Positions 1-61,660 of a stretch of 61,660 nt of DNA are shown one piece after another (position 1 is the first letter of the stretch; every line of letters starts with the position of its first letter). The notes below the pieces were generated by a model. That model ran no database searches, was not told the DNA's origin, and was given only the letters and a program-made list of their open reading frames with translations. The position numbers and the translations under genes were made by a program. The DNA comes from Richelia intracellularis (GTDB taxonomy: Bacteria > Cyanobacteriota > Cyanobacteriia > Cyanobacteriales > Nostocaceae). Location: NCBI GenBank assembly GCA_000613065.1, contig CBZS010000673.1, positions 1-61,660 on the forward strand, written 5' to 3'.

Positions 1-744
1 CAGAAGTTTCAGGTAGCCTTTCATAGTCCTTACTTAATCTTCTACACCAATTGAGCCACCCGAAAGTTCTTTTTACAACCCAAGGTTTTGGTAAAAGGGT
101 AAAATCCTTCTTTTCTAAGGGTCTGATAACCACTTCCACAATCCAACGAAAAACATCGATTATCCAGTGGGCAGAATCTTCCCCCCGATATCCTCCATCC
201 ATCCAGATAGTGTGCAGTCTTTTAACTTTATCTTTCATCTGATAAACCTGCCAGAACGTGTACGTTTATTCCCTGGACGTTCTGGCACACTTGCAGAAGT
301 AACCAAGACTCGCAAAACTAGCCCTAACAAGTCAACCGGAATAAATCGCTTACGTCCATGTATTTCTTTTCCTGGGTCGAAACCAACATCCGTACAAATC
401 ATGGTTGCGGTTTCAACTGATTGGCTATCAAAGGCTGCTTCCCATGGACTTGGTTCTCGACTGGCTGCTACCCGAACCCATTGATATAGTTTGTCATGAA
501 CCTGAAGCCAAGTACGGTCTTTGCCCCATCTTCTGAAATAGCCATAGACTGTAGACCAAGGTGGTAAATCTCCTGGTAATGCCCGCCATGTACATCCTTG
601 ACACAGTACGTATCAAATCGCGTTTTCTACTGGGTACATACATGTTGTTGTACGTGGACGACTACCTGGTTTTGCCTCTGGTAACAGCTGTGGGATTAAC
701 TCCCACTGTTCCCACGTTAAATAGCTCGGATAATTCTTAGTCAT
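1..744 (-). pseudogene. IS5-type transposase pseudogene, running off the left edge
   Basis: Reading the minus strand from an ATG at 744 gives the N-terminal signature of IS5-type transposases (LTWEQWELIPQLLPE), then a TGA stop at 613-615. The same frame continues past the stop (CTWRALPGDLPPWSTVYGYF, AAFDSQSVETA with the first catalytic Asp). A frameshift near position 240 moves the rest (IWMDGGYRGEDSAHW with the second Asp, then RRLSKDYERLPE) to another frame. The motif that normally carries the catalytic Glu (VERTF) reads VKRTF. Nonsense codon, frameshift and lost Glu together show a dead copy. The terminal inverted repeats were not located, and the 3' end may lie outside the window. Confidence 0.85.
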
Positions 745-824
745 TTGCTCACGGGGTGCTGTTTTCTATAATTCTCAGCATATGCCTTGTGAGCTTTTTT
801 ATGATACCTCCCACCTTTTAAAAC

Positions 825-1087
825 ATCCTCTCAGCACCCCTCATGGTCCATCTAGCCCCAGTGAGATCTATCCATCCTCTCTTTTATCAGGTGACGACAA
901 GCACCCTCAATCGCCCCCGTGGCGATGGGGAATCCAGCTTTTAACTAATCGTCATATTTGAGGTATTTGGCATTGTTAAGTAAATATCTAGCACAGGTAT
1001 CCACGGGTTTACGTTCTTGGGGGGTGAGTTTGGGTAAAGTCGCACTCCGGGGCATACCTGAGGCAACTGAACTTGATTTACCTTCAA
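825..1087 (-). pseudogene. ISKra4-type transposase fragment
   Basis: Minus-strand DNA is near-identical to the ISKra4 copies at 17.9-18.3 kb, 30.4-30.9 kb and 58.3-58.8 kb. Recognisable pieces are EGKSSS, ATLPKLTPQERKPVDTCARY and the conserved IATGAIEGACRHLIK block. Several small indels and stops break the frame, the C-terminal part is missing, and the upstream part is cut by a MITE at 1096. It is a relic with no intact reading frame. Confidence 0.75.
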
Positions 1088-1194
1088 CAATATTGGGCTT
1101 TGCATAAGTGCGGGATGATTTCACTAAATTTTCAACGATTTCTCAATGCTTTCAAACCCTAATTCATCCCGCACTTATGCAAAGCCCAATATTG
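1088..1194. mobile_element. MITE copy 1 (91 bp, 1096-1186) with 8-bp duplication CAATATTG
   Basis: The element at 1096-1186 begins GGCTTTGC and ends GCAAAGCC. CAATATTG stands directly on both sides (1088-1095 and 1187-1194), a perfect 8-bp target duplication. Both arms carry the same change relative to the family ends (GGCGTTGC to GGCTTTGC), and both arms are of the ATAAGTGCGGGATGA type, so this copy has a perfect 23-bp inverted repeat. Confidence 0.85.
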
Positions 1195-1515
1195 TTTCCA
1201 TACTTATCAGTAGCTAAATCTGTAGGTGCGAACGCTCTTTGTGGTAAGTTCTTAGGAAAGGTTCGCAATGTGTGTTGATGAATTTTTAACCGTTGTTGCG
1301 CTGCTTGCTGTTCTTGGAGTAATCCTTGATAGTCAGCATCGTTAGGAGATTTAAATAATTTTAAAACCTGACCCTTACGGGCATCTCGATTAATCAAGTC
1401 TTAGGTTATCTGAGGGGGTTCGAAGAACTACAAGAAAGTGAAGTTGGGCAAAAAATAGCTCAACCTGAACGATTTCTAGTTGAAATCTCGCTCAAGAGAG
1501 CCAATTTAGACGCAA
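1195..1515. other. Unassigned fragments between two transposase relics
   Basis: On the minus strand 1195-1399 an open stretch of about 70 codons (ending PTDLATDKYGNN) runs into the MITE. It does not match the upstream part of the other ISKra4 copies, and I do not recognise it. On the plus strand 1412-1534 a stretch ending KRANLDAIIPQL and a TAG looks like the C-terminus of an unknown protein without a start. Both are probably debris of genes cut by the surrounding elements. Confidence 0.3.
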
Positions 1516-2081
1516 TTATCCCACAGCTTTAGGATTTTGATTCTCCCAAAATTCATAACGTTTGAAGTTGTAGACTAAATTCTTCACTCCAATAGTCGCC
1601 TTGACTGACTGCTTACCAATGGAACCCATTAACTTGCCTCCCATTTCATTAACCCAGTGACCAAAAACGTGTTCGACCTTACCTCTGACTTGAGAATGCT
1701 CTCGATTATCTTCTTTGTGTTTTGCAATCAATCGATGATTGCCATAGGCTCGTTCATGAATGTGACTGAGGAATTGTAAAATCTGTAGAATCCATTCAAT
1801 AGATTCACTACCATAGGCACTATCTGCCCAAACCTCTTCCCCCTGGTTTTGCTCATCCAACAGTGCCCCTAACACTTGGGAATCATGCACTGAGGCATCC
1901 GTGACTTGATAGCGACGAATAAAACCCTATTCCACATCGATACTGATGTGGTTTTTATAACCAAAGTAACTCTGACCATTCTTTTTTGTCCAGCAAGCAT
2001 CGGTATCCTTCTGGAAGAAGCGATGAGGCTTTTGCTGCCAACTTTCGGGAATTTCTCCTTAAATTGAATACAATACATCAA
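1516..2081 (-). pseudogene. IS5-family transposase, C-terminal two thirds
   Basis: The minus-strand frame reads WQQKPHRFFQKDTDACWTKK and YFGYKNHISIDVE, then a TAG stop, then GFIRRYQVTDASVHDSQVLG. A second Asp region (VWADSAYGSESIEW) and a C-terminal block VRGKVEHVFGHWVNEMGG carrying the catalytic Glu follow. This is the layout of IS5-group DDE transposases. The N-terminal third is absent and there is an internal nonsense codon, so the gene is dead. A fragment of an IS5-type N-terminus lies at 38.6 kb. Confidence 0.8.
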
Positions 2082-2185
2082 CCATAAGAATTTTGAGATT
2101 GCTACTCTACATTTGTAATCATAACTATTACAGTAGACATGAAACTGTAACCCGAAAAATTGAGAACACAGTAAGCATTGCTACA

Positions 2186-2209
2186 TTAAAAAGTGGGCAA
2201 AATGCCCAC
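2186..2209 (-). terminator. Intrinsic terminator downstream of pdhC
   Basis: A perfect 7-bp stem (GTGGGCA/TGCCCAC, loop of three) at 2193-2209 is followed on the minus strand by TTTTTAA, about 40 bp past the pdhC stop codon. Confidence 0.7.
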
Positions 2210-2249
2210 ATTACTTATTCAATGTATTCTTAATTGGTTGATTACACCA

Positions 2250-3551
2250 TTACATTGTTAAAGATTGCGGATTAGTTTCAATCAATTTCCCTAAATATTG
2301 TAAAAATGCCGCAGCTTGTGCCCCATAAATAATTCTATGGTCGCTGGTCATATTTACCTGCATTTGTCGTTTTACACCAAACATACCATCATCAGTAGCA
2401 ACCACTTGGGGACGGGATGCACCGATCGCAATTATGGAACCTTGCCCTGGTGGTAAAATGGCATCGAATCTATCTACCCCAAACATTCCTAGGTTAGATA
2501 GGGTAAATGTACCAGTACTGTATTCTTCTGGTTGTAATTTTTTCGCCCTAGCTTTATCTACTAAAGATTTCCAGTTACGGGACAGGGTATAAATATCCAA
2601 TTGATCGGCATTTTGTAATACAGGGGTAATTAATCCACCATCATCCATGGCTACCGCGACAGCAATATTAATGGATGAAGGATAAGCGATCGCTTGGTTC
2701 TTATAAGCAGCATTGATAATAGGATGCTTTTGTAAGGTGACAGCCACAGCTTTTGCTAAGAGTGCTGTCATAGTTACACCCTTAGATTTAATTTGCTTAT
2801 ATAACTTGTCTAAGGCATCCGTGGTAATTGTGTAACCAATGTGAATTATGGGTACGGATAGGCTAGCAACCATATTCCGTGCCACAGCATTTTGCAATGT
2901 ATTTAAAGGAACTGTTTGACCGGGGACAACAGGAGCTACAGGTGTGGGTGCTGGTGCTGGTGCTGGTGCTGGTGCAGCAACAGTTGTGGCAACTGGTGTA
3001 AGTGTAACAGAGATAGATGGTTGTGTCGTTTTACCCGCAGCTGCTTGAACATCTTCCGCCACAATTCGACCGTAAGGACCACTACCAGTGAGATTTGTTA
3101 AATCAATCTTAAATTCTTTCGCTAATTTGCGAGCTCGGGGAGAAGCAACAATGCGTCCAGAACGACTAGAACCATTGGAACCATTTGCAGATGCTAATAC
3201 TGGTGTTGGAGCGGGTGTGGTATCTGGTTGAGAAGTGCTAGCAGCTACAGGTGTGGGTGTGGGGGTACTTTGAGATTTCCCTTGAGTGATCGCCGTTTCA
3301 ATTTCGGCTTCAGTTTCTGCCAATAGCGCGATCGCCGCTCCCACTGTTGCACTTTCACCTGCTGGAACCATAATATGTGCCAGATATCCTTCATAGAAGG
3401 ATTCCACATCCATATCTGCCTTATCTGACTCTACAACCACAACCGTTTCGCCTTTTTCTACCTTATCTCCTGGTGATTTTTCCCAGGAAACTATTTTACC
3501 TTCGGTCATAGTGGAACTGAGTGCGGGCATGAATATTTCGTGAATGCTCAT
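2250..3551 (-). CDS. pdhC: Dihydrolipoamide acetyltransferase, E2 of pyruvate dehydrogenase
   Basis: The protein is the acetyl-transferring core of the pyruvate dehydrogenase complex, passing acetyl from lipoate to CoA. Residues 1-80 are a biotinyl/lipoyl domain with the lipoyl-lysine at K44 (ESDKADMDVE). An Ala/Pro/Thr-rich hinge follows, then a peripheral-subunit-binding domain at about 133-170 (SPRARKLAKEF, GSGPYGRIVAEDV). A second hinge (APAPAPAP) leads to the 2-oxoacid dehydrogenase acyltransferase domain, ending with the SDHRIIYG active-site block near residue 404. The 433-residue length fits single-lipoyl cyanobacterial/plastid E2. The hinge is encoded by a GGTGCT hexamer run at about 2948-2970. 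It stands alone with its own terminator. The E2 of 2-oxoglutarate dehydrogenase is less likely given the plastid-like DHRIIYG motif. Confidence 0.93.
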   Translation of the reverse strand: MSIHEIFMPALSSTMTEGKIVSWEKSPGDKVEKGETVVVVESDKADMDVESFYEGYLAHIMVPAGESATVGAAIALLAETEAEIETAITQGKSQSTPTPTPVAASTSQPDTTPAPTPVLASANGSNGSSRSGRIVASPRARKLAKEFKIDLTNLTGSGPYGRIVAEDVQAAAGKTTQPSISVTLTPVATTVAAPAPAPAPAPTPVAPVVPGQTVPLNTLQNAVARNMVASLSVPIIHIGYTITTDALDKLYKQIKSKGVTMTALLAKAVAVTLQKHPIINAAYKNQAIAYPSSINIAVAVAMDDGGLITPVLQNADQLDIYTLSRNWKSLVDKARAKKLQPEEYSTGTFTLSNLGMFGVDRFDAILPPGQGSIIAIGASRPQVVATDDGMFGVKRQMQVNMTSDHRIIYGAQAAAFLQYLGKLIETNPQSLTM

Positions 3552-3873
3552 AGGAAGATTTGGCGAATCGACAATTGATAGAATTTAACGGCTAGTGCCA
3601 GATTGAATTGTATCTTGACTACCGAGCTTGAATAAAAAAAATTGCAATATATTTCAGAGAGCAGCAGAGGAGTAGGGGAGTAGAAGAGGAGATATTAAAT
3701 CCACAATCCACAATCCAAAATCCAAAATTTAACGGGGGCGGAACTATATTAGAACTTAATGGTCTAACTATGTGTATTTCTTATCACGACTGAACAACGC
3801 AAAAGATTGATCCGAAAGCAGGAAGCTAATTTATCACTATTCAATCTACAATGCGACGAAATAACTAAACTGT
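3552..3873. repeat. Intergenic region with AATCCAC/AATCCAA heptamer repeat
   Basis: Four heptamers in tandem (AATCCAC twice, then AATCCAA twice) lie at 3698-3725, next to a purine-rich run. This is the short tandemly repeated repetitive sequence type common in filamentous cyanobacteria. Nothing else is recognisable between the divergent genes. Confidence 0.7.
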
Positions 3874-4428
3874 TTGAAATGGTTTTTAAGTTTTATGTCG
3901 GTAAAGTCAAAAATTTTGGTAGTTATGATTACAAGTATTTTTGCCACGACTGCTGCTGGTTTACGTATGATGATTTATCAAGCATCAACTCCAGTCAATG
4001 CGCCAAAAACTAATCAAGAGCAAACAAACTTACCCCCTGCAGTTCTTCCGGTTAGAAACTTAGTGGCAAATACTTTAGAAAGTGAATATAACACCATACC
4101 TTTAGAAGATATTAAGTATTCTTTGCAAGGAACGGATCCTAGATCACTCACCGTTAACGCTTTTTACAATATCAAATCTCAAGCAAAAACCAATCATGTA
4201 GAGGTGGTTTATCCACAACCCAATCAAGCGTTAGTTACCATTAGCGAAGTGAGACCTGTGGGTGATAGTGTAGAGGTGGTAAAGTATCGTGCTAGATTAT
4301 CAACCTTTGGGCGTTCGCTACTGGTAAGTTCTCCCCCTCTGTGGCAAATTATTTGGGCTGGCTATAAGAAGCAATGTTCTTATCGTTCCGTGCAAAATGT
4401 CGAGACAAATCAGGTTGGTGGTTGTTAA
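3874..4428 (+). CDS. Conserved hypothetical protein with N-terminal membrane anchor
   Basis: The 184-residue protein has a hydrophobic N-terminal segment (about residues 10-30, ILVVMITSIFATTAAG), either an uncleaved anchor or a signal peptide, followed by a soluble domain without a motif I can name. The second Met (position 3895) directly before the hydrophobic helix is an equally good start; no clear Shine-Dalgarno decides. The C-terminus contains two Cys (KKQCSYRS and a terminal GGC). Codon use and the sensible signal-plus-domain layout support a real gene. It is transcribed divergently from pdhC. Confidence 0.65.
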   Translation: MKWFLSFMSVKSKILVVMITSIFATTAAGLRMMIYQASTPVNAPKTNQEQTNLPPAVLPVRNLVANTLESEYNTIPLEDIKYSLQGTDPRSLTVNAFYNIKSQAKTNHVEVVYPQPNQALVTISEVRPVGDSVEVVKYRARLSTFGRSLLVSSPPLWQIIWAGYKKQCSYRSVQNVETNQVGGC

Positions 4429-4452
4429 TTAATAGGGCTAGGGACAATGTTT

Positions 4453-4559
4453 GATTCTTGGGCGTTGCTGAATCAGGGGATGATTTCACTAAATTTTCAA
4501 CGATTTCTCAATGATTTCAAACCCTAATTCATCCCGCACTTATCCAACGCCGATTCTTG
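4453..4559 (+). mobile_element. MITE copy 2 (4461-4551) with 8-bp duplication GATTCTTG
   Basis: The 91-bp element starts GGCGTTGCTGAATCAGGGGA and ends CCAACGCC. GATTCTTG is directly repeated at 4453-4460 and 4552-4559, a perfect 8-bp target duplication. It lies between a hypothetical gene and the 3' end of aroE, where no gene is disrupted. Confidence 0.88.
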
Positions 4560-4756
4560 CATTTTACTTGACTAAAGCATACAAAATCAATGGTGTGAGG
4601 AGTTTATTTTATTTTGTATTCACTGAGAAAAGCTAATATCCAGCAACTTAAGTGTATTTTCTCTTGGTAGCAGTATTCAAGGAGAAATCACAAACATCTA
4701 GGGCAAATTTTGGATATCACAATCATAAAATCATACCGTGCGATACTTACTAATTA

Positions 4757-4777
4757 TGGGTGCAATGCTTGCACCCA
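4757..4777. terminator. Short perfect hairpin downstream of aroE
   Basis: TGGGTGCAA/TTGCACCCA with a 3-base loop lies 65 bp past the aroE stop. On the minus strand it is followed only by a mixed AT stretch, not a clear T-run, so its role as a terminator is uncertain. The rest of 4560-4841 holds nothing recognisable. Confidence 0.4.
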
Positions 4778-4841
4778 GGTTCAGGATTGGCATTCCCAAT
4801 AAATAGTGATTGCATAAGGAAGTTAATGTCCTTAAAAATAT

Positions 4842-5702
4842 TCACCCCAATCGATCGCGTAGTGCTTGACGCATGACATCCACTGGTACAGAATCTCTTT
4901 GTAACCACATTTTTAAGGCGATCGCACCTTGTTGCACTAACATCTCTAATCCATCAATGGGGACTGCTCCTACTTGCTGTGCTTGGGCTAAAAATTGCGT
5001 CGGGTTGGGGGTATAAATCAAATCGTAAGTGATCGCTCCTGGTTGTAGATTTGCCATTTCTGCTTTACCAACAGGAGATTCCTCTACTTTAGGATACATC
5101 CCTACAGGGGTGGTATTAACTAGTAAATTAGTCTTAGGAAGCAATTGTGGTAGATATTCCCATTCATGGACTTGTAATTTGGCAGATAAGGGAGAATTTT
5201 CCCAACTTTGTTGAAATACTTGCAATTTTTCCATATTTCGCCCCAATAGATGAATTTGAGCAACACCCAACTGAGTTAAACCTGCCACTACTGCCCTAGC
5301 AGCACCCCCATTACCTAAAACCACCGCAACCTTATTACTCCAATCCTTATCATAATTTTTTAAAGGTGAAATAAATCCATCAATATCCGTATTTGTACCC
5401 AACCAGTGATTATCTTTGCGTACAACGGTATTTACTGCTCCTACGGCTTGGGCAATGGGGCTAATTTCTGATAATAAAGGTAATATGGCTTGTTTGTGAG
5501 GAATTGTAATGCTAAAACCCACCACACCTATAGCTGCAAAACCATCCAAAGCAGCTTTTAAATTATCTGGTGCAATGGGAAACGGCAGATATACATAGTC
5601 TAATCCTAAATTAGCGATAGCGGCGTTGTGCATCGCTGGAGAAAGTGAGTGTTGCACCGGATGCCCAATCACTCCCAGTAGTTGCGTTTTCCCTGTAATC
5701 AT
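4842..5702 (-). CDS. aroE: Shikimate dehydrogenase
   Basis: The enzyme reduces 3-dehydroshikimate to shikimate with NADPH in the aromatic amino-acid (chorismate) pathway. The substrate-binding N-domain carries SLSP (residues 19-22), the catalytic Lys in SITIPHK (K70) and Asp in NTDIDG (D106). The Rossmann domain carries the glycine-rich loop GNGGAARAV, and NTTPVGM is the cofactor-site block. The 286-residue length is normal for the family. It is monocistronic here; the upstream 600 bp hold no gene. Confidence 0.95.
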   Translation of the reverse strand: MITGKTQLLGVIGHPVQHSLSPAMHNAAIANLGLDYVYLPFPIAPDNLKAALDGFAAIGVVGFSITIPHKQAILPLLSEISPIAQAVGAVNTVVRKDNHWLGTNTDIDGFISPLKNYDKDWSNKVAVVLGNGGAARAVVAGLTQLGVAQIHLLGRNMEKLQVFQQSWENSPLSAKLQVHEWEYLPQLLPKTNLLVNTTPVGMYPKVEESPVGKAEMANLQPGAITYDLIYTPNPTQFLAQAQQVGAVPIDGLEMLVQQGAIALKMWLQRDSVPVDVMRQALRDRLG

Positions 5703-6325
5703 TGATTATTTATGGCTGACTATAGCCAGTTTATGATATTTACGATCGGCTTATGCTATGTAATTTTAATTTCCTGCTTTAAATTTATAGTCATTCCAAA
5801 TAATAAAGAGATGTTTGTGTAAAAGGAAATATTCCCGAAAATTCATCTTGTAGTTCAAGCATATTGCTTGCTAAAAACATATAAGGGAGCAAGTTATTCC
5901 CACTGAAAAAATTAATTTAAATGACTATAGCGATCGCTTTGTCTGCTAAAGTTTTGAATTTTAAAGATTATTTTGCTAATATTTCAAGTGGGCATTTTAA
6001 AAGTATTTGGGAAAAAATAGGTATACCTTTAAGCTCTTGCTTTTCCCTATGTTATACACAGTAAAAAATATGCTGATATGTGATTACATGATGCAATGCA
6101 CACAAGGGTTTTGCTATTGTCAAAGCTTATAACAAACGTAATTTTGACTCAAAAATAGTCCATTGAGTTAAATATTCATTTTGCTAGCCTCTTAATTATG
6201 GTGAAAAATGTTTATAGGCAGAGAAAAATAAAGAGCGGTAACATATCAAAAAATGGATGATAAATGCAGCTATCTGTCCAATAAAAAAAAGAGGTAATTC
6301 TCGTTGTTAAAAGCACCATTTCATC
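5703..6325. other. Gene-free intergenic stretch
   Basis: AT-rich DNA with one HIP1 octamer (about 5932) and no convincing reading frame, repeat or RNA structure. It separates the aroE start from an ISAs1 relic. Confidence 0.5.
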
Positions 6326-7650
6326 CAGGGTAAACGCATCTCAAATTCTATTGAAAACCGGGTTGAGAGGTCTCATCATGTTGGGATAAACAAGCAGTAA
6401 GAACAGTCAGCATATAATTCTTATCCATCGCGGCTCCATTAGATTTTTGGCGATTACTACGTTTCAAAGATTGCTCTAGGTTTAAAGCATTAAGAGCTAT
6501 TCGGCCCAGAAGTGCTAAGTTTTGTGGAGCATGACCAGTACGGACACCACAAGCATCTTCAGAAAAAGTGACATCTAAAGTCCAATGCAACCCACTTTCC
6601 ACACCCCAATGAAGACGAATCACTTGTCCTAAGTTACGAGGATCACAATTTAAACTAGTTAGATAAAACTGAACTTCACCCACGGGTTGTTTGATTCCAA
6701 AGATATGGTAACCGCACAACCATGACAACCCATTTAAGACCAACCCAATTGTCTTGGTTATGCAAAGTTTGCTGTTGATAAATAGGAACACACCAAATTT
6801 GACGTTTTTCAGTACAATGATGACCTTTCTCTACCCGTTTATCATAACTATGGATAATACCTTTAAATCCTTGAGATAACTATTGCTCAAACCAATTTTT
6901 CACTTGTCCGTAAAGTGTAGGATGATTACCTTTGAGTGCTAAAACATAATCTGCTTTTGCATTAAATATTTGGGATGCAATTGCTGTTTGCGTACCCATG
7001 GCATCAATGGTAATAATACATCCAGCCATGTCTAATAATTCCAATAATGCAGGGATTGCTGTAATTTCATTCCATTGATTTACCGTCTTGTTTTACTTGT
7101 CCTAAAACAAGACGATGTTCACTCGACCATGCACTAACTAGATGTAACGCTGATTTACCCTGTTCTCTATCATAGGAACCTTTGAGGGTCTTACCATCAA
7201 TGGGAATTGCCTGTGCTCCTGGGGCTTCAACTATTGATTTTACCCAACGTCGAAAGCATGCCTCAAATACTTTTGGTTTAATGGGTTCAAACACCCGTGG
7301 AAAGGTATCTGCACTTGGGATGCCCTCTGGTAAAGCTAAAAACTGCTCCAACCAGTCGTATTTACTCAATCCATAATTTTCCATGTCCTCCCATCCCTTA
7401 CCTCCTGGAATCACTGATAGTATTCCAATGATTAAAATATCTGTTAAGAAATGGACAGGGGTTCTTTCTACAGGTGGGTCTTCTATCTCACTAAAAACTA
7501 ATGACATTTTTTCTGTGAATGCAGTGGCATTGGCTATACTCAAATTTTTTGAACTTTTAATCTTTGGTTTTGAAGATTTGAAACCGGTAGGCGCAAGCCT
7601 TCTTGTCAGAGATACCATTAGACTAAGCCGTTGAGTTAAGATAGACCCTT
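6326..7650 (-). pseudogene. ISAs1-family element with broken transposase (copy 1)
   Basis: The minus-strand transposase starts near 7618. The first part (7618-7067) has the ISAs1 hallmarks LTDILIIGILSVI, DTFPRVFE and IPIDGKTLKGSYDR (first catalytic Asp). A frameshift near 7067 leads to IITIDAMGTQTAIA, ADYVLALKGNH, then a stop and another frameshift. The C-terminal part (6791-6348) carries IRLHWGVESGLHWTLDV with the catalytic Glu. The left end reads AGGGTAAACGCATCTCAA; a similar inverted sequence near 7650 probably marks the other end. A second, shorter copy lies at 31451-32561. Confidence 0.85.
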
Positions 7651-8033
7651 TGGGTCCTTACCATACTACTTAACTTGTTTAATACTTAAATCTCCATTTT
7701 TGTGCCCCACGAGTGTTCCCCAGTTGCGTCAACTTTTTTTGGCGATGCCCCTCCAGTACCCCCCCAAAGGGCGTTGGCGTAGCCTGCGCTTTGGCACGAA
7801 GTGCCCGTCGTTGGCGTTCGTACTTGACAATCAAGACATACCTCACAATTCTGTACAACAATCTGTAATTTTCACTACAAAATTAGATGGGCTTACCCTG
7901 ATTGTATGTTGCTCATAAATGTTATATCTTCGACTCACACTATATAGCCAGAATAGAGAAATAATATTATATAGATTACTAATATACCTATCATTATAAA
8001 ATGGTTTTTTACTGAAAATAGCTCATATAATTT
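7651..8033. other. Intergenic region between ISAs1 relic and MITE
   Basis: Short open frames on both strands at 7679-7918 are GC-rich repeat-like DNA with C-runs and GGCGTTGGCG motifs, without start signals or recognisable domains. I treat the region as non-coding. Confidence 0.45.
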
Positions 8034-8140
8034 CACTTTATGGCGTTGCATAAGTGCGGGATGAATTAGCCTTTGAAACCATTGAGAAATCGTTGAAAAT
8101 TTAGTGAAATCATCCCCTGATTCAGCAACGCCCACTTTAT
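8034..8140 (-). mobile_element. MITE copy 3 (8042-8132) with 8-bp duplication CACTTTAT
   Basis: The 91-bp element is in reverse orientation relative to copy 2. CACTTTAT is directly repeated at 8034-8041 and 8133-8140. A short minus-strand reading frame across it (7935-8174) is only the MITE's open frame plus flanks, not a gene. Confidence 0.88.
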
Positions 8141-8295
8141 TTGTAATGCAAATCATCACCTTGGGCGCAAGCATTGCGTGCGTCCCCAGAATATGTATTT
8201 ACATTCTCGTGAATTGGTATAAATTTCCTGCTGCACAGCAATTAATGAGAAAGAAGCGTTACAATTATTAAAAATGCTTAACAATAGTTTGTAAT

Positions 8296-9219
8296 ATGTC
8301 ATTAAACGCAATCTCTGCTATAAACCCCATTGCTGGTGAATATTGGCAATGGCAAGGTCATAACATTTACTATGTCAAAGCTGGAGAAGCTCAACTCCAA
8401 CGTCCACCCTTACTATTAGTCCATGGCTTTGGAGCATCTACAGACCACTGGCGTAAGAATATTAGCGGATTGTGTGACGAATTTGAAGTGTGGGCGATCG
8501 ACTTGTTAGGATTTGGGCGATCGGCTAAACCAAAACTACAGTACAGTGGTAATCTGTGGCGAGATCAACTCCGGGACTTTATTGCAGATGTAATTGGTCA
8601 AAAAGCTGTACTAGCAGGTAATTCCCTGGGTGGTTATGCTAGCCTGTGTGTTGCGGCTCAATCTCCTGATGTGGCAGCGGGTTTGGTATTATTCAACAGT
8701 GCGGGTCCTTTTAGCGATAATCAAACAACTTCTAATACAGAATCAAAGCAAAAACCCAAGTCAGTGACAAAATTATTCGGTAACACTCTGCGGTGGGCTT
8801 TTCGTCAAAGATTATCTCAATTTCTCCTCTTCCAATACATTCGTCAACCTTGGGTAATTCGTCGCACCTTGAAAAAAGTGTATGTTGACCACAGTGCAAT
8901 TACTGACCAGTTGGTGGCAGATATTCGTCGTCCTTCTGGAGACAAAGGTGCGTTTGATGTATTTTGCTCAGTGTTTAGTACTCCCCAAGGAGAAAATAAC
9001 GATGCATTACTTAAACAATTAATGTGTCCCCTACTACTATTGTGGGGAGAAGGAGATCCATGGATGAATACCAGGGAGCGATCGCAAAAATTCCGTCAAT
9101 ATTATCCTGAACTAACAGAGCATTTTTTACAAGCGGGTCATTGTCCCCATGATGAGGTTCCCCATCAAGTGAATCCATTAGTCAAAGATTGGATTTTGGC
9201 AAATAATTTGGTTGTTTAA
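8296..9219 (+). CDS. Alpha/beta-fold hydrolase
   Basis: The 307-residue protein has the complete catalytic triad of the alpha/beta hydrolase fold: nucleophile Ser in GNSLGG (S110), Asp in WGEGDPW (about D254) and His in AGHCPHDE (about H282). The oxyanion-side motif is LVHGFG (residues 42-47). No signal peptide is visible, so it is probably cytoplasmic. Close relatives in cyanobacteria are annotated only as hydrolases; the substrate cannot be read from sequence. A weak hairpin (CCCCTA/TAGGGG, 9228-9251) follows the stop codon. Confidence 0.88.
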   Translation: MSLNAISAINPIAGEYWQWQGHNIYYVKAGEAQLQRPPLLLVHGFGASTDHWRKNISGLCDEFEVWAIDLLGFGRSAKPKLQYSGNLWRDQLRDFIADVIGQKAVLAGNSLGGYASLCVAAQSPDVAAGLVLFNSAGPFSDNQTTSNTESKQKPKSVTKLFGNTLRWAFRQRLSQFLLFQYIRQPWVIRRTLKKVYVDHSAITDQLVADIRRPSGDKGAFDVFCSVFSTPQGENNDALLKQLMCPLLLLWGEGDPWMNTRERSQKFRQYYPELTEHFLQAGHCPHDEVPHQVNPLVKDWILANNLVV

Positions 9220-9475
9220 GTTGAGAACCCCTACTTCTCTAAGAATTAGGGGATATGTTTATTTATAACCCACATTTCGCACTTAAAAATCTAGCACAAA
9301 AATCTACATAGTTATTTCCGATTAAAAGTAAATAATAAGACATAAGATGTTCAGTAAATCCGCCTCGCCTTTAGAAATAAACCTGCGCTCCGGAAGTCGT
9401 TGAAGCTTGGATTGCTTAGAAAAAATTGATTACAAGCTTTTGATAAAACTAAATATATATTGGTTCAATCCAAGT

Positions 9476-9520
9476 GAGACATTTTTTACCCTAAAAATAT
9501 TTCAGGGTGAAAAATGTCTC
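9476..9520. repeat. Inverted repeat covering the start of a transposase frame
   Basis: GAGACATTTTTTACCCT (9476-9492) pairs with AGGGTGAAAAATGTCTC (9504-9520), with one G-T-type mismatch. The ATG of the downstream transposase stub (9514) lies inside the right arm, so an mRNA hairpin would bury the start codon. Confidence 0.6.
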
Positions 9521-9813
9521 CCATCGAAAATACAGAAATTAAAAATATCGACCACTTAGGAATAGTAGCAGGGTTAATTGATGAAATAGGAATAGTTGAA
9601 ATAATTAATTCTAAACTAGGAATAGATTCTCGTGAGAAGATTGCATCGGGGATATTAGTCAAAGCTATTTTAATTAATGGATTGGGATTTGTATCAAGAC
9701 CTTTATATTTATTCAGTCAAATTTTTGATGATAAAGGGATAAAAATGTTATTAGGAGAAGACGTGGAAAGATATTATTTAAATGATGATAAAATTGGAAT
9801 AGTCATGGATTAA
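9514..9813 (+). pseudogene. IS1634-type (DUF4277) transposase, N-terminal stub
   Basis: Residues 1-99 match the N-terminal domain of IS1634-like transposases: NIDHLGIVAGLIDEIG, LVKAILINGLGFVSRPLYLF, DDKIGIVMD. A TAA stop follows VMD, while the frame continues with LYK (the family has VMDKLY) up to the MITE at 9822. Everything after the MITE is unrelated. The gene is truncated and has a nonsense codon. It is a different sequence type from the IS1634 element at 17.3-20.3 kb. Confidence 0.75.
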
Positions 9814-9821
9814 TTATATAA

Positions 9822-9912
9822 GGCGTTGCATAAGTGCGAGATGAATTAGCGTTTGAAACCATTGATAAATAGTTGAAAATTTAGTGAAATCATCCCCTGA
9901 TTCAGCAACGCC
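9822..9912 (-). mobile_element. MITE copy 4, no target duplication
   Basis: The 91-bp element lies in reverse orientation with intact ends GGCGTTGC/GCAACGCC. The left flank (TTATATAA) and right flank (AATTTTTC) do not match. It sits at the broken edge of a transposase stub, which suggests that a deletion removed one flank after insertion. Confidence 0.85.
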
Positions 9913-10303
9913 AATTTTTCTAGTCCGATAATATTTAATATCTGTTCGCCACCCAACATGTGAACAATATCATTGAGCATATACCTCCCAGTATAGTCTG
10001 ACATAGACCTACTCCAGTCTCAATGCTTGTGAGAAAATGGAATTGAAAAGGAAGCAACAATTCCTCTGAGGTTGGCTGAAAGTATAGCTTAAACAATATC
10101 TATCTGAAAGGAATTTGTATTAATTTTTACTGCGAGTAACCCCACCAACTCAATGTCTCAATCTAAAGATTCAGCAATTTGTTCCACAGTTGCACCCAAA
10201 TTCAACATCAAGGGAACTGCTTCTAATTTACCTTCTAATTTACCTTCTTGTTTACTTTCTTGTTTACCTTCTTGTTTTGCTTCTTGGTAGACTTTGGTTT
10301 TTT

Positions 10304-10921
10304 TTACTCGCTAAATCCAAACATTTGCTCTATCTCCTTTCGACTTTTTTGGGGAAATTTGTAACCGATAATTGTTTCTATTCGTTCGATAAATTCCCGT
10401 TGTTTTTTTTCCGAGTCTATTTGTTGTTTAGGAAGATCGATTAACTCCCTGCCTTTAGTGACAGCGTTTGATTCATTCTCTACTACTAATTTAACAGTTC
10501 CAATGGCGAACGATGACGATGCTGGAAATTCAAGTTCATCTAAGTCGATGCGGGTAACTCGCCCAGATGTAAGTAATTCTGTATACTTTTCTGTTTTACC
10601 TGTGTCGATATTGCGACTGGGGTACACAATCACTGCAGGCCAATTGTTGGTAAGTTCTGCTTTATGGAGGTAAAGAAAAATTTCCGGAAATAGCCGAGAG
10701 TAGAGTTTATCATCAGGTTTAAATTGGACTTCCACGAAGTAGATAGGAGAAGATGGGTTGTTTTTGGGAAGAAACACACCATCGATAGGGAAGGCTATTT
10801 GTTTGACTTTAACGGAGGAGAAATCGTAGGTGTTGGCAGTTTCAGGGGGTTGGTTGATGAGTTCAAAGAAGATAGTAGGGAAGGTTTGAAATAAGCAGTA
10901 GAAGATTGTATCGGTTTTCAC
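10304..10921 (-). CDS. DUF2887/Rpn-family PD-(D/E)XK nuclease-like protein, C-terminal tail frameshifted
   Basis: The start is taken as the GTG at 10921 (VKTDTIFYCLFQTFPTIFFELI), the position where relatives begin; an ATG 57 bp upstream adds atypical residues. The nuclease core is visible as FPIDGVF followed by IYFVEVQFKPD, the D...ExQ pattern of this PD-(D/E)XK group. These proteins are typical of cyanobacterial accessory genomes and relate to Rpn recombination-promoting nucleases. The frame ends at EQMFGFSE, but the next frame continues with the usual Lys/Gln/Glu-rich tail (KVYQEAKQEGKQESKQEG) and VEQIAESLD to a stop at 10158. One base lost before an A-run would explain this, so the tail is truncated and the gene may be decaying. 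Confidence 0.7.
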   Translation of the reverse strand: MKTDTIFYCLFQTFPTIFFELINQPPETANTYDFSSVKVKQIAFPIDGVFLPKNNPSSPIYFVEVQFKPDDKLYSRLFPEIFLYLHKAELTNNWPAVIVYPSRNIDTGKTEKYTELLTSGRVTRIDLDELEFPASSSFAIGTVKLVVENESNAVTKGRELIDLPKQQIDSEKKQREFIERIETIIGYKFPQKSRKEIEQMFGFSE

Positions 10922-11226
10922 ACTGGTTTGTGTTGATCTGGCTGGTGCAATTTTAATTTTACAATTTAATAGGAGCAAGTAGACGATCGCGCAATTCTTG
11001 GGTAGTAAATTTCGCTTAGTTCTTTGTCATAATTGATCGCAATAATTATTTTTATTTATTCTCCACAAAGATCGAAATGTTGGGTTATATTTCGCTCTAT
11101 CCAATCTACTTACTGAACATTATTTATAGGGAATTTACCAATATAATACTAGACCAAATTATGTTAAACAGCCATTATGTCAATTTATAGATAATTAGTA
11201 GTAAATAAAAATTTGTAATTCTTCAC

Positions 11227-11255
11227 AACCCCGACTTATTTAAGAAATCGGGGTT
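11227..11255 (-). terminator. Hairpin downstream of ychF
   Basis: AACCCCGA/TCGGGGTT stem with an AT-rich loop lies about 45 bp past the ychF stop codon. The T-rich side lies on the plus strand (TTCTTGCTTTT), so as a minus-strand terminator it is imperfect. The form is common in cyanobacterial intergenic DNA. Confidence 0.45.
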
Positions 11256-11300
11256 CTTGCTTTTCATCTGTTTCTCAGTCAAATTAACGTTGACAATCAA

Positions 11301-12392
11301 TCACACATTAAAACGGAATAACATCACATCGCCTTCCTTGACAATATATTCTTTTCCTTCACTGCGAACTAAGCCTTTTTCCTTGGCTGCACCCAGGGAA
11401 CCTGAATTTACTAAATCCTCATAACCAACGGTTTCGGCGCGAATAAATCCCCGCTCAAAATCGGTATGAATTACTCCCGCCGCTTGCGGTGCAGACATTC
11501 CCGAGCGAATTGTCCAAGCACGGGTTTCTTTCTCCCCAGATGTGAAATATGTCCGCAAACCTAATAGAGTATAGGTAGCACGAATTAAGGATTTTAAGCC
11601 CCCTTCTTCTACTCCTAAAGATTCTAGGAAATCACCTCTATCTTCTTCTGGCAATTCAATTAACTCGGCTTCGACTTGAGCAGAAATAGTCACTACTTGA
11701 GCATCATCTTTGGATGCAACTGCTCTTACCTGTTCCACAAACTCATTCCCAGTCGCTAAATCATCTTCTGATACATTCGCGGCATAAATAATGGGTTTAG
11801 CAGTAAGCATTCCCAAGTGTTTAATTACCTCTATTTCCTCTTCATTTAAATCCACTTGGCGGACTGATTTACCCTCATTTAAAGCTCCAGCTAATTTCTC
11901 TAAAACAGTTAATTCAGCCTGGGATTCCTTCTTAGCACGGGCTTGCTTACGGGTGCGTTCTATGCGTTTTTCAACCTGTCCTAAATCAGCGAAAACTAAC
12001 TCTAAATTAATAGTTTCAATATCTCTTGCGGGATCTACGGAACCTGCAACGTGAATAATATCGTCATTTTCAAAACATCTTACTACGTGAACGATCGCGT
12101 CTACTTCTCGGATGTTAGATAAAAATTGGTTTCCTAACCCTTCACCCTTACTCGCACCCTTCACTAATCCTGCAATATCCACAAATTCTACTCGTGCGGG
12201 GACAGTTTGCTTGGATGCGGAAAGCTTGGATAAAACATCTAACCGTTCATCTGGTACGGAAACCACACCGACATTCGGCTCAATGGTGCAAAATGGGAAA
12301 TTTGCAGCTTCCGCTTTAGCATTAGCTACCAAAGCATTGAATAAAGTAGATTTTCCGACGTTGGGGAGTCCGACAATACCAGCTCTTAGCAT
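11301..12392 (-). CDS. ychF: Redox-regulated P-loop ATPase/GTPase YchF (Obg-like)
   Basis: YchF binds ribosomes and hydrolyses ATP rather than GTP; it takes part in translation and stress control. All family motifs are present: G1 GLPNVGKST (residues 8-16), NFPFCTIEPNVG after it, G3 DIAGLVKGASKGEGLGNQFL, the changed G4 region (YAANVSE), and the C-terminal TGS-like domain ending LRTYFTSGEKETRAW to VMLFRFNV. The 363-residue length is typical. The start ATG at 12392 gives the canonical MLRAGIVGLPNVGKS. It is monocistronic and divergent from the next gene. Confidence 0.96.
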   Translation of the reverse strand: MLRAGIVGLPNVGKSTLFNALVANAKAEAANFPFCTIEPNVGVVSVPDERLDVLSKLSASKQTVPARVEFVDIAGLVKGASKGEGLGNQFLSNIREVDAIVHVVRCFENDDIIHVAGSVDPARDIETINLELVFADLGQVEKRIERTRKQARAKKESQAELTVLEKLAGALNEGKSVRQVDLNEEEIEVIKHLGMLTAKPIIYAANVSEDDLATGNEFVEQVRAVASKDDAQVVTISAQVEAELIELPEEDRGDFLESLGVEEGGLKSLIRATYTLLGLRTYFTSGEKETRAWTIRSGMSAPQAAGVIHTDFERGFIRAETVGYEDLVNSGSLGAAKEKGLVRSEGKEYIVKEGDVMLFRFNV

Positions 12393-12692
12393 TTTAGATT
12401 TTAGATTCTAGATTTTAGATTGGGAAGCATCCCTATTTTTAAAAAACGGTTTGTAGTGGGAGGATCTTGCTCCCTACTATTCATGGAAACGGGCTTCTAC
12501 CCTATTGTTCATGTAAATGGGCTAGAAGCCCGTACTACAACAAGATAAATTTACACATTGTTGGGATACTCCCTTGAGATTGGACAATCTGAATTGTGTC
12601 CGTATAAATCAGGTTGACAAACCACTAAGGGATTAACCTAACATGAGAACTTTTTATTTTTCCTCTTTTTTTGGCGCACCGTTACTTGCACC
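12393..12692. repeat. Divergent intergenic region with repeats
   Basis: TTTTAGA heptamer repeats stand directly before the ychF start (about 12393-12420). A second structure at 12489-12533 is an 11-bp perfect inverted repeat (ACGGGCTTCTA/TAGAAGCCCGT). The region also carries the promoters of both divergent genes, but no clear -10/-35 pair was identified. Confidence 0.5.
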
Positions 12693-14222
12693 ATGAATCT
12701 TCATCCTATTATTATTCCCATGCCATTAACCTGCAATTCGGATTTTTCCCAAACAAGTACTCCTCTCTTAGATACTCTGTGGGATTCTGCTAATAAACCC
12801 CACACTGCTTTTTACACCCCTGGACATAAGTTAGGGCAAGGAATTTCACCCCGGTTAGCTACCTACTTTGGAAAAGATGTGTTCCGGGCTGATTTACCGG
12901 AATTAACAGCTTTAGATAACTTATTTTCTCCCACGGGGGTAATTCAAGCAGCACAGGAATTAGCAGCGCAAGTTTTTGGTGCTTCCCAAACATGGTTTCT
13001 AGTCAATGGTTCTACCTGTGGGGTAGAGGCGGCAATTTTGGCAAGCTGTGGTAGTGGAGATAAAATTATTTTGCCCCGGAATGTGCATTCATCGGTGATT
13101 TCTGGGTTAATTCTCTCCGGTGCAATTCCCATTTTTGTCAATCCAGAATATGACCCAGTTTTAGATATTGCCCATAGTATTACACCTCAGGGGGTAGCCG
13201 CAGCCTTAGAATTACATCCCGAAACCAAAGCAGTGATGATGGTATACCCCACCTATTATGGAGTTTGTGGAGATGTAGCTGCGATCGCAAATCTTGCCCA
13301 TGAGTATAATATACCTCTGTTGGTAGACGAGGCACACGGCGCACATTTCGCTTTTCATCAGCAACTCCCTACTACTGCTTTAGCAGCAGGTGCAGATTTA
13401 ACTGTCCAGTCTACCCATAAGGTTTTAGGTGCTATGACTCAAGCATCTATGTTACATATACAAGGGAAGAGAATAGATCGAGACAGGGTACATAAGTCAT
13501 TACAATTATTACAATCTACAAGTCCCAGTTACTTACTTTTGGCTTCCTTAGATGCTGCACGTCAGCAAATGGCTATCTGTGGGGAAGAGTTAATGTCTCG
13601 CACTTTGCAATTAGCAGCACGAGCTAGAAGTCGCATTAGCCAAATTCCCGGATTGTCAGTATTAGAAGTACCAATTTCTTATTACCCTAGTTTTGTAGCT
13701 TTAGATGGAACGCGGTTGACTGTGACCGTTTCCGAATTGGGTTTGACTGGTTTTGCAGCCGAAGAAATTTTAGACGAACAACTGGGCGTTACCTGTGAAT
13801 TTGCATCCCTGAAAAATCTTACTTTTATTATTAGTTTGGGTAACACCAAAGAAGATATTGATTATTTAGTACAAGCCTTTAGCATTCTGGCACAAGAATA
13901 CTGTCAACCAGTTGAGCAGCAAAATATGAGTCACCCTTGTGTTTATCCTATTCCTGAGGGTATTAGTAACTCTATATTGATGTTGCCCAGAGAAGCATTT
14001 TTTGCCCATACAGAAGCATTATCTATTACAAGTGAAAGAATTTGCGATCGCATTTGTGCAGAAATTGTTTGTCCTTATCCCCCAGGAATACCTATCTTAA
14101 TGCCGGGAGAGGTAATTTCTCAGTCAGCTTTGGCATACTTGCAACAAATTAAACAAATGGGAGGATTTATCAATGGTTGTACGGATACGAATTTTGAGAC
14201 AATTAAGGTGATAAAGATTTAA
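12693..14222 (+). CDS. PLP-dependent Orn/Lys/Arg decarboxylase family protein
   Basis: This fold-I PLP enzyme removes the carboxyl of a basic amino acid and feeds polyamine synthesis. The family signature FYTPGHKLGQG appears at about residues 31-40. The active-site Lys lies in VQSTHKVLGAMTQ (K243), preceded by the PLP-contact motif LLVDEAHGAHFAFH. The C-terminal decarboxylase domain includes CPYPPGIPILMPGE. Its 509 residues match the short cyanobacterial group without the wing domain of the enterobacterial enzymes. Which substrate (arginine, lysine or ornithine) it prefers cannot be told. An internal Met at 12720 is another possible start. Confidence 0.88.
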   Translation: MNLHPIIIPMPLTCNSDFSQTSTPLLDTLWDSANKPHTAFYTPGHKLGQGISPRLATYFGKDVFRADLPELTALDNLFSPTGVIQAAQELAAQVFGASQTWFLVNGSTCGVEAAILASCGSGDKIILPRNVHSSVISGLILSGAIPIFVNPEYDPVLDIAHSITPQGVAAALELHPETKAVMMVYPTYYGVCGDVAAIANLAHEYNIPLLVDEAHGAHFAFHQQLPTTALAAGADLTVQSTHKVLGAMTQASMLHIQGKRIDRDRVHKSLQLLQSTSPSYLLLASLDAARQQMAICGEELMSRTLQLAARARSRISQIPGLSVLEVPISYYPSFVALDGTRLTVTVSELGLTGFAAEEILDEQLGVTCEFASLKNLTFIISLGNTKEDIDYLVQAFSILAQEYCQPVEQQNMSHPCVYPIPEGISNSILMLPREAFFAHTEALSITSERICDRICAEIVCPYPPGIPILMPGEVISQSALAYLQQIKQMGGFINGCTDTNFETIKVIKI

Positions 14223-14339
14223 TTAGTATTGTTGTGAATACTGGGATGATTGGGGTTGATACGACAATTATGGGCGATTATGGTTGATGCTCTCTGATAA
14301 AATCATCTGGCATTTATGCAATGCCTGAATCTACAAGTG

Positions 14340-14463
14340 ATACCAAGTTGCATTTTATCATGGTAGTTGAAGTCAATGAGATTGTGACTCGGCGAGAAGT
14401 CAAGCTCCGCTCGTCTACCTCCGTTGCAATCACTGGCTACTATCTTTGAATGCAACTCAGTAT
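14340..14463. mobile_element. Possible second MITE type (124 bp, IS630-like ends)
   Basis: The sequence from ATACCAAGTTGCATT (14340) to AATGCAACTCAGTAT (14463) has 15-bp ends that are inverted repeats at 13 of 15 positions. TA stands at both borders, as expected for IS630/Tc1-type insertion. Only one copy is in the window, so this stays a candidate. It lies in the 320-bp gap after the decarboxylase gene; the rest of that gap shows nothing else. Confidence 0.35.
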
Positions 14464-14544
14464 GAATTTGGGGCTTTTATCATTCTTTGCTGATGATGGG
14501 GGGGATGGGCGATAATTAGGGAATCCCAAAATCCAAAATCTAAA

Positions 14545-15237
14545 ATGGTGTTACCATCTGCAAATTTACTCAGTTCATTTCAAGAGGCTTACCGCAATTT
14601 GGAACTGTTACCTTTGATTGAAGAAAAGGGGTTAAAACAGTTTCGGGTGGAGTACGGTGAGGATATTATTGATGAACTGATACAGCTGGTTGAAGATAGC
14701 CCCAATGCGGATGGTAAGGTAGTGTTCACGGGACATTGGGGATGTGGTAGGTCTACTTTATTAGCAGAATTTGGACGGAGAATAGAAAGATAAAATAAGT
14801 ATTTTGTGGTGTTACTTTCTATTGCTGACAGCATAGAAATGTCAGATGCTAATCATATTAATGTCCTGTTTTCTCTTGCTGTTAATTTAATGTTAGAAGC
14901 GGAAGCTCGTCAAATTGATATTCCTGCTTATACAAAAGATGCGATTAATAAATGGTTTCCTACTCGCATTCGTACAGAAGAGAATAATATTGAAAGTGAA
15001 GTTAGCAAAGATTTCAATATATTTCATTTCTTTAGTGCAAAGCTGAAGGTTTACTCAAAAGTTCGTTATGAGCTAAACCATGAGTTTGAACGTAAGGGTT
15101 CAGAGTTATTTCCCCAGTTAAATATTCTTGTCGCAGCGATTCAAGGGACTAAAAATCAAAAAAAATTAGTTGTTATTGATGATTTAGATAAACTAGATTT
15201 AGCAGTAGTCAAGAATTTATTTAAAGATAATATTTAA
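14545..15237 (+). pseudogene. P-loop ATPase pseudogene
   Basis: Codons from the ATG at 14545 read a KAP/AAA-like ATPase start (EAYRNLELLPLIEE, YGEDIIDELIQLVE) and a Walker A site HWGCGRSTLL, in which the essential Lys is Arg. A TAA stop at 14791-14793 follows RRIER. The same frame then continues with KYFVVLLSIADSIEMSDANH to a Walker B block (KKLVVIDDLDKLD) before ending at 15237 beside repetitive DNA. Relatives are longer. The nonsense codon, mutated Walker A and missing C-terminus show it is not functional. Confidence 0.8.
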
Positions 15238-15267
15238 GCCCTGTATTGACCATAATTTCGGATTAGT

Positions 15268-15399
15268 TATACAAAAGATATATAAAATACATTCAATTTT
15301 AAATATACTTAAATTCGAACAAAATAGTGATAAAATTTGACACACGAACTTGTTGGGTTAAATCAAGTAAATTAACCCAGTAGGACAGTTATTTAAAAT
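15268..15399. repeat. 132-bp repeat, copy A (copy B at 30247-30378)
   Basis: The segment starting TATACAAAAGATATATAAAA and ending AGTTATTTAAAAT occurs twice with only a few differences. Here it borders the IS1380 relic; at copy B it borders an ISKra4 element inserted at its end. It may be an IS end or a shared flank. Confidence 0.7.
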
Positions 15400-15419
15400 C
15401 AGAGAGCGCTATTACTTAT

Positions 15420-16942
15420 TAATCCAATCATCTCATTAACCAGGGCAAGGTAGTCGAGATAAACGCTCATAAATCATTGCAACGCCATTCCTTGTAAGGG
15501 CAAGCACTACTAATTGCAATTAAAACTAACACTCGTTGTTTGCAAATCGTAATCACAGCCCCTAGCTTTAATAATTTTGTGCCTATAGTTCCAATTTTTG
15601 CATTTTTTAATTCTGTATTTACTAAGCACTTTTCTCCCAGGTTATTCAGTAAAATGTAGGCAATAGCTGTAAACCATAAACGTAATTGGTTCCCCTCAAA
15701 TGTATGTGTACTTGTTCTATCACTTTGTAAATCTAATTTTTGTTCTTTGAGATAATTTTCCGGCGTTGCCTCGCGGACAGTCTTTTTGAGTATAAAGTCG
15801 CCCTGGAGGAATTTGTTTAATGGGGAGCAAAGTCACTACAAATCGACGATTGACTTCTTCATTGCTATAATCGACCTTGGCTACTACACGACGACTACGG
15901 CTCCAACTGTCTAATGTTTGATAGTCAAGAGAACAATACCAAACTGAGTTATTAACAAAGGCTGCCGCATCTTTTTTTAAATGTGCTTCTCCAGGAAATA
16001 AGCTTTTAAAAAACTCTACGATGGGTTGTATTTTTTGTGAATATTCTTGGGATGCACGATATTGAATTGGTTGCGATAGCTCGAGTAGACGAGGATTTTC
16101 AGCAAGTCCGAACACATAATCAATATCAGTTTAATCTTCACACCAAGCCATTATCTCTTCTCTGGAATAAGCACTATCCCCACGGATAAGAATTTTCACC
16201 TTTTTCCATGGAGAGCGTATTATTTTTATTACTCTTTGTAATTCTTCTAATCCCCATGCTGCCGGGTCTAAGTTGGATGCACGAAGTTTTGCCGCAAGTA
16301 AATGTTTACCACAAAAAATATAAAGGGGACCATAACAATATCCTTTGTAATACGGATTAAAGAATCTTTCTTCTTGATGACCATGAACTAAATCATCCGT
16401 CACATCTAAATCTATTATTATCTCTCGCGGTGGCTGATGATAAGATTCTAAAAATAGCTCAACTAAAAGTGTTTCTATTGCCTTAGCATCATAGTCAATA
16501 CGATGATACCGACTATTTTCTATTGAAGATACGTCTTCTGGACAATGTTCGAGACGATTTAAGGTGCTTTTCCCCGCCAAAGTCATTAATTCTTGTTCTG
16601 AGTTAATAACCTTTCCTACCGCAAGTGCGAATATTGGAGCGTGACGTAGAATTTCATGATCATTTATTATGTCTTCATAGCCCATGATTAAGCCATATAT
16701 ATATCCTTTGTGCAATTAAGTTATGAACTGTATATAAAACTTTATTGGGGTCTCGGTAATCTTTGAAACATCTTGCAAATCGTGATGTTATTTCACTTTT
16801 TCTGTCTAGTTCCGCAATGAATGTTAACTAACCCTGCATCCGATGTTACAGGCTCTCCCTTTAAATTGACTACAACTGGACATGACTTTACCTGTCCAAA
16901 TACAAACTGTTCCGGTATAGAATGATCTTTATTTGGGGTCAT
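15420..16942 (-). pseudogene. IS1380-family transposase pseudogene
   Basis: The reading starts at an ATG (16942) with MTPNKDHSIPEQFVFGQ and KSCPVVVNLKGEPVTSDAGL, the usual IS1380 N-terminus. Frameshifts and stops follow, then a long open part (16715-16131) with MGYEDIINDHEILRHAPIFA, EIIIDLDVTDDLVHGHQEE, YIFCGKHLLAAKLR and KILIRGDSAYSREEIMAW. A TAA stop, then DYVFGLAENPRLLEL, and a frameshift near 15770 before LRLWFTAIAYILLNNLGEK. The complete architecture is recognisable, but at least three lesions inactivate it. Confidence 0.88.
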
Positions 16943-17031
16943 CCTTTAAACTGCTGAGATTTTGTTGCAATATACATACATTTTGGCAGTTTTAGACCCC
17001 TCTTTTTTCATTCAATCTTGGTGATAAATCC
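16943..17031. repeat. IS1380 terminal segment, repeated at 18953-19053
   Basis: The stretch upstream of the IS1380 start (to ...CTTGGTGATAAATCC) is almost identical to a solo segment at 18953-19053, which also includes the first bases of the transposase gene. It is presumably the terminal region of the IS1380 element; the shared sequence ends at GATAAATCC in both places. Confidence 0.7.
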
Positions 17032-17032
17032 G

Positions 17033-17297
17033 GGTAAAGCACTGGAATTACAAAAAGAATTGCGTTTAGAGGAAGACTATGGAAGCAGCTTGAACAATTT
17101 AGCTTTACTCTACAAATATTAAGGGAAATACGAGCAAGCACAACCCCTCTACCAAAAAGCTTTGCTGTTAACAAAACAGCTACTGGGAGAAAACCATCCC
17201 CTATACGCAAGCAGCTTGAACAATTTAGCTTTACTCTACAAATATTAAGGGAAGTACGAACAAGCACAACCCCTCTACCAACAAGCATTGCTGTTAA
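17033..17297 (+). pseudogene. TPR (kinesin-light-chain-like) protein, 5' fragment
   Basis: The plus strand reads KALELQKELRLEEDYGSSL, then 42-codon TPR units of the NLALLYKY-GKYEQAQPLYQ type. Two units carry TAA in place of the CAA that encodes Gln in the downstream units (YKYQGKYEQ). The fragment has no start and ends at a TTAA where an IS1634-type element is inserted. The rest continues at 20285. Removing the element restores ALLLRKQLLGENH in frame. Confidence 0.75.
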
Positions 17298-17784
17298 CCC
17301 ACATTCCGCAGGTGCGAACGCAAAATGTTGTATTTTTGAAATATGAGTTTTTCAGAATCACAAATCAAAGTACAAGATATCGAGCACTTAGGCATACTGG
17401 CAGGGATTATTGATGAAATGAGTTTGGTTGATTTGTTCAACCAACTGCTTAGAACTCATCCCCAATAAATAATCAGCGCAGGCCAAGTGGTCAAAGCAAT
17501 GATTATTAATGGCTTAGGCTTTATCAGTGCACCACTATATTTATTTGAGAAGTTCTTTTAAGGGATTGCAACGGAACATTTATTGGCAGAGGGAATACAA
17601 CCAGAACATTTGAACGATGAACCCTTGGGCAGAGTCTTAGACAAACTATATGATCCAGGATTAACGGAAATTTTTATCCGAGTCCCACTATCAGCAGCAG
17701 ATAGATTTGGAGTGAAAATGGACAGCTTCCACTTGGATTCAAGTTGATTTCATGTACATGGGGATTATGGAACTGGTACTCCCG

Positions 17785-17842
17785 GATTTCTCACTTGTGA
17801 GAAAAAAACACTTGGATGAGCCAGATTTAGGATAAATTAATT
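17785..17842. repeat. 58-bp repeat, copy A (copy B at 30136-30193)
   Basis: The repeat starts with the small palindrome TTTCTCACTTGTGAGAAA and ends GATAAATTAATT. Copy B has CAAG where this copy has CTTG in the palindrome centre. In copy A an ISKra4 element follows immediately; in copy B it follows about 190 bp later. Confidence 0.7.
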
Positions 17843-17843
17843 A

Positions 17844-18942
17844 GGTGCGACTCTTTTAGTAAGACGGGGAGTGGAACTTAGACAGGTATTGGAAGAGGTG
17901 GAGGGGTATTAGAACAACGAGCTTTGAGAACTTGCTTGCTCAAAGGAATACCACTAGAGTACAAAGCCAGGTGATTGCGTTTATGTTCTTGTTGTAGATG
18001 AAGCTGCCAATACTCATCCCAATCGCCATTGATGTATAAAGAACCCAGGGGTAAAACAGCCTCAGCACCCCTCATGGTCCATCTAGCCCCAGTGATATCC
18101 ATCCTGTCTTTAATCAGGTGGCGACAAACACCCTCAATCACCCCCGTGGCGATTAATCGTCATATTTGAGGTATTTGGCATTGTTAAGTAAATATCTAGC
18201 ACAGGTATCCACGGGTTTACGTTCTTGGGGGGTGAGTTTGGGTAAAGTCGCACTCCGGCGCATACCTGGGGCAACTGAACTTGATTTACCTTCAAGGATA
18301 AGCTGTAAAGTTTGCTCTCCCAAGGATCTGCCTGTGTTGAAGTCTGAGAATAAAAGACAAATGCAGCTTTCCACAAATACTCAATCACATGGATAATATC
18401 CCTGTCTTAGTCCATGAGAGAGAATATTGCTGTGCTGGTAGATTAAACTCCCCATCCAAAGGAAATAGGGTATTTATCTTTCTTCCTCCATAACCGATTC
18501 TATTGGCGATTACTGTGCCAAATAATGTGGTCAATTTCCGCGACAATTTTTTCTTGTGTCTTCTGTTTACTGAGTCTGTGCCTGCACACTCTCCCTCTAT
18601 TTCATCTTGAGTGCGTTTATCAAAATATCTTTGTTTGTAACAACCGTGTCAATAGTTCGTATCCATTCTCAAGTAACTTACTCTCTATCTGGGAGTGTTC
18701 TAACCCACAAATGCTGTCTGAGTCTAACCAACTAACTATCTGTTCAAATAGTTCTCGTGCTTGTGACCAAAACATACCTTGATTTTATGTAGATCCTTGC
18801 ATAGGGTTTGGAACTGTTCCTGTTTTTTCACTTTTTACAAGCCAATTCCATCAAGTACATTTTTGGCTGTCAATACGACTGTGGTTGACTTGTCATTTAT
18901 TATTCTTATATAATACTCCGTCTTACTAAAAGAGTCGCAGCC
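17844..18942 (-). mobile_element. ISKra4-family element, nested copy
   Basis: The ends are inverted repeats TGCGACTCTTTTAGTAAGAC at 17846 and its complement ending near 18938. The minus-strand transposase includes [55 protein letters not shown] and a C-terminus ending TPPPLPIPV. The middle lacks part of the frame (the IATG stretch is deleted) and the N-terminal half is not open, so the copy is defective. It is inserted within the IS1634-type element. Confidence 0.85.
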
Positions 18943-18952
18943 GAATAATTTT

Positions 18953-19090
18953 TATTTGGGGTCATCGTTTAAACTGCTGAGATGATTTTGTAATATACAT
19001 ACATTTTGGCAGTTTTAGACCCCTCTTTTTTCATTCAATCTTGGTGATAAATCCTGATTGTGCTGATGATGAAGCATCAGCACAATCAGG
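18953..19090. repeat. Solo IS1380 end followed by a perfect palindrome
   Basis: 18953-19053 repeats the terminal segment found at 16943-17031. Directly at its end, CCTGATTGTGCTGATG (19053-19068) and CATCAGCACAATCAGG (19075-19090) form a perfect 16-bp inverted repeat with a 6-base loop. The right arm belongs to the IS1634 transposase frame (CADDEASAQSG). Confidence 0.6.
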
Positions 19091-20284
19091 ATTAATTACA
19101 ATTACATATGGTTATTCTAGAGACCACCGACCAGATTTGAAACAATTTATCCTTGACTTGATGTGGAGTGGTGATGGAGATATGCCTTTATATTTAAGAG
19201 TTGCACATGGTAATAAAGTCGATTCTGCCATGTTTGGAAAACTTATGGCAGATTTCCACAAAGAATGGCAAATTGATGCTTTATTTGTTGCAGATGCAGC
19301 CCGCCCTTTACACTGAAGACAATTTGCAGATGATAGTCTCATTCAGATGGGTATCTCGAGTGACTGCAACCCTAAATGCCGCAAAATAACTATTAGAAAA
19401 GAACAGTATTGATGCATTTGTATCAAGTCAAATCCCAGGATATCGTATTGCCCCCTGTTGTAATGATTCTGGTGGTGTGCGACAACGGTGGCTAGTCATA
19501 GAAAGTGAAGCCCGTAAAGAATCTGACTTAAAACAACTGGAAAAACAAACGTCTGACCAAAAAATATACCCAGGCACAATCCCAACTACGAAAATTGTGT
19601 CAACAGGAATTTGCATGTGGCGAAGATGCATTCAACGCAGCCAAATTACTTGAGAGTCAGTTGCCATTTGATCAACTTGCATGCAAATATTGAAGTTATT
19701 GAATATGGCCAACACCGGGGACGTGGTAGACCTGGCAAGGATTCTCAACCTACCCTAATTTCCCATATTCAAGCCGAAATTTTACCCAAAGAAACTGCAA
19801 TTACCATTGCCACAGAACAGGCTGGCAGGTTTATTCTTGCCACCAATGTTCTTGATGCCGACAAACTTAGTAACGAAGATGTTTTACGTGAATATAAGGC
19901 ACAAGAATCTACAGAACGTGGTTTTCGGTTTCTCAAAGACCCATTGTTTTTTACTTCCACTGTATTTCTAAATTCAAGGAAAAGAGTGGCGGCTTTGGCA
20001 ATGGTTATGGGTTTGTGTTTGCTAGTTTACAGCCTAGGTCAGAGGGCATTACGCCAATCTCTAAAACGAGGCTCCCAAACAATTCAAAATCAGTTAGGTA
20101 AACTAACTGCCACTCCTACTTTACGTTGGGTGTTTCAATGTTTCATGTCAATTCATTTATTAACGTTGGCTTCTTTCAAACAGATTTCCAACCTCAGTGA
20201 ACAGCGGTGCTGAATTCTACAGTTTTTTGGTGCTCCCTGTCGTAAATATTATCTTCTTTGCTAACTAACCTGCGGAATGTGGGC

Positions 20285-20617
20285 TTAAGAAAACAGCTAC
20301 TGGGAGAAAACCATCCCGATTATGCACTCAGCTTGAACAATTTAGCTTTTCTCTACAAATATCAAGGGAAGTACGAACAAGCACAACCCCTCTACGAAAA
20401 AGCTTTGCAGTTAAGAAAACAGATACTGGGAGAAAACTATCCCGATTATGCACTCAGCTTGAACAATTTAGCTTTTCTCTACAAATATCAAGGGAAGTAC
20501 GAACAAGCACAACCCCTCTACGAAAAAGCATTGGATATTGCAGAACGGGTTTTGGGTACAAATCATCCCAATACGGTGACTATTCAGGAAAACCTGGAAA
20601 TTTTACGTGCAAAGTAA
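20285..20617 (+). pseudogene. TPR (kinesin-light-chain-like) protein, 3' fragment
   Basis: After the IS1634 insertion the TPR frame continues RKQLLGENHPDYALSLNNL with nearly identical 42-residue units (NLAFLYKYQGKYEQAQPLYE twice) and a diverged last unit ending NTVTIQENLEILRAK. This is the C-terminus of a kinesin-light-chain-type TPR protein, usually a protein-interaction scaffold in cyanobacteria and often part of larger signalling proteins. The fragment is open, but its natural start and upstream repeats are lost. Confidence 0.75.
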
Positions 20618-20641
20618 GGAGCAGGTGGTTACTGTCTTCTT

Positions 20642-22852
20642 CTACAAGTTAGGCATAATTTCTGTCAATAATTTCCCTGGAACTTTTGATAAAGCCAGAT
20701 TTTGTCCTTGTATACCTAACTTATCGTGGAAAGCACGTACTGTTTTAGTAATATAATCTAAGGTGGCTTGATAAGTTTCTGGATGATGTTGAAAACCCTC
20801 CAAAGCCTGCAAGTGATTATCTAGTGCTGCCTCTAAATACTGAGAAACTGTACCCTTATCTCTTACACCTAAATTTTCTGTTGCTAGCTGATAATATGCC
20901 AATCCTAAATTATTATGGGTAGCAAATAAGTCAAAACTCAATGTAGCCTCACCTAAAGAATGAGCTAAAGCCAGAGCTTCATCATAGGCTTCAATGGAAT
21001 TTTTGAGTAAATCTTGTTTTTGCTCTAGGGGAGTTTCAGCTAAATTTGCTGAATGCCAATAGGCTGTACCCAAATTATTTTGGGTAGTAGCACAGCCCAC
21101 AGGTAAACTGGCTGGAGTACGATATTTTAAAGCCTCTTGATAAGCTGCGAACGCTAACTGTAAATTTTCTTTTGGTTGTTCGTATTGGGCTAAATTCCAG
21201 TGAGCAGTACCAATGTTATTTTGTATCATCCCATATTTCAGAGGCTCTGAATCAGCACTGTAATATGCTAAGGCAAGGTTATAAGATGCGATCGCATCTT
21301 GTAAGTGGATAATGGGTTGCTCATACTGGGCCAAATGCCAATAGCCAGTTCCTAAGTTGTTCTGACTAGATGCATATTTGCTCGCTTCTGCCGCTGAGGT
21401 ACGGTAACACAGTGCTTCGTTATAAGCGTATACCGCTTTTCGCCAATTGTCTGCTGGGTTTGTGTATCGGGCTAAATCACCATAAGCCGTTCCCAGATTA
21501 CTTTGAATCCTGGCATAAATATCGGTATGAGTATCTGGAGAGATGAATCTTAGTGCTAAAGAATAAAATTGAATTCCCTGCTCAATGTAGGATTGAGACT
21601 CTTCCGAATTAGTAGGGATACGATGTAACATCCAATACATATTACCCAAGTCATTTAAAATATCAGGTACTTGGGGGGAGTTTTCATCATAGGTAATGGC
21701 TTCTTGGTAAGCCATTATTGCCACCATCAGATTTTCTACAGTGGTATGTCCTTCCTCAATTTTTTGTCTGTATAAATTGCCAAGATTTTGATAGGCTACT
21801 GTTAGATCTTCAGAAGAAGCTTGTTGAGCGTGTAATTGCTCTATTTCCTCCACGAATACCCTGGCTTCCTTTTCTTCCTCTGTTCCTTCATTACTGAGAT
21901 TATTAATGGTGCTGAGGATTACTTCGCTTAACTCGTTACTAATATGAGACAAAGTAAATGGTGTGGATAGCAATGTTGAGTTGGTAGCAGCACCATTCTG
22001 CTCTGGAGAATCAGATTGTATTAATTCTAACTCAACTGCTTGTGCAGGTTGTAATAATTGTTCCTGGGATTGACCATCATCCTGTACAGGTAAGGATTTG
22101 GCTAAATCTAGTTCTGATTCTTGGGGTGATTCTGAAATTAGCGACCGCTCTAAATCATTTAAATTATCTAATTCTTTTAAATCTTTAATATCACTAGGTT
22201 GCTCTTTTGGTAAAGGTTCTGGAGATAACTGGATTGGATTTACTGGTGTTGGTTCTCCTGCAAAAGCAAATACTCCCGTGCGATATTGCCAAAACTGTGG
22301 GGCTGACTGCTTAATTGCATATAACCAGGGACGGGGAACCCACAACAATAAACTTGATTCTAGACAACGGTTTAATTCGGGATTAGATGAATACTGTTCG
22401 ATTAAGCGTAAATACTGTAAAAATAGTCGCTGTATAGCCACTGGTTGCCTAGTTAAAAGCTCTACCCCCACAATTTGAAAAGTAGGGATAGGCATTGGGT
22501 TACCAGGACTATCCGAATTGCCACCCACAAGTGGTGGTGGATATTTAGTCAACCATTGATTGATTTGAAGAATGGGGTTAGGATCGGTTAAATTTAGCCG
22601 CAGGGTAACAATACGGGGATAAGCAGGGGTACTGGCTTCCGGTTCATTATCCGAGTGATGTAATACCTGTGCCAAAGGATATGCCAAAGTGGAGTGCAAA
22701 TGAGCCGCAACTTGATTTCTCAAACTTAAGTCATCACACACTGCTATAAAAATCTGTCGTCGTAAACCAAGACTCAAGGAGAGCTTGAGACGGTGATATA
22801 CCTGTTTATTCCAAACATAATTGTCTGTGTAGCGAGTATCATTCACACTCAT
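20642..22852 (-). CDS. Large TPR-containing protein, conserved in cyanobacteria
   Basis: The 736-residue protein has an N-terminal domain of about 200 residues that resembles P-loop/STAND-like folds in shape (RQIFIAVCDDLSLRNQVAAHL, IVTLRLNL) but has no intact Walker A. A long acidic Pro/Glu/Ser linker (about 205-330) follows, then roughly ten degenerate TPR units (YQNLGNLYRQKI, NNLGTAYWHLAQYEQP, NNIGTAHWNLAQYEQP) to about residue 690. The repeats suggest a protein-binding scaffold; no enzyme activity can be assigned. The start ATG at 22852 gives MSVNDTRYTDNYVWNKQVY. It points toward the broken TPR gene but shares no operon with it. Confidence 0.8.
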   Translation of the reverse strand: MSVNDTRYTDNYVWNKQVYHRLKLSLSLGLRRQIFIAVCDDLSLRNQVAAHLHSTLAYPLAQVLHHSDNEPEASTPAYPRIVTLRLNLTDPNPILQINQWLTKYPPPLVGGNSDSPGNPMPIPTFQIVGVELLTRQPVAIQRLFLQYLRLIEQYSSNPELNRCLESSLLLWVPRPWLYAIKQSAPQFWQYRTGVFAFAGEPTPVNPIQLSPEPLPKEQPSDIKDLKELDNLNDLERSLISESPQESELDLAKSLPVQDDGQSQEQLLQPAQAVELELIQSDSPEQNGAATNSTLLSTPFTLSHISNELSEVILSTINNLSNEGTEEEKEARVFVEEIEQLHAQQASSEDLTVAYQNLGNLYRQKIEEGHTTVENLMVAIMAYQEAITYDENSPQVPDILNDLGNMYWMLHRIPTNSEESQSYIEQGIQFYSLALRFISPDTHTDIYARIQSNLGTAYGDLARYTNPADNWRKAVYAYNEALCYRTSAAEASKYASSQNNLGTGYWHLAQYEQPIIHLQDAIASYNLALAYYSADSEPLKYGMIQNNIGTAHWNLAQYEQPKENLQLAFAAYQEALKYRTPASLPVGCATTQNNLGTAYWHSANLAETPLEQKQDLLKNSIEAYDEALALAHSLGEATLSFDLFATHNNLGLAYYQLATENLGVRDKGTVSQYLEAALDNHLQALEGFQHHPETYQATLDYITKTVRAFHDKLGIQGQNLALSKVPGKLLTEIMPNL

Positions 22853-23382
22853 GGCGACTCAATAGCCAAAACTTAGTTTACATCATGGACACTTGCTGGT
22901 ATTAGATACCGTCAATTCAAATAGGATTTTGCACAGAATCAAAAATTACCCCATCTGGAAAATTATGATAAAAGGGTAAAGTAGTAGGATTTTACTCCCT
23001 AAAACCTTATCTAGATAACATTGCGTTCGCTCTTAGGCTGTCTTTTTGGAACATAACTTGGTTATTTCCCCGCATTAGCCCGTATCAGCAAATCTATACT
23101 TATACTTATATGACTAGCTTTTCCCCTACATGTTCACTTCCTCAGGATAAATAGTTAATTACTAGTATCATTTTTAATGTGTTTTTTTTTATACTTACAG
23201 GAGATGAACATGGATATTGATAATCTCTAAGAGATGTATGGCAGAGGGGAAAAGCTGATTATGCCTTCATTGTAGTTTGTTGATTTCTATTATTATGATC
23301 CCGATCTCTGGTTTACTGAAAATAATACATAGGTTTAATCTAAAGCCTAAAATTGCATGAGTGTTGTTAGGAGTTTGCGGAA
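22853..23382. other. 530-bp divergent intergenic region
   Basis: It should hold the promoters of the TPR gene (minus) and the phosphatase gene (plus). One GCGTTCGC octamer lies at about 23024. No small gene, hairpin or riboswitch-like structure was recognised. Confidence 0.45.
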
Positions 23383-24252
23383 ATGTCAACCACACGAACC
23401 CCTCGTCAAATTATCCAAACTTTACTTCCCCATCTCAAGATGGCAGCAGCTTATGCTCGTCAAATGCAGTCACAGATTGCCGTGCTTCCAGCTAAGGAGC
23501 AAGGAGACAATTTTTTCTCTGCGGCTTTAACTGATGCAGATTTGGCTATTCAAAACTTTGTGGAAGTTGCATTGTTAGGAAGTTTCCCCAATGTGCGCTT
23601 TTATGGAGAAGAGTATGAAAGTTCTAGGAATACCAAATATTTCCGTAGCACGGAACTAGGATCACAGGGGGATTATTTAGTTACCCTCGATCCCATCGAC
23701 GGGACTCAATTTTATCTAGATGGACATTCTAATTATCAAATTATCCTCAGTATTCTCAATGCTGATGATTTTGAGGCGGTTATAGCCATATCACCATCAG
23801 AAAACGTATATTTTTATGCTTTACAAGGGGAGGGAGCTTTTCAAGGTACTTTAGATAAGGATTTGGCAGATTGTAGCTCCTTGCAATTGAAGAATGCCCA
23901 GCCTAATATCTTATTGGGATCAAATATGGGTTATTTAGCACCTGATTTGAAAGATAAGTACCAAGTGATTGATTTGCCTAATGTTTACTCTAGAGAAGTA
24001 CAAATTCCCAATCTCAATGGTATGTTTAGTGGGGATTTAACTGGGGCTGCCATTAGAAAGGGTAAATTTATTGATGGTGCTGCTTTAGGTTTTATAGCTA
24101 GACAAGCGGGGTGTATTGTCACTAAGCTAGATGGTACTGATATTCCACCCCTACATACTTGTTCAGACTACAGCCTACCTGGTTTGTTAATAGCAACTTC
24201 CTCGTTAGTACATCAAGACTTGGTAAAAGCAGCACAAAATACTTCTGGGTAA
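23383..24252 (+). CDS. Inositol monophosphatase family protein
   Basis: The Mg-dependent, Li-sensitive phosphatase fold is shown by FYGEEYESS (metal-binding Glu), TLDPIDGTQFYLDG (the DPIDGT signature, about residues 104-109) and a C-terminal FIDGAALGFIARQAGCIVT, where family members have the WDxAAG block. The usual Trp-Asp is altered to IDGAA, which keeps the Asp. The 289-residue length fits inositol monophosphatase/CysQ-like enzymes. Substrate could be inositol phosphate, PAP or a sugar bisphosphate; sequence does not decide. Confidence 0.82.
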   Translation: MSTTRTPRQIIQTLLPHLKMAAAYARQMQSQIAVLPAKEQGDNFFSAALTDADLAIQNFVEVALLGSFPNVRFYGEEYESSRNTKYFRSTELGSQGDYLVTLDPIDGTQFYLDGHSNYQIILSILNADDFEAVIAISPSENVYFYALQGEGAFQGTLDKDLADCSSLQLKNAQPNILLGSNMGYLAPDLKDKYQVIDLPNVYSREVQIPNLNGMFSGDLTGAAIRKGKFIDGAALGFIARQAGCIVTKLDGTDIPPLHTCSDYSLPGLLIATSSLVHQDLVKAAQNTSG

Positions 24253-24284
24253 GGGAGCAGGGTTGTAGGGGAGATAGAATAACT

Positions 24285-24326
24285 GTCAACCGTCAACCGT
24301 CAACCGTCAACCGTCAACCGTCAACT
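24285..24326. repeat. GTCAACC heptamer tandem repeat
   Basis: Five perfect GTCAACC units plus one GTCAACT stand between two convergent genes. This is the short tandem repeat class typical of filamentous cyanobacteria. Confidence 0.9.
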
Positions 24327-24351
24327 AACAACTAACAATCATCAACATTAA

Positions 24352-25056
24352 TTAAACTCGACCATAACAAGCAGTGAATTTATGACTGGTATGGCTTTGA
24401 TTATTTAACCAAGCCCACATTTGATCCCCAAGGGAAAAATGCCACCATTCCCTGGGATTACGTTGAAATCCTGCGTGAATCATCACGCTGTTTAATAGCT
24501 GGCGATTGTTGTGACAATTAATACTTTGAGTATCCTTGCTTTTGGCATAGTAATCAGGATGCGAACGCGTTGATAATTCATCGATGGGCGAACCCATATC
24601 TACCACCTCTCTCCGCTCATTTACTAAAGTTATGTCTACGGCTGCACCAGTGCTGTGGGGAGGGGGAGTTTTCTCATCTAAGCTAGGTATAGCCCAAATT
24701 TCATCAACCATATGCCAGATTTCTTGACGTTGCTTTGCTGATATTTTGGCTTCGGTAAATCCACGCAATTTTGATTCCTGCTGAAAACTATAATCAACCA
24801 TAAATTGTTGTACAGGGATAGGGCGATAGGCATCAAAAATTTGGATTTGCCATTGGGGTTGGAGTTGTTGTAAATAATTTTGCGCCTGAATTAAGCTGTC
24901 AACTACCTTTTCTCGGAGAAAATAGGGCGAGTGATTTCCATAGGGTGCACCTAATTTTTCATAGGGATGGGGAGATTCTAGGGCGAATTTTTCTAGGGGA
25001 ATTTTTACTAAGGGTTCGTCACATTCGATAATAGGGATAATGTGGTAAGGTCTCAT
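24352..25056 (-). CDS. D-alanyl-D-alanine dipeptidase, VanX type (peptidase M15D)
   Basis: The zinc dipeptidase fold is marked by HSTGAAVDITL (the SxHxxGxAxD zinc motif) and the C-terminal EWWHFSLG block that holds the catalytic Glu and third zinc ligand His. FDAYRPIPVQQ carries the conserved Arg that contacts the transition state. The 234 residues match VanX/DdpX. No signal peptide is visible, so it acts in the cytoplasm, probably recycling D-Ala-D-Ala from peptidoglycan turnover; with no vanH/vanA neighbours there is no sign of a resistance cluster. Confidence 0.9.
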   Translation of the reverse strand: MRPYHIIPIIECDEPLVKIPLEKFALESPHPYEKLGAPYGNHSPYFLREKVVDSLIQAQNYLQQLQPQWQIQIFDAYRPIPVQQFMVDYSFQQESKLRGFTEAKISAKQRQEIWHMVDEIWAIPSLDEKTPPPHSTGAAVDITLVNERREVVDMGSPIDELSTRSHPDYYAKSKDTQSINCHNNRQLLNSVMIHAGFQRNPREWWHFSLGDQMWAWLNNQSHTSHKFTACYGRV

Positions 25057-25420
25057 GGAATTTCAGATTTTAGATTACTTTACATGATGTGTGGGAGCAT
25101 CCCAAATGTTTAAAATTGTAGTGTGGCGTTAGTTTTCCCCGTTATAGCAACTAACCGAATCTACAGTAATGCTGAGTCGTAAGTGATACGCGGCACCAAC
25201 GTATACGAGGTATATTGCCCACTCAATAGAAAGAGAGTCTGTTAGATTTCATCCTAACTTAAGACCAATGATGATTAAGTCCCACATCAATATGTTCTAA
25301 TGAATGCATGTAGGACTCTTGTGAATTGCGAACGCAATTTCAAATCTGAATTCCTAGACTTTCCGGTCAAAATAATAATGACTACAATAAGGTGAGTATT
25401 TGACCTCTGGAGTTGGGACT
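25057..25420. other. Intergenic region without a gene
   Basis: Divergent promoter region of the dipeptidase and the coiled-coil gene. One GCGAACGC octamer lies near 25328. No open frame with start signals was found. Confidence 0.4.
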
Positions 25421-26005
25421 GTGGGCTTATTTGATGATTTGAGTCGATTTTTAGAAAATCGTTTGGAAGAATTCTTACGTAATAATCCACACTTAGAATT
25501 AGAAGCACTGTTAGAACAGCTACGGGAACAGGAAGAAGATACCCTCAAACTGATTGCAGATTTAAAAGTACAGGAACAGCGATCGCAAGATGATATCCTA
25601 TCCACAGCCCAGGAAATCCAAAGATGGCACATTCGGGTACAAAAGGCAAAAAATGCTAAACGTCCGGATTTAGCCGCCGCAGCCCAAGAAAGGGAAGCCG
25701 CACTCCTACGTCAAGGAAATGTACTCTGGGGACAAATGCAAGGATTAAAGGAACGCATCACCCAGGCGCAAGAACTATTACACAAAATTCAAGTCCGGCG
25801 ACAGGAAGTACAAGCTAAAGCTACTGAAGCCCAAGCCAATCGCGCCCGTGCTCAGGCTCAAACAAAAACACAGCAACGCATAGATACTTCCGGATGGTCT
25901 AGTGCTAGTAGTTACAATCGCAGTTTTGATGATTTAGAAGAAAAGTTCCGTCGCTGGGAAACTGAGGCTGAGCTGGAACAAATGAAGCGTGATATGGGTA
26001 AGTAG
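25421..26005 (+). CDS. TIGR04376-family coiled-coil protein
   Basis: The protein begins at a GTG (25421) preceded by GGAG eight bases upstream, giving the family N-terminus GLFDDLSRFLENRLEEFLRN; a TTG 21 bp upstream is less likely. Nearly the entire length is charged helix, with heptad patterns from about residue 35 to 160 and a Gln/Ala/Arg-rich middle. A tail FDDLEEKFRRWETEAELEQM ends the protein. This family is conserved in cyanobacteria and has no known function. It has no membrane segment. Confidence 0.82.
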   Translation: MGLFDDLSRFLENRLEEFLRNNPHLELEALLEQLREQEEDTLKLIADLKVQEQRSQDDILSTAQEIQRWHIRVQKAKNAKRPDLAAAAQEREAALLRQGNVLWGQMQGLKERITQAQELLHKIQVRRQEVQAKATEAQANRARAQAQTKTQQRIDTSGWSSASSYNRSFDDLEEKFRRWETEAELEQMKRDMGK

Positions 26006-26076
26006 AGGAAAGGGAGCAGCAAGCATGGAGAGAACAGAGAAAGAAGAATCCAAGATTCAATATCTAAAAGTTGAGG

Positions 26077-26370
26077 TTACTCTTCGGCTTCTGCTTCTAA
26101 ACTAGTTTTCTCTGGAGAAGAAGTTATTAAAGGAACAGACACAGGCTCTGAGGCTGAAGCATCTAGTTGCAATGGCTCATTAGATGCTTCTACGACTGCA
26201 CCCAATGTATCCCGCAAATAAGAACCAAATAATTTGTCATAATTGGAAGCAACTGCTAGAAATGCCCCACCTAAAATGCAAATGGGTAGGGGTAAATAAA
26301 ACTGCTGTACCCAATCAAATAGTTGTGCTACGGCAAACAGCACCACAAAACAAGCAATCCAAACCCTCAT
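26077..26370 (-). CDS. Small membrane protein, function unknown
   Basis: The 97-residue protein has two hydrophobic segments (residues 3-20, VWIACFVVLFAVAQLF, and about 26-42, LPLPICILGGAFLAVASN). A cytoplasmic or lumenal acidic Ser/Pro/Glu tail follows. The pattern of a double-spanning helix with the ASNYDKL block is found in other cyanobacteria. Convergent with the coiled-coil gene. Confidence 0.7.
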   Translation of the reverse strand: MRVWIACFVVLFAVAQLFDWVQQFYLPLPICILGGAFLAVASNYDKLFGSYLRDTLGAVVEASNEPLQLDASASEPVSVPLITSSPEKTSLEAEAEE

Positions 26371-26480
26371 CTTTTTGATCTCACAAATTCCAGTCAGTTG
26401 ATTTTATCATTTCCGTCAAGAGCATAGCACAGACATAGCTTGGACACCATGTCAGTAGATGATAGTAAATATCTATTTTC

Positions 26481-26571
26481 GGCGTTGCATAAGTGCGGGA
26501 TGATTTCACTAAATGTTCAACGATTTATCAATGGTTTCAAACGCTAATTCATCCCGCACTTATGCAACGCC
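26481..26571 (+). mobile_element. MITE copy 5, symmetrical arms, no target duplication
   Basis: Both ends read GGCGTTGCATAAGTGCGGGA (right end as complement), giving a perfect 23-bp inverted repeat where most copies have two different arms. The flanks CTATTTTC and GATTAATT do not match. The right flank is the middle of a vWA-type gene whose 5' part is missing. Confidence 0.85.
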
Positions 26572-27539
26572 GATTAATTAAAGAAATTCCGGGTATTAAA
26601 ATCGGTATTATTGCACAGGGTGATTATTGCGAACGCGACACAACTTATATTATCAAAACTCTTGATTTAAGTGATGATGTAGATAAAATTTGTAATTTTG
26701 TGCAAAATGTTGATGCTACCTATGGAAGAGATGCTCCAGAATGTTATGAATTAGTATTGCATGAGGCACAAAGCTTTTTTTGGTCTGATTCTACTACTAC
26801 TAATAAAGCCTTAGTATTAATTGGTGATGATATTCCCGATCCTCCAGCCCAAAATCCCCAAAAATTGAACTGGCGGCAGGAAGTTGATAAATTGGCAGAT
26901 ATGGGGGTAATGGTATATGGAGTACAAGCTCTCAATCGTCCTTATGCTACTCCTTTCTATCAATAATTAGCGAATAAATCCGGTGGATTTAATATTAATC
27001 TAGACCAATTTCCTTATATTACTGACTTGTTTTTAGCAGTTTGCTATCAGCAATCATCCACAGAACAATTACAAGAATACGAACAATAAATTATCGATCA
27101 AGGACGTATGAGTCGGGGATTAAATCGGATATTTAATCCCATGATGCAACGGGAAGGCACAGCATTTTATGAGACTGCTGATTTGCGCGCTGTACCATCA
27201 GGAAGATTTCAAGTGTTAGAAGTTGATAATAATAGTCCCATTAAAAATTTTGTATTAGAAAATGGATTAAAATTTAAAGTGGGACGTGGATTTTATTAAT
27301 TTACGAAAAAAGAAACCATTCAAGGTTATAAAGAAATTATTTTAATGGAAAGATCAACGGGTGATTTCTTCGCAGGGAAAGCTGCAAGAGAAATGTTAGG
27401 ACTTCCGGAAGGTTCAACGGTGCGGATTAAACCCAATAATTCAGAAAAATATGTGGTGTTTGTGCAAAGTACTTCCGCAAATCGTAAATTAATTGGTGGA
27501 ACCCGTTTCCTTTATGAAGTAGAAGATTGGACAAGTTAA
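26572..27539 (+). pseudogene. von Willebrand factor A-like protein, 5'-truncated pseudogene
   Basis: The frame directly after the MITE reads LIKEIPGIKIGIIAQGDYC, TTNKALVLIGDDIPDPPAQN and DKLADMGVMVYGVQALNR, like the second half of a vWA fold. TAA codons interrupt the same frame near 26964, at about 27088 and at 27297. The downstream parts (SRGLNRIFNPMMQREG, EGSTVRIKPNNSEKYVVFVQ, FLYEVEDWTS) belong to the same protein. The start and the metal-binding DxSxS motif are absent. It is clearly dead; similar proteins in other cyanobacteria are unassigned. Confidence 0.75.
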
Positions 27540-29923
<2,384 letters not shown>

Positions 29924-30378
29924 GGTTAGACTAGGTAAAATTGGAACAATTTGGATACTAAGTATACACGGATATTTTAATATCATTCACATTGTTGAAC
30001 AAACTAGCGTTCGCTTAACATTCAAAGCAGTTTTGAAATTATTTAATTGTCAAATCGGATTGCGAACGATAGCTTGCTTTTTATTCTACTAAAATATTTT
30101 GTAATTGTTTCTCTGATATTTGAGTGTGTATCCCAGATTTCTCACAAGTGAGAAAAAAACACTTGGATGAGCCAGATTTAGGATAAATTAATTGGCACAT
30201 TGTCAAATTCCTTGCAGATGACAAGGACTACGAAGTAAAAACCGAGTATACAAAAGATATATAAAATACATTCAAATTGAAATATACTTAAATTCGAACA
30301 AAATAGTGATAAAAATTGACACACCAACTTGTTGGGTTAAATCAAGTAAATTAAGCCAGCAGGACAGTTATTTAAAAT
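29924..30378. repeat. Mosaic of IS-border repeats after ligA
   Basis: This stretch has no gene. It contains copy B of the 58-bp repeat (30136-30193) and copy B of the 132-bp repeat (30247-30378). One GCGTTCGC octamer lies near 30006. An ISKra4 element begins exactly at the end of the 132-bp repeat. Confidence 0.65.
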
Positions 30379-31450
30379 GGGTGCGATTCTTTTAGTAAGA
30401 CGGGGAGTGGAACTTAGACAGGTATTGGAACAGGTGGAGGGGTAGTAGAACAAAGAGCTTTGAGAACTTGCTTGCTCAAAGGAATACCACTAGAGTACAA
30501 AGCCAGGTGATTGGGTTTATGTTCTTGTTGTAGATGAAACTGCCAATACTCATCCCAATCGCCACTAATGTATAAAGAACTCAGGGGAAAAACAGCCTCA
30601 CCACCCCTCATGGTCCATCTAGCACCAGTGATATCCATCCTGTCTTGAATCAGGTGGCCACAAGCACCCTCAATCACCCCCGTGGCCATGGGGAATCCAG
30701 CTTTTAAGTAATTAATCGTCATATTTGAGGTATTTGGCATTGTTAAGTAAATATCTAGCACAGGTATCCACGGGTTTACGTTCTTGGGGGGTGAGTTTGG
30801 GTAAAGTCGCACTCCGGCGCATACCTGGGGCAACTGAACTTGATTTACCTTCAAGGATAAGCTGTAAACGTTTGCTCACCCAAGGTTCTGCCTGTGTTGA
30901 AGTCTGAGAATAAAAGACAAATGCAGCTTTCCACAAATACTCAATCACATGGATAATATCCCTGTCTTAGTCCATGAGAGAGAATATTGCTGTGCTGGTA
31001 GATTAAACTCCCCATCCAAAGGAAATAGGGTATTTATCTTTCTTCCTCCATAACCGATTCTATTGGCGATTACTGTGCCAAATAATGTGGTCAATTGCCG
31101 TGACAATTTTTTCTTGTGTGTTCTGTTTAGTGAGTCTGTGGCTGCACACTCTCCCTCTATTTCATCTTGACTGCGTTTATGAAAATATCTTTAGTTTGTA
31201 ACAACCGTCTCAATAGTTCGTATCCATTCTCAAGTAACTTACTCTCTATCTGGGAGTGTTCTAACCCACAAATGCTGACTGAGTCTAACCAACTAACTAT
31301 CTGTTCAAATAGTTCTCGTGCTTGTGACCAAAACATACCTTGATTTGATGTAGATCCTTGCATAGGGTGTGGAACTGTTCCTGTTTTTTCACTTTTTACA
31401 AGCCAATTCCATCAAGTACATTTTTGGCTGTCAATACTACTCTCGTTGAC
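30379..31450 (-). mobile_element. ISKra4-family element, one end lost
   Basis: The end TGCGATTCTTTTAGTAAGAC is present at 30382. The transposase frame (30948-30414, with frameshifts) includes MIEYLWKAAFVFYSQ, RRSATLPKLTPQERKPVDTC, YLKAGFPMATGVIEGACGHL and the end of TPPPVPIPV. The N-terminal half lies in other frames up to about 31363. The element is cut at 31450, where the ISAs1 end AGGGTAAGCGCATCTCAA starts; the far ISKra4 repeat is missing, so a rearrangement followed the insertion. Confidence 0.82.
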
Positions 31451-32561
31451 AGGGTAAGCGCATCTCAAATTCTATTGACAAGCGGGTTGAGAGGTATGAT
31501 CATCATGTTGGGATAAACAAGCAGTAAGAACAGTCAGCAAGCATATAATTCTTATCCATAGCGACTCGATTAGATTTTTGGCGATTACTACGTTTCAAAG
31601 ATTGCTCTAGGTTTAAAGCATTAAGAGCTATTCGCCGCAGAAGTGCTAAGTTTTGTGGAGCATGACCAGTACGGACACCACAAGCATCTTCAGAAAAAGT
31701 GACATCTAAAGTCCAATGCAACCCATTTAAGACCAACCCAATGAAGACGAATCAGTTGTCCTAAGTTACGAGTATCACAATTTAAACTAGTTAGATAAAA
31801 CTGAACTTCACCCACGGGTTGTTTGATTCCAAAGATGTGGTAACCGCACAACCATGACAACCCATTTAAGACCAACCCAATTGTCTTGGTTATGCAAAGT
31901 TTGCTGTTGAGAAATAGGAACACACCAAATTTGACGTTTTTCACTACGATGATGACCTTTCTCTACCCGTTTATCATAACTATGGATAATACCTTTAAAG
32001 CCTTGAGATAACTGTTGCTCAAACCAATTTTTCACTTGTCCGTAAAGTCTAGGATGATTACCTTTGAGTGCTAAAACATAATCTGCTTTTGCATTCAATA
32101 TTTGGGATGCAATTGCTGTTTGCGTACCCATGGCATCAATGGTAATAATACATCCAGCCATGTCTAATAATTCCAATAATGCAGGGATTGCTGTAATTTC
32201 ATTCCATTGATTTATCGTCTTGTTTTACTTGTCCTAAAACAAGACGATAAATCAATCGACCATGCACTAACTAGATGTAACGCTGATTTACCCTGTTCTC
32301 TATCATAGGAACCTTTGAGGGTCTTACCATCAATGGTAATTACCTGTGCTCCTGGGGCTTCAACTATTGATTCTACCCAACGTCGAAAGCATCCCTCAAA
32401 TACTTTTGGGTTAATGGGTTCAAACACCCGTGGAAAGGTATCTGCACTTGGGATGCCCTCTGGTAAAGCTAAAAACTGCTCCAACCAGTCGTATTTACTC
32501 AATCCATAATTTTCCATGTCCTCCCATCCCTTACCTCCTGCAATCACTGATAGTATTCCAA
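31451..32561 (-). pseudogene. ISAs1-family element, truncated copy 2
   Basis: It is nearly identical to the element at 6.3-7.6 kb, with the same protein blocks: DTFPRVFEPINPKVFEGCF, DGKTLKGSYDREQGKSALHL, IITIDAMGTQTAIASQILNA, DYVLALKGNHPRLYGQVKNW and CGVRTGHAPQNLALLRRIAL. The Glu region (VIRLHW in copy 1) is scrambled by a small duplication containing GLKWV. The 5' end of the gene is cut off at a fold-back palindrome (32521-32587). Several frameshifts make it non-functional. Confidence 0.85.
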
Positions 32562-32587
32562 TGATTGCAGGAGGTAAGGGATGGGAG
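32521..32587. repeat. Fold-back palindrome joining ISAs1 to a methyltransferase fragment
   Basis: 26 bp (32521-32546) are perfectly repeated in inverse at 32562-32587 around a 15-base loop. In ISAs1 copy 1 the sequence continues normally after CCAATGATT, so the right arm is a new inverted copy of the left one. Confidence 0.85.
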
Positions 32588-33279
32588 TTTCCCAGGGAAT
32601 GCGTGTCGCAGATATTGGCTATGGTACGGGTAATGTCTCTTTTGGTATAGGATCCAATATTGGCCTTAGTGGCTCAGTTTGTCGTGTAGATGTGAGGAAA
32701 GCACAGCTAAATATAGCCCATTCCCAAGCAGCAAGCCTCAACTGTAGTAATGTAGTATTTACCTGTGCTAGTGCCTACGACACTGGGTTACCACAAGAAT
32801 CCTTCGATTTAGTTTACTGTCGTTTTTTCTTAATGCATCTCAATCAACCAAAGGATGCACTCTTAGAAATGCTTTCCCTTGTCAAGCCCGGTGGATTGAT
32901 TGTATGTGAAGAAGCTGATATTAGTCGTAGCTTTTGTGACCCTAGCTCCTCTGCTTATGAACGTTGTTTTGAGCTTTTATTAAATATCAGTGACATTCGG
33001 GGTCAACATTTCCGCCTTTGAGCTAATTTATACCGCAGTTTTCAGGATATTGGGTTAGCTAATCTAGAAGCTTGTTCAATTCAACCCATTGCATTCTCTG
33101 AAAATCATAAGCGGTTGATTGATTTGTCATTATTTGAGTTAGCTGACGGACTCATCGCAGCTGGGCTGACAGTACAAGAGGAAATTGCTCAGATAATTTC
33201 TCAATTGAAAACTTTAGCTGCTGATGAAAGAACAGTGTTTGGTATTCCTCCTATGACACAGGTTTGGGCAAGAAAATAA
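32581..33279 (+). pseudogene. SAM-dependent methyltransferase, 5'-truncated pseudogene
   Basis: The class I methyltransferase fold is visible: MRVADIGYGTGNVSFGIG (motif I, GxGxG), then a motif II-like GSVCRVDV, SFDLVYCRFFLMHL (motif IV), and LSLVKPGGLIVCEE (motif V/VI). A TGA at 33019-33021 follows QHFRL, and the same frame continues with ANLYRSFQDIGLANLEACSI to a natural end (PPMTQVWARK) at 33279. The first part of the gene is missing; its border is the fold-back palindrome. The original substrate cannot be told. Confidence 0.8.
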
Positions 33280-33710
33280 GGAATAGGTAAATTTCCACAG
33301 ATTAGTTTGACGGTATGAAAACAGACACCATCCAGGTTTGCCATTCCGTTACAATGGGAAACTCGCCTGGAGTCACTGCAAACTTTTCTTTGCACTACGG
33401 TAAACGATCAGGATTAGTGAGACAGACTACTAACACACTAGTTCATCTCATTAATTCTAGTAAAAAATTTGTGGTGGGAGCCTCTCGCTCTCTAATTTTA
33501 GGAAGCGGACAAGATACCCTTACTACAGCAAAGCATCAAAATTAATGGGGTCAAGTAGTGCAATTACCATTGTTACTGCTCTCTTTCCTTATTAACATCA
33601 AAAATTGTTGTCTTATTTCCGCTCACCTATACTAGAGATTTTGATGGGACTCTAAATTAAAGGCATAATCAACATGAACATCAAACCCAGTCTCTAGCTG
33701 TAAACCTGGG
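33280..33710. other. Region between two pseudogenes
   Basis: A 76-codon plus-strand frame (33315-33545) contains no domain I recognise and no convincing ribosome-binding site. It may be more gene debris. Confidence 0.3.
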
Positions 33711-35494
33711 ATGAAACAACGCCAACCCTATCTCCATTATCTAGTTTTATTGGTAATTATATTTGTGGGACCAATATTACGCTTCAGTAATTTAGGTTTA
33801 AAACCTTTGTGGTTAGATGAAGTAATTACAGCTACTTTTAGCCTCGGTAATAATTACCATAATTATCCCACAGATATAGTGCTATCCCTAGATCAGTTGT
33901 TAGAATTTTTACCTATCAACCGGAGGTGAGTTGTCCCCAAATAGCTGAGAATATTGGCAGTCAGTCTACACATCCACCCTTATTTTTTTGCTGGCTTTAC
34001 CAGTGGTTGGGGTGGATTCATCGGCGTTGCTGAATCAGGGGATGATTTCACTAAATTTTCAACGATTTATCAATGGTTTCAAACGCTAATTGATCCCGCA
34101 GTTATGCAACGCCGATGAATCCTTTGGGAGACAATTGGGTGGCAAAATTGCGAACGCTGCCTGCTGTGCTTGGTATATTAACCATCCCAGTAATGTATGG
34201 AACCAATCGTCTGGCTTTCTCCAGGATTGCGGGGTTAATGGCTGCGGTTGTGATGGCTGTTTCCCCGTTTGCTGTCTATCTTTCCCAAGAAGCTCGCCAC
34301 TACACCTTGCCCATGGTGTTGATTAGTTTATCGCTGTGGATATTATTACAGATACAAAAAGATATTTTTCACAGGAAGAAACTCAATATTGGGGTTTGGT
34401 TGGCGTGGGTAGGTGTGCATACCATCAGCCTCTATGTACATTATTTTTGCATACTTGCCCTAATCCCCGTAACTGGTACTTTGGTATTGATAATGTGGTG
34501 GTATCGGCAGAAAATTTTCCAGCCAATTCGAGTTTGGTTAGGGTTAATTTTAGCTAATCTTGGGATAGCGATAGCGTTTTTACCTTGATTACTAGTCATA
34601 CTGAGTCATGCTAGTCGTGCGGAAACTCATTGGATTGCCACAGCAAATTACTTTAACCCGTTATCTCAAACAATAATTAGTTGGTTGCTGATGGTGATTG
34701 TCTTACCTCTGGAAAGCCAACCATTACTAGTGACGATGTTATCAGGATTGCTCATGATTGGATTTTGTGTATGGTTTGGCAGACATTTTTTTCAAGGGTT
34801 AAAACATTTATGTCAAAGTAACTCCGATAAATTACCTACAGTTACTCTACTTATATTTGCTGCGGTCATACTATTAGAGTTCTTTTTCATCGTCTATTTT
34901 TTAAACAAAGACATTACTAGTGCCCCACCATATAGTTTTGTATACTACCCAGCTATTTGTGCTTTAATTTGTGCATCTATAAGCAATAATTATAAACTCA
35001 GAGCAAATGTAAAAATAATAGAGATAATATTACTATTCAGTTATATTATCTCTATTTTTGTAATTAATAACTTGGGTTTGAAAAAGCCTTTTGAGCCAGA
35101 AAAAGTTGCTCAAATAATGAACCAAGATTCAGAAAAACCATTGATGCTGGTCACAGCATATTCAAATTATTAGGATATCGCATTGGGGTGGAGTTTTGCC
35201 TTAGCATTAAAAAAGATTAGGGAGAATAATGACCAACCATCTTACTTTGGGTTCTACAAAAAATATCCAGACTGGCTAGCTATTTGGCAAAAACTGTCTC
35301 AAATTGAATCAAAAAACCTCTCTCAACTAAATCTATGGGTAATTGGTCCTGGAATCATACGCCAACAATGTCCCCTAAAAGCACAGGTGTCTCCAGCCTT
35401 AGCTTGTGATATCGATCCTACACAACACTACCGCATCGGTATTTCTTATCAGTTATATAGATGTGCTAAAAGGGAAAACCATGCTCGAGCTTAA
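33711..35494 (+). pseudogene. GT39-like membrane glycosyltransferase pseudogene, interrupted by a MITE
   Basis: The N-terminus has the first membrane helix (YLVLLVIIFVGPILRF) and LGLKPLWLDEVITA, the catalytic Asp loop of ArnT/PMT-type transferases. A frameshift near 33905 leads to STHPPLFFCWLYQWLGWIH. A MITE is inserted at 34023-34113, after which PLGDNWVAKLRTLPAVLG continues in frame with the text before the element. Later membrane helices follow (SPFAVYLSQEARHYTLPMVL). In-frame stops stand at 34586-34588 (FLP, stop, LLVILSHASRAETHW) and 35171-35173. It presumably once used a polyprenyl-phosphate sugar. Four independent lesions show it is dead. Confidence 0.82.
34015..34121 (+). mobile_element. 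MITE copy 6 (34023-34113), imperfect 8-bp duplication
   Basis: The flanks are GATTCATC (34015-34022) and GATGAATC (34114-34121), equal at six of eight positions. Removing element plus one flank gives TGG ATT CAT CCT TTG GGA, which restores WIHPLG in the glycosyltransferase frame. The element reads TGA in the gene frame, so this insertion truncated the protein. Confidence 0.85.
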
Positions 35495-35736
35495 TCACAG
35501 CTCAGTGTTCGTAGTGTTTGGCAGGGAATAGTTTTGAGATATTCGCAAATTACTCTATATGTGTTGTATCTGTTTTCCACCTGGTATAAATTTTACTAGA
35601 TTTGGCAAGCGTTCGCTATTACTCGTGAATCCAAAAAGTTAGCGACACAAAAACTAGCTCAAAAGCAAAAAGCTATGGGCTGGCAAAACTTGATATTATA
35701 AATAGAGCATTGTAAATAAATATTACGGTTTCGTTA
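35495..35736. other. Intergenic region
   Basis: 240 bp without a gene; one GCGTTCGC octamer near 35609. It should carry the promoter of the methyltransferase gene. Confidence 0.4.
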
Positions 35737-36723
35737 ATGTACCTATACTACGCTCTTGGATTTATAGTTTCACTATTAGCGATCGGCACTGTTGTCTATC
35801 TAATCACTCCGCGCAGCTATGAATCGTCTGAGACTGTAGCCAATTCCTACGATGAATGGACTCAAGACGGTATTTTAGAATATTACTGGGGCGAACATAT
35901 CCATTTAGGTCACTATGGCTCACCTCCACGACGCAAAGATTTTTTGCAAGCTAAAGCCGACTTTGTTCACGAAATGGTGAAGTGGGGCGCTTTGGATAAA
36001 TTGCCTGGTGGTACTACCGTTTTAGATGTAGGCTGTGGAATTGGTGGTAGCAGTCGTATCTTAGCTAGAGATTACAGATTTGACGTTACCGGAGTAACAA
36101 TTAGTCCCAAACAAGTACAACGGGCAACAGAATTAACTCCCGAAAACGTTACGGCTAAATTCCAAGTAGATGATGCTTTAGCACTATCTTTTCCTGACAA
36201 TAGTTTTGATGTAGTTTGGTCGATTGAAGCTGGTCCCCATATGCCAGATAAAGCCAAATATGCTCAAGAAATGATGAGAGTTTTAAAGCCCGGAGGCACT
36301 TTAGTGGTAGCTGACTGGAATCAGCGAGATGATCGTCAAGTACCCCTAAATTTCTGGGAAAAACCAGTAATGCGTCAACTATTAGACCAGTGGTCACATC
36401 CAGCTTTTTCTAGTATTGAAGGCTTTTCCGAACAAATAGCAGAGACTGGACTAGTTGAAGGAGAAGTAGTAACTGCCGATTGGACTAAAGAAACTCTTCC
36501 CTCTTGGTTAGAATCAATTTGGCAAGGTATTGTTAGACCTAAAGGATTAATTAAGTTCGGTTTAACAGGATTTTTTAAATCTTTGAGAGAAGTACCTACC
36601 ATGTTGCTCATGCGAGTTGGATTTGGTAATGGTCTTTGTCGATTTGGGATGTTTCGTGCTATTAAGTCTCAATCTGTACCTCAATCAAACCAGACCATAA
36701 CAACTGAAACTTTTAATGCCTAG
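35737..36723 (+). CDS. MPBQ/MSBQ methyltransferase (tocopherol and plastoquinone synthesis)
   Basis: The protein resembles the cyanobacterial enzyme (Synechocystis Sll0418 type) that methylates 2-methyl-6-phytyl- and 2-methyl-6-solanesyl-benzoquinol. An N-terminal membrane helix (residues 3-25) anchors it. It is followed by SYDEWTQDGILEYYWGEHIH, the SAM site LDVGCGIGGSSRILA (motif I), VTGVTISPKQVQRA, SIEAGPHMPDK and the strongly conserved block ADWNQRDDRQVPLNFWEKPV. This last block separates the family from the gamma-tocopherol methyltransferases. Length 328 is right. Two pseudogenes lie upstream, so no operon is apparent. Confidence 0.9.
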   Translation: MYLYYALGFIVSLLAIGTVVYLITPRSYESSETVANSYDEWTQDGILEYYWGEHIHLGHYGSPPRRKDFLQAKADFVHEMVKWGALDKLPGGTTVLDVGCGIGGSSRILARDYRFDVTGVTISPKQVQRATELTPENVTAKFQVDDALALSFPDNSFDVVWSIEAGPHMPDKAKYAQEMMRVLKPGGTLVVADWNQRDDRQVPLNFWEKPVMRQLLDQWSHPAFSSIEGFSEQIAETGLVEGEVVTADWTKETLPSWLESIWQGIVRPKGLIKFGLTGFFKSLREVPTMLLMRVGFGNGLCRFGMFRAIKSQSVPQSNQTITTETFNA

Positions 36724-37172
36724 GGAACGAAATTTTGGCGAATAAATTAATATAGAATACTTATAAAAAGAACTGGGAAATTAACCAATGTTTCCCAGTG
36801 AATTTTTAATTTATTATCTTTGAATTTGTGAAGCGATCGCATAGTCTTAACCTTTGATATATCAAAACTTTTCAAATCTATATAAAAACAGATAAAATTA
36901 ACCTTCTTTGTCAGACTGTATCTAGAAAAAGAACATATAATATTTAATTACAGGTAATTATTTGATAGTAACGTCGGTGAATTATTCCATCGTAGCTATT
37001 ATCAAATCTTAGAATAATATCCGCATTTTATCCTGATTTTCACTGTCCAGATAAGTTGATACAATTGATTTTTTCTGTATAAATTGCTTTACCATCCTAT
37101 TTATGTTTTTGAATAGAATAGATACTACTGTTGACTCATTGTTATCGCGTAAAAACTCAATGAAAAGATATC
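36724..37172. other. 450-bp intergenic region
   Basis: AT-rich, one HIP1 octamer at about 36834. No gene, repeat or terminator of note. Confidence 0.4.
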
Positions 37173-38357
37173 ATGCAAAATGAAATCGTCATAGTTGGTG
37201 CTGGGATTGGTGGTTTAACCCTAGCTATTGCTTTGGAACAAAAAGGCATTAATTTTCGCTTATGTGAACAAGCAAATTCCTTTGAAGCTTTAGGATATGG
37301 GATTCAAGTAAGTCCCAATGTAGTTCGGGTATTAAGGAAATTAGGTGTTGAAAAACAGCTAGACAGAGTATCTCATATTTGTTGCGGCTTTGAATTACGC
37401 TCTTTTAACACTGACAAAATTTTGGCTAAATGGCAAATTGATAACGAAATACCTTATTACCAATGCCGACGAGCAGATTTACACCAATTATTATTTGATG
37501 CGATTCAAAACAAAGGTAGAATTCATTTCTCCCAGCGTTTAGAGTCCTACGAGCAAAAGGAGAATTGTCTACATCTGTATCTGCAAAACCAAGAACCCAT
37601 AACAGCAAAAGTACTGGTAGCAGCAGACGGAGTTCATTCCGTTATCAGGCGTTCCCTCTTTCCTCAATACCAAGCACGGTACGCTGGTTACGCCGCATAT
37701 AGAGTCATTTTACCTTTTCAAGACAGATATCGTTCCTTGTGGGGCAAAGCAACAGTTTGGATGGGTAGAAATCACCACGTTGTAATATACCCCAATGGTA
37801 ATGAACAGAATTCAACATCTTGGCTCAATTTAGTATTAGTAGTCAAAGATAAAAACTGGCATAACCAAGGCTGGACAATTCCTGCAGATAAAACGGCGTT
37901 AGCGAAAGATTTTGCTAGCCAATCCGATGAACTCAACCTAATTTTAGAAGACATGATAGTAAGCCCAGAAGCATGCTTTAAATGGGGCTTATTTATTCAT
38001 CAACCACTACCCTATTGGTCCCAAGGAAAGGTCACCTTATTGGGTGATGCAGCCCATCCAATGCTGCCGTTTCAAGCTCAAGGGGCAGCCATGGCAATAG
38101 AAGATGCTTATGTATTAGCTAAGTATCTAGCTAGCGAAAATGATGTAGAAAAGGCTCTTATCAAGTATCAACAAGCCCGAATAGAACGCACCACAGCAGT
38201 GCAGCGAGTTTCCAGAAATAATGCCGATATATTCCACGCTACAGGGATAAAAGCATTAATCAGAGATTTGGGTTTGGGTTTAGTATCTGCGACTATCCCT
38301 AATTTACTCAATCAAAAAACAGCTTGGATTTATAACTATAATGCAGAAACACCATGA
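37173..38357 (+). CDS. FAD-dependent monooxygenase
   Basis: This is a class A flavoprotein hydroxylase: the dinucleotide-binding IVGAGIGGLTLAIALEQKG opens the protein, LVAADGVHSVIRR (the DG motif) is central, and VTLLGDAAHPMLPFQAQGAA (the GD motif, contacting the FAD ribityl) follows near residue 295. The 394 residues match salicylate-hydroxylase-like and zeaxanthin-epoxidase-like groups; QGAAMAIEDAYVLAKYL is shared by both. The substrate is probably an aromatic or isoprenoid ring. It could cooperate with the quinone methyltransferase upstream, but the 450-bp gap argues against co-transcription. Confidence 0.85.
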   Translation: MQNEIVIVGAGIGGLTLAIALEQKGINFRLCEQANSFEALGYGIQVSPNVVRVLRKLGVEKQLDRVSHICCGFELRSFNTDKILAKWQIDNEIPYYQCRRADLHQLLFDAIQNKGRIHFSQRLESYEQKENCLHLYLQNQEPITAKVLVAADGVHSVIRRSLFPQYQARYAGYAAYRVILPFQDRYRSLWGKATVWMGRNHHVVIYPNGNEQNSTSWLNLVLVVKDKNWHNQGWTIPADKTALAKDFASQSDELNLILEDMIVSPEACFKWGLFIHQPLPYWSQGKVTLLGDAAHPMLPFQAQGAAMAIEDAYVLAKYLASENDVEKALIKYQQARIERTTAVQRVSRNNADIFHATGIKALIRDLGLGLVSATIPNLLNQKTAWIYNYNAETP

Positions 38358-38569
38358 GATACCTTGTTCCTTAATTGCATAATTACTTGCCTCCTGTCAA
38401 TCACACTTATCGAGATATGGTAAAAGCTGGAAAAGTTTGACGGTTGAGTTACTGCACTCTAAATATATAAATTAGTTCAGGTCTTGGGCACCTCGAAAAA
38501 TTGAGCAAGTAGCTCGCGAGATGAGAGTATAGGGAAAGCAGAAGCTGGGCTTTAATCGCCATGGAATAA

Positions 38570-38731
38570 AAACAAGTCGGGGAAATTGAACAGCGATACC
38601 AGAAGTTAGAAAGCAAGAAGACCCTGTTGATCAAGTTAGACGAGACGGTGCCGTGGTCATAATTTCGTCCGATTTTAGAACAAGTGCATGACAAGCCCAG
38701 AAAAAATAATGCTGGGCGAAAGCCCATACAT
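38570..38731 (+). pseudogene. IS5-type transposase N-terminal fragment
   Basis: The plus-strand reading QRYQKLESKKTLLIKLDETV, a stop after PWS, then FRPILEQVHDKPRKNNAGRK matches the N-terminus of IS5-family transposases (which have VPWE.FRP and NAGRKP). It ends abruptly at the border with an IS1634 fragment. About 200 bp before it after the monooxygenase stop hold no gene. Confidence 0.6.
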
Positions 38732-39594
38732 GCATCAAGTAAAATCCCAGGATATCGTATTGCCCCCTGTTGTAATAATTATGGTGGTGTGCGAAAACGG
38801 TGGCTAGTGATAGAAAGTCAACCCCGTAAAGAATCTGACTTAAAACAACTGGAAAAACAAACGTCTGACCAAAAAATATACCCAGGCACAATCCCAACTA
38901 CGAAAATTGTGTCAACAGGAATTTGCATGTGCCGAAGGTGCATTCAACGCAGCCAAATTACTTGAGAGTCAGTTGCCATTTCATCAACTTGCATGCAAAT
39001 ATTGAAGTTATTGAATATGGCCAACACCGGGGACGTGGTATACCTCGCAAGGATTCTCAACCTACCCTAATTTCCCATATTCAAGCCGAAATTGTACCCA
39101 AATAAACTGCAATTACTATTGCCACAGAATAGGCTGGCAGGTTTATTCTTGCCACCAATGTTCTTGATGCCGACAAACTTAGCAACGAAGATGTTTTACC
39201 TGAATATAAGGCACAACAATCTACAGAACGTGGTTTTCGGTTTCTCAAACACCCATTGTTTTTTACTTTCACTGTGTTTCTAAATTCAAGGAAAAGAGTG
39301 GGGGCTTTGGCAATGGTTATGGGTTTGTGTTTCCTAGTTTACAGCCTAGGTCAGAGGGCATTACGCCAATCTCTAAAACGAGCATCCCAAACAATTCAAA
39401 ATCAGTTAGGTAAACCAACTGCCACTCCTACTTTAGGTTGGGTGTTTCAATGTTTCATGTCAATTCATTTATTAACGTTGGCTTCTTTGAAACAGATTTC
39501 CAACCTCAGTGAACAGCGGTGCTGGATTCTACAGTTTTTTGGTGCTGTCTGTCGTAAATATTATCTTCTTTGCTAACTAACCTGCGGAATGTGG
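38732..39594 (+). pseudogene. IS1634-type transposase, C-terminal fragment (copy 2)
   Basis: It is near-identical to 19423-20278. It reads SKIPGYRIAPCCNNYGG and RKRWLVIESQPRKESDLKQL, a frameshifted region (HIQAEIVPK then a stop) and TVFLNSRKRVGALAMVMGLC, SIHLLTLASLKQISNLSEQR. It ends with the same inverted-repeat end ACCTGCGGAATGTGGG. The N-terminal half is absent. It has extra stops compared with copy 1. Confidence 0.82.
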
Positions 39595-39752
39595 GCTGAA
39601 AAACTCGTGTTTTAAGTAGTTTGTAATTACTTGCGTAATTTATGGCTAGGTTTTTTCATCAAGCAGCAAGTTTTTGGACGATGTTGATGAACTGGTGATT
39701 CACTTCTGCCAAAAATAAAAACATCCTAACTATCTTAGCTATTGTTATAAAA

Positions 39753-39790
39753 AAAGAGTGTGAATACCTATTAGAGATATCACACTCTTT
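39753..39790 (-). terminator. Intrinsic terminator downstream of the rod-linker gene
   Basis: An 11-bp perfect stem (AAAGAGTGTGA/TCACACTCTTT, 16-base loop) is followed on the minus strand by TTTTTATAAC, about 80 bp past the linker stop codon. Confidence 0.8.
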
Positions 39791-39869
39791 ATGCTTGGGG
39801 GTCAACCAATTTTGGATTGTTGATTTTGCATTAACTCCAAAACATTATTGATCAACCTCTAATTTCTAA

Positions 39870-40604
39870 TTAATAACCCCCGAAATTTGGCAAAATACCA
39901 GATGTAGCTAACCATGCAAAACAAACTGCCAAGCCGGTGGTAGATATCAACATCCAGGATATAACAGACCAATCTGAACTTTGTTTAAATGTATTCCAGT
40001 TAAACGGTTGACGACCAAATCCACTGGGGAATGGGAATTTATCACGATAATCCGTACCATAGCGAGCTGTCCGAGCAAAGGGCAATTCACCTTGATCCCG
40101 TTGGGGTAAAATCCTCCGTCTTTGATAAGGAACTATTTGCTCACCAAAGTTATTTAGATACTCTTCACTATCCAGCAAAGCATTGATAAAACCTTGCAGT
40201 CCGTTAGTTGCTAATACTATTGACCAAGCTAGTTTTTCACGTTCATCGTATACATTACGACCCAGAATTCTCTGCATACAGATTTCTACGAAGCGATAAT
40301 TATTATTGCTATCGTAGTTCAGTCTCCGAAATGGATCGGAAGTAGCCAGTCCTCGAATAAAATCTCTAACTGTAATTTGACCAGACCGAAGCTGAGACTC
40401 CAAATAAGTCTGGCGGTTACTAGCTAACATCTGTTGCTCATGAAAAATCTGGTAATACGCAGCCCAAATTAGCTCATCTATCTCTTTGGAGTTGAGTAAT
40501 ACTTCTTTGGAGTAAACTCTTGCCTGTTCTTCACCATTAACTTCATAGCCAGCAACGCGCTGATTCTGAGAGGAAGGAGAGTAAGTTAATAAAGGAATAG
40601 ACAC
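39870..40604 (-). CDS. cpcL: Membrane-anchored phycobilisome rod linker (CpcL/CpcG2 type)
   Basis: Residues 1-180 are a phycobilisome linker (REL/PBS) domain with IDELIWAAYYQIFHEQQML, RSGQITVRDFIRGLATSDPF, VEICMQRILGR and FINALLDSEEYLNNFG. Instead of the soluble C-terminal region of CpcG, the protein ends in a Pro/Arg-rich stretch and one hydrophobic helix (about residues 212-233, WSVISWMLISTTGLAVCFAWL). In the known CpcL/CpcG2 proteins that helix anchors core-less phycocyanin rods in the thylakoid beside photosystem I or NDH-1. The gene has its own terminator, and no cpc operon is nearby, as usual for cpcL. Confidence 0.88.
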   Translation of the reverse strand: MSIPLLTYSPSSQNQRVAGYEVNGEEQARVYSKEVLLNSKEIDELIWAAYYQIFHEQQMLASNRQTYLESQLRSGQITVRDFIRGLATSDPFRRLNYDSNNNYRFVEICMQRILGRNVYDEREKLAWSIVLATNGLQGFINALLDSEEYLNNFGEQIVPYQRRRILPQRDQGELPFARTARYGTDYRDKFPFPSGFGRQPFNWNTFKQSSDWSVISWMLISTTGLAVCFAWLATSGILPNFGGY

Positions 40605-41148
40605 TCTAAAAATCCTTAAGCTAAACTTTTAATAAAAACGATGATTAATAAATGTTGTTAGATTCTATCCCATCTGTTCTCAACTCCCAGCTTAAAAGAT
40701 AAAGTTGGTAAGGGTCAATATAAATAAAGTAAAGCTTTATTACGCAAACTTTATATTCATAAATATGATAAATACATTCACTACTAATCAGATATGATCC
40801 CAGTCCAATTTAATCTAATTTATGTAATACATCTAATTTTCTATCACCAATTAACATTCCATATAAATAAAAGCTAAAAGCGGTAGATATATACAGCACA
40901 ATTATCACAAGTAGACCCGATAACTCTTAAGATTATCCATACACCTAGGAGCTATATCTAGATTTAGTGAGAACAATCAAATATGAATCTTATATTACTT
41001 TTTGTAACTTTGACTTCTGTTGCCAAAAATTGTTCAATCAGAAATAATTTTATTTTTTTGACAACATTAGCAAAATTCAATGTTACTCCCATGTAATGAA
41101 ATTGCTTATAGTTGATATTTGATATTCTGATTTAGAAATCACCCAAAA
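40605..41148. other. 540-bp intergenic region upstream of cpcL
   Basis: AT-rich DNA without an open frame. It should hold the cpcL promoter; no named regulator site could be recognised. Confidence 0.4.
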
Positions 41149-41841
41149 TTACACCCTAAAGTGAGACAACTCTGGATAACAGTATTCTGATTGGGAGTCT
41201 TTTTGAATGTATTGCTTAATGCTATCAATGTCTATAAAGCAGTCTGCTACATTAATTAAACTGTCACTAGTCATTGATCGCAAACTCACAACCTCCACCC
41301 TAACGCCCTTATAAGAAACTGTATTGACGGCATAAGCTAAATCCCCATCTCCACTAACTAAAATTGCTGTATCGTAATATGGAGCAAGATTCAGCATATC
41401 AACGGCAATTTCTACATCCAAATTAGCTTTTTTTGAGCCATCGGGAAACTGCACCACATCCTTGGTTACTAAACGATAGCCATTTCGGCGCATCCACAAC
41501 AGAAAACCCTGCTGCTTCTCATTTGTTCGATCCACTCCGGTATAAAAGAATGTTCGAAGTAGTCGAGAATCCCTAGTCAATAGCACAAGCAATTTTGCAT
41601 AGTCAATTTCTATACCCAATTGCAATGCAGCATAGAAAAGGTTAGAACCATCTATGAAAATTGCTATTCTACCACGATTAGCATTTCTACCGAGAAAAAG
41701 TTCTTCATTATCTTCAGGAAAATCAATTTCTTCGTTATGTTCATCGCCATTCACTGACAATGATGGAGAATCATATTGCTGGACTTTGATCGGATGAGGA
41801 GTCTGGCTTACTTTTTTTATAATGTTTTTATGTTGATTCAT
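41149..41841 (-). CDS. NYN-domain protein, LabA-like
   Basis: After an acidic, poorly conserved N-terminus (about 55 residues), the NYN/DUF88 fold (PIN-like nuclease) begins: IAIFIDGSNLFYAALQLG with the first Asp, KKANLDVEIAVDMLNLA with the central Asp, and DTAILVSGDGDLAYAVNTV with the terminal DxD. All acidic residues of the putative metal site are present. LabA in Synechococcus takes part in circadian output, and this protein has the same general shape, but several paralogues exist in filamentous cyanobacteria. The start ATG at 41841 gives MNQHKNIIKKVS; a later start is possible. Confidence 0.82.
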   Translation of the reverse strand: MNQHKNIIKKVSQTPHPIKVQQYDSPSLSVNGDEHNEEIDFPEDNEELFLGRNANRGRIAIFIDGSNLFYAALQLGIEIDYAKLLVLLTRDSRLLRTFFYTGVDRTNEKQQGFLLWMRRNGYRLVTKDVVQFPDGSKKANLDVEIAVDMLNLAPYYDTAILVSGDGDLAYAVNTVSYKGVRVEVVSLRSMTSDSLINVADCFIDIDSIKQYIQKDSQSEYCYPELSHFRV

Positions 41842-42826
41842 GGTTGACCTCTAAATTTATTGTTATTTTTTACTAAAGTTTTAGATTGCAATATTTCTAT
41901 CAATTAGTCAGGACTATTAAGTTATTAAGCACAAAAATGTTGGGTATTTAGTTCTATAGCGATTATCAGCCTGAATAAGTATATCCTCGTTCAATGCAAT
42001 CGCGATTAATCTACAACTCAAAGGTTACAAATGTATTGTGTCCAAAACAGTTATAGCTTATTCCCAGAATTAGTTGTGAACGCGAGATATACCCTATTAA
42101 TTGGCATTTTTATTGCTGTCACCTCTCAATGATGATGTTCACCATAGTCAAGAGTGTCAACTTATTCATATTGCTGTCATCAATCAACTGTAGTATAGGG
42201 TAAAAGTTTTTGGGCAACATATTGTGATTCGCTTCCACTGAGCCAGAAATACAGGCTTAACGCTCTTCATTCTGTATATGTATTAACCAAAATATAATCT
42301 TTCGAGAAGAATATGTTGTTTTTTACTAAAAAAATACAGTGGAAATCAGTTGAATTTAAAACAAAAAATTTGTCTTAGATTTATCTTAAATTTATCTCCC
42401 CTTAAATTTATTACTTAATTCTAGCTTAACTTGAAGAGGATTTTAGCTTGTTTTTTTGAATTTTAATTTAAAATTATAGAAAAAAGAATACAATAGCATC
42501 ACAATGAGAAATACTTATTATTTTCTTTTGACAATTGTTTTACATTAAATATCAATCATTTATCAAACTTTATACTAATTTTTCATATTTGATTTATTTT
42601 TTAATTAGCTAATAGAGGAAAGGTATGAGCTCTGTTTGTTTGCTCAAAACTTGGAAACACAGTTTTGAGCAAACAAACTACTGATGGAAATGGGTCATAT
42701 AATCATTCCCCTATCTTTAAGTCAGTGTTAACGATAATTTATTGGCTTGTAGTAACTAGGAATGTAACTTGTGTGGCAATCTGGATATTGGATATCAGAT
42801 CATAAACCATACCAAAGATTACATTC
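41842..42826. other. 985-bp intergenic region with one strong hairpin
   Basis: No reading frame above background on either strand. Apart from the palindrome at 42634-42678 (listed separately) the DNA is very AT-rich, especially 42300-42620. Confidence 0.45.
42634..42678. repeat. 18-bp perfect inverted repeat
   Basis: GTTTGTTTGCTCAAAACT pairs perfectly with AGTTTTGAGCAAACAAAC around a 9-base loop (TGGAAACAC). There is no T-run on either side and no adjacent stop codon, so it does not look like an ordinary terminator. It lies about 150 bp upstream of a small membrane protein gene. Confidence 0.8.
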
Positions 42827-43084
42827 ATGGAACGCTCAAAAATCGTGGTAATTCTTACAGGTGCAATTTCTATCCTATTAGCGATCGCTTATTTAGTTTT
42901 GGTACAATTACTTGATATGCGAGGGGAAATGAAGCCAGCTCCAATCAGTGATTTTGAACAATCATCAGTAACAATTGTTTCTTTGTATAATTACGAATTA
43001 TACTACCCTTGTAATACCGCATCTAATAATACCCCTGCATCAAAACGAATGGGATCGGTACAAGGTAATCCTGTTTCTGCTTGA
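42827..43084 (+). CDS. Small membrane protein, overlapping the dgcN-like gene
   Basis: One N-terminal membrane helix (ILTGAISILLAIAYLVLVQLL, residues 9-29) is followed by DMRGEMKPAPISDF. The first 40 residues look like a genuine small cyanobacterial membrane protein. The rest of the 85-residue frame (from about 43003) runs antisense through the end of the dgcN-like gene and is probably read-through into non-native sequence, so the natural stop may have been lost. Confidence 0.6.
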   Translation: MERSKIVVILTGAISILLAIAYLVLVQLLDMRGEMKPAPISDFEQSSVTIVSLYNYELYYPCNTASNNTPASKRMGSVQGNPVSA

Positions 43085-44049
43085 GTCTGATGTATTGCCT
43101 CTTTAGCAGCATTATCATTAAGGTGTGCCGTATTTAGAGCAATACCAACCACAGCTACATCAGTAAAAGCACCAGCAGCCTTGGCTACAGTTTCGTACAA
43201 ATGTATGACTTCTGGCAAAGGAGGAATAGGCACGTGGACATGATTGCGGATATGCTTTTGTCCAGCACGATGTACTAATATTAACTGAGTTGGCTCAGAA
43301 CCACGGATTAAGGGTAAAGTTGCGGTGGAACCAGGGTGTAACAAAGAGCCTTGTCCTTCAACGTGGAGAATGTCATAGTTCTTACCAAAACGCATAACCA
43401 TCTGTTCCACTGCACCAGCGGCAAAGTCTATCCGTACTGCATCTAAAGCTACTCCATCCCCGGCTAACATTAATCCCGTTTGTCCTGTGGGGAGAAACTT
43501 GGAACTCAGCCCCCGCAATTTTGATGCCCAATGTAATTCTAAACTAGTGGACATTTTGCCTACAGCCATATCCGTTGCTACAGTTAGAACGCGGCGACAG
43601 GGTAAGTTACACGCTATGCCGCTACCAATCACAAGATTGGTTGGTTCCTTACGTACATCCCAAATTAATTGCCCAGGTTGGAGGAGTTCCTTTAATTCGG
43701 GAATATTTGCCAGGGGAGTATGTAAACCATTAACAATGGACATCCCTGCTTGCAAAGCATCTTTGAGTTCATGCCAACAATCATCGGGTATATTGCCACC
43801 TCCGGGAGCAATACCTATTACTAACACTTGGGGCTGATATTGCAAAGATGCGGCAACCGAGTCAACAATGGGCACATCCCTTTGAATTCCAGTTAGTTCC
43901 AATAGAGACTTACCTGCCGATGTGCGATCGATTGCAGCGACAATGGAAGCTTCACTGTAGCGTAAAATTGATAACCCAGTTTTGCCAGATACTCCAGTAA
44001 TTCCCCCATGGAGAAGGATGACAATAGGTTGATTAAGTGACAGACGCAC
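43003..44049 (-). CDS. DUF1611 protein, DgcN-like (predicted D-amino-acid N-acetyltransferase)
   Basis: The family has a Rossmann-like N-domain (ILLHGGITGVSGKTGLSIL, VLVIGIAPGGGNIPDDCW) and a P-loop-type C-domain (LTVATDMAVGKMSTSLEL, then FLPTGQTGLMLAGDGVALDA and ILHVEGQGSLLHPG). DgcN is described as a D-glutamate N-acetyltransferase acting before the DgcA racemase. Here the gene overlaps the enolase-superfamily gene by 17 bp and lies downstream of it, the same pairing. The biochemical role is inferred from the pairing and family, not from residues. Length is 348. Confidence 0.78.
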   Translation of the reverse strand: MRLSLNQPIVILLHGGITGVSGKTGLSILRYSEASIVAAIDRTSAGKSLLELTGIQRDVPIVDSVAASLQYQPQVLVIGIAPGGGNIPDDCWHELKDALQAGMSIVNGLHTPLANIPELKELLQPGQLIWDVRKEPTNLVIGSGIACNLPCRRVLTVATDMAVGKMSTSLELHWASKLRGLSSKFLPTGQTGLMLAGDGVALDAVRIDFAAGAVEQMVMRFGKNYDILHVEGQGSLLHPGSTATLPLIRGSEPTQLILVHRAGQKHIRNHVHVPIPPLPEVIHLYETVAKAAGAFTDVAVVGIALNTAHLNDNAAKEAIHQTQAETGLPCTDPIRFDAGVLLDAVLQG

Positions 44050-45091
44050 GTTGTTCTACCCCCAGTCCTGGTAAATGAGTTGGTAAGAGTATTCCCTGCT
44101 CTAAAGTTGCCCCGGTAAAGGGATCATCAATCAAATTTAAATGGCTATCTAAATCTAAGTAATCTGCTAATGGTGATAGCTGCAATGCGGCTGTATTTGC
44201 CAGGGTACTATCAGAATAGCAGCCAAACATCACTTGCAATCCATGAGCCCTAGCTGTATGTACTATACGGATGGCTTCTGTTAACCCTCCAGATTTCATC
44301 AGCTTGATGTTAACACCATCTATATAATTTACAAGTGGGGAAATATCTTGGCTACGAAAGCAGCTTTCATCCACAAATATAGGTAGGGGTGAGGATTTTT
44401 TTACTTGGTTTAAGTTTTGTTCCTCTCCCCTCGATAAGGGTTGTTCTACATATTTAACTCCCAAGTCTGCCAACCAGCGACACATAAATATTGCATCTTC
44501 CACATTCCATCCCCCATTGGCATCAACATATAACTCTAGTGTGGGTGCTTCTTCTCGCACAGCTTGCACCATTATTCGATCTGCTGTGATGCCATCCGGA
44601 CTACCTAGCTTAACTTTGAGTATTTTGATATCAGCGAATTGTAGCCAGTTACGTACCCTTTCCCTAGCTGTTTCTGGGGAACTAATACCAATGGTGACAG
44701 AAATAGGTGCGATCGCATTTCTATTTAATCCCCACATTTGCCATAGGGGTAAACCAACTTTCTTTCCTAACCAATCATACAGTGCCATATCCACTGCCGC
44801 GATCGCAGATGAAGGCAGTTTTGCTCTCAATAAAGCTTGCTCAATTTGTTCGTGTTGTAAAGGATGAAATGATTGCAACGTCGGTATGATCTGCTGCAAA
44901 CTATTTTGAATCATCGCTGTAGATTGACGATGGTTGCCTACACCAAAGGGTGATGCTTCTCCCCAACCCTCAATACCATCTGCTTCAATTTTTACCCATA
45001 TATTTTCTGTATGGGTCGTTATACCACGACTAATTGTTAGAGGGAACCGTTTATTAACGGTAAATGTTTCCATATCAATATGCATGGTCAT
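44033..45091 (-). CDS. Enolase-superfamily epimerase (dipeptide epimerase/DgcA-like)
   Basis: The muconate-lactonizing subgroup barrel is complete: catalytic Lys pair in ILKVKLG (KxK), metal ligands Asp in YVDANGGW, Glu in VEQPL and Asp in FVDESCF, and the second Lys in NIKLMKSGG. The lid is SRGITTHTENIWVKIE. These enzymes epimerise L-Ala-D/L-Glu from peptidoglycan or N-acylated amino acids. The start is placed at 45091 (MTMHIDMETFTVN); an ATG 48 bp upstream adds Phe/Pro-rich residues that homologues lack. It is translationally coupled by overlap with the dgcN-like gene, which favours a shared D-amino-acid pathway. Confidence 0.88.
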   Translation of the reverse strand: MTMHIDMETFTVNKRFPLTISRGITTHTENIWVKIEADGIEGWGEASPFGVGNHRQSTAMIQNSLQQIIPTLQSFHPLQHEQIEQALLRAKLPSSAIAAVDMALYDWLGKKVGLPLWQMWGLNRNAIAPISVTIGISSPETARERVRNWLQFADIKILKVKLGSPDGITADRIMVQAVREEAPTLELYVDANGGWNVEDAIFMCRWLADLGVKYVEQPLSRGEEQNLNQVKKSSPLPIFVDESCFRSQDISPLVNYIDGVNIKLMKSGGLTEAIRIVHTARAHGLQVMFGCYSDSTLANTAALQLSPLADYLDLDSHLNLIDDPFTGATLEQGILLPTHLPGLGVEQRASVT

Positions 45092-45278
45092 GGGGATATG
45101 GGAAGGGTGAAGGGGGAAAGGGAAAATCCCAAAGAACACTATCCATCAAAATCAATTTGACATAGTGGTAGAGCAGAAATCAGTTTAAATGGTGGATTCT
45201 GGCTAAATTTTACTTCTGTTATACTTTTTTACAAGTATTATTGTGCTGTAATTATTTTTTTCAATTATTGATTCATTT

Positions 45279-45818
45279 ATGAAAAATTTAGAAAAATGGC
45301 AAACTGTAAATTCTCAAATAGTTATAGATCATCCTTGGTGTCAAGTTAGACGAGACGAAGTTAAATTACCTAATGGGAATACCATAGATGATTATTTTGT
45401 GTATATTAAACCTGATGTGGCTATGGTTTTACCTATTACCAAAAATGGAGAAATAATTTGTGTCAGGCAATACAGACATGCATTTGGTGATTTTTTTATT
45501 GAGTTACCAGCAGGACATTTCGATCCAACTCAAGAAGCAGCAGAAAACGCAGCAATGAGAGAGCTAAAAGAAGAGACTGGGTATATTGCTGATAATATCC
45601 AAAAAATTGCTGTACTCCATGATAAACCAGGGAAAGATACCAACCAAATTCATTTATTTTTAGCAGAAAATGTAATAAAAGTAGAGGAACAAAATCTAGA
45701 TTCAACAGAAGATATTGAAGTTTTGTTGATTCCAAAAATAGATGTTTTTAACAAGATTATTCAAGGGAACATTTCTGTTGCAGAGACGGTGGCTGCGCTA
45801 TTTATGGGATTAAAATAA
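45279..45818 (+). CDS. Nudix hydrolase (ADP-ribose pyrophosphatase-like)
   Basis: The complete Nudix box is present: GHFDPTQEAAENAAMRELKE followed by ETGY (GX5EX7REUXEEXGU), around residues 76-99. The preceding block VAMVLPITKNGEIICVRQYR with FIELPAGH is typical of the ADP-ribose/NDP-sugar pyrophosphatase branch. 179 residues is normal. The enzyme hydrolyses a nucleoside diphosphate linked to another group; exact substrate unknown. It is divergent from the epimerase gene. Confidence 0.88.
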   Translation: MKNLEKWQTVNSQIVIDHPWCQVRRDEVKLPNGNTIDDYFVYIKPDVAMVLPITKNGEIICVRQYRHAFGDFFIELPAGHFDPTQEAAENAAMRELKEETGYIADNIQKIAVLHDKPGKDTNQIHLFLAENVIKVEEQNLDSTEDIEVLLIPKIDVFNKIIQGNISVAETVAALFMGLK

Positions 45819-46687
45819 TAAAATATTGTTTTTGAAATATCCTCCTATAATTCAAAATATATGAATGAATACAGTAATTTAGATTTTGAGTACATGATTA
45901 AATTTCATTCAAATTAAATTTATCCTTTTTCTCTACTGGTTTCCAAAATTAAATATTAAAAGGTGGATATCTTTACTTACCGATAATATAAAATTTTTAT
46001 ATAACTGTTGACTGTGCATACTACAAGCAAATCTTGACCTATCTGTCGAAATATTCAAGATATTTATGATTATCTATTATGGCTTGTAGTCAGTAATATC
46101 TATTCCTAATTTTGGTACAAAAATTTTGATGCTTCCAATGTGGTGCTCTAGTCACAAATAACTCCCCATCAATAATCTGATAACGATTGCCGTTATCAGA
46201 TTATAATTCCAAATCGCTAGGAGTCCAACCTACTCGCTCAGTAATGGGATACATAACAAGTACTCCCAGAGTAAATAACTTTATTTTACAGCTTTAATTT
46301 TTTTTGAGCAATGATTCTTTGTAGACAAGGTCTTGGTGGCTTTTCCTAGAGATTGAACAAGCCCCAATTCTTTGTTGGATTCATACGTGGAACTAATCCA
46401 AAATTGCTTGACGCGATCGCTTGCGGAACCTAAGTACCCATATTTAACGTCTGCACCCACAGTTTTTATATTTCTCTCGTCAAATTAAAATTTCCTTAAC
46501 TCTCAACATCCGATTAAGCGGGGTTGAAACTAGCCCAGACTCAGCCAGGATAAAACTTCCGGCTTTATTCTGTAAGTTGCCCAATATCGGTGGACACTGA
46601 TACATTTACCCTTGTCCTTACCCAAATCTAGCAGCTGACCGGATCTTTCCCTTACCCTTTTAGATCGGAAACCAGAGAAAATAGTTT
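45819..46687. other. 870-bp gap containing an Uma2 relic
   Basis: Apart from the Uma2 remnant at 46087-46254 it holds AT-rich DNA, one HIP1 octamer (about 46412) and no other recognisable gene. Confidence 0.4.
46087..46254 (-). pseudogene. Uma2-family endonuclease remnant
   Basis: Reading from an ATG at 46254: MYPITERVGWTPSDLEL, a TAA stop, then SDNGNRYQIIDGELFVTRAP followed by HWKHQ. This is the N-terminus of Uma2 (DUF820) proteins, PD-(D/E)XK nucleases that are frequent in cyanobacterial accessory DNA. The rest of the gene is gone. A 12-bp hairpin at 46176-46204 lies entirely within this coding relic. Confidence 0.7.
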
Positions 46688-48439
46688 TTGTATGATAACG
46701 GTTATTCAGCAAAGCCCAACCAGATTGTTATGGTTCTTGACCTTGCAGCTAACAAAACAATACCACCATGGTATTGGCGCTCGCATCCCTTGGAAAAATA
46801 TACTGGTACAGATGTTTTTAGCACACTATTTTTGCCCATTTCCGATTTAGGAATTGCAACTTTATTGGAGAGTCCTTACCCTACACCTCCAAATTACCCC
46901 CAACTTGCTCGCTATTCTATTTGTGCTGGTGTTCCTCGGATAATCAACGGGAAACCCCAAATATGGACTCCAGAGGTAGGAGAAATACTACCATTTTTGG
47001 AATTTTTACTAAAACGTCAACCCAGTACAATGTTACATCCAGGGAGTTCTTCACCCATGCCAGAACTTCCCTTTACTGGTGGTTGGTTAGGCTGGCTGGG
47101 ATATGACTTGGCTTGGGAAATTGAAAAATTACCCTATACCAAGTCTGATGATTTGCCTTTCCCCGTGGCTTTTTGGTATGAACCAGAGTCTTTTGCTGTT
47201 TTAGATCACCAAGAACAGATTTTGTGGCTAGCTGCTAGTAGTTCCGAACAACTGGATGAGTTAGAAGGTAAATGGGAGGGAAAGAAAGAAGTAGAAAAGG
47301 ACAGAAGGAGAGAAGGAGGGAATAATAACTCTGCTCCCCACTTCTTCACCTCCGAGGAAGATTATGAGTTGGCTGTCAACTGTGCCAAAAAATATATCCA
47401 AGCTGGAGATATCTTTCAGACAAATCTTTCTTTAAGATTCGCGTCAATGACTGATGCACCTGGTTGGGAAATTTACTCTGCTCTACATAGGATTAATCCC
47501 TCTCCTTTTGCTAGTTATTGGCATACACCTTGGGGAGAGGTAATTAGTTGTTCCCCCGAAAGGTTGGTACAACTAAATCAGGGACAAGCCCAAACCAGAC
47601 CAATTGCCGGGACACGAACGCGGGGCAAGAATCCCCAGGAGGATGCTCTTTTGGCACAGGAGTTACTCAGTAACACCAAAGAACTCGCCGAACATATCAT
47701 GTTAGTAGATTTAGAGCGCAATGATTTAGGTCGAGTTTCTGACTGGGGTAGTGTCACCGTTGATGAATTACTGACCATTGAACGTTACAGCCATGTGATG
47801 CATCTGGTCAGTAATGTCACAGGTAAATTAAAGTCATCTCTTAATGGAGTAGATTTAATTCGTGCCATGTTCCCCGGGGGGACTATTACTGGGTGTCCAA
47901 AGGTGCGTTGCATGGAAATTATTGAGGAATTGGAACCAACACGACGTAGCTTGTTTTATGGCTCCTGCGGATATTTAGATTGGCAAGGCAATCTAGATTT
48001 GAATATCTTAATTAGAACTTTATTATTAGTTCCTCCAGTAGTTACTGCAACTAGCGATACAAAAACAGATGAAGATATCTCTAAACTAGCAAAATCTACC
48101 ACGAAAACTTCATCTCCCCCCATCCCATCTGCTGACCAACCCTGCTATCATGCGGAAGACCCTTATGAGGGGATCGATACCCAGATAAACTCAGGAGGAG
48201 ATTTGTTAGATTTCTCTACCTCCCCAACCCATTCTCATCAGCATTTACCATCGTTTCTATGGGGACAGCTATCTAAGGAATCACCAAAACCCAATATCAT
48301 TTGGGGACAAGTGGGAGCCGGAATCGTAGCAGACAGCGTTCCTGAGAAAGAATGGAATGAGTCTCTGCACAAAGCAAAAGCACAATTACAAGCACTAGCA
48401 ATGGTGTTGGCTCAAGACAATTCCACCCATCATCCCTAA
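46688..48439 (+). CDS. pabB: Aminodeoxychorismate synthase component I (PabB), with an internal insertion
   Basis: The enzyme aminates chorismate to 4-amino-4-deoxychorismate for folate synthesis. The N-domain has FTGGWLGWLGYDLAWEIE. The catalytic C-domain has AGDIFQTNLSLRF, CSPERLVQL, RPIAGTRTRG (the PIAGT motif of the PabB type), HIMLVDLERNDLGRVS, YSHVMHLVSNV, MFPGGTITGCPKVRCMEIIE and GQVGAGIVADSVPEKEW. Between NLDLNILIRTLLL and IIWGQVGAG about 90 extra low-complexity residues (about 448-537) are inserted. Two starts are possible: 46688 and an ATG at 46730 (MVLDLAANKT); neither has a clear ribosome-binding site. Confidence 0.9.
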   Translation: MYDNGYSAKPNQIVMVLDLAANKTIPPWYWRSHPLEKYTGTDVFSTLFLPISDLGIATLLESPYPTPPNYPQLARYSICAGVPRIINGKPQIWTPEVGEILPFLEFLLKRQPSTMLHPGSSSPMPELPFTGGWLGWLGYDLAWEIEKLPYTKSDDLPFPVAFWYEPESFAVLDHQEQILWLAASSSEQLDELEGKWEGKKEVEKDRRREGGNNNSAPHFFTSEEDYELAVNCAKKYIQAGDIFQTNLSLRFASMTDAPGWEIYSALHRINPSPFASYWHTPWGEVISCSPERLVQLNQGQAQTRPIAGTRTRGKNPQEDALLAQELLSNTKELAEHIMLVDLERNDLGRVSDWGSVTVDELLTIERYSHVMHLVSNVTGKLKSSLNGVDLIRAMFPGGTITGCPKVRCMEIIEELEPTRRSLFYGSCGYLDWQGNLDLNILIRTLLLVPPVVTATSDTKTDEDISKLAKSTTKTSSPPIPSADQPCYHAEDPYEGIDTQINSGGDLLDFSTSPTHSHQHLPSFLWGQLSKESPKPNIIWGQVGAGIVADSVPEKEWNESLHKAKAQLQALAMVLAQDNSTHHP

Positions 48440-48801
48440 AGTGCAAAATTTCATCATGTATCGTCTACTGCTCTACTAAAAAAATCCTGCGATACTTGCC
48501 TTGACAAAATTATTCACAGATAACTTTTTGAAATTATTCATGACAAATACATCAAGTTCCTTAATTCCTAATTACCACCACAAGCGATGATAATTTGATT
48601 GTTTTTAGCACCTAAAAGGTGCAAAACAACCCGCTACACATGAAAGAAACACGATCTTTCTACTCTTAACAAGGAAAGTTTGTAGTCAAGGTTTTCTACC
48701 ATAAAACTCTCTCCTTCCTCTACTGCGTGTTTCTGCAACATGAGAACCAGGAACACTTACCATCCATGAAAAAATCTTAAGTCCTCATACTCAAGTATGA
48801 A
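48440..48801. other. Intergenic region upstream of pipX
   Basis: 360 bp without a gene. A small hairpin CACCT...AGGTG lies near 48610. No NtcA-type GTA-N8-TAC palindrome was found by eye. Confidence 0.4.
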
Positions 48802-49080
48802 ATGAAATCAGACAGCTTAGAAACTTACATAAATCACCCAACTTGGGGATTGCTCTATCGAGTTTGTACGGTTGAGCAAAACCAAGAACTTTTTACAACA
48901 CTTTATGCCCAACGTCTCTTCTTTTTAGTCACCACTGACCCAAAAGGGATGAAATTTAAGTCAATCGGACGTACGGAAGCCAGAATGGTGTTGGAAAATC
49001 GTTTGCGTTATTTACGTCGCACAGGACAAGCTCAGGAGTACGATCAGCTTCAGAGTGTTTTCAAACTTACCTTTCAATGA
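48802..49080 (+). CDS. pipX: PII-interacting protein X
   Basis: PipX links nitrogen and carbon signalling: it co-activates NtcA at high 2-oxoglutarate and is held by PII otherwise. The Tudor-like domain shows NHPTWGLLYRVCTVEQNQEL and TTLYAQRLFFLVTTD, and the C-terminal helices RTEARMVLENRLRYLRRTGQ. The 92-residue length fits. The stop codon overlaps the start of the following gene (ATGA at 49077-49080), the usual pipX-pipY coupling. Confidence 0.94.
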   Translation: MKSDSLETYINHPTWGLLYRVCTVEQNQELFTTLYAQRLFFLVTTDPKGMKFKSIGRTEARMVLENRLRYLRRTGQAQEYDQLQSVFKLTFQ

Positions 49081-49748
49081 TCGATTCCATTCATGAGCGT
49101 ATTCACGCCATACGCTCCAAATTACCAGACTCAGTCCGCTTAATTGCCGTCACGAAAACAGTTACTTCAGAAGTAATTCGTTCTGCTTATGATGCAGGAA
49201 TTCGGGATTTTGGCGAAAATCGCATCCAAGAAGTCATCAGCAAACAGAATGATTTACAAGACTTAACTGATATTAAATGGCATTTTATCGGTCACTTGCA
49301 AAGTAATAAAGCCAAAAAAGCACTGCAACACTTTTCCTGGATTCATTCTGTGGATAACTTGAAACTGGCACAGCGTTTGCATAACTTGGCAGCAGAATTA
49401 GGTGTTACTCCCCTAGTTTGTTTGCAAGTGAAAATTCTCCCCGATCCCAGCAAGTCAGGCTGGCATATCCCTGAACTCATGACAGATCTACCAGCCCTGA
49501 ATCAATGCAAAAATTTACAAGTTCAGGGTTTGATGACAATTACACCACGGGGTTTGAATGATCCTCAAACCCTAGATGTGTTTAATCGTACCCGAAAACT
49601 GGCGGTAGAAATCCAGTCCCAAAATTGGTCACATATGCAAATGGAGCAATTGTCCATGGGCATGTCTAGTGATTACCATTTAGCTATTCAAGCGGGTGCA
49701 ACCATGGTACGCTTAGGAACTATATTATTTGGAGAGCGAGCATCCTAA
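49077..49748 (+). CDS. pipY: PLP homeostasis protein, YggS/PipY family
   Basis: A fold-III PLP-binding protein of single-domain alanine-racemase type, without known enzyme activity, that controls free PLP. Key blocks: LIAVTKTVTSEVI with the PLP Lys, GIRDFGENRIQEV, WHFIGHLQSNKAK, and the C-terminal LSMGMSSDYHLAIQAGAT with IRLG-type VRLGTILFGER. The 223-residue length is normal for cyanobacteria. It overlaps pipX by 4 bp and is surely co-transcribed. In cyanobacteria PipX and PipY interact functionally. Confidence 0.94.
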   Translation: MIDSIHERIHAIRSKLPDSVRLIAVTKTVTSEVIRSAYDAGIRDFGENRIQEVISKQNDLQDLTDIKWHFIGHLQSNKAKKALQHFSWIHSVDNLKLAQRLHNLAAELGVTPLVCLQVKILPDPSKSGWHIPELMTDLPALNQCKNLQVQGLMTITPRGLNDPQTLDVFNRTRKLAVEIQSQNWSHMQMEQLSMGMSSDYHLAIQAGATMVRLGTILFGERAS

Positions 49749-50142
49749 GCACTGGTATAAATACTACTTTTCTGTACGGAGAATCAAAATATCATATTTA
49801 TTTGATTCCCTAATGGTTAATTTGAAGAGTCCTGTTTAGCGTTTAATACCTAGTAAGAAAGGATTATAGTATTCATAGAAAAATGTCGTGACTGAAATAA
49901 GGGGTGACACCAACTTTGCATCCAAGATTACTTAATATATAATAACCATTCAATTATTGCGTGAAGTCTAATACATAGACGTTTTGGGTGTCTGTTAATT
50001 TTCAGATCCCGTAATAGATGCTACAAATAGCGACGAAATCACTAGAATCTCTACCAGTAGTCGCTATGATATTTTTTAGCACATTAACTGCATCGATTAT
50101 TTCCAATTGATTTAGGGTGATTTGCACTAGGAGCGTAGACGT
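49749..50142. other. 394-bp gap between pipY and sepF
   Basis: AT-rich; no gene recognised. Length suggests that sepF has its own promoter here, although the gene order is conserved. Confidence 0.4.
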
Positions 50143-50736
50143 ATGAGTAATTTATTTTCCAAACTGAGAGATTTTGTTGGCTTAAATGAAGGTATAGAAT
50201 ACGAGTACTACGAGGATGAACAGGATGTAGATACCTACCAGAATTTATACCCGGAGCAAAATCCCCAACCAACAACCCCAGAGCCAGTGAGGGAGAATCG
50301 ACGTTGGCGGGAACCTATGCCTACAATGGATACAACAGATGTAGCAACAGGAACAAAGCAAGTGAGTAATGTTATTGGTATGCCAGGGGCTTTAAACGGT
50401 ATTTCAGAAGTTATAGTGCTAGAGCCAAGAACCTTTGAAGAAATGCCCCAAGCAATTCAAGCATTGCGAGAACGTAAATCTATAGTATTAAATTTAACTA
50501 TCATGGATCCCGACCAGGCACAGAGGGCTGTGGATTTTGTTGCTGGTGGGACTTATGCTCTGGATGGTCATCAAGAACGCATTGGTGAGAGTATTTTCTT
50601 GTTTACTCCTAGCTGCGTACAAGTAAGTACCCATGGTTCTGTACTTCATGAAGTACCCCAGCCACCAGTACATACCCCCCGTCCTAATGAAGGTAATCCC
50701 AGTTGGGGTGATCAAGTCAGCCGTATGGCACAATGA
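50143..50736 (+). CDS. sepF: Cell division protein SepF
   Basis: SepF (Cdv2 in cyanobacteria) bundles FtsZ and anchors it to the membrane. The N-terminal amphipathic helix is [14 protein letters not shown]. An acidic linker (residues 18-80) and the core SepF domain ([56 protein letters not shown]) follow. A Pro-rich tail ends the 197 residues. A Shine-Dalgarno-like TAGGAG lies 11 bases upstream. Conserved order with pipX-pipY and proC. Confidence 0.93.
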
Positions 50737-50815
50737 GTCTAGTATTAGTCATTAGTAATTAGTCATCATAGTCAATCTAATGACTAGTCACTAATGACAA
50801 ATCAGTAAATGAGCA

Positions 50816-51670
50816 ATGACAATTAAATTTGCCTTAATTGGTGGCGGGGTTATGGGAGAAGCTCTATTATCCCGTTTCATTTCTGGGGGAATGTATCAAT
50901 CTACGGAAGTGATAGTTAGTGAACCCCTGCCTGCGCGCCAAAGCTATTTAGAGCAGAAATATCAAGTAAGGGTGACGGCTGATAATCGTTTGGTATTCAC
51001 CGAAGCTCAGGAAGTTGTGTTGTTGGCTGTGAAGCCCCAGGTATTTAGCGCGATCGCGCAAGAGTTGGCAGAAGTTGCTGAAATTAATGGTCGCCACAAA
51101 GCTTCGGTTGGTGCCCATGAGAATAATCACAGTCAGCCATTATTGATTTCTATTTTGGCGGGTTTACCTTTAAAGCAGTTGGAAGGAGCTTTTCCCCGTT
51201 TACCGATAATTAGGGCAATGCCCAACACTCCAGCCACAATTGGTGCGGGAATGACAGCTATTTGTTCTGGAGCTTATACAAAAGTCAAGCATCAAGAATT
51301 AACTAAGAAGTTATTTGCAGCCGTGGGAGAGGTGGTAGAGATTACAGAGCCATTGATGGATGCAGTAACTGGGCTTTCTGGCAGTGGCCCGGCTTATGTA
51401 GCCTTGATGGTTGAAGCTTTGTCTGATGGGGGAGTGGCAGCAGGTTTGCCAAGAGTGATCGCAAATCAGTTGGCGTTACAAACAGTTTTAGGTGCGGCTC
51501 AATTGTTACATGAGAGCAAAATTCATCCGGCAGAACTCAAGGATCGGGTGACGAGTCCTGGTGGTACAACCATAGCGGGGATTACTCAGTTAGAAAAATC
51601 GGCCTTTCGTTCGGCTTTGATTGAAGCAGTGGTAGCTGCAAAGAAGCGATCGCAGGAATTAGGTAAGTAA
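50816..51670 (+). CDS. proC: Pyrroline-5-carboxylate reductase
   Basis: Last step of proline synthesis: reduces pyrroline-5-carboxylate with NADPH. Rossmann motif LIGGGVMGEALLSRFISGG at the N-terminus, substrate block IRAMPNTPATIGAGMTA, and the signature TGLSGSGPAYVALMVEALSD with DGGVAAGLPR and LKDRVTSPGGTTIAGI. Length 284 is normal. It is 79 bp after sepF in the same direction, possibly one transcript, and a strong terminator follows. Confidence 0.95.
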   Translation: MTIKFALIGGGVMGEALLSRFISGGMYQSTEVIVSEPLPARQSYLEQKYQVRVTADNRLVFTEAQEVVLLAVKPQVFSAIAQELAEVAEINGRHKASVGAHENNHSQPLLISILAGLPLKQLEGAFPRLPIIRAMPNTPATIGAGMTAICSGAYTKVKHQELTKKLFAAVGEVVEITEPLMDAVTGLSGSGPAYVALMVEALSDGGVAAGLPRVIANQLALQTVLGAAQLLHESKIHPAELKDRVTSPGGTTIAGITQLEKSAFRSALIEAVVAAKKRSQELGK

Positions 51671-51749
51671 TTCTGTTTTGAATTATTTATTACCTTCCAA
51701 ATCACACAATAGTATAGTACAAATATTCAAGAATATTTTAGGGATATAG

Positions 51750-51786
51750 GCAGGGGGTTTAACATGATTAAACCCCCTGCTTTTTA
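51750..51786. terminator. Bidirectional terminator between proC and glyA
   Basis: A 13-bp perfect stem (GCAGGGGGTTTAA/TTAAACCCCCTGC, loop CATGA) is followed by TTTTTAAAA on the plus strand and a looser AT stretch on the other side. It lies between two convergent genes. Confidence 0.9.
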
Positions 51787-51799
51787 AAACTTGCGTAAT

Positions 51800-53083
51800 T
51801 TAAGCCATAGCGGCTACAGGGCTAGTAAGATGGGGATATAACGAAAAGCGATCGCACAATGCCGCGACTCGACGACGACAATCTGCAGCTACTTCCTCAG
51901 AGTCAGTATTTAACAAGCGATCAGCAATAATATTACCAATCTCGGTAAATTCTTCTGTTCCCATGCCCCTTGTAGTTAAAGCTGGGGAACCTAAACGCAA
52001 ACCACTGGTTACAAAAGGAGATTCGGGATCGAAGGGTACGGTGTTTTTGTTCGCGGTAATATTCACACCACTAACTAGTTGGTCTGCTACTTTACCTGTC
52101 ATACCAATGCTACGTAAATCTACTAACATCAAATGATTCTCAGTCCCATTAGATACGATTTTGAAGCCACGGGCTTGTAGTTGGCTTGCCAAAGCGTTGG
52201 CATTAGCAACTACCTGGGTGGAATAGGCTTTAAATTCAGGTTTGAGAGCTTCTCCAAAAGCAACAGCCTTACCTGCAATGACGTGTTCTAGAGGACCACC
52301 TTGGGTTCCAGGGAATACCGACTTATCTAATTTTTTACCCAGTTCCGCATCACGGGTCAAAATTAAACCACCACGCGGGCCTCGTAAGGTTTTGTGGGTG
52401 GTAGTGGTAACTACGTCACAATGGGGTATGGGGTTAGGATGGTGACCTGTAGCTACTAAGCCAGCAATATGGGCAATATCCGCTAGTAAGTAAGCTCCAA
52501 CTTCATCAGCAATACTACGGAATTTTTCAAAGTCAATAATCCGGGGGTAAGCAGAATAACCACAGATTAAGAGCTTAGGACGCTCCCTTAACGCCAGCTC
52601 TCGTACTTGGTCATAGTCTAACTGTTCAGTTTCTTGACTCACACCATAATGGCAAACCTTGAACCATTTCCCGGAAACATTAACGGGGGAACCATGGGTA
52701 AGGTGTCCTCCATGGGACAAATCCATACCCATAATTGTGTCTCCTGGCTCTAGGAGAGTAAGAAATACAGCAAAATTTGCCTGGGCTCCGGAATGGGGTT
52801 GGACATTGGCATGGGCTGCACCAAATAGTTCTTTGGCACGGTTAATTGCTAGTTGCTCGACTTTATCAATAAATTCACAACCACCATAATAGCGTTTACT
52901 AGGCAAGCCTTCGGCATACTTATTTGTTAATACCGAACCTTGAGCCGCAAGTACTGCTGGGGAAGTGAAGTTTTCGCTAGCAATTAACTCTAAGTGATCC
53001 CTTTGACGTTGGAGTTCTTGGTTAATAAACTCTGCCACCGTGGGATCGGAAGATAAAAGAAATTCTGAGTTACTTCTAGTCAC
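51800..53083 (-). CDS. glyA: Serine hydroxymethyltransferase
   Basis: Converts serine and tetrahydrofolate to glycine and methylene-THF, important in one-carbon metabolism and photorespiration. The N-terminus has [58 protein letters not shown]. The PLP Lys lies in [16 protein letters not shown] (about residue 230), and [18 protein letters not shown] follows. 427 residues is typical. It is convergent to proC; the upstream region is long. Confidence 0.96.
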
Positions 53084-53923
53084 TAGAGTTATCCTTAAGG
53101 AAATTTACACAGTGCTTGGTTGATAATCAAGCCAAGAGTACACACAAAACAAAATCAATCCATGGAAAATTTAAGATTGGCTGCGATCGCTAAGGTGATT
53201 TCTGACAATAATTTTACCAATGACGAGGGGGTACAGATTGCACCCCTAGGGTGAATTTGTAATCGCGTGGTAATTTTAATTCTGGAAATCCCCTAAGTTG
53301 TTGGTTAAATTAGCCAAGGATGAGTTCAATGTTTAGATGCAAGTAAACAATGCATTATCTATCATTAGATATTTAGTTGGCAAGAAGACAATAAGCGATC
53401 GCTTCTATCCTAGAGAAGTAGAATTATACCCATAAGTTAGGTGGAATAATTTTCTTCAACCAGAATTAACCTCTGTGTTTATCATATGATGTACTGCGAT
53501 ACAGGTAGGATTTTCCACTGAATATTGTGATATTTCTAGATCAGTTATGTAAACCACATCTACTGTGAAATCAGTGGTTTTGAGCAGCTTTTTATGTCTC
53601 TTTTAAAAGGAATTGCATTATTTTAGACAGGATTAATGATAGATCCTGACAAATTCTAATATTTAACAGTACCGCATGCTTCTCATAAGGGAAGGTATGA
53701 CTTTTTACTAAGATTTAAATTATTACCAAAACATACCAAATAGAATGTATCTATAAGTCAAAATATACTTGACATATACACCACAAACGTGGATGGATAA
53801 GCAAATGTCTAATCTATTAATACAGAGTATATTTACTGAGTATAAAAATCGTAAAATATCAACTACTAACTCTAAGAACAATTACCGATAGAAATCAATA
53901 AAAATTTTCCCGGAGGTATTTGG
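53084..53923. other. 840-bp gene-free region upstream of glyA
   Basis: It contains two HIP1 octamers (about 53184 and 53395) and a small hairpin AAACCAC/GTGGTTT near 53551. No reading frame or known riboswitch pattern was found; I see no glycine-riboswitch tandem. Confidence 0.4.
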
Positions 53924-54121
53924 ATGTTAGTAATTTTAATGGATAATCAAATTTTGACACCGACTCAAGTGTGTCAGTCATGTTTGCTTGCTGATAAAAG
54001 CGGACAACCCAGATGGCGTAGGGGCCAATTATGTTGTGGCCAGGTCGTAAATAAAGCTACAGAGCAACATTCACAACAGTTTGAATGTATGATGGGTTTT
54101 CGCGTAGCTCAGATCGAATAA
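53924..54121 (+). CDS. Small Cys-rich conserved protein
   Basis: The ATG at 53924 has a strong Shine-Dalgarno (GGAGGT, 6-base spacing), which decides the start over the later Met at 53939. The 65-residue protein contains VCQSCLLADKSGQPRW, QLCCGQ and FECMMGFRVAQIE, with five Cys in a CxxC...CC...C layout that may bind a metal. Small proteins of this kind occur in many cyanobacteria without known function. It is an isolated gene. Confidence 0.7.
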   Translation: MLVILMDNQILTPTQVCQSCLLADKSGQPRWRRGQLCCGQVVNKATEQHSQQFECMMGFRVAQIE

Positions 54122-54235
54122 TTTATTTACTAATAACTATTTGTTCATGTGATAGCGAACACATGAGATGAGGCGTATTTTTTCCACTCCTTAATTTTAT
54201 CCCGATAAAAATATTTAATGTGTCCTAATTATACT

Positions 54236-55294
54236 TTAAACGGCTAAAAGTTGGACTTTTTTGAATATGTTAAATTCGAGAGTCAATAAGCTGTTTAACT
54301 TCTTCTGCTTATCAGTATTAGCGGTAGCAATGCAGTTAGAGATTCCTGCCTTAAAATCTGCAAAATTAGCATAGGACTTAGAGTATAAACATTCATTTAT
54401 AATAAATTGACAAAATCTTTCAATCAAATTTAATTGTGGAGAATAGCAAGGTAAATAAAATAGTTGTATACCTACTAATGCCGCATATTATTGTACTAAT
54501 TTACACTTCTGATATCTGCCATTATCTAGTACAATAACAATTGGTTTATTTAGCCCCAGATTAGCTAATTTAAATAACAACTGGCACAGACTTTCTGAAT
54601 AAATATAAGTTTCATTTGTAATTGTAATTATTTCCTTAGTAACTGCATTAACTGCTCCTAAAACATTAAATCGTTTTCCACCGGAAGGTGAACAGATAAA
54701 TGTTCTTGTAAAACACCATAAAAATCCTAAGTATGCTCGATATACAAAGTGGGCTGCGTCAACAAAAAAACTACTTTATTTCCGCTAATAGCTTATTCCA
54801 GTAATGGTTATAGCTTTTCTTTTCTATCTTTTTCTACCTCTTCAATCTTTTCTGGGTCTACTGACTTGCCCGGCACATACCCCACTTTTAAGCAACGCAA
54901 ACCTGTTCTGAGCAGAAATTCTCTTACCTGAGTTTGACTGCGCTTAATACCAGTTATTTTTTCAATGGCATAACTCGCTTCTGCAATACTTGTAGCTGGA
55001 TCTTTCTCAAAATATTATTTCAAAATATCACTATACTGATTTAATTCACTTGGCTGTCCTTTGTAGTGTATTTTTTTTAGTTCTTCTACTCCTCCTGATT
55101 GATATTGTTTAATGTAAACTATTAATCAATGTTGTTTTTTATATTTTACACAAACTACAAATATCTTTATGTTTTATACCCTGACTTTTTAGATACAGAA
55201 ATTCCATCTTTTTCTGTACTAATGGATGAGGATAATGATATCATTCATAATGAAGTTTATCAATGTCTTCTTGCGTAAAATCTATTTTTAACAT
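54236..55294 (-). pseudogene. IS630-family transposase pseudogene
   Basis: The minus strand from the ATG at 55294 reads MLKIDFTQEDIDKLHYE, a stop, then YHYPHPLVQKKMEFLYLKSQ with further stops (HTH region). The DDE domain follows: FFVDAAHFVYRAYLGFLWCF with the first Asp, KPIVIVLDNGRYQKCKLVQ with the second Asp, a TAA, then YSPQLNLIERFCQFIINE with the Glu. At least four nonsense codons are in one frame, so the copy is old. Confidence 0.85.
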
Positions 55295-55470
55295 CAGACT
55301 TTACCTGGTTTCTCAAGTAATATTGTTTATTAATTTATAATACTTGTTATTACCGCTATACCAAAGTCCAGTTTTTAACCGTTCTTAGTATATTATAGCT
55401 ACCGCAATCATATACAACTGCGTTATCCTAAGCTCAAGTACTGATTTGGAAATATAGGAGAAAGTTTTAC

Positions 55471-55947
55471 ATGACTTGGCGCGGGTCTACAACAATCAAG
55501 GATCGGATTTTTGCTAGTTTGCCCTACTTGTTACCTCTAGTAGACGTTTTTAGGTATGGTTTGTTTTTAATGGCACAGTTCCCGCCATTGAAACTCTTGT
55601 TTTTACCAATCTGGCCCCTGTTACAGATTTACTATGGGGTGCGTTATGCTGGACTGCTAATTTTCTTCGCTTTATTTATATTCGTTGTCAGAAACGAACC
55701 TATTAGCCATTTCATTCGTTTTAATACCATGCAGGCAATTTTAATAGATATTGCCATCTTTTTGTTTGGAGTCCTCACGGATTTAGTTAACTTAATCAGC
55801 ATCGGTAATTTTGCGATTCAGACTTTATCTACTACCATTTTCTTAGGTGTTGTAGCTGCAGTAGCTTATTCCATCGCTCAATCACTTATGGGACGTTATG
55901 CAGAAATTCCCGCTATTTCAGATGCTGTATATATGCAGGTGCGCTAA
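55471..55947 (+). CDS. Tic20-like membrane protein
   Basis: The 158-residue protein has four predicted helices: LPYLLPLVDVFRYG, LLQIYYGVRYAGLLIFFALFI in part, AILIDIAIFLFGVLTDLV and LSTTIFLGVVAAVAYSIAQS. The motif ISHFIRFNTMQAILIDI (NxxQA) marks the Tic20/Ycf60 family, whose plastid member is a protein-import component. In cyanobacteria the role is not settled. A GGAG lies 11 bases before the ATG. It overlaps the convergent FAH-family gene by 4 bp at the 3' end. Confidence 0.88.
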   Translation: MTWRGSTTIKDRIFASLPYLLPLVDVFRYGLFLMAQFPPLKLLFLPIWPLLQIYYGVRYAGLLIFFALFIFVVRNEPISHFIRFNTMQAILIDIAIFLFGVLTDLVNLISIGNFAIQTLSTTIFLGVVAAVAYSIAQSLMGRYAEIPAISDAVYMQVR

Positions 55948-56747
55948 TTAGCGATTACTGATAAATTTCTATGGGTACTGGCTGTAACTCTATTTTCTAG
56001 ACGACCAATACCTTCTATTTCTATGCAAACGCGATCGCCTAGATGTAATTCTCCCACACCTACAGGAGTTCCTGTAAGAATTATATCTCCAGGAAGCAAA
56101 GTCATGACTTGGCTGATGTAAGAGACTAGCACATCTGGGGTAAATACCATTTCATCAATAGATGCTGATTGTACTGCTTCAGGATTATCATTCAAAAAAG
56201 TTTGCAATCGTGCTCCTGGACTTAATTCCCTAACAATCCAAGGTCCCAAAGGACAAAAGGTGTCAAATCCCTTCGCCCTAGCCCATTGCCCGTCTTTTTT
56301 CTGCAAATCTCTTGCAGTGACATCATTGGCAATGGTGTAACCCCAAATTTTACTCTGAGCTTCTTCTGGGGTGCAATCAAACACTCGATCCCCAATTACT
56401 AAGGCTAGTTCTCCCTCATAGTCCACCCTCTGGGATTGGGGAGGATAATGAATATTGCGTTCGCAAGGAATAATGGTAGTCGGAGGTTTGATAAATATTA
56501 ACGGTTCTGGTGGAACTTTCGTTCCCATTGCCGCCGCATGGTCAGCATAATTCTTAGCCACTGCTACAATCTTCGAGGGGGAACAGGGAGCTAAAATCAG
56601 ATAATTTTCCGCTTCCAGATACGCCTCTGTAGGTTGTCCTCCTAGCCAAGGGGGTGCATCCAACAATTGAACATTTAGTGATATGTGTAGTACACCATAG
56701 AAAATCTTTCCTTCTTTATTTTGAATTCGCACATAACGCTGCGCCAT
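55944..56747 (-). CDS. Fumarylacetoacetate hydrolase family protein
   Basis: The FAH-fold C-domain is complete: VAVAKNYADHAAAMGTKVPP, LIFIKPPTTIIPCERNIHYP, RVDYEGELALVIGDRVFD (Glu metal ligands), YTIANDVTARDLQKKDGQWA, KGFDTFCPLGPWIV and DIILTGTPVGVGELHLGD. Such proteins cleave or decarboxylate acyl-pyruvates, often oxaloacetate or acylpyruvate; the precise substrate is not given by sequence. Length 267 with a short N-terminal domain is usual for the bacterial group. Confidence 0.88.
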   Translation of the reverse strand: MAQRYVRIQNKEGKIFYGVLHISLNVQLLDAPPWLGGQPTEAYLEAENYLILAPCSPSKIVAVAKNYADHAAAMGTKVPPEPLIFIKPPTTIIPCERNIHYPPQSQRVDYEGELALVIGDRVFDCTPEEAQSKIWGYTIANDVTARDLQKKDGQWARAKGFDTFCPLGPWIVRELSPGARLQTFLNDNPEAVQSASIDEMVFTPDVLVSYISQVMTLLPGDIILTGTPVGVGELHLGDRVCIEIEGIGRLENRVTASTHRNLSVIAN

Positions 56748-57048
56748 AATTTTTAACTTATATCCTCTTGTCTAGAATCACAATCGACTTTCCCCTTCTT
56801 TTATAACCATTAACTGTTTATGGCTTCATAGATGGAGAAATTCAGTAAATAATCACCATTGATGCAAAATTCCCCTGAAGTTAACACAAAGCATAAATTT
56901 AATCGATGGGGTTAACCATAAAAATTGAAAGCTGGTAAGATTATAATTCCTTGGTGCTTTTCATCTTCGGGGTAGCTAGTATCTAATCAGACATGTAACC
57001 CCCATTGATATCAGCAGCCTATTAGTCCAAAAGGAGCGTATATTCAAA

Positions 57049-57390
57049 ATGACAGTTGTTTACGAAACCATGTATATCCTGCGTCCTGAGTTAGGGGACG
57101 AGCAAATCACACAAGCGATCGCTAAATACGAAAACTTGATTCGTGAAGCAGGTGCAGAGGATATCGAAACTCAAAATCGTGGTAAACGTCGTCTGGCTTA
57201 TGAAATCAATAAGCATCGTGATGGTATCTATATCCAGATGAATTATAATGCTCCTGGTAGTGTTATTGCTCCTATGGAACGTGCTATGCGTTTGAGTGAG
57301 GAAGTAATTCGTTATCTGACTATTAAACAAGAGCCAATAGAAGTCACTGTAGAGGCAGAAGAGGAAGTTGCAGCCACTACTGAAGCCTAA
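57049..57390 (+). CDS. rpsF: 30S ribosomal protein S6
   Basis: bS6 sits at the 30S platform with bS18. The ferredoxin-like fold motifs [35 protein letters not shown] and [18 protein letters not shown] are plain. A Glu/Ala/Thr tail ([16 protein letters not shown]) ends the 113 residues, as in other cyanobacteria. The Shine-Dalgarno-like AAGGAG lies 13 bases upstream. No rpsR neighbour; it is alone, as usual in cyanobacteria. Confidence 0.96.
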
Positions 57391-57560
57391 TACTAGTATT
57401 CTTTACCATTAGGGGTGCTTACTTGATAAATGTGGGCAATGTCCATCTAGCCCTCTCAATATCAGTGCAAACATTATAAAAGCGAATGTAATCTTTGCTA
57501 AGACAAAAAACCTTGCGAAATATAATATATTTCTAGGTTCTCTTTACAAGATTTGATCTT

Positions 57561-57667
57561 GAATTTAGGGCGTTGCATAAGTGCGGGATGAATTAGCGTT
57601 TTAAACCATTGACAAATCGTTGAAAATTTAGTGAAATCATCCCCTGATTCAGCAACGCCGAATTTAG
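57561..57667 (-). mobile_element. MITE copy 7 (57569-57659) with 8-bp duplication GAATTTAG
   Basis: The reverse-oriented 91-bp element has GAATTTAG on both sides (57561-57568 and 57660-57667). It lies downstream of rpsF. Confidence 0.88.
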
Positions 57668-57770
57668 TTGTAAGGATGCTCTGGCTTCAATCCTAACATG
57701 AGGTAGAGCCTCCCCGAATATGTTTCCAGGCAGAATCTAGAAACAATTAGAAGAGTAACTATTGATAGTG

Positions 57771-57797
57771 AGGTGGGCAATGTCCACCTTATTTTTG
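57771..57797 (+). terminator. Terminator-like hairpin downstream of rpsF
   Basis: AGGTGG/CCACCT with a 7-base loop followed by TATTTTTG. It is 380 bp after rpsF; the MITE insertion lies between, so it may be the original rpsF terminator pushed away. Confidence 0.5.
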
Positions 57798-58032
57798 TTG
57801 GAAAAGTGCAATAGCAATATACGTAACCAAGTGCGATCGCTATTTATAAAAGTATGGTGTAATCTCGCAATTAATTATGCTTATATGTACACCTAAATTC
57901 TTTGGGTGCGACTCTTTTGGTAGTACGGAGTATGATATAAGAATAATAAATGACAAGTCAACCAGAGTAGTATTGACAGCCAAAAATCTACTTGATGGAA
58001 TTGGCTTGTAAAAAGTGAAAAAACAGGAACAG

Positions 58033-58123
58033 GGCGTTCCTGAATCAGGGGATAATTTCACTAAATTTTCAACGATTTGTCAATGGTTTAAAACGCTAAT
58101 TCATCCCGCACTTATGCAACGCC
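58033..58123 (+). mobile_element. MITE copy 8, on a deletion within ISKra4
   Basis: Left end GGCGTTCC (one change), right end GCAACGCC. The flanks AGGAACAG and GAAAAAAT are unequal. Compared with ISKra4 at 17.8 kb, the bases corresponding to 18554-18813 are missing at this point. Confidence 0.85.
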
Positions 58124-58288
58124 GAAAAAATTGTCGCGGAAATTGACCACATTATTTGGCACAGTAATCGCCAATAGAATCGGTTATGGAGGAAGAAAGA
58201 TAAATACCCTATTTCCTTTGGATGGGGAGTTTAATCTACCAGCACAGCAATATTCTCTCTCATGGACTAAGACAGGGATATTATCCAT

Positions 58289-58819
58289 GTGATTGAGTAT
58301 TTGTGGAAAGCTGCATTTCTCTTTTATTGTCAGACTTCAACACAGGCAGAAGCTTGGGAGAGCAAACGTTTACAGCTTATCCTTGAAGGTAAATCAAGTT
58401 CAGTTGCCCCAGGTATGCGCCCCAGTGCCACTTTACCCAAACTCACCCCCCAAGAACGTAAACCCGTGGATCCCTGTGCTAGATATTTAGTTAACAATGA
58501 CAAATACCTCAAATATGACGATTACTTAAAAGCTCAATTCCCCATGGCCACGGGGGTGATTGAGGGTGCTTGTCGCCACCTGATTAAAGACAGAATGGAT
58601 ATCACTGGGACTAGATGGACCATGAGGGGTGCTGAGGCTGTTTTACCCCTGGGTTCTTTATACATCAGTGGCGATTGGGATGAGTATTGGCAGTTTCATC
58701 TACAACAAAAACATAAACGCAATCACCTGGCTTTGTACTCTAGTGGTATTCCTTTGCTCAAGCAAGTTCTCAAAGCTCGTTGTTCTACTACCCCTCCACC
58801 TCTTCCAATACCTGTCTAA
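58289..58819 (+). pseudogene. ISKra4 transposase, C-terminal part
   Basis: The longest remaining ISKra4 frame in the window: [80 protein letters not shown] and [20 protein letters not shown] are all in one frame. ISKra4 transposases are far longer, and the N-terminal part (with the first catalytic residues) was removed by the MITE-linked deletion. It cannot transpose by itself. Confidence 0.82.
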
Positions 58820-58966
58820 GTTCCACTCCCCGTCTTACTAAAACAGTCGCACCCTTATTATTTAGTAATGCTAAATAATAAGGGTAACTATTGCAAAAAA
58901 TAATATAACATCGCCATAATTAAGGCAAAGCATGTTGAAAATACTTTACGGAAACTCTATATAGCT

Positions 58967-59527
58967 GTGAGCCAAACTGATAATCCTACTATCCAATCTC
59001 TTTCGGGAGAACTATCAAAGCTAAGGCAAGAATTGCAACTTCGAGACCAATTGGTACAACAATTGTCCTCTGAACTCTTTCGTTTGGTAAAGGCCAACAA
59101 CAACTTTATCCCTCAACCAGAAGTTTCTGCTAGCCATCAGGCAGAAGTACAAGGATTGCAAGAGCAACTAGAATCTGTCGAGCAACAGGTCAGTTTTTAT
59201 CAAGACCAGATAACATCTAAAGATACGGAAATTTATCAATTAAGACAGACGGTGCAAGAATTAACAGATCGCACCATAATGCTAGAACAGGTTGTTCAAG
59301 AATTACCACAAATTTATCGCCAGAAGTTTGAGGAGCGCATGGCTCCGGTGCGAGACAAAGTTGCTACTCTGCAAAAAGAAAATCGCCAACTCCAAGCAGA
59401 ATTACAAAGTGTCAGCTACCGTTTAGCACTCAAAAGCCGTACCACTAACCATAGTGGTATTGATTTACCCAATTTTCCTCGTCCCCTCACTCCTGAGAGT
59501 CATGTTTCCCCTGTAGCTAATTCCTAA
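58967..59527 (+). CDS. Coiled-coil protein, conserved in cyanobacteria
   Basis: The frame starts at a GTG (58967); no ATG fits. After SQTDNPTIQSLSGELSK two long coiled-coil stretches cover about residues 10-50 and 65-145 (many Gln/Glu/Leu heptads, VQGLQEQLESVEQQVSFYQ). A Pro/Ser tail (PNFPRPLTPES) follows. No transmembrane part. The function is not known; the layout suggests a structural or scaffold role. The 110 bp before it border the ISKra4 element. Confidence 0.7.
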   Translation: MSQTDNPTIQSLSGELSKLRQELQLRDQLVQQLSSELFRLVKANNNFIPQPEVSASHQAEVQGLQEQLESVEQQVSFYQDQITSKDTEIYQLRQTVQELTDRTIMLEQVVQELPQIYRQKFEERMAPVRDKVATLQKENRQLQAELQSVSYRLALKSRTTNHSGIDLPNFPRPLTPESHVSPVANS

Positions 59528-59613
59528 CCCAATTTTAGATTTTAGACTTTGAATTTTGGATTAATTCCATATCTATAACCATTTGGGTTCGGGTTATCAA
59601 GTAAAGGTATAAC

Positions 59614-60870
59614 TTATAACAAAAATCCGGCAATACAAGCAGTCATAAAACAAGCGAACGCACCTCCTAGCATTGCCCTCACACCTAATTGAGCTAAGTC
59701 TGCCTGACGTTTTGGTGCAATGCAGCCAATGCCGCCAATTTGAATGCCAATGGCACCAATATTCGAGAAACCACAGAGAGCATAAGTAGCAATTATTTTT
59801 GCCCTTTCGGAAATAACGGGTAAATTGCCTGGATTTATAGCTCCGGTGTTAATTTTCTGGGTATTCTCCATTAACGTTTTTAAATCTAAGTAAGCCACAA
59901 ACTCATTCAAAATTGTTTTTTTACCTAGCAAGATCCCTACCTGTCCGCAATCTGCCCAGGGTACACCCATCAACCAAGCTACAGGAAATAGGAGGTAGGA
60001 AAATATCCACTCCAAGGATAGTTGTGGCAAACCGACACGGAAACCAATCCATCCTAGTACCCCATTTATCAATGCCAATAGTCCTAAAAAAGCAATCAGC
60101 ATTGCTGCGACATTTAAAGCTAATTTCATCCCTTCACTAGCACCTGTGGCAGCAGCATCAATGGGATTTGCATAGGTACTATCTACCTCTACCTGTACCT
60201 TACCGGCAGTCAAAGACTCTTCCGTTTCTGGATAAAGTAACTTAGACACCGCTAAAGCTGCTGGTGCAGACATTACAGAAGCTGCTATTAAGTGTTCTAC
60301 TGGCACACCAAAGGATATATATGCAGCCATCACTCCCCCAGCAATGGTGGCAAAACCCCCTGTCATAATTGCGTGTAACTCCGAGCGAGTCATGGTTTCC
60401 ACATAGGGTTTAATCATTAATGGAGCTTCCGTTTGTCCCACAAAAATGTTGGCAGCGGCAGAGAGGGATTCGGAACCAGAGGTTTTCATGGTTTTCATCA
60501 TCACTACCGCAACTAATTGCACCAATCGCTGCAAAATTCCGTAGTGGTAAAGTACGGTAATAAATGAAGAGAAAAAAATGATGGTGGGTAAAACTTTGAA
60601 AGCAATAAAATGTTCTTCAAAGTTATCTCCAAAGACAAACTTTGCCCCAGCATCAGAAAAGTTCAAAAATTTACTCACCAGATGACCGAGGAATTGAAAT
60701 ACTATCAAACCTGGCTTAGTTTTGAGAATTAACAGTCCAAATATGAGTTGTAAGGCAATTCCCCACAACACTGGTTGCCAACGTACTGCACGACGGTTCA
60801 CAGATAGGGCATAGGATAAACCCACAAATACAAATAGTCCCAGTAACGATATTAAGCGTTCTACTACCAT
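59614..60870 (-). CDS. Concentrative nucleoside transporter (CNT/NupC family)
   Basis: A multi-helix inner-membrane transporter that takes up nucleosides with H+ or Na+. The family signatures are present: LQLIFGLLILKTKPGLIVFQ near the start, LSAAANIFVGQTEAPLMIKP (substrate-binding hairpin) and TIAGGVMAAYISFGVP, then SAPAALAVSKLLYPETEES and CGFSNIGAIGIQIGGIGCIA near the end. About 418 residues is normal. The start is placed at the ATG 60870 (MVVERLISLLG); a GTG 6 bp upstream is also possible. Confidence 0.92.
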   Translation of the reverse strand: MVVERLISLLGLFVFVGLSYALSVNRRAVRWQPVLWGIALQLIFGLLILKTKPGLIVFQFLGHLVSKFLNFSDAGAKFVFGDNFEEHFIAFKVLPTIIFFSSFITVLYHYGILQRLVQLVAVVMMKTMKTSGSESLSAAANIFVGQTEAPLMIKPYVETMTRSELHAIMTGGFATIAGGVMAAYISFGVPVEHLIAASVMSAPAALAVSKLLYPETEESLTAGKVQVEVDSTYANPIDAAATGASEGMKLALNVAAMLIAFLGLLALINGVLGWIGFRVGLPQLSLEWIFSYLLFPVAWLMGVPWADCGQVGILLGKKTILNEFVAYLDLKTLMENTQKINTGAINPGNLPVISERAKIIATYALCGFSNIGAIGIQIGGIGCIAPKRQADLAQLGVRAMLGGAFACFMTACIAGFLL

Positions 60871-61221
60871 AGTCACTGCCTAGATTGCACCACTTAAAAT
60901 AATTTGTAGTTAAGTTTTGTAGCAAGGACTGAAGCCCCACTATTTGTAAATGGAGTTTAAACTAGTTTGGTACTTAAAACTACTAGGATTATTCCTTTCC
61001 CTTTCTATCTTCTCTGAAACTCTTGCTTGTAGAATAGTGCGCTGCGCTCCGCCACAACACACCCTAGATAGGGCTATCTAAACAAACCTAATGTCATACC
61101 AATTCAAATAGTGTTTGCGGCACATAAATTCAATTATTCGTATGGGTTTAGTCTGAAGTTCCCCTTTGACTAAAAACAAAATCTATGCATAGTGAGACTT
61201 ACAGAGATTTCAAGTCTAAGC
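60871..61221. other. Intergenic region upstream of the transporter
   Basis: 350 bp with no gene. A GC-rich spot (GTGCGCTGCGCTCCGCC, about 61038) is repeat-like; otherwise AT-rich. Confidence 0.35.
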
Positions 61222-61660
61222 TTAATGGGTACAAATTATGCTAATTCCGAGTAAATCTATTGCTCTTTGTTGTATAGCTGTAGGCTGAGTAATCTTCTCA
61301 AAAACGAAGGATTTACTACCAATTATTGTAGAAATTCTATTTTTAAGAATTGTAGCTAAATGATCCAATAAAGTTTGGAAGCTATGAACTGGCAAATTCT
61401 CTGAGGTACGCTTTTTGTTCGCTTTATTTTTAGCTTTTTCGCTCTTTTTGGCAGGAGATACAACAGACTATTTTCTCGCTGCTGCTTCCCAATCATCTTC
61501 ATCAAAAAGTATTGGAGCTAAAAGTTCTCGCATATGCCATTCTACATAATAATAAGACAACATACATAGATATGGACTTTTACATGTTCGGCTGTATAGT
61601 AGGAAATTGGACGAACTTTTAAATCAACAGTTTTGTTTTATAACTACGGAAAGCTTGTTC
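61222..61660 (-). pseudogene. IS1634-type transposase, C-terminal fragment running off the right edge
   Basis: The minus strand reads KVRPI-like text with a frameshift, then MRELLAPILFDEDDWEAAAR, a TAG stop, SVVSPAKKSEKAKNKANKKR, VHSFQTLLDHLATILKNRIS and QQRAIDLLGIS to a TAA at 61222. This is the end of an IS1634-type DDE transposase (the family has LRPIYHR...RVRAH and HSFQTLL). Frameshift and nonsense codon indicate decay; the N-terminal part lies outside the window. Confidence 0.7.

Follow-up and report, generated by a model that had tools for sequence, protein, structure and literature searches.

The window, the whole stretch of 61,660 nucleotides of Richelia intracellularis DNA that was analysed, holds eight copies of a 91-bp MITE. 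Copy 3, at 8042-8132 on the minus strand, is enclosed by a perfect 8-bp duplication (CACTTTAT on both sides), resulting in a net gain of 99 bp or 33 codons and bearing out the arithmetic of the preliminary description of this DNA. It sits 163 bp upstream of an alpha/beta-hydrolase ORF at 8296 whose nearest named relatives belong to Calothrix (86-89% identity, including C. rhizosoleniae SC01), followed by other cyanobacteria with 62-71% identity (16 loci in the scan). The ends of the element are imperfect terminal inverted repeats starting GGCGTTGC, and the RNA fold of copy 3 (-27 kcal/mol, z -3.5) is a hairpin formed by the strand. Terminal inverted repeats, a target duplication, short length, lack of a transposase and many copies together identify the element as a MITE; an Rfam scan of the window found nothing. 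The arms are of two types, A starting GGCGTTGCTGAATCAGGGGATGA and B starting GGCGTTGCATAAGTGCGGGATGA. The copies and duplications are listed below.

1096..1186, plus strand: MITE copy 1; arms B/B; frame closed by TAA; 8-bp duplication CAATATTG
4461..4551, plus strand: MITE copy 2; 8-bp duplication GATTCTTG; TGA closes the frame
8034..8041, no strand: target-site duplication CACTTTAT, one side of copy 3
8042..8132, minus strand: MITE copy 3; arms A/B; 30 open codons in the first frame; intergenic
8133..8140, no strand: target-site duplication CACTTTAT, other side of copy 3
9822..9912, minus strand: MITE copy 4; open frame; flanks differ at 6 of 8 bases, no duplication
26481..26571, plus strand: MITE copy 5; arms B/B; frame closed by TAA; flanks differ at 6 of 8 bases, no duplication
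34023..34113, plus strand: MITE copy 6; own frame open; flanks differ at 2 of 8 bases
57569..57659, minus strand: MITE copy 7; 8-bp duplication CTAAATTC; open frame
58033..58123, plus strand: MITE copy 8; open frame; flanks differ at 5 of 8 bases, no duplication

When the element is read as copies 2 and 6 are oriented, its first frame is open from end to end (GVAESGDDFTKFSTISQWFQRLIHPALMQR), its second stays open over 21 codons, and stops interrupt the remaining four, just as had been described. Copies 2 and 6 had both been named to illustrate the open frame, which is correct for copy 6, whereas copy 2 itself carries a TGA. In the window the first frame is open in five of the eight copies and closed in copy 2 (TGA) and in copies 1 and 5 (TAA), the latter two because both of their arms are of the GCATAAG type. 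None of the eight copies was seen in an intact gene, in agreement with the preliminary description. Copy 1 has as its host an ORF remnant that is repeated in the Richelia genome and has no Pfam match, and copy 6 breaks a PMT_2-like gene remnant, having inserted in another phase. An ORF at 26493-26966 starts within copy 5 and weakly resembles VWA_2 (E 0.0094, rejoined version). Copies 7 and 8 (57569-57659 and 58033-58123) lie in opposite orientation with 373 bp between them, amid remnants repeated elsewhere in the window, and the pair could fold or move as one unit.

Copies in the genome and the family, and probable kinship with IS1

The genome containing the window comprises 5.49 Mb in 857 contigs. 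Our main census collected full-length copies and their flanks from 881 kb, mostly contigs picked for good matches. A near-systematic sample consisted of 40 further contigs (188 kb) taken at near-regular steps of contig number, a few steps being shifted by hand so that it is not strictly random; it contained 22 MITE copies (3 partial), which corresponds by extrapolation to about 640 per genome. The length was 91 bp in 184 of 188 full copies, and 106 of the 188 had an 8-bp duplication that was either perfect or contained a single mismatch. Exact duplications of 6-10 bp were found in 83 of 184 copies, and among these 78 had 8 bp, two 9 bp, one 7 bp and two 6 bp. The earlier statement that an insertion never shifts the host frame holds for duplications of 8 bp and fails for the other lengths. 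An exact 6-10 bp duplication is absent from 101 of the 184 copies, and its absence from over half of the copies suggests decay or recombination between copies in the Richelia genome.

Pairing of the arms was scored in 169 copies, resulting in 138 A/B, 15 B/B, 13 A/A and 3 unclear cases. The 15 B/B copies all carry a stop in the first frame. Both the B/B and the A/A copies look as if one arm had converted the other. The 1593 bp at G000:C767:22105-23697 (locus L094), which contain aminotransferase-like fragments (named by eye), are bounded by two type-A MITE ends that face each other and show no matching duplication.

Among 184 genomes of the same family, 94 contain related elements and represent 39 of 56 genera, and no related element was found in the one same-genus genome in the searches, which is 88% complete. 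The length of 91 bp is common across the family: a sample of 29 copies from 29 relatives, one per relative and picked by DNA rather than by protein, contained 26 copies of exactly this size.

The Richelia genome also contains five elements about 750 bp long (L014, L015, L081, L084 and L095), each with one end that differs from arm B at 2-3 of 23 bases, and an ORF of the one element tested contains an IS1 transposase domain (DDE_Tnp_IS1, PF03400, E 2.1e-20). On account of these matching ends and of the transposase domain in one element, the MITE is best read as an IS1-family derivative. Two of the five elements are flanked by an 8-bp repeat with one mismatch and three have no clear 8-bp duplication. 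IS1 normally uses one frameshift; the transposase of all five copies is split over several frames, and no intact IS1 able to move the MITE today was identified.

Inserts in predicted proteins

The preliminary description had proposed a search of predicted proteins for the MITE translation as an in-frame insert, and this search was successful for one protein of the Richelia genome, on contig C395, and for four proteins of relatives. In the Richelia genome the protein search scored 150 of 643 first-look candidate copies, and the longest open frames were examined. Among the 150 scored copies one lies in an open frame of 937 codons (C395:7686-7775). The corresponding protein has 928 residues without internal stops, and the MITE provides 30 of them (aa 51-80), placed between a signal-peptide-like start (by eye) and a 3-keto-disaccharide-hydrolase-like part, which is followed by a sortilin/BNR region. 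Two orthologs, found among 118 genomes searched, are 81% identical over aa 81-908 and have the same C-terminus without the insert; the linker preceding the insert differs from the orthologs as well, so that the alignment gap exceeds 33 residues. Comparison with the orthologs gave a dN/dS of 0.19, a value that may mostly reflect the time before the insertion. The MITE in C395 differs from the consensus at 4 of 91 sites, and three of the four differences occur in some other copies.

For the relatives, long open frames were fetched after family-wide protein searches and compared with their homologs, and four inserts were found among the matches listed. In a NACHT protein of 1110 aa (G112:C294) the MITE forms aa 679-708, with 33 extra residues starting at aa 679, and all nine aligned homologs (8 genomes) show a gap of 32-33 columns in place of the insert. 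A DUF4178 protein of 245 aa (G041:C24) contains the MITE at aa 92-121; 19 other genomes match it in two pieces flanking the insert, and the 11 of these 19 that were aligned all lack it, leaving a clean gap of 33 columns. In an HNH_5 protein of 555 aa (G173:C1) the insert, aa 194-223, is read in the second frame and has a perfect duplication, and the sole other matching genome lacks it. The insert of an FGE-sulfatase protein of 319 aa (G167:C19) covers aa 248-277. Residues 49-246 and 279-318 of this protein match PDB entry 5hha, the chain of which is unbroken, the second piece being a weak match (1.6 bits); its target duplication is not recognisable, making the evidence weaker than in the other cases. 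The four inserts of the relatives differ from the consensus at 10-16 of 91 sites. Moreover, a 272-aa ORF in G212:C119, with the MITE in the second frame and a perfect duplication, is probably a further in-frame insert.

Under neutral evolution of the host genes after the insertion, 5.3 internal stops would be expected for C395, 28.0 for G112, 4.6 for G041, 8.1 for G173 and 6.0 for G167, the dating assuming a consensus-like copy at insertion, and 0 were observed in each, although these five ORFs were picked as long and open so that openness is no test in itself. At least five predicted proteins, otherwise normal, now contain the MITE as an insert of 33 residues. Since five insert-bearing proteins were found, one in the Richelia genome and four in relatives, the earlier view that the in-frame property is only potential was too cautious: it is realised in full-length reading frames.

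Most long open frames around MITE copies are not internal inserts. In G068:C50, G214:C57, G215:C1 and the Richelia contigs C355 and C135 the MITE lies upstream of the likely start codon, as judged by eye. Two of these, G214:C57 and G215:C1 (L235 and L236), share one and the same MITE, in frame within the leader of a gene that resembles aromatic amino acid ammonia-lyases (by eye), indicating that the insertion predates the split of G214 and G215. Stops within the MITE removed G072, G010 and G014, and a TAG within the MITE closes the frame in G212:C54 (NRPS by eye). In G212:C41 (L234) a 9-bp duplication puts the 3' part of the gene out of frame, which serves as a natural control for the rule of 99 bp. 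Among the Richelia contigs, C82 has no recognisable gene, and C829, with an NAD(P)H-hydrate-dehydratase-like downstream half (by eye), has no duplication, making a rearrangement more likely; the insert in C32 is in frame, but in a transposase-like fragment (by eye), and was not counted as intact.

Openness of the frame and phases of landing

Dinucleotide shuffling of the consensus (5000 shuffles) yielded at least one fully open frame of six in 89% of the cases, and when the arms were kept and only the middle was shuffled the value was 79%. Having one fully open frame of six is no more than chance. The first frame was open in 128 of 169 copies of the census, which is biased, and in 133 of 184 copies of a larger set that overstates openness, as protein matches guided the choice of many of its contigs. 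Of the 27 copies of 91 bp in the window and the near-systematic contigs, which form the less biased set, 12 had the first frame open.

The preliminary description had asked if the open frame is conserved beyond what DNA identity requires. The 138 A/B copies contain 129 distinct substitutions, 10 of which create stops compared to 8.7 expected when the same base changes are placed at random sites; with all occurrences taken together there were 32 stop-making changes versus 24.8 expected, and synonymous changes numbered 31 versus 26.1. In the relatives' sample the first frame was open in 17 and the second in 18 of the 26 copies of 91 bp, with 8 distinct stop-making changes versus 7.2 expected and 14 synonymous changes versus 15.1. 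New stops are depleted neither in this genome (10 versus 8.7) nor in the relatives (8 versus 7.2), answering the question in the negative. Stops are nevertheless far fewer in the open frame than in the other five, contrary to the equal frequency that had been named as the observation that would speak against an in-frame insert, and this is due to ancestry and not to purging of new stops. The stop and synonymous tests on the 138 A/B copies and the relatives gave no sign of purifying selection on the MITE peptide. The peptide is recognisable across copies, with stops and amino-acid changes arising at the neutral rate, and the readable frame looks like a lucky by-product that is not kept by selection.

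The phases in which the element lands were determined by rebuilding the empty sites of the 106 copies with duplications, using a threshold of at least 100 aa for ORFs. An ORF is crossed by 32 of the 106 copies, giving 33 crossings, and many of the ORFs in this count may not be genes. With the MITE on the same strand phases 0, 1 and 2 were hit 6, 1 and 8 times, and on the opposite strand 4, 5 and 9 times. All six classes of orientation and phase were hit, the open class (same strand, phase 0) accounting for 6 of 33 crossings, which is near one sixth; there is no clear preference for the open phase. Three of the six open-class copies are open themselves, and one, C395, lies in a full-length gene. 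The remaining crossings break the ORF, lie near its end or cross doubtful ORFs (by eye).

Origin of the inserts and comparison with known elements

We regard it as very probable that the inserts derive from a MITE with IS1 ends that moved by ordinary transposition with an 8-bp duplication, and that the in-frame survivors were kept by selection on the host gene. The non-autonomous MITE was probably moved in trans by an IS1 transposase. An insertion would add 99 bp and thereby keep the host frame, and landing in one orientation and phase of six would provide the gene with a 33-residue peptide, about 30 residues coming from the element and the rest from the duplication. Bad landings would break the gene, and in-frame landings at tolerant sites would persist under continuing selection on the host gene. 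The failed cases fit the same model, as insertion would be blind to frame and the survivors would be what host-gene selection leaves. The insert-bearing proteins are presumably translated and functional.

The open frame might instead be a true coding feature, in which case the element would spread as a palindrome that codes for protein, and selection would maintain its peptide as open and foldable. The frequency of open copies (128 of 169 in the biased census, 12 of 27 in the less biased set and 17 of 26 in the relatives) and the commonness of the 91-bp length (26 of 29 copies) would suit such an element, but nonsense changes occur at the neutral rate both here and in the relatives, and synonymous changes are near expectation. 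Moreover, the second frame is equally open in the relatives and is also used, namely in the HNH protein, the 15 B/B copies are numerous even though each contains a stop, and the openness expected by chance is high. The neutral stop rates bring this explanation close to refutation, and we consider it very unlikely. It is likewise improbable, with a chance that we put very low, that the host genes of the inserts are already decaying and merely have yet to acquire stops after an in-frame insertion. The Richelia genome is rich in gene remnants and repeats and the MITE in C395 is only 4 of 91 sites off consensus, both of which favour this reading; yet the inserts of the relatives, at 10-16 of 91 sites off consensus, have 0 stops versus 4.6-28 expected, and C395 matches its orthologs to the last residues with a dN/dS of 0.19, a ratio that may mostly predate the insertion. 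Translation of the MITE frame as a free-standing small peptide is hardly credible, since the existing open stretch of 30 codons has no start codon near its beginning, the surrounding open frame varies between copies, there is no Pfam match and no coding selection is seen. We thus retain ordinary transposition followed by selection on the host gene as the origin of the inserts.

In-frame selfish DNA in working proteins is best known from Rickettsia. In the Rickettsia palindromic elements (RPE) and their Wolbachia relatives a short palindromic repeat with an open frame is described inside otherwise normal, unrelated proteins, and a guanylate kinase carrying such an insert is active (PMC2229807, PMC10969869). 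For RPE in Rickettsia 19 intragenic cases are given, with the target duplication marked by a question mark in the table (PMC2229807), and RPE are described as encoding a conserved peptide (PMC10969869). The resemblance to these elements that the preliminary description had pointed out is fair in outcome, as a palindromic repeat occurs as an in-frame insert inside full-length proteins, five of them here. The present element differs in that its parent family (IS1) and an 8-bp duplication are visible and the phase of insertion is mixed, in that intact insertions are rare, with one among the longest open frames of the 150 scored Richelia copies, and in that stops and amino-acid changes are neutral, so that it does not encode a conserved peptide in the RPE sense. 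We conclude that ordinary transposition, together with purifying selection on the host gene, has produced an RPE-like outcome.

Other MITE-like repeats with open frames, namely ERIC/RU-1, YPAL/RU-2 and the 107-bp Correia element, are described as fused in frame to genes, which the review reads as random insertion (PMC2229807). By description these differ from the present element in their hosts, and here several inserts are internal, comprise 33 residues and have insert-free homologs. Closer by host are the small repeats of filamentous cyanobacteria, compared here by description only: in Anabaena sp. 90, 15 of 147 MITEs lie in disrupted ORFs, and intragenic ones are described as making pseudogenes (PMC3542288), unlike the inserts reported here, and ORFs are mentioned for MITEb and MITEe of Anabaena PCC 7120 (PMC10969869). 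QMITE1 of Coxiella is a further element for comparison (PMC5896051). In the open-access literature on MITEs, palindromic elements and in-frame inserts we found no description of a MITE insert in an intact cyanobacterial protein, and we do not claim priority. With insert-free homologs, a likely parent family and a duplication of known length, the cyanobacterial case makes it testable if such peptides are selected or tolerated; our data favour tolerance.

Selection might also act between lineages rather than within them, in that MITE lineages of this cyanobacterial family whose length plus duplication is divisible by three and that retain one or two open frames outlast others through being less often lethal on landing in genes, an idea that we consider unlikely. 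If it were true, the 91-bp element would be a long-running generator of 33-residue inserts, and some inserts, such as the one between the NACHT and HEAT parts of the STAND protein, may be co-opted. For annotators the insert can be recognised by the signature GVAES[GW]DDF..F.T..QWFQ..IHPA[LF]MQR or ALLN[HQ]GMIS..., which should not be taken for a domain.
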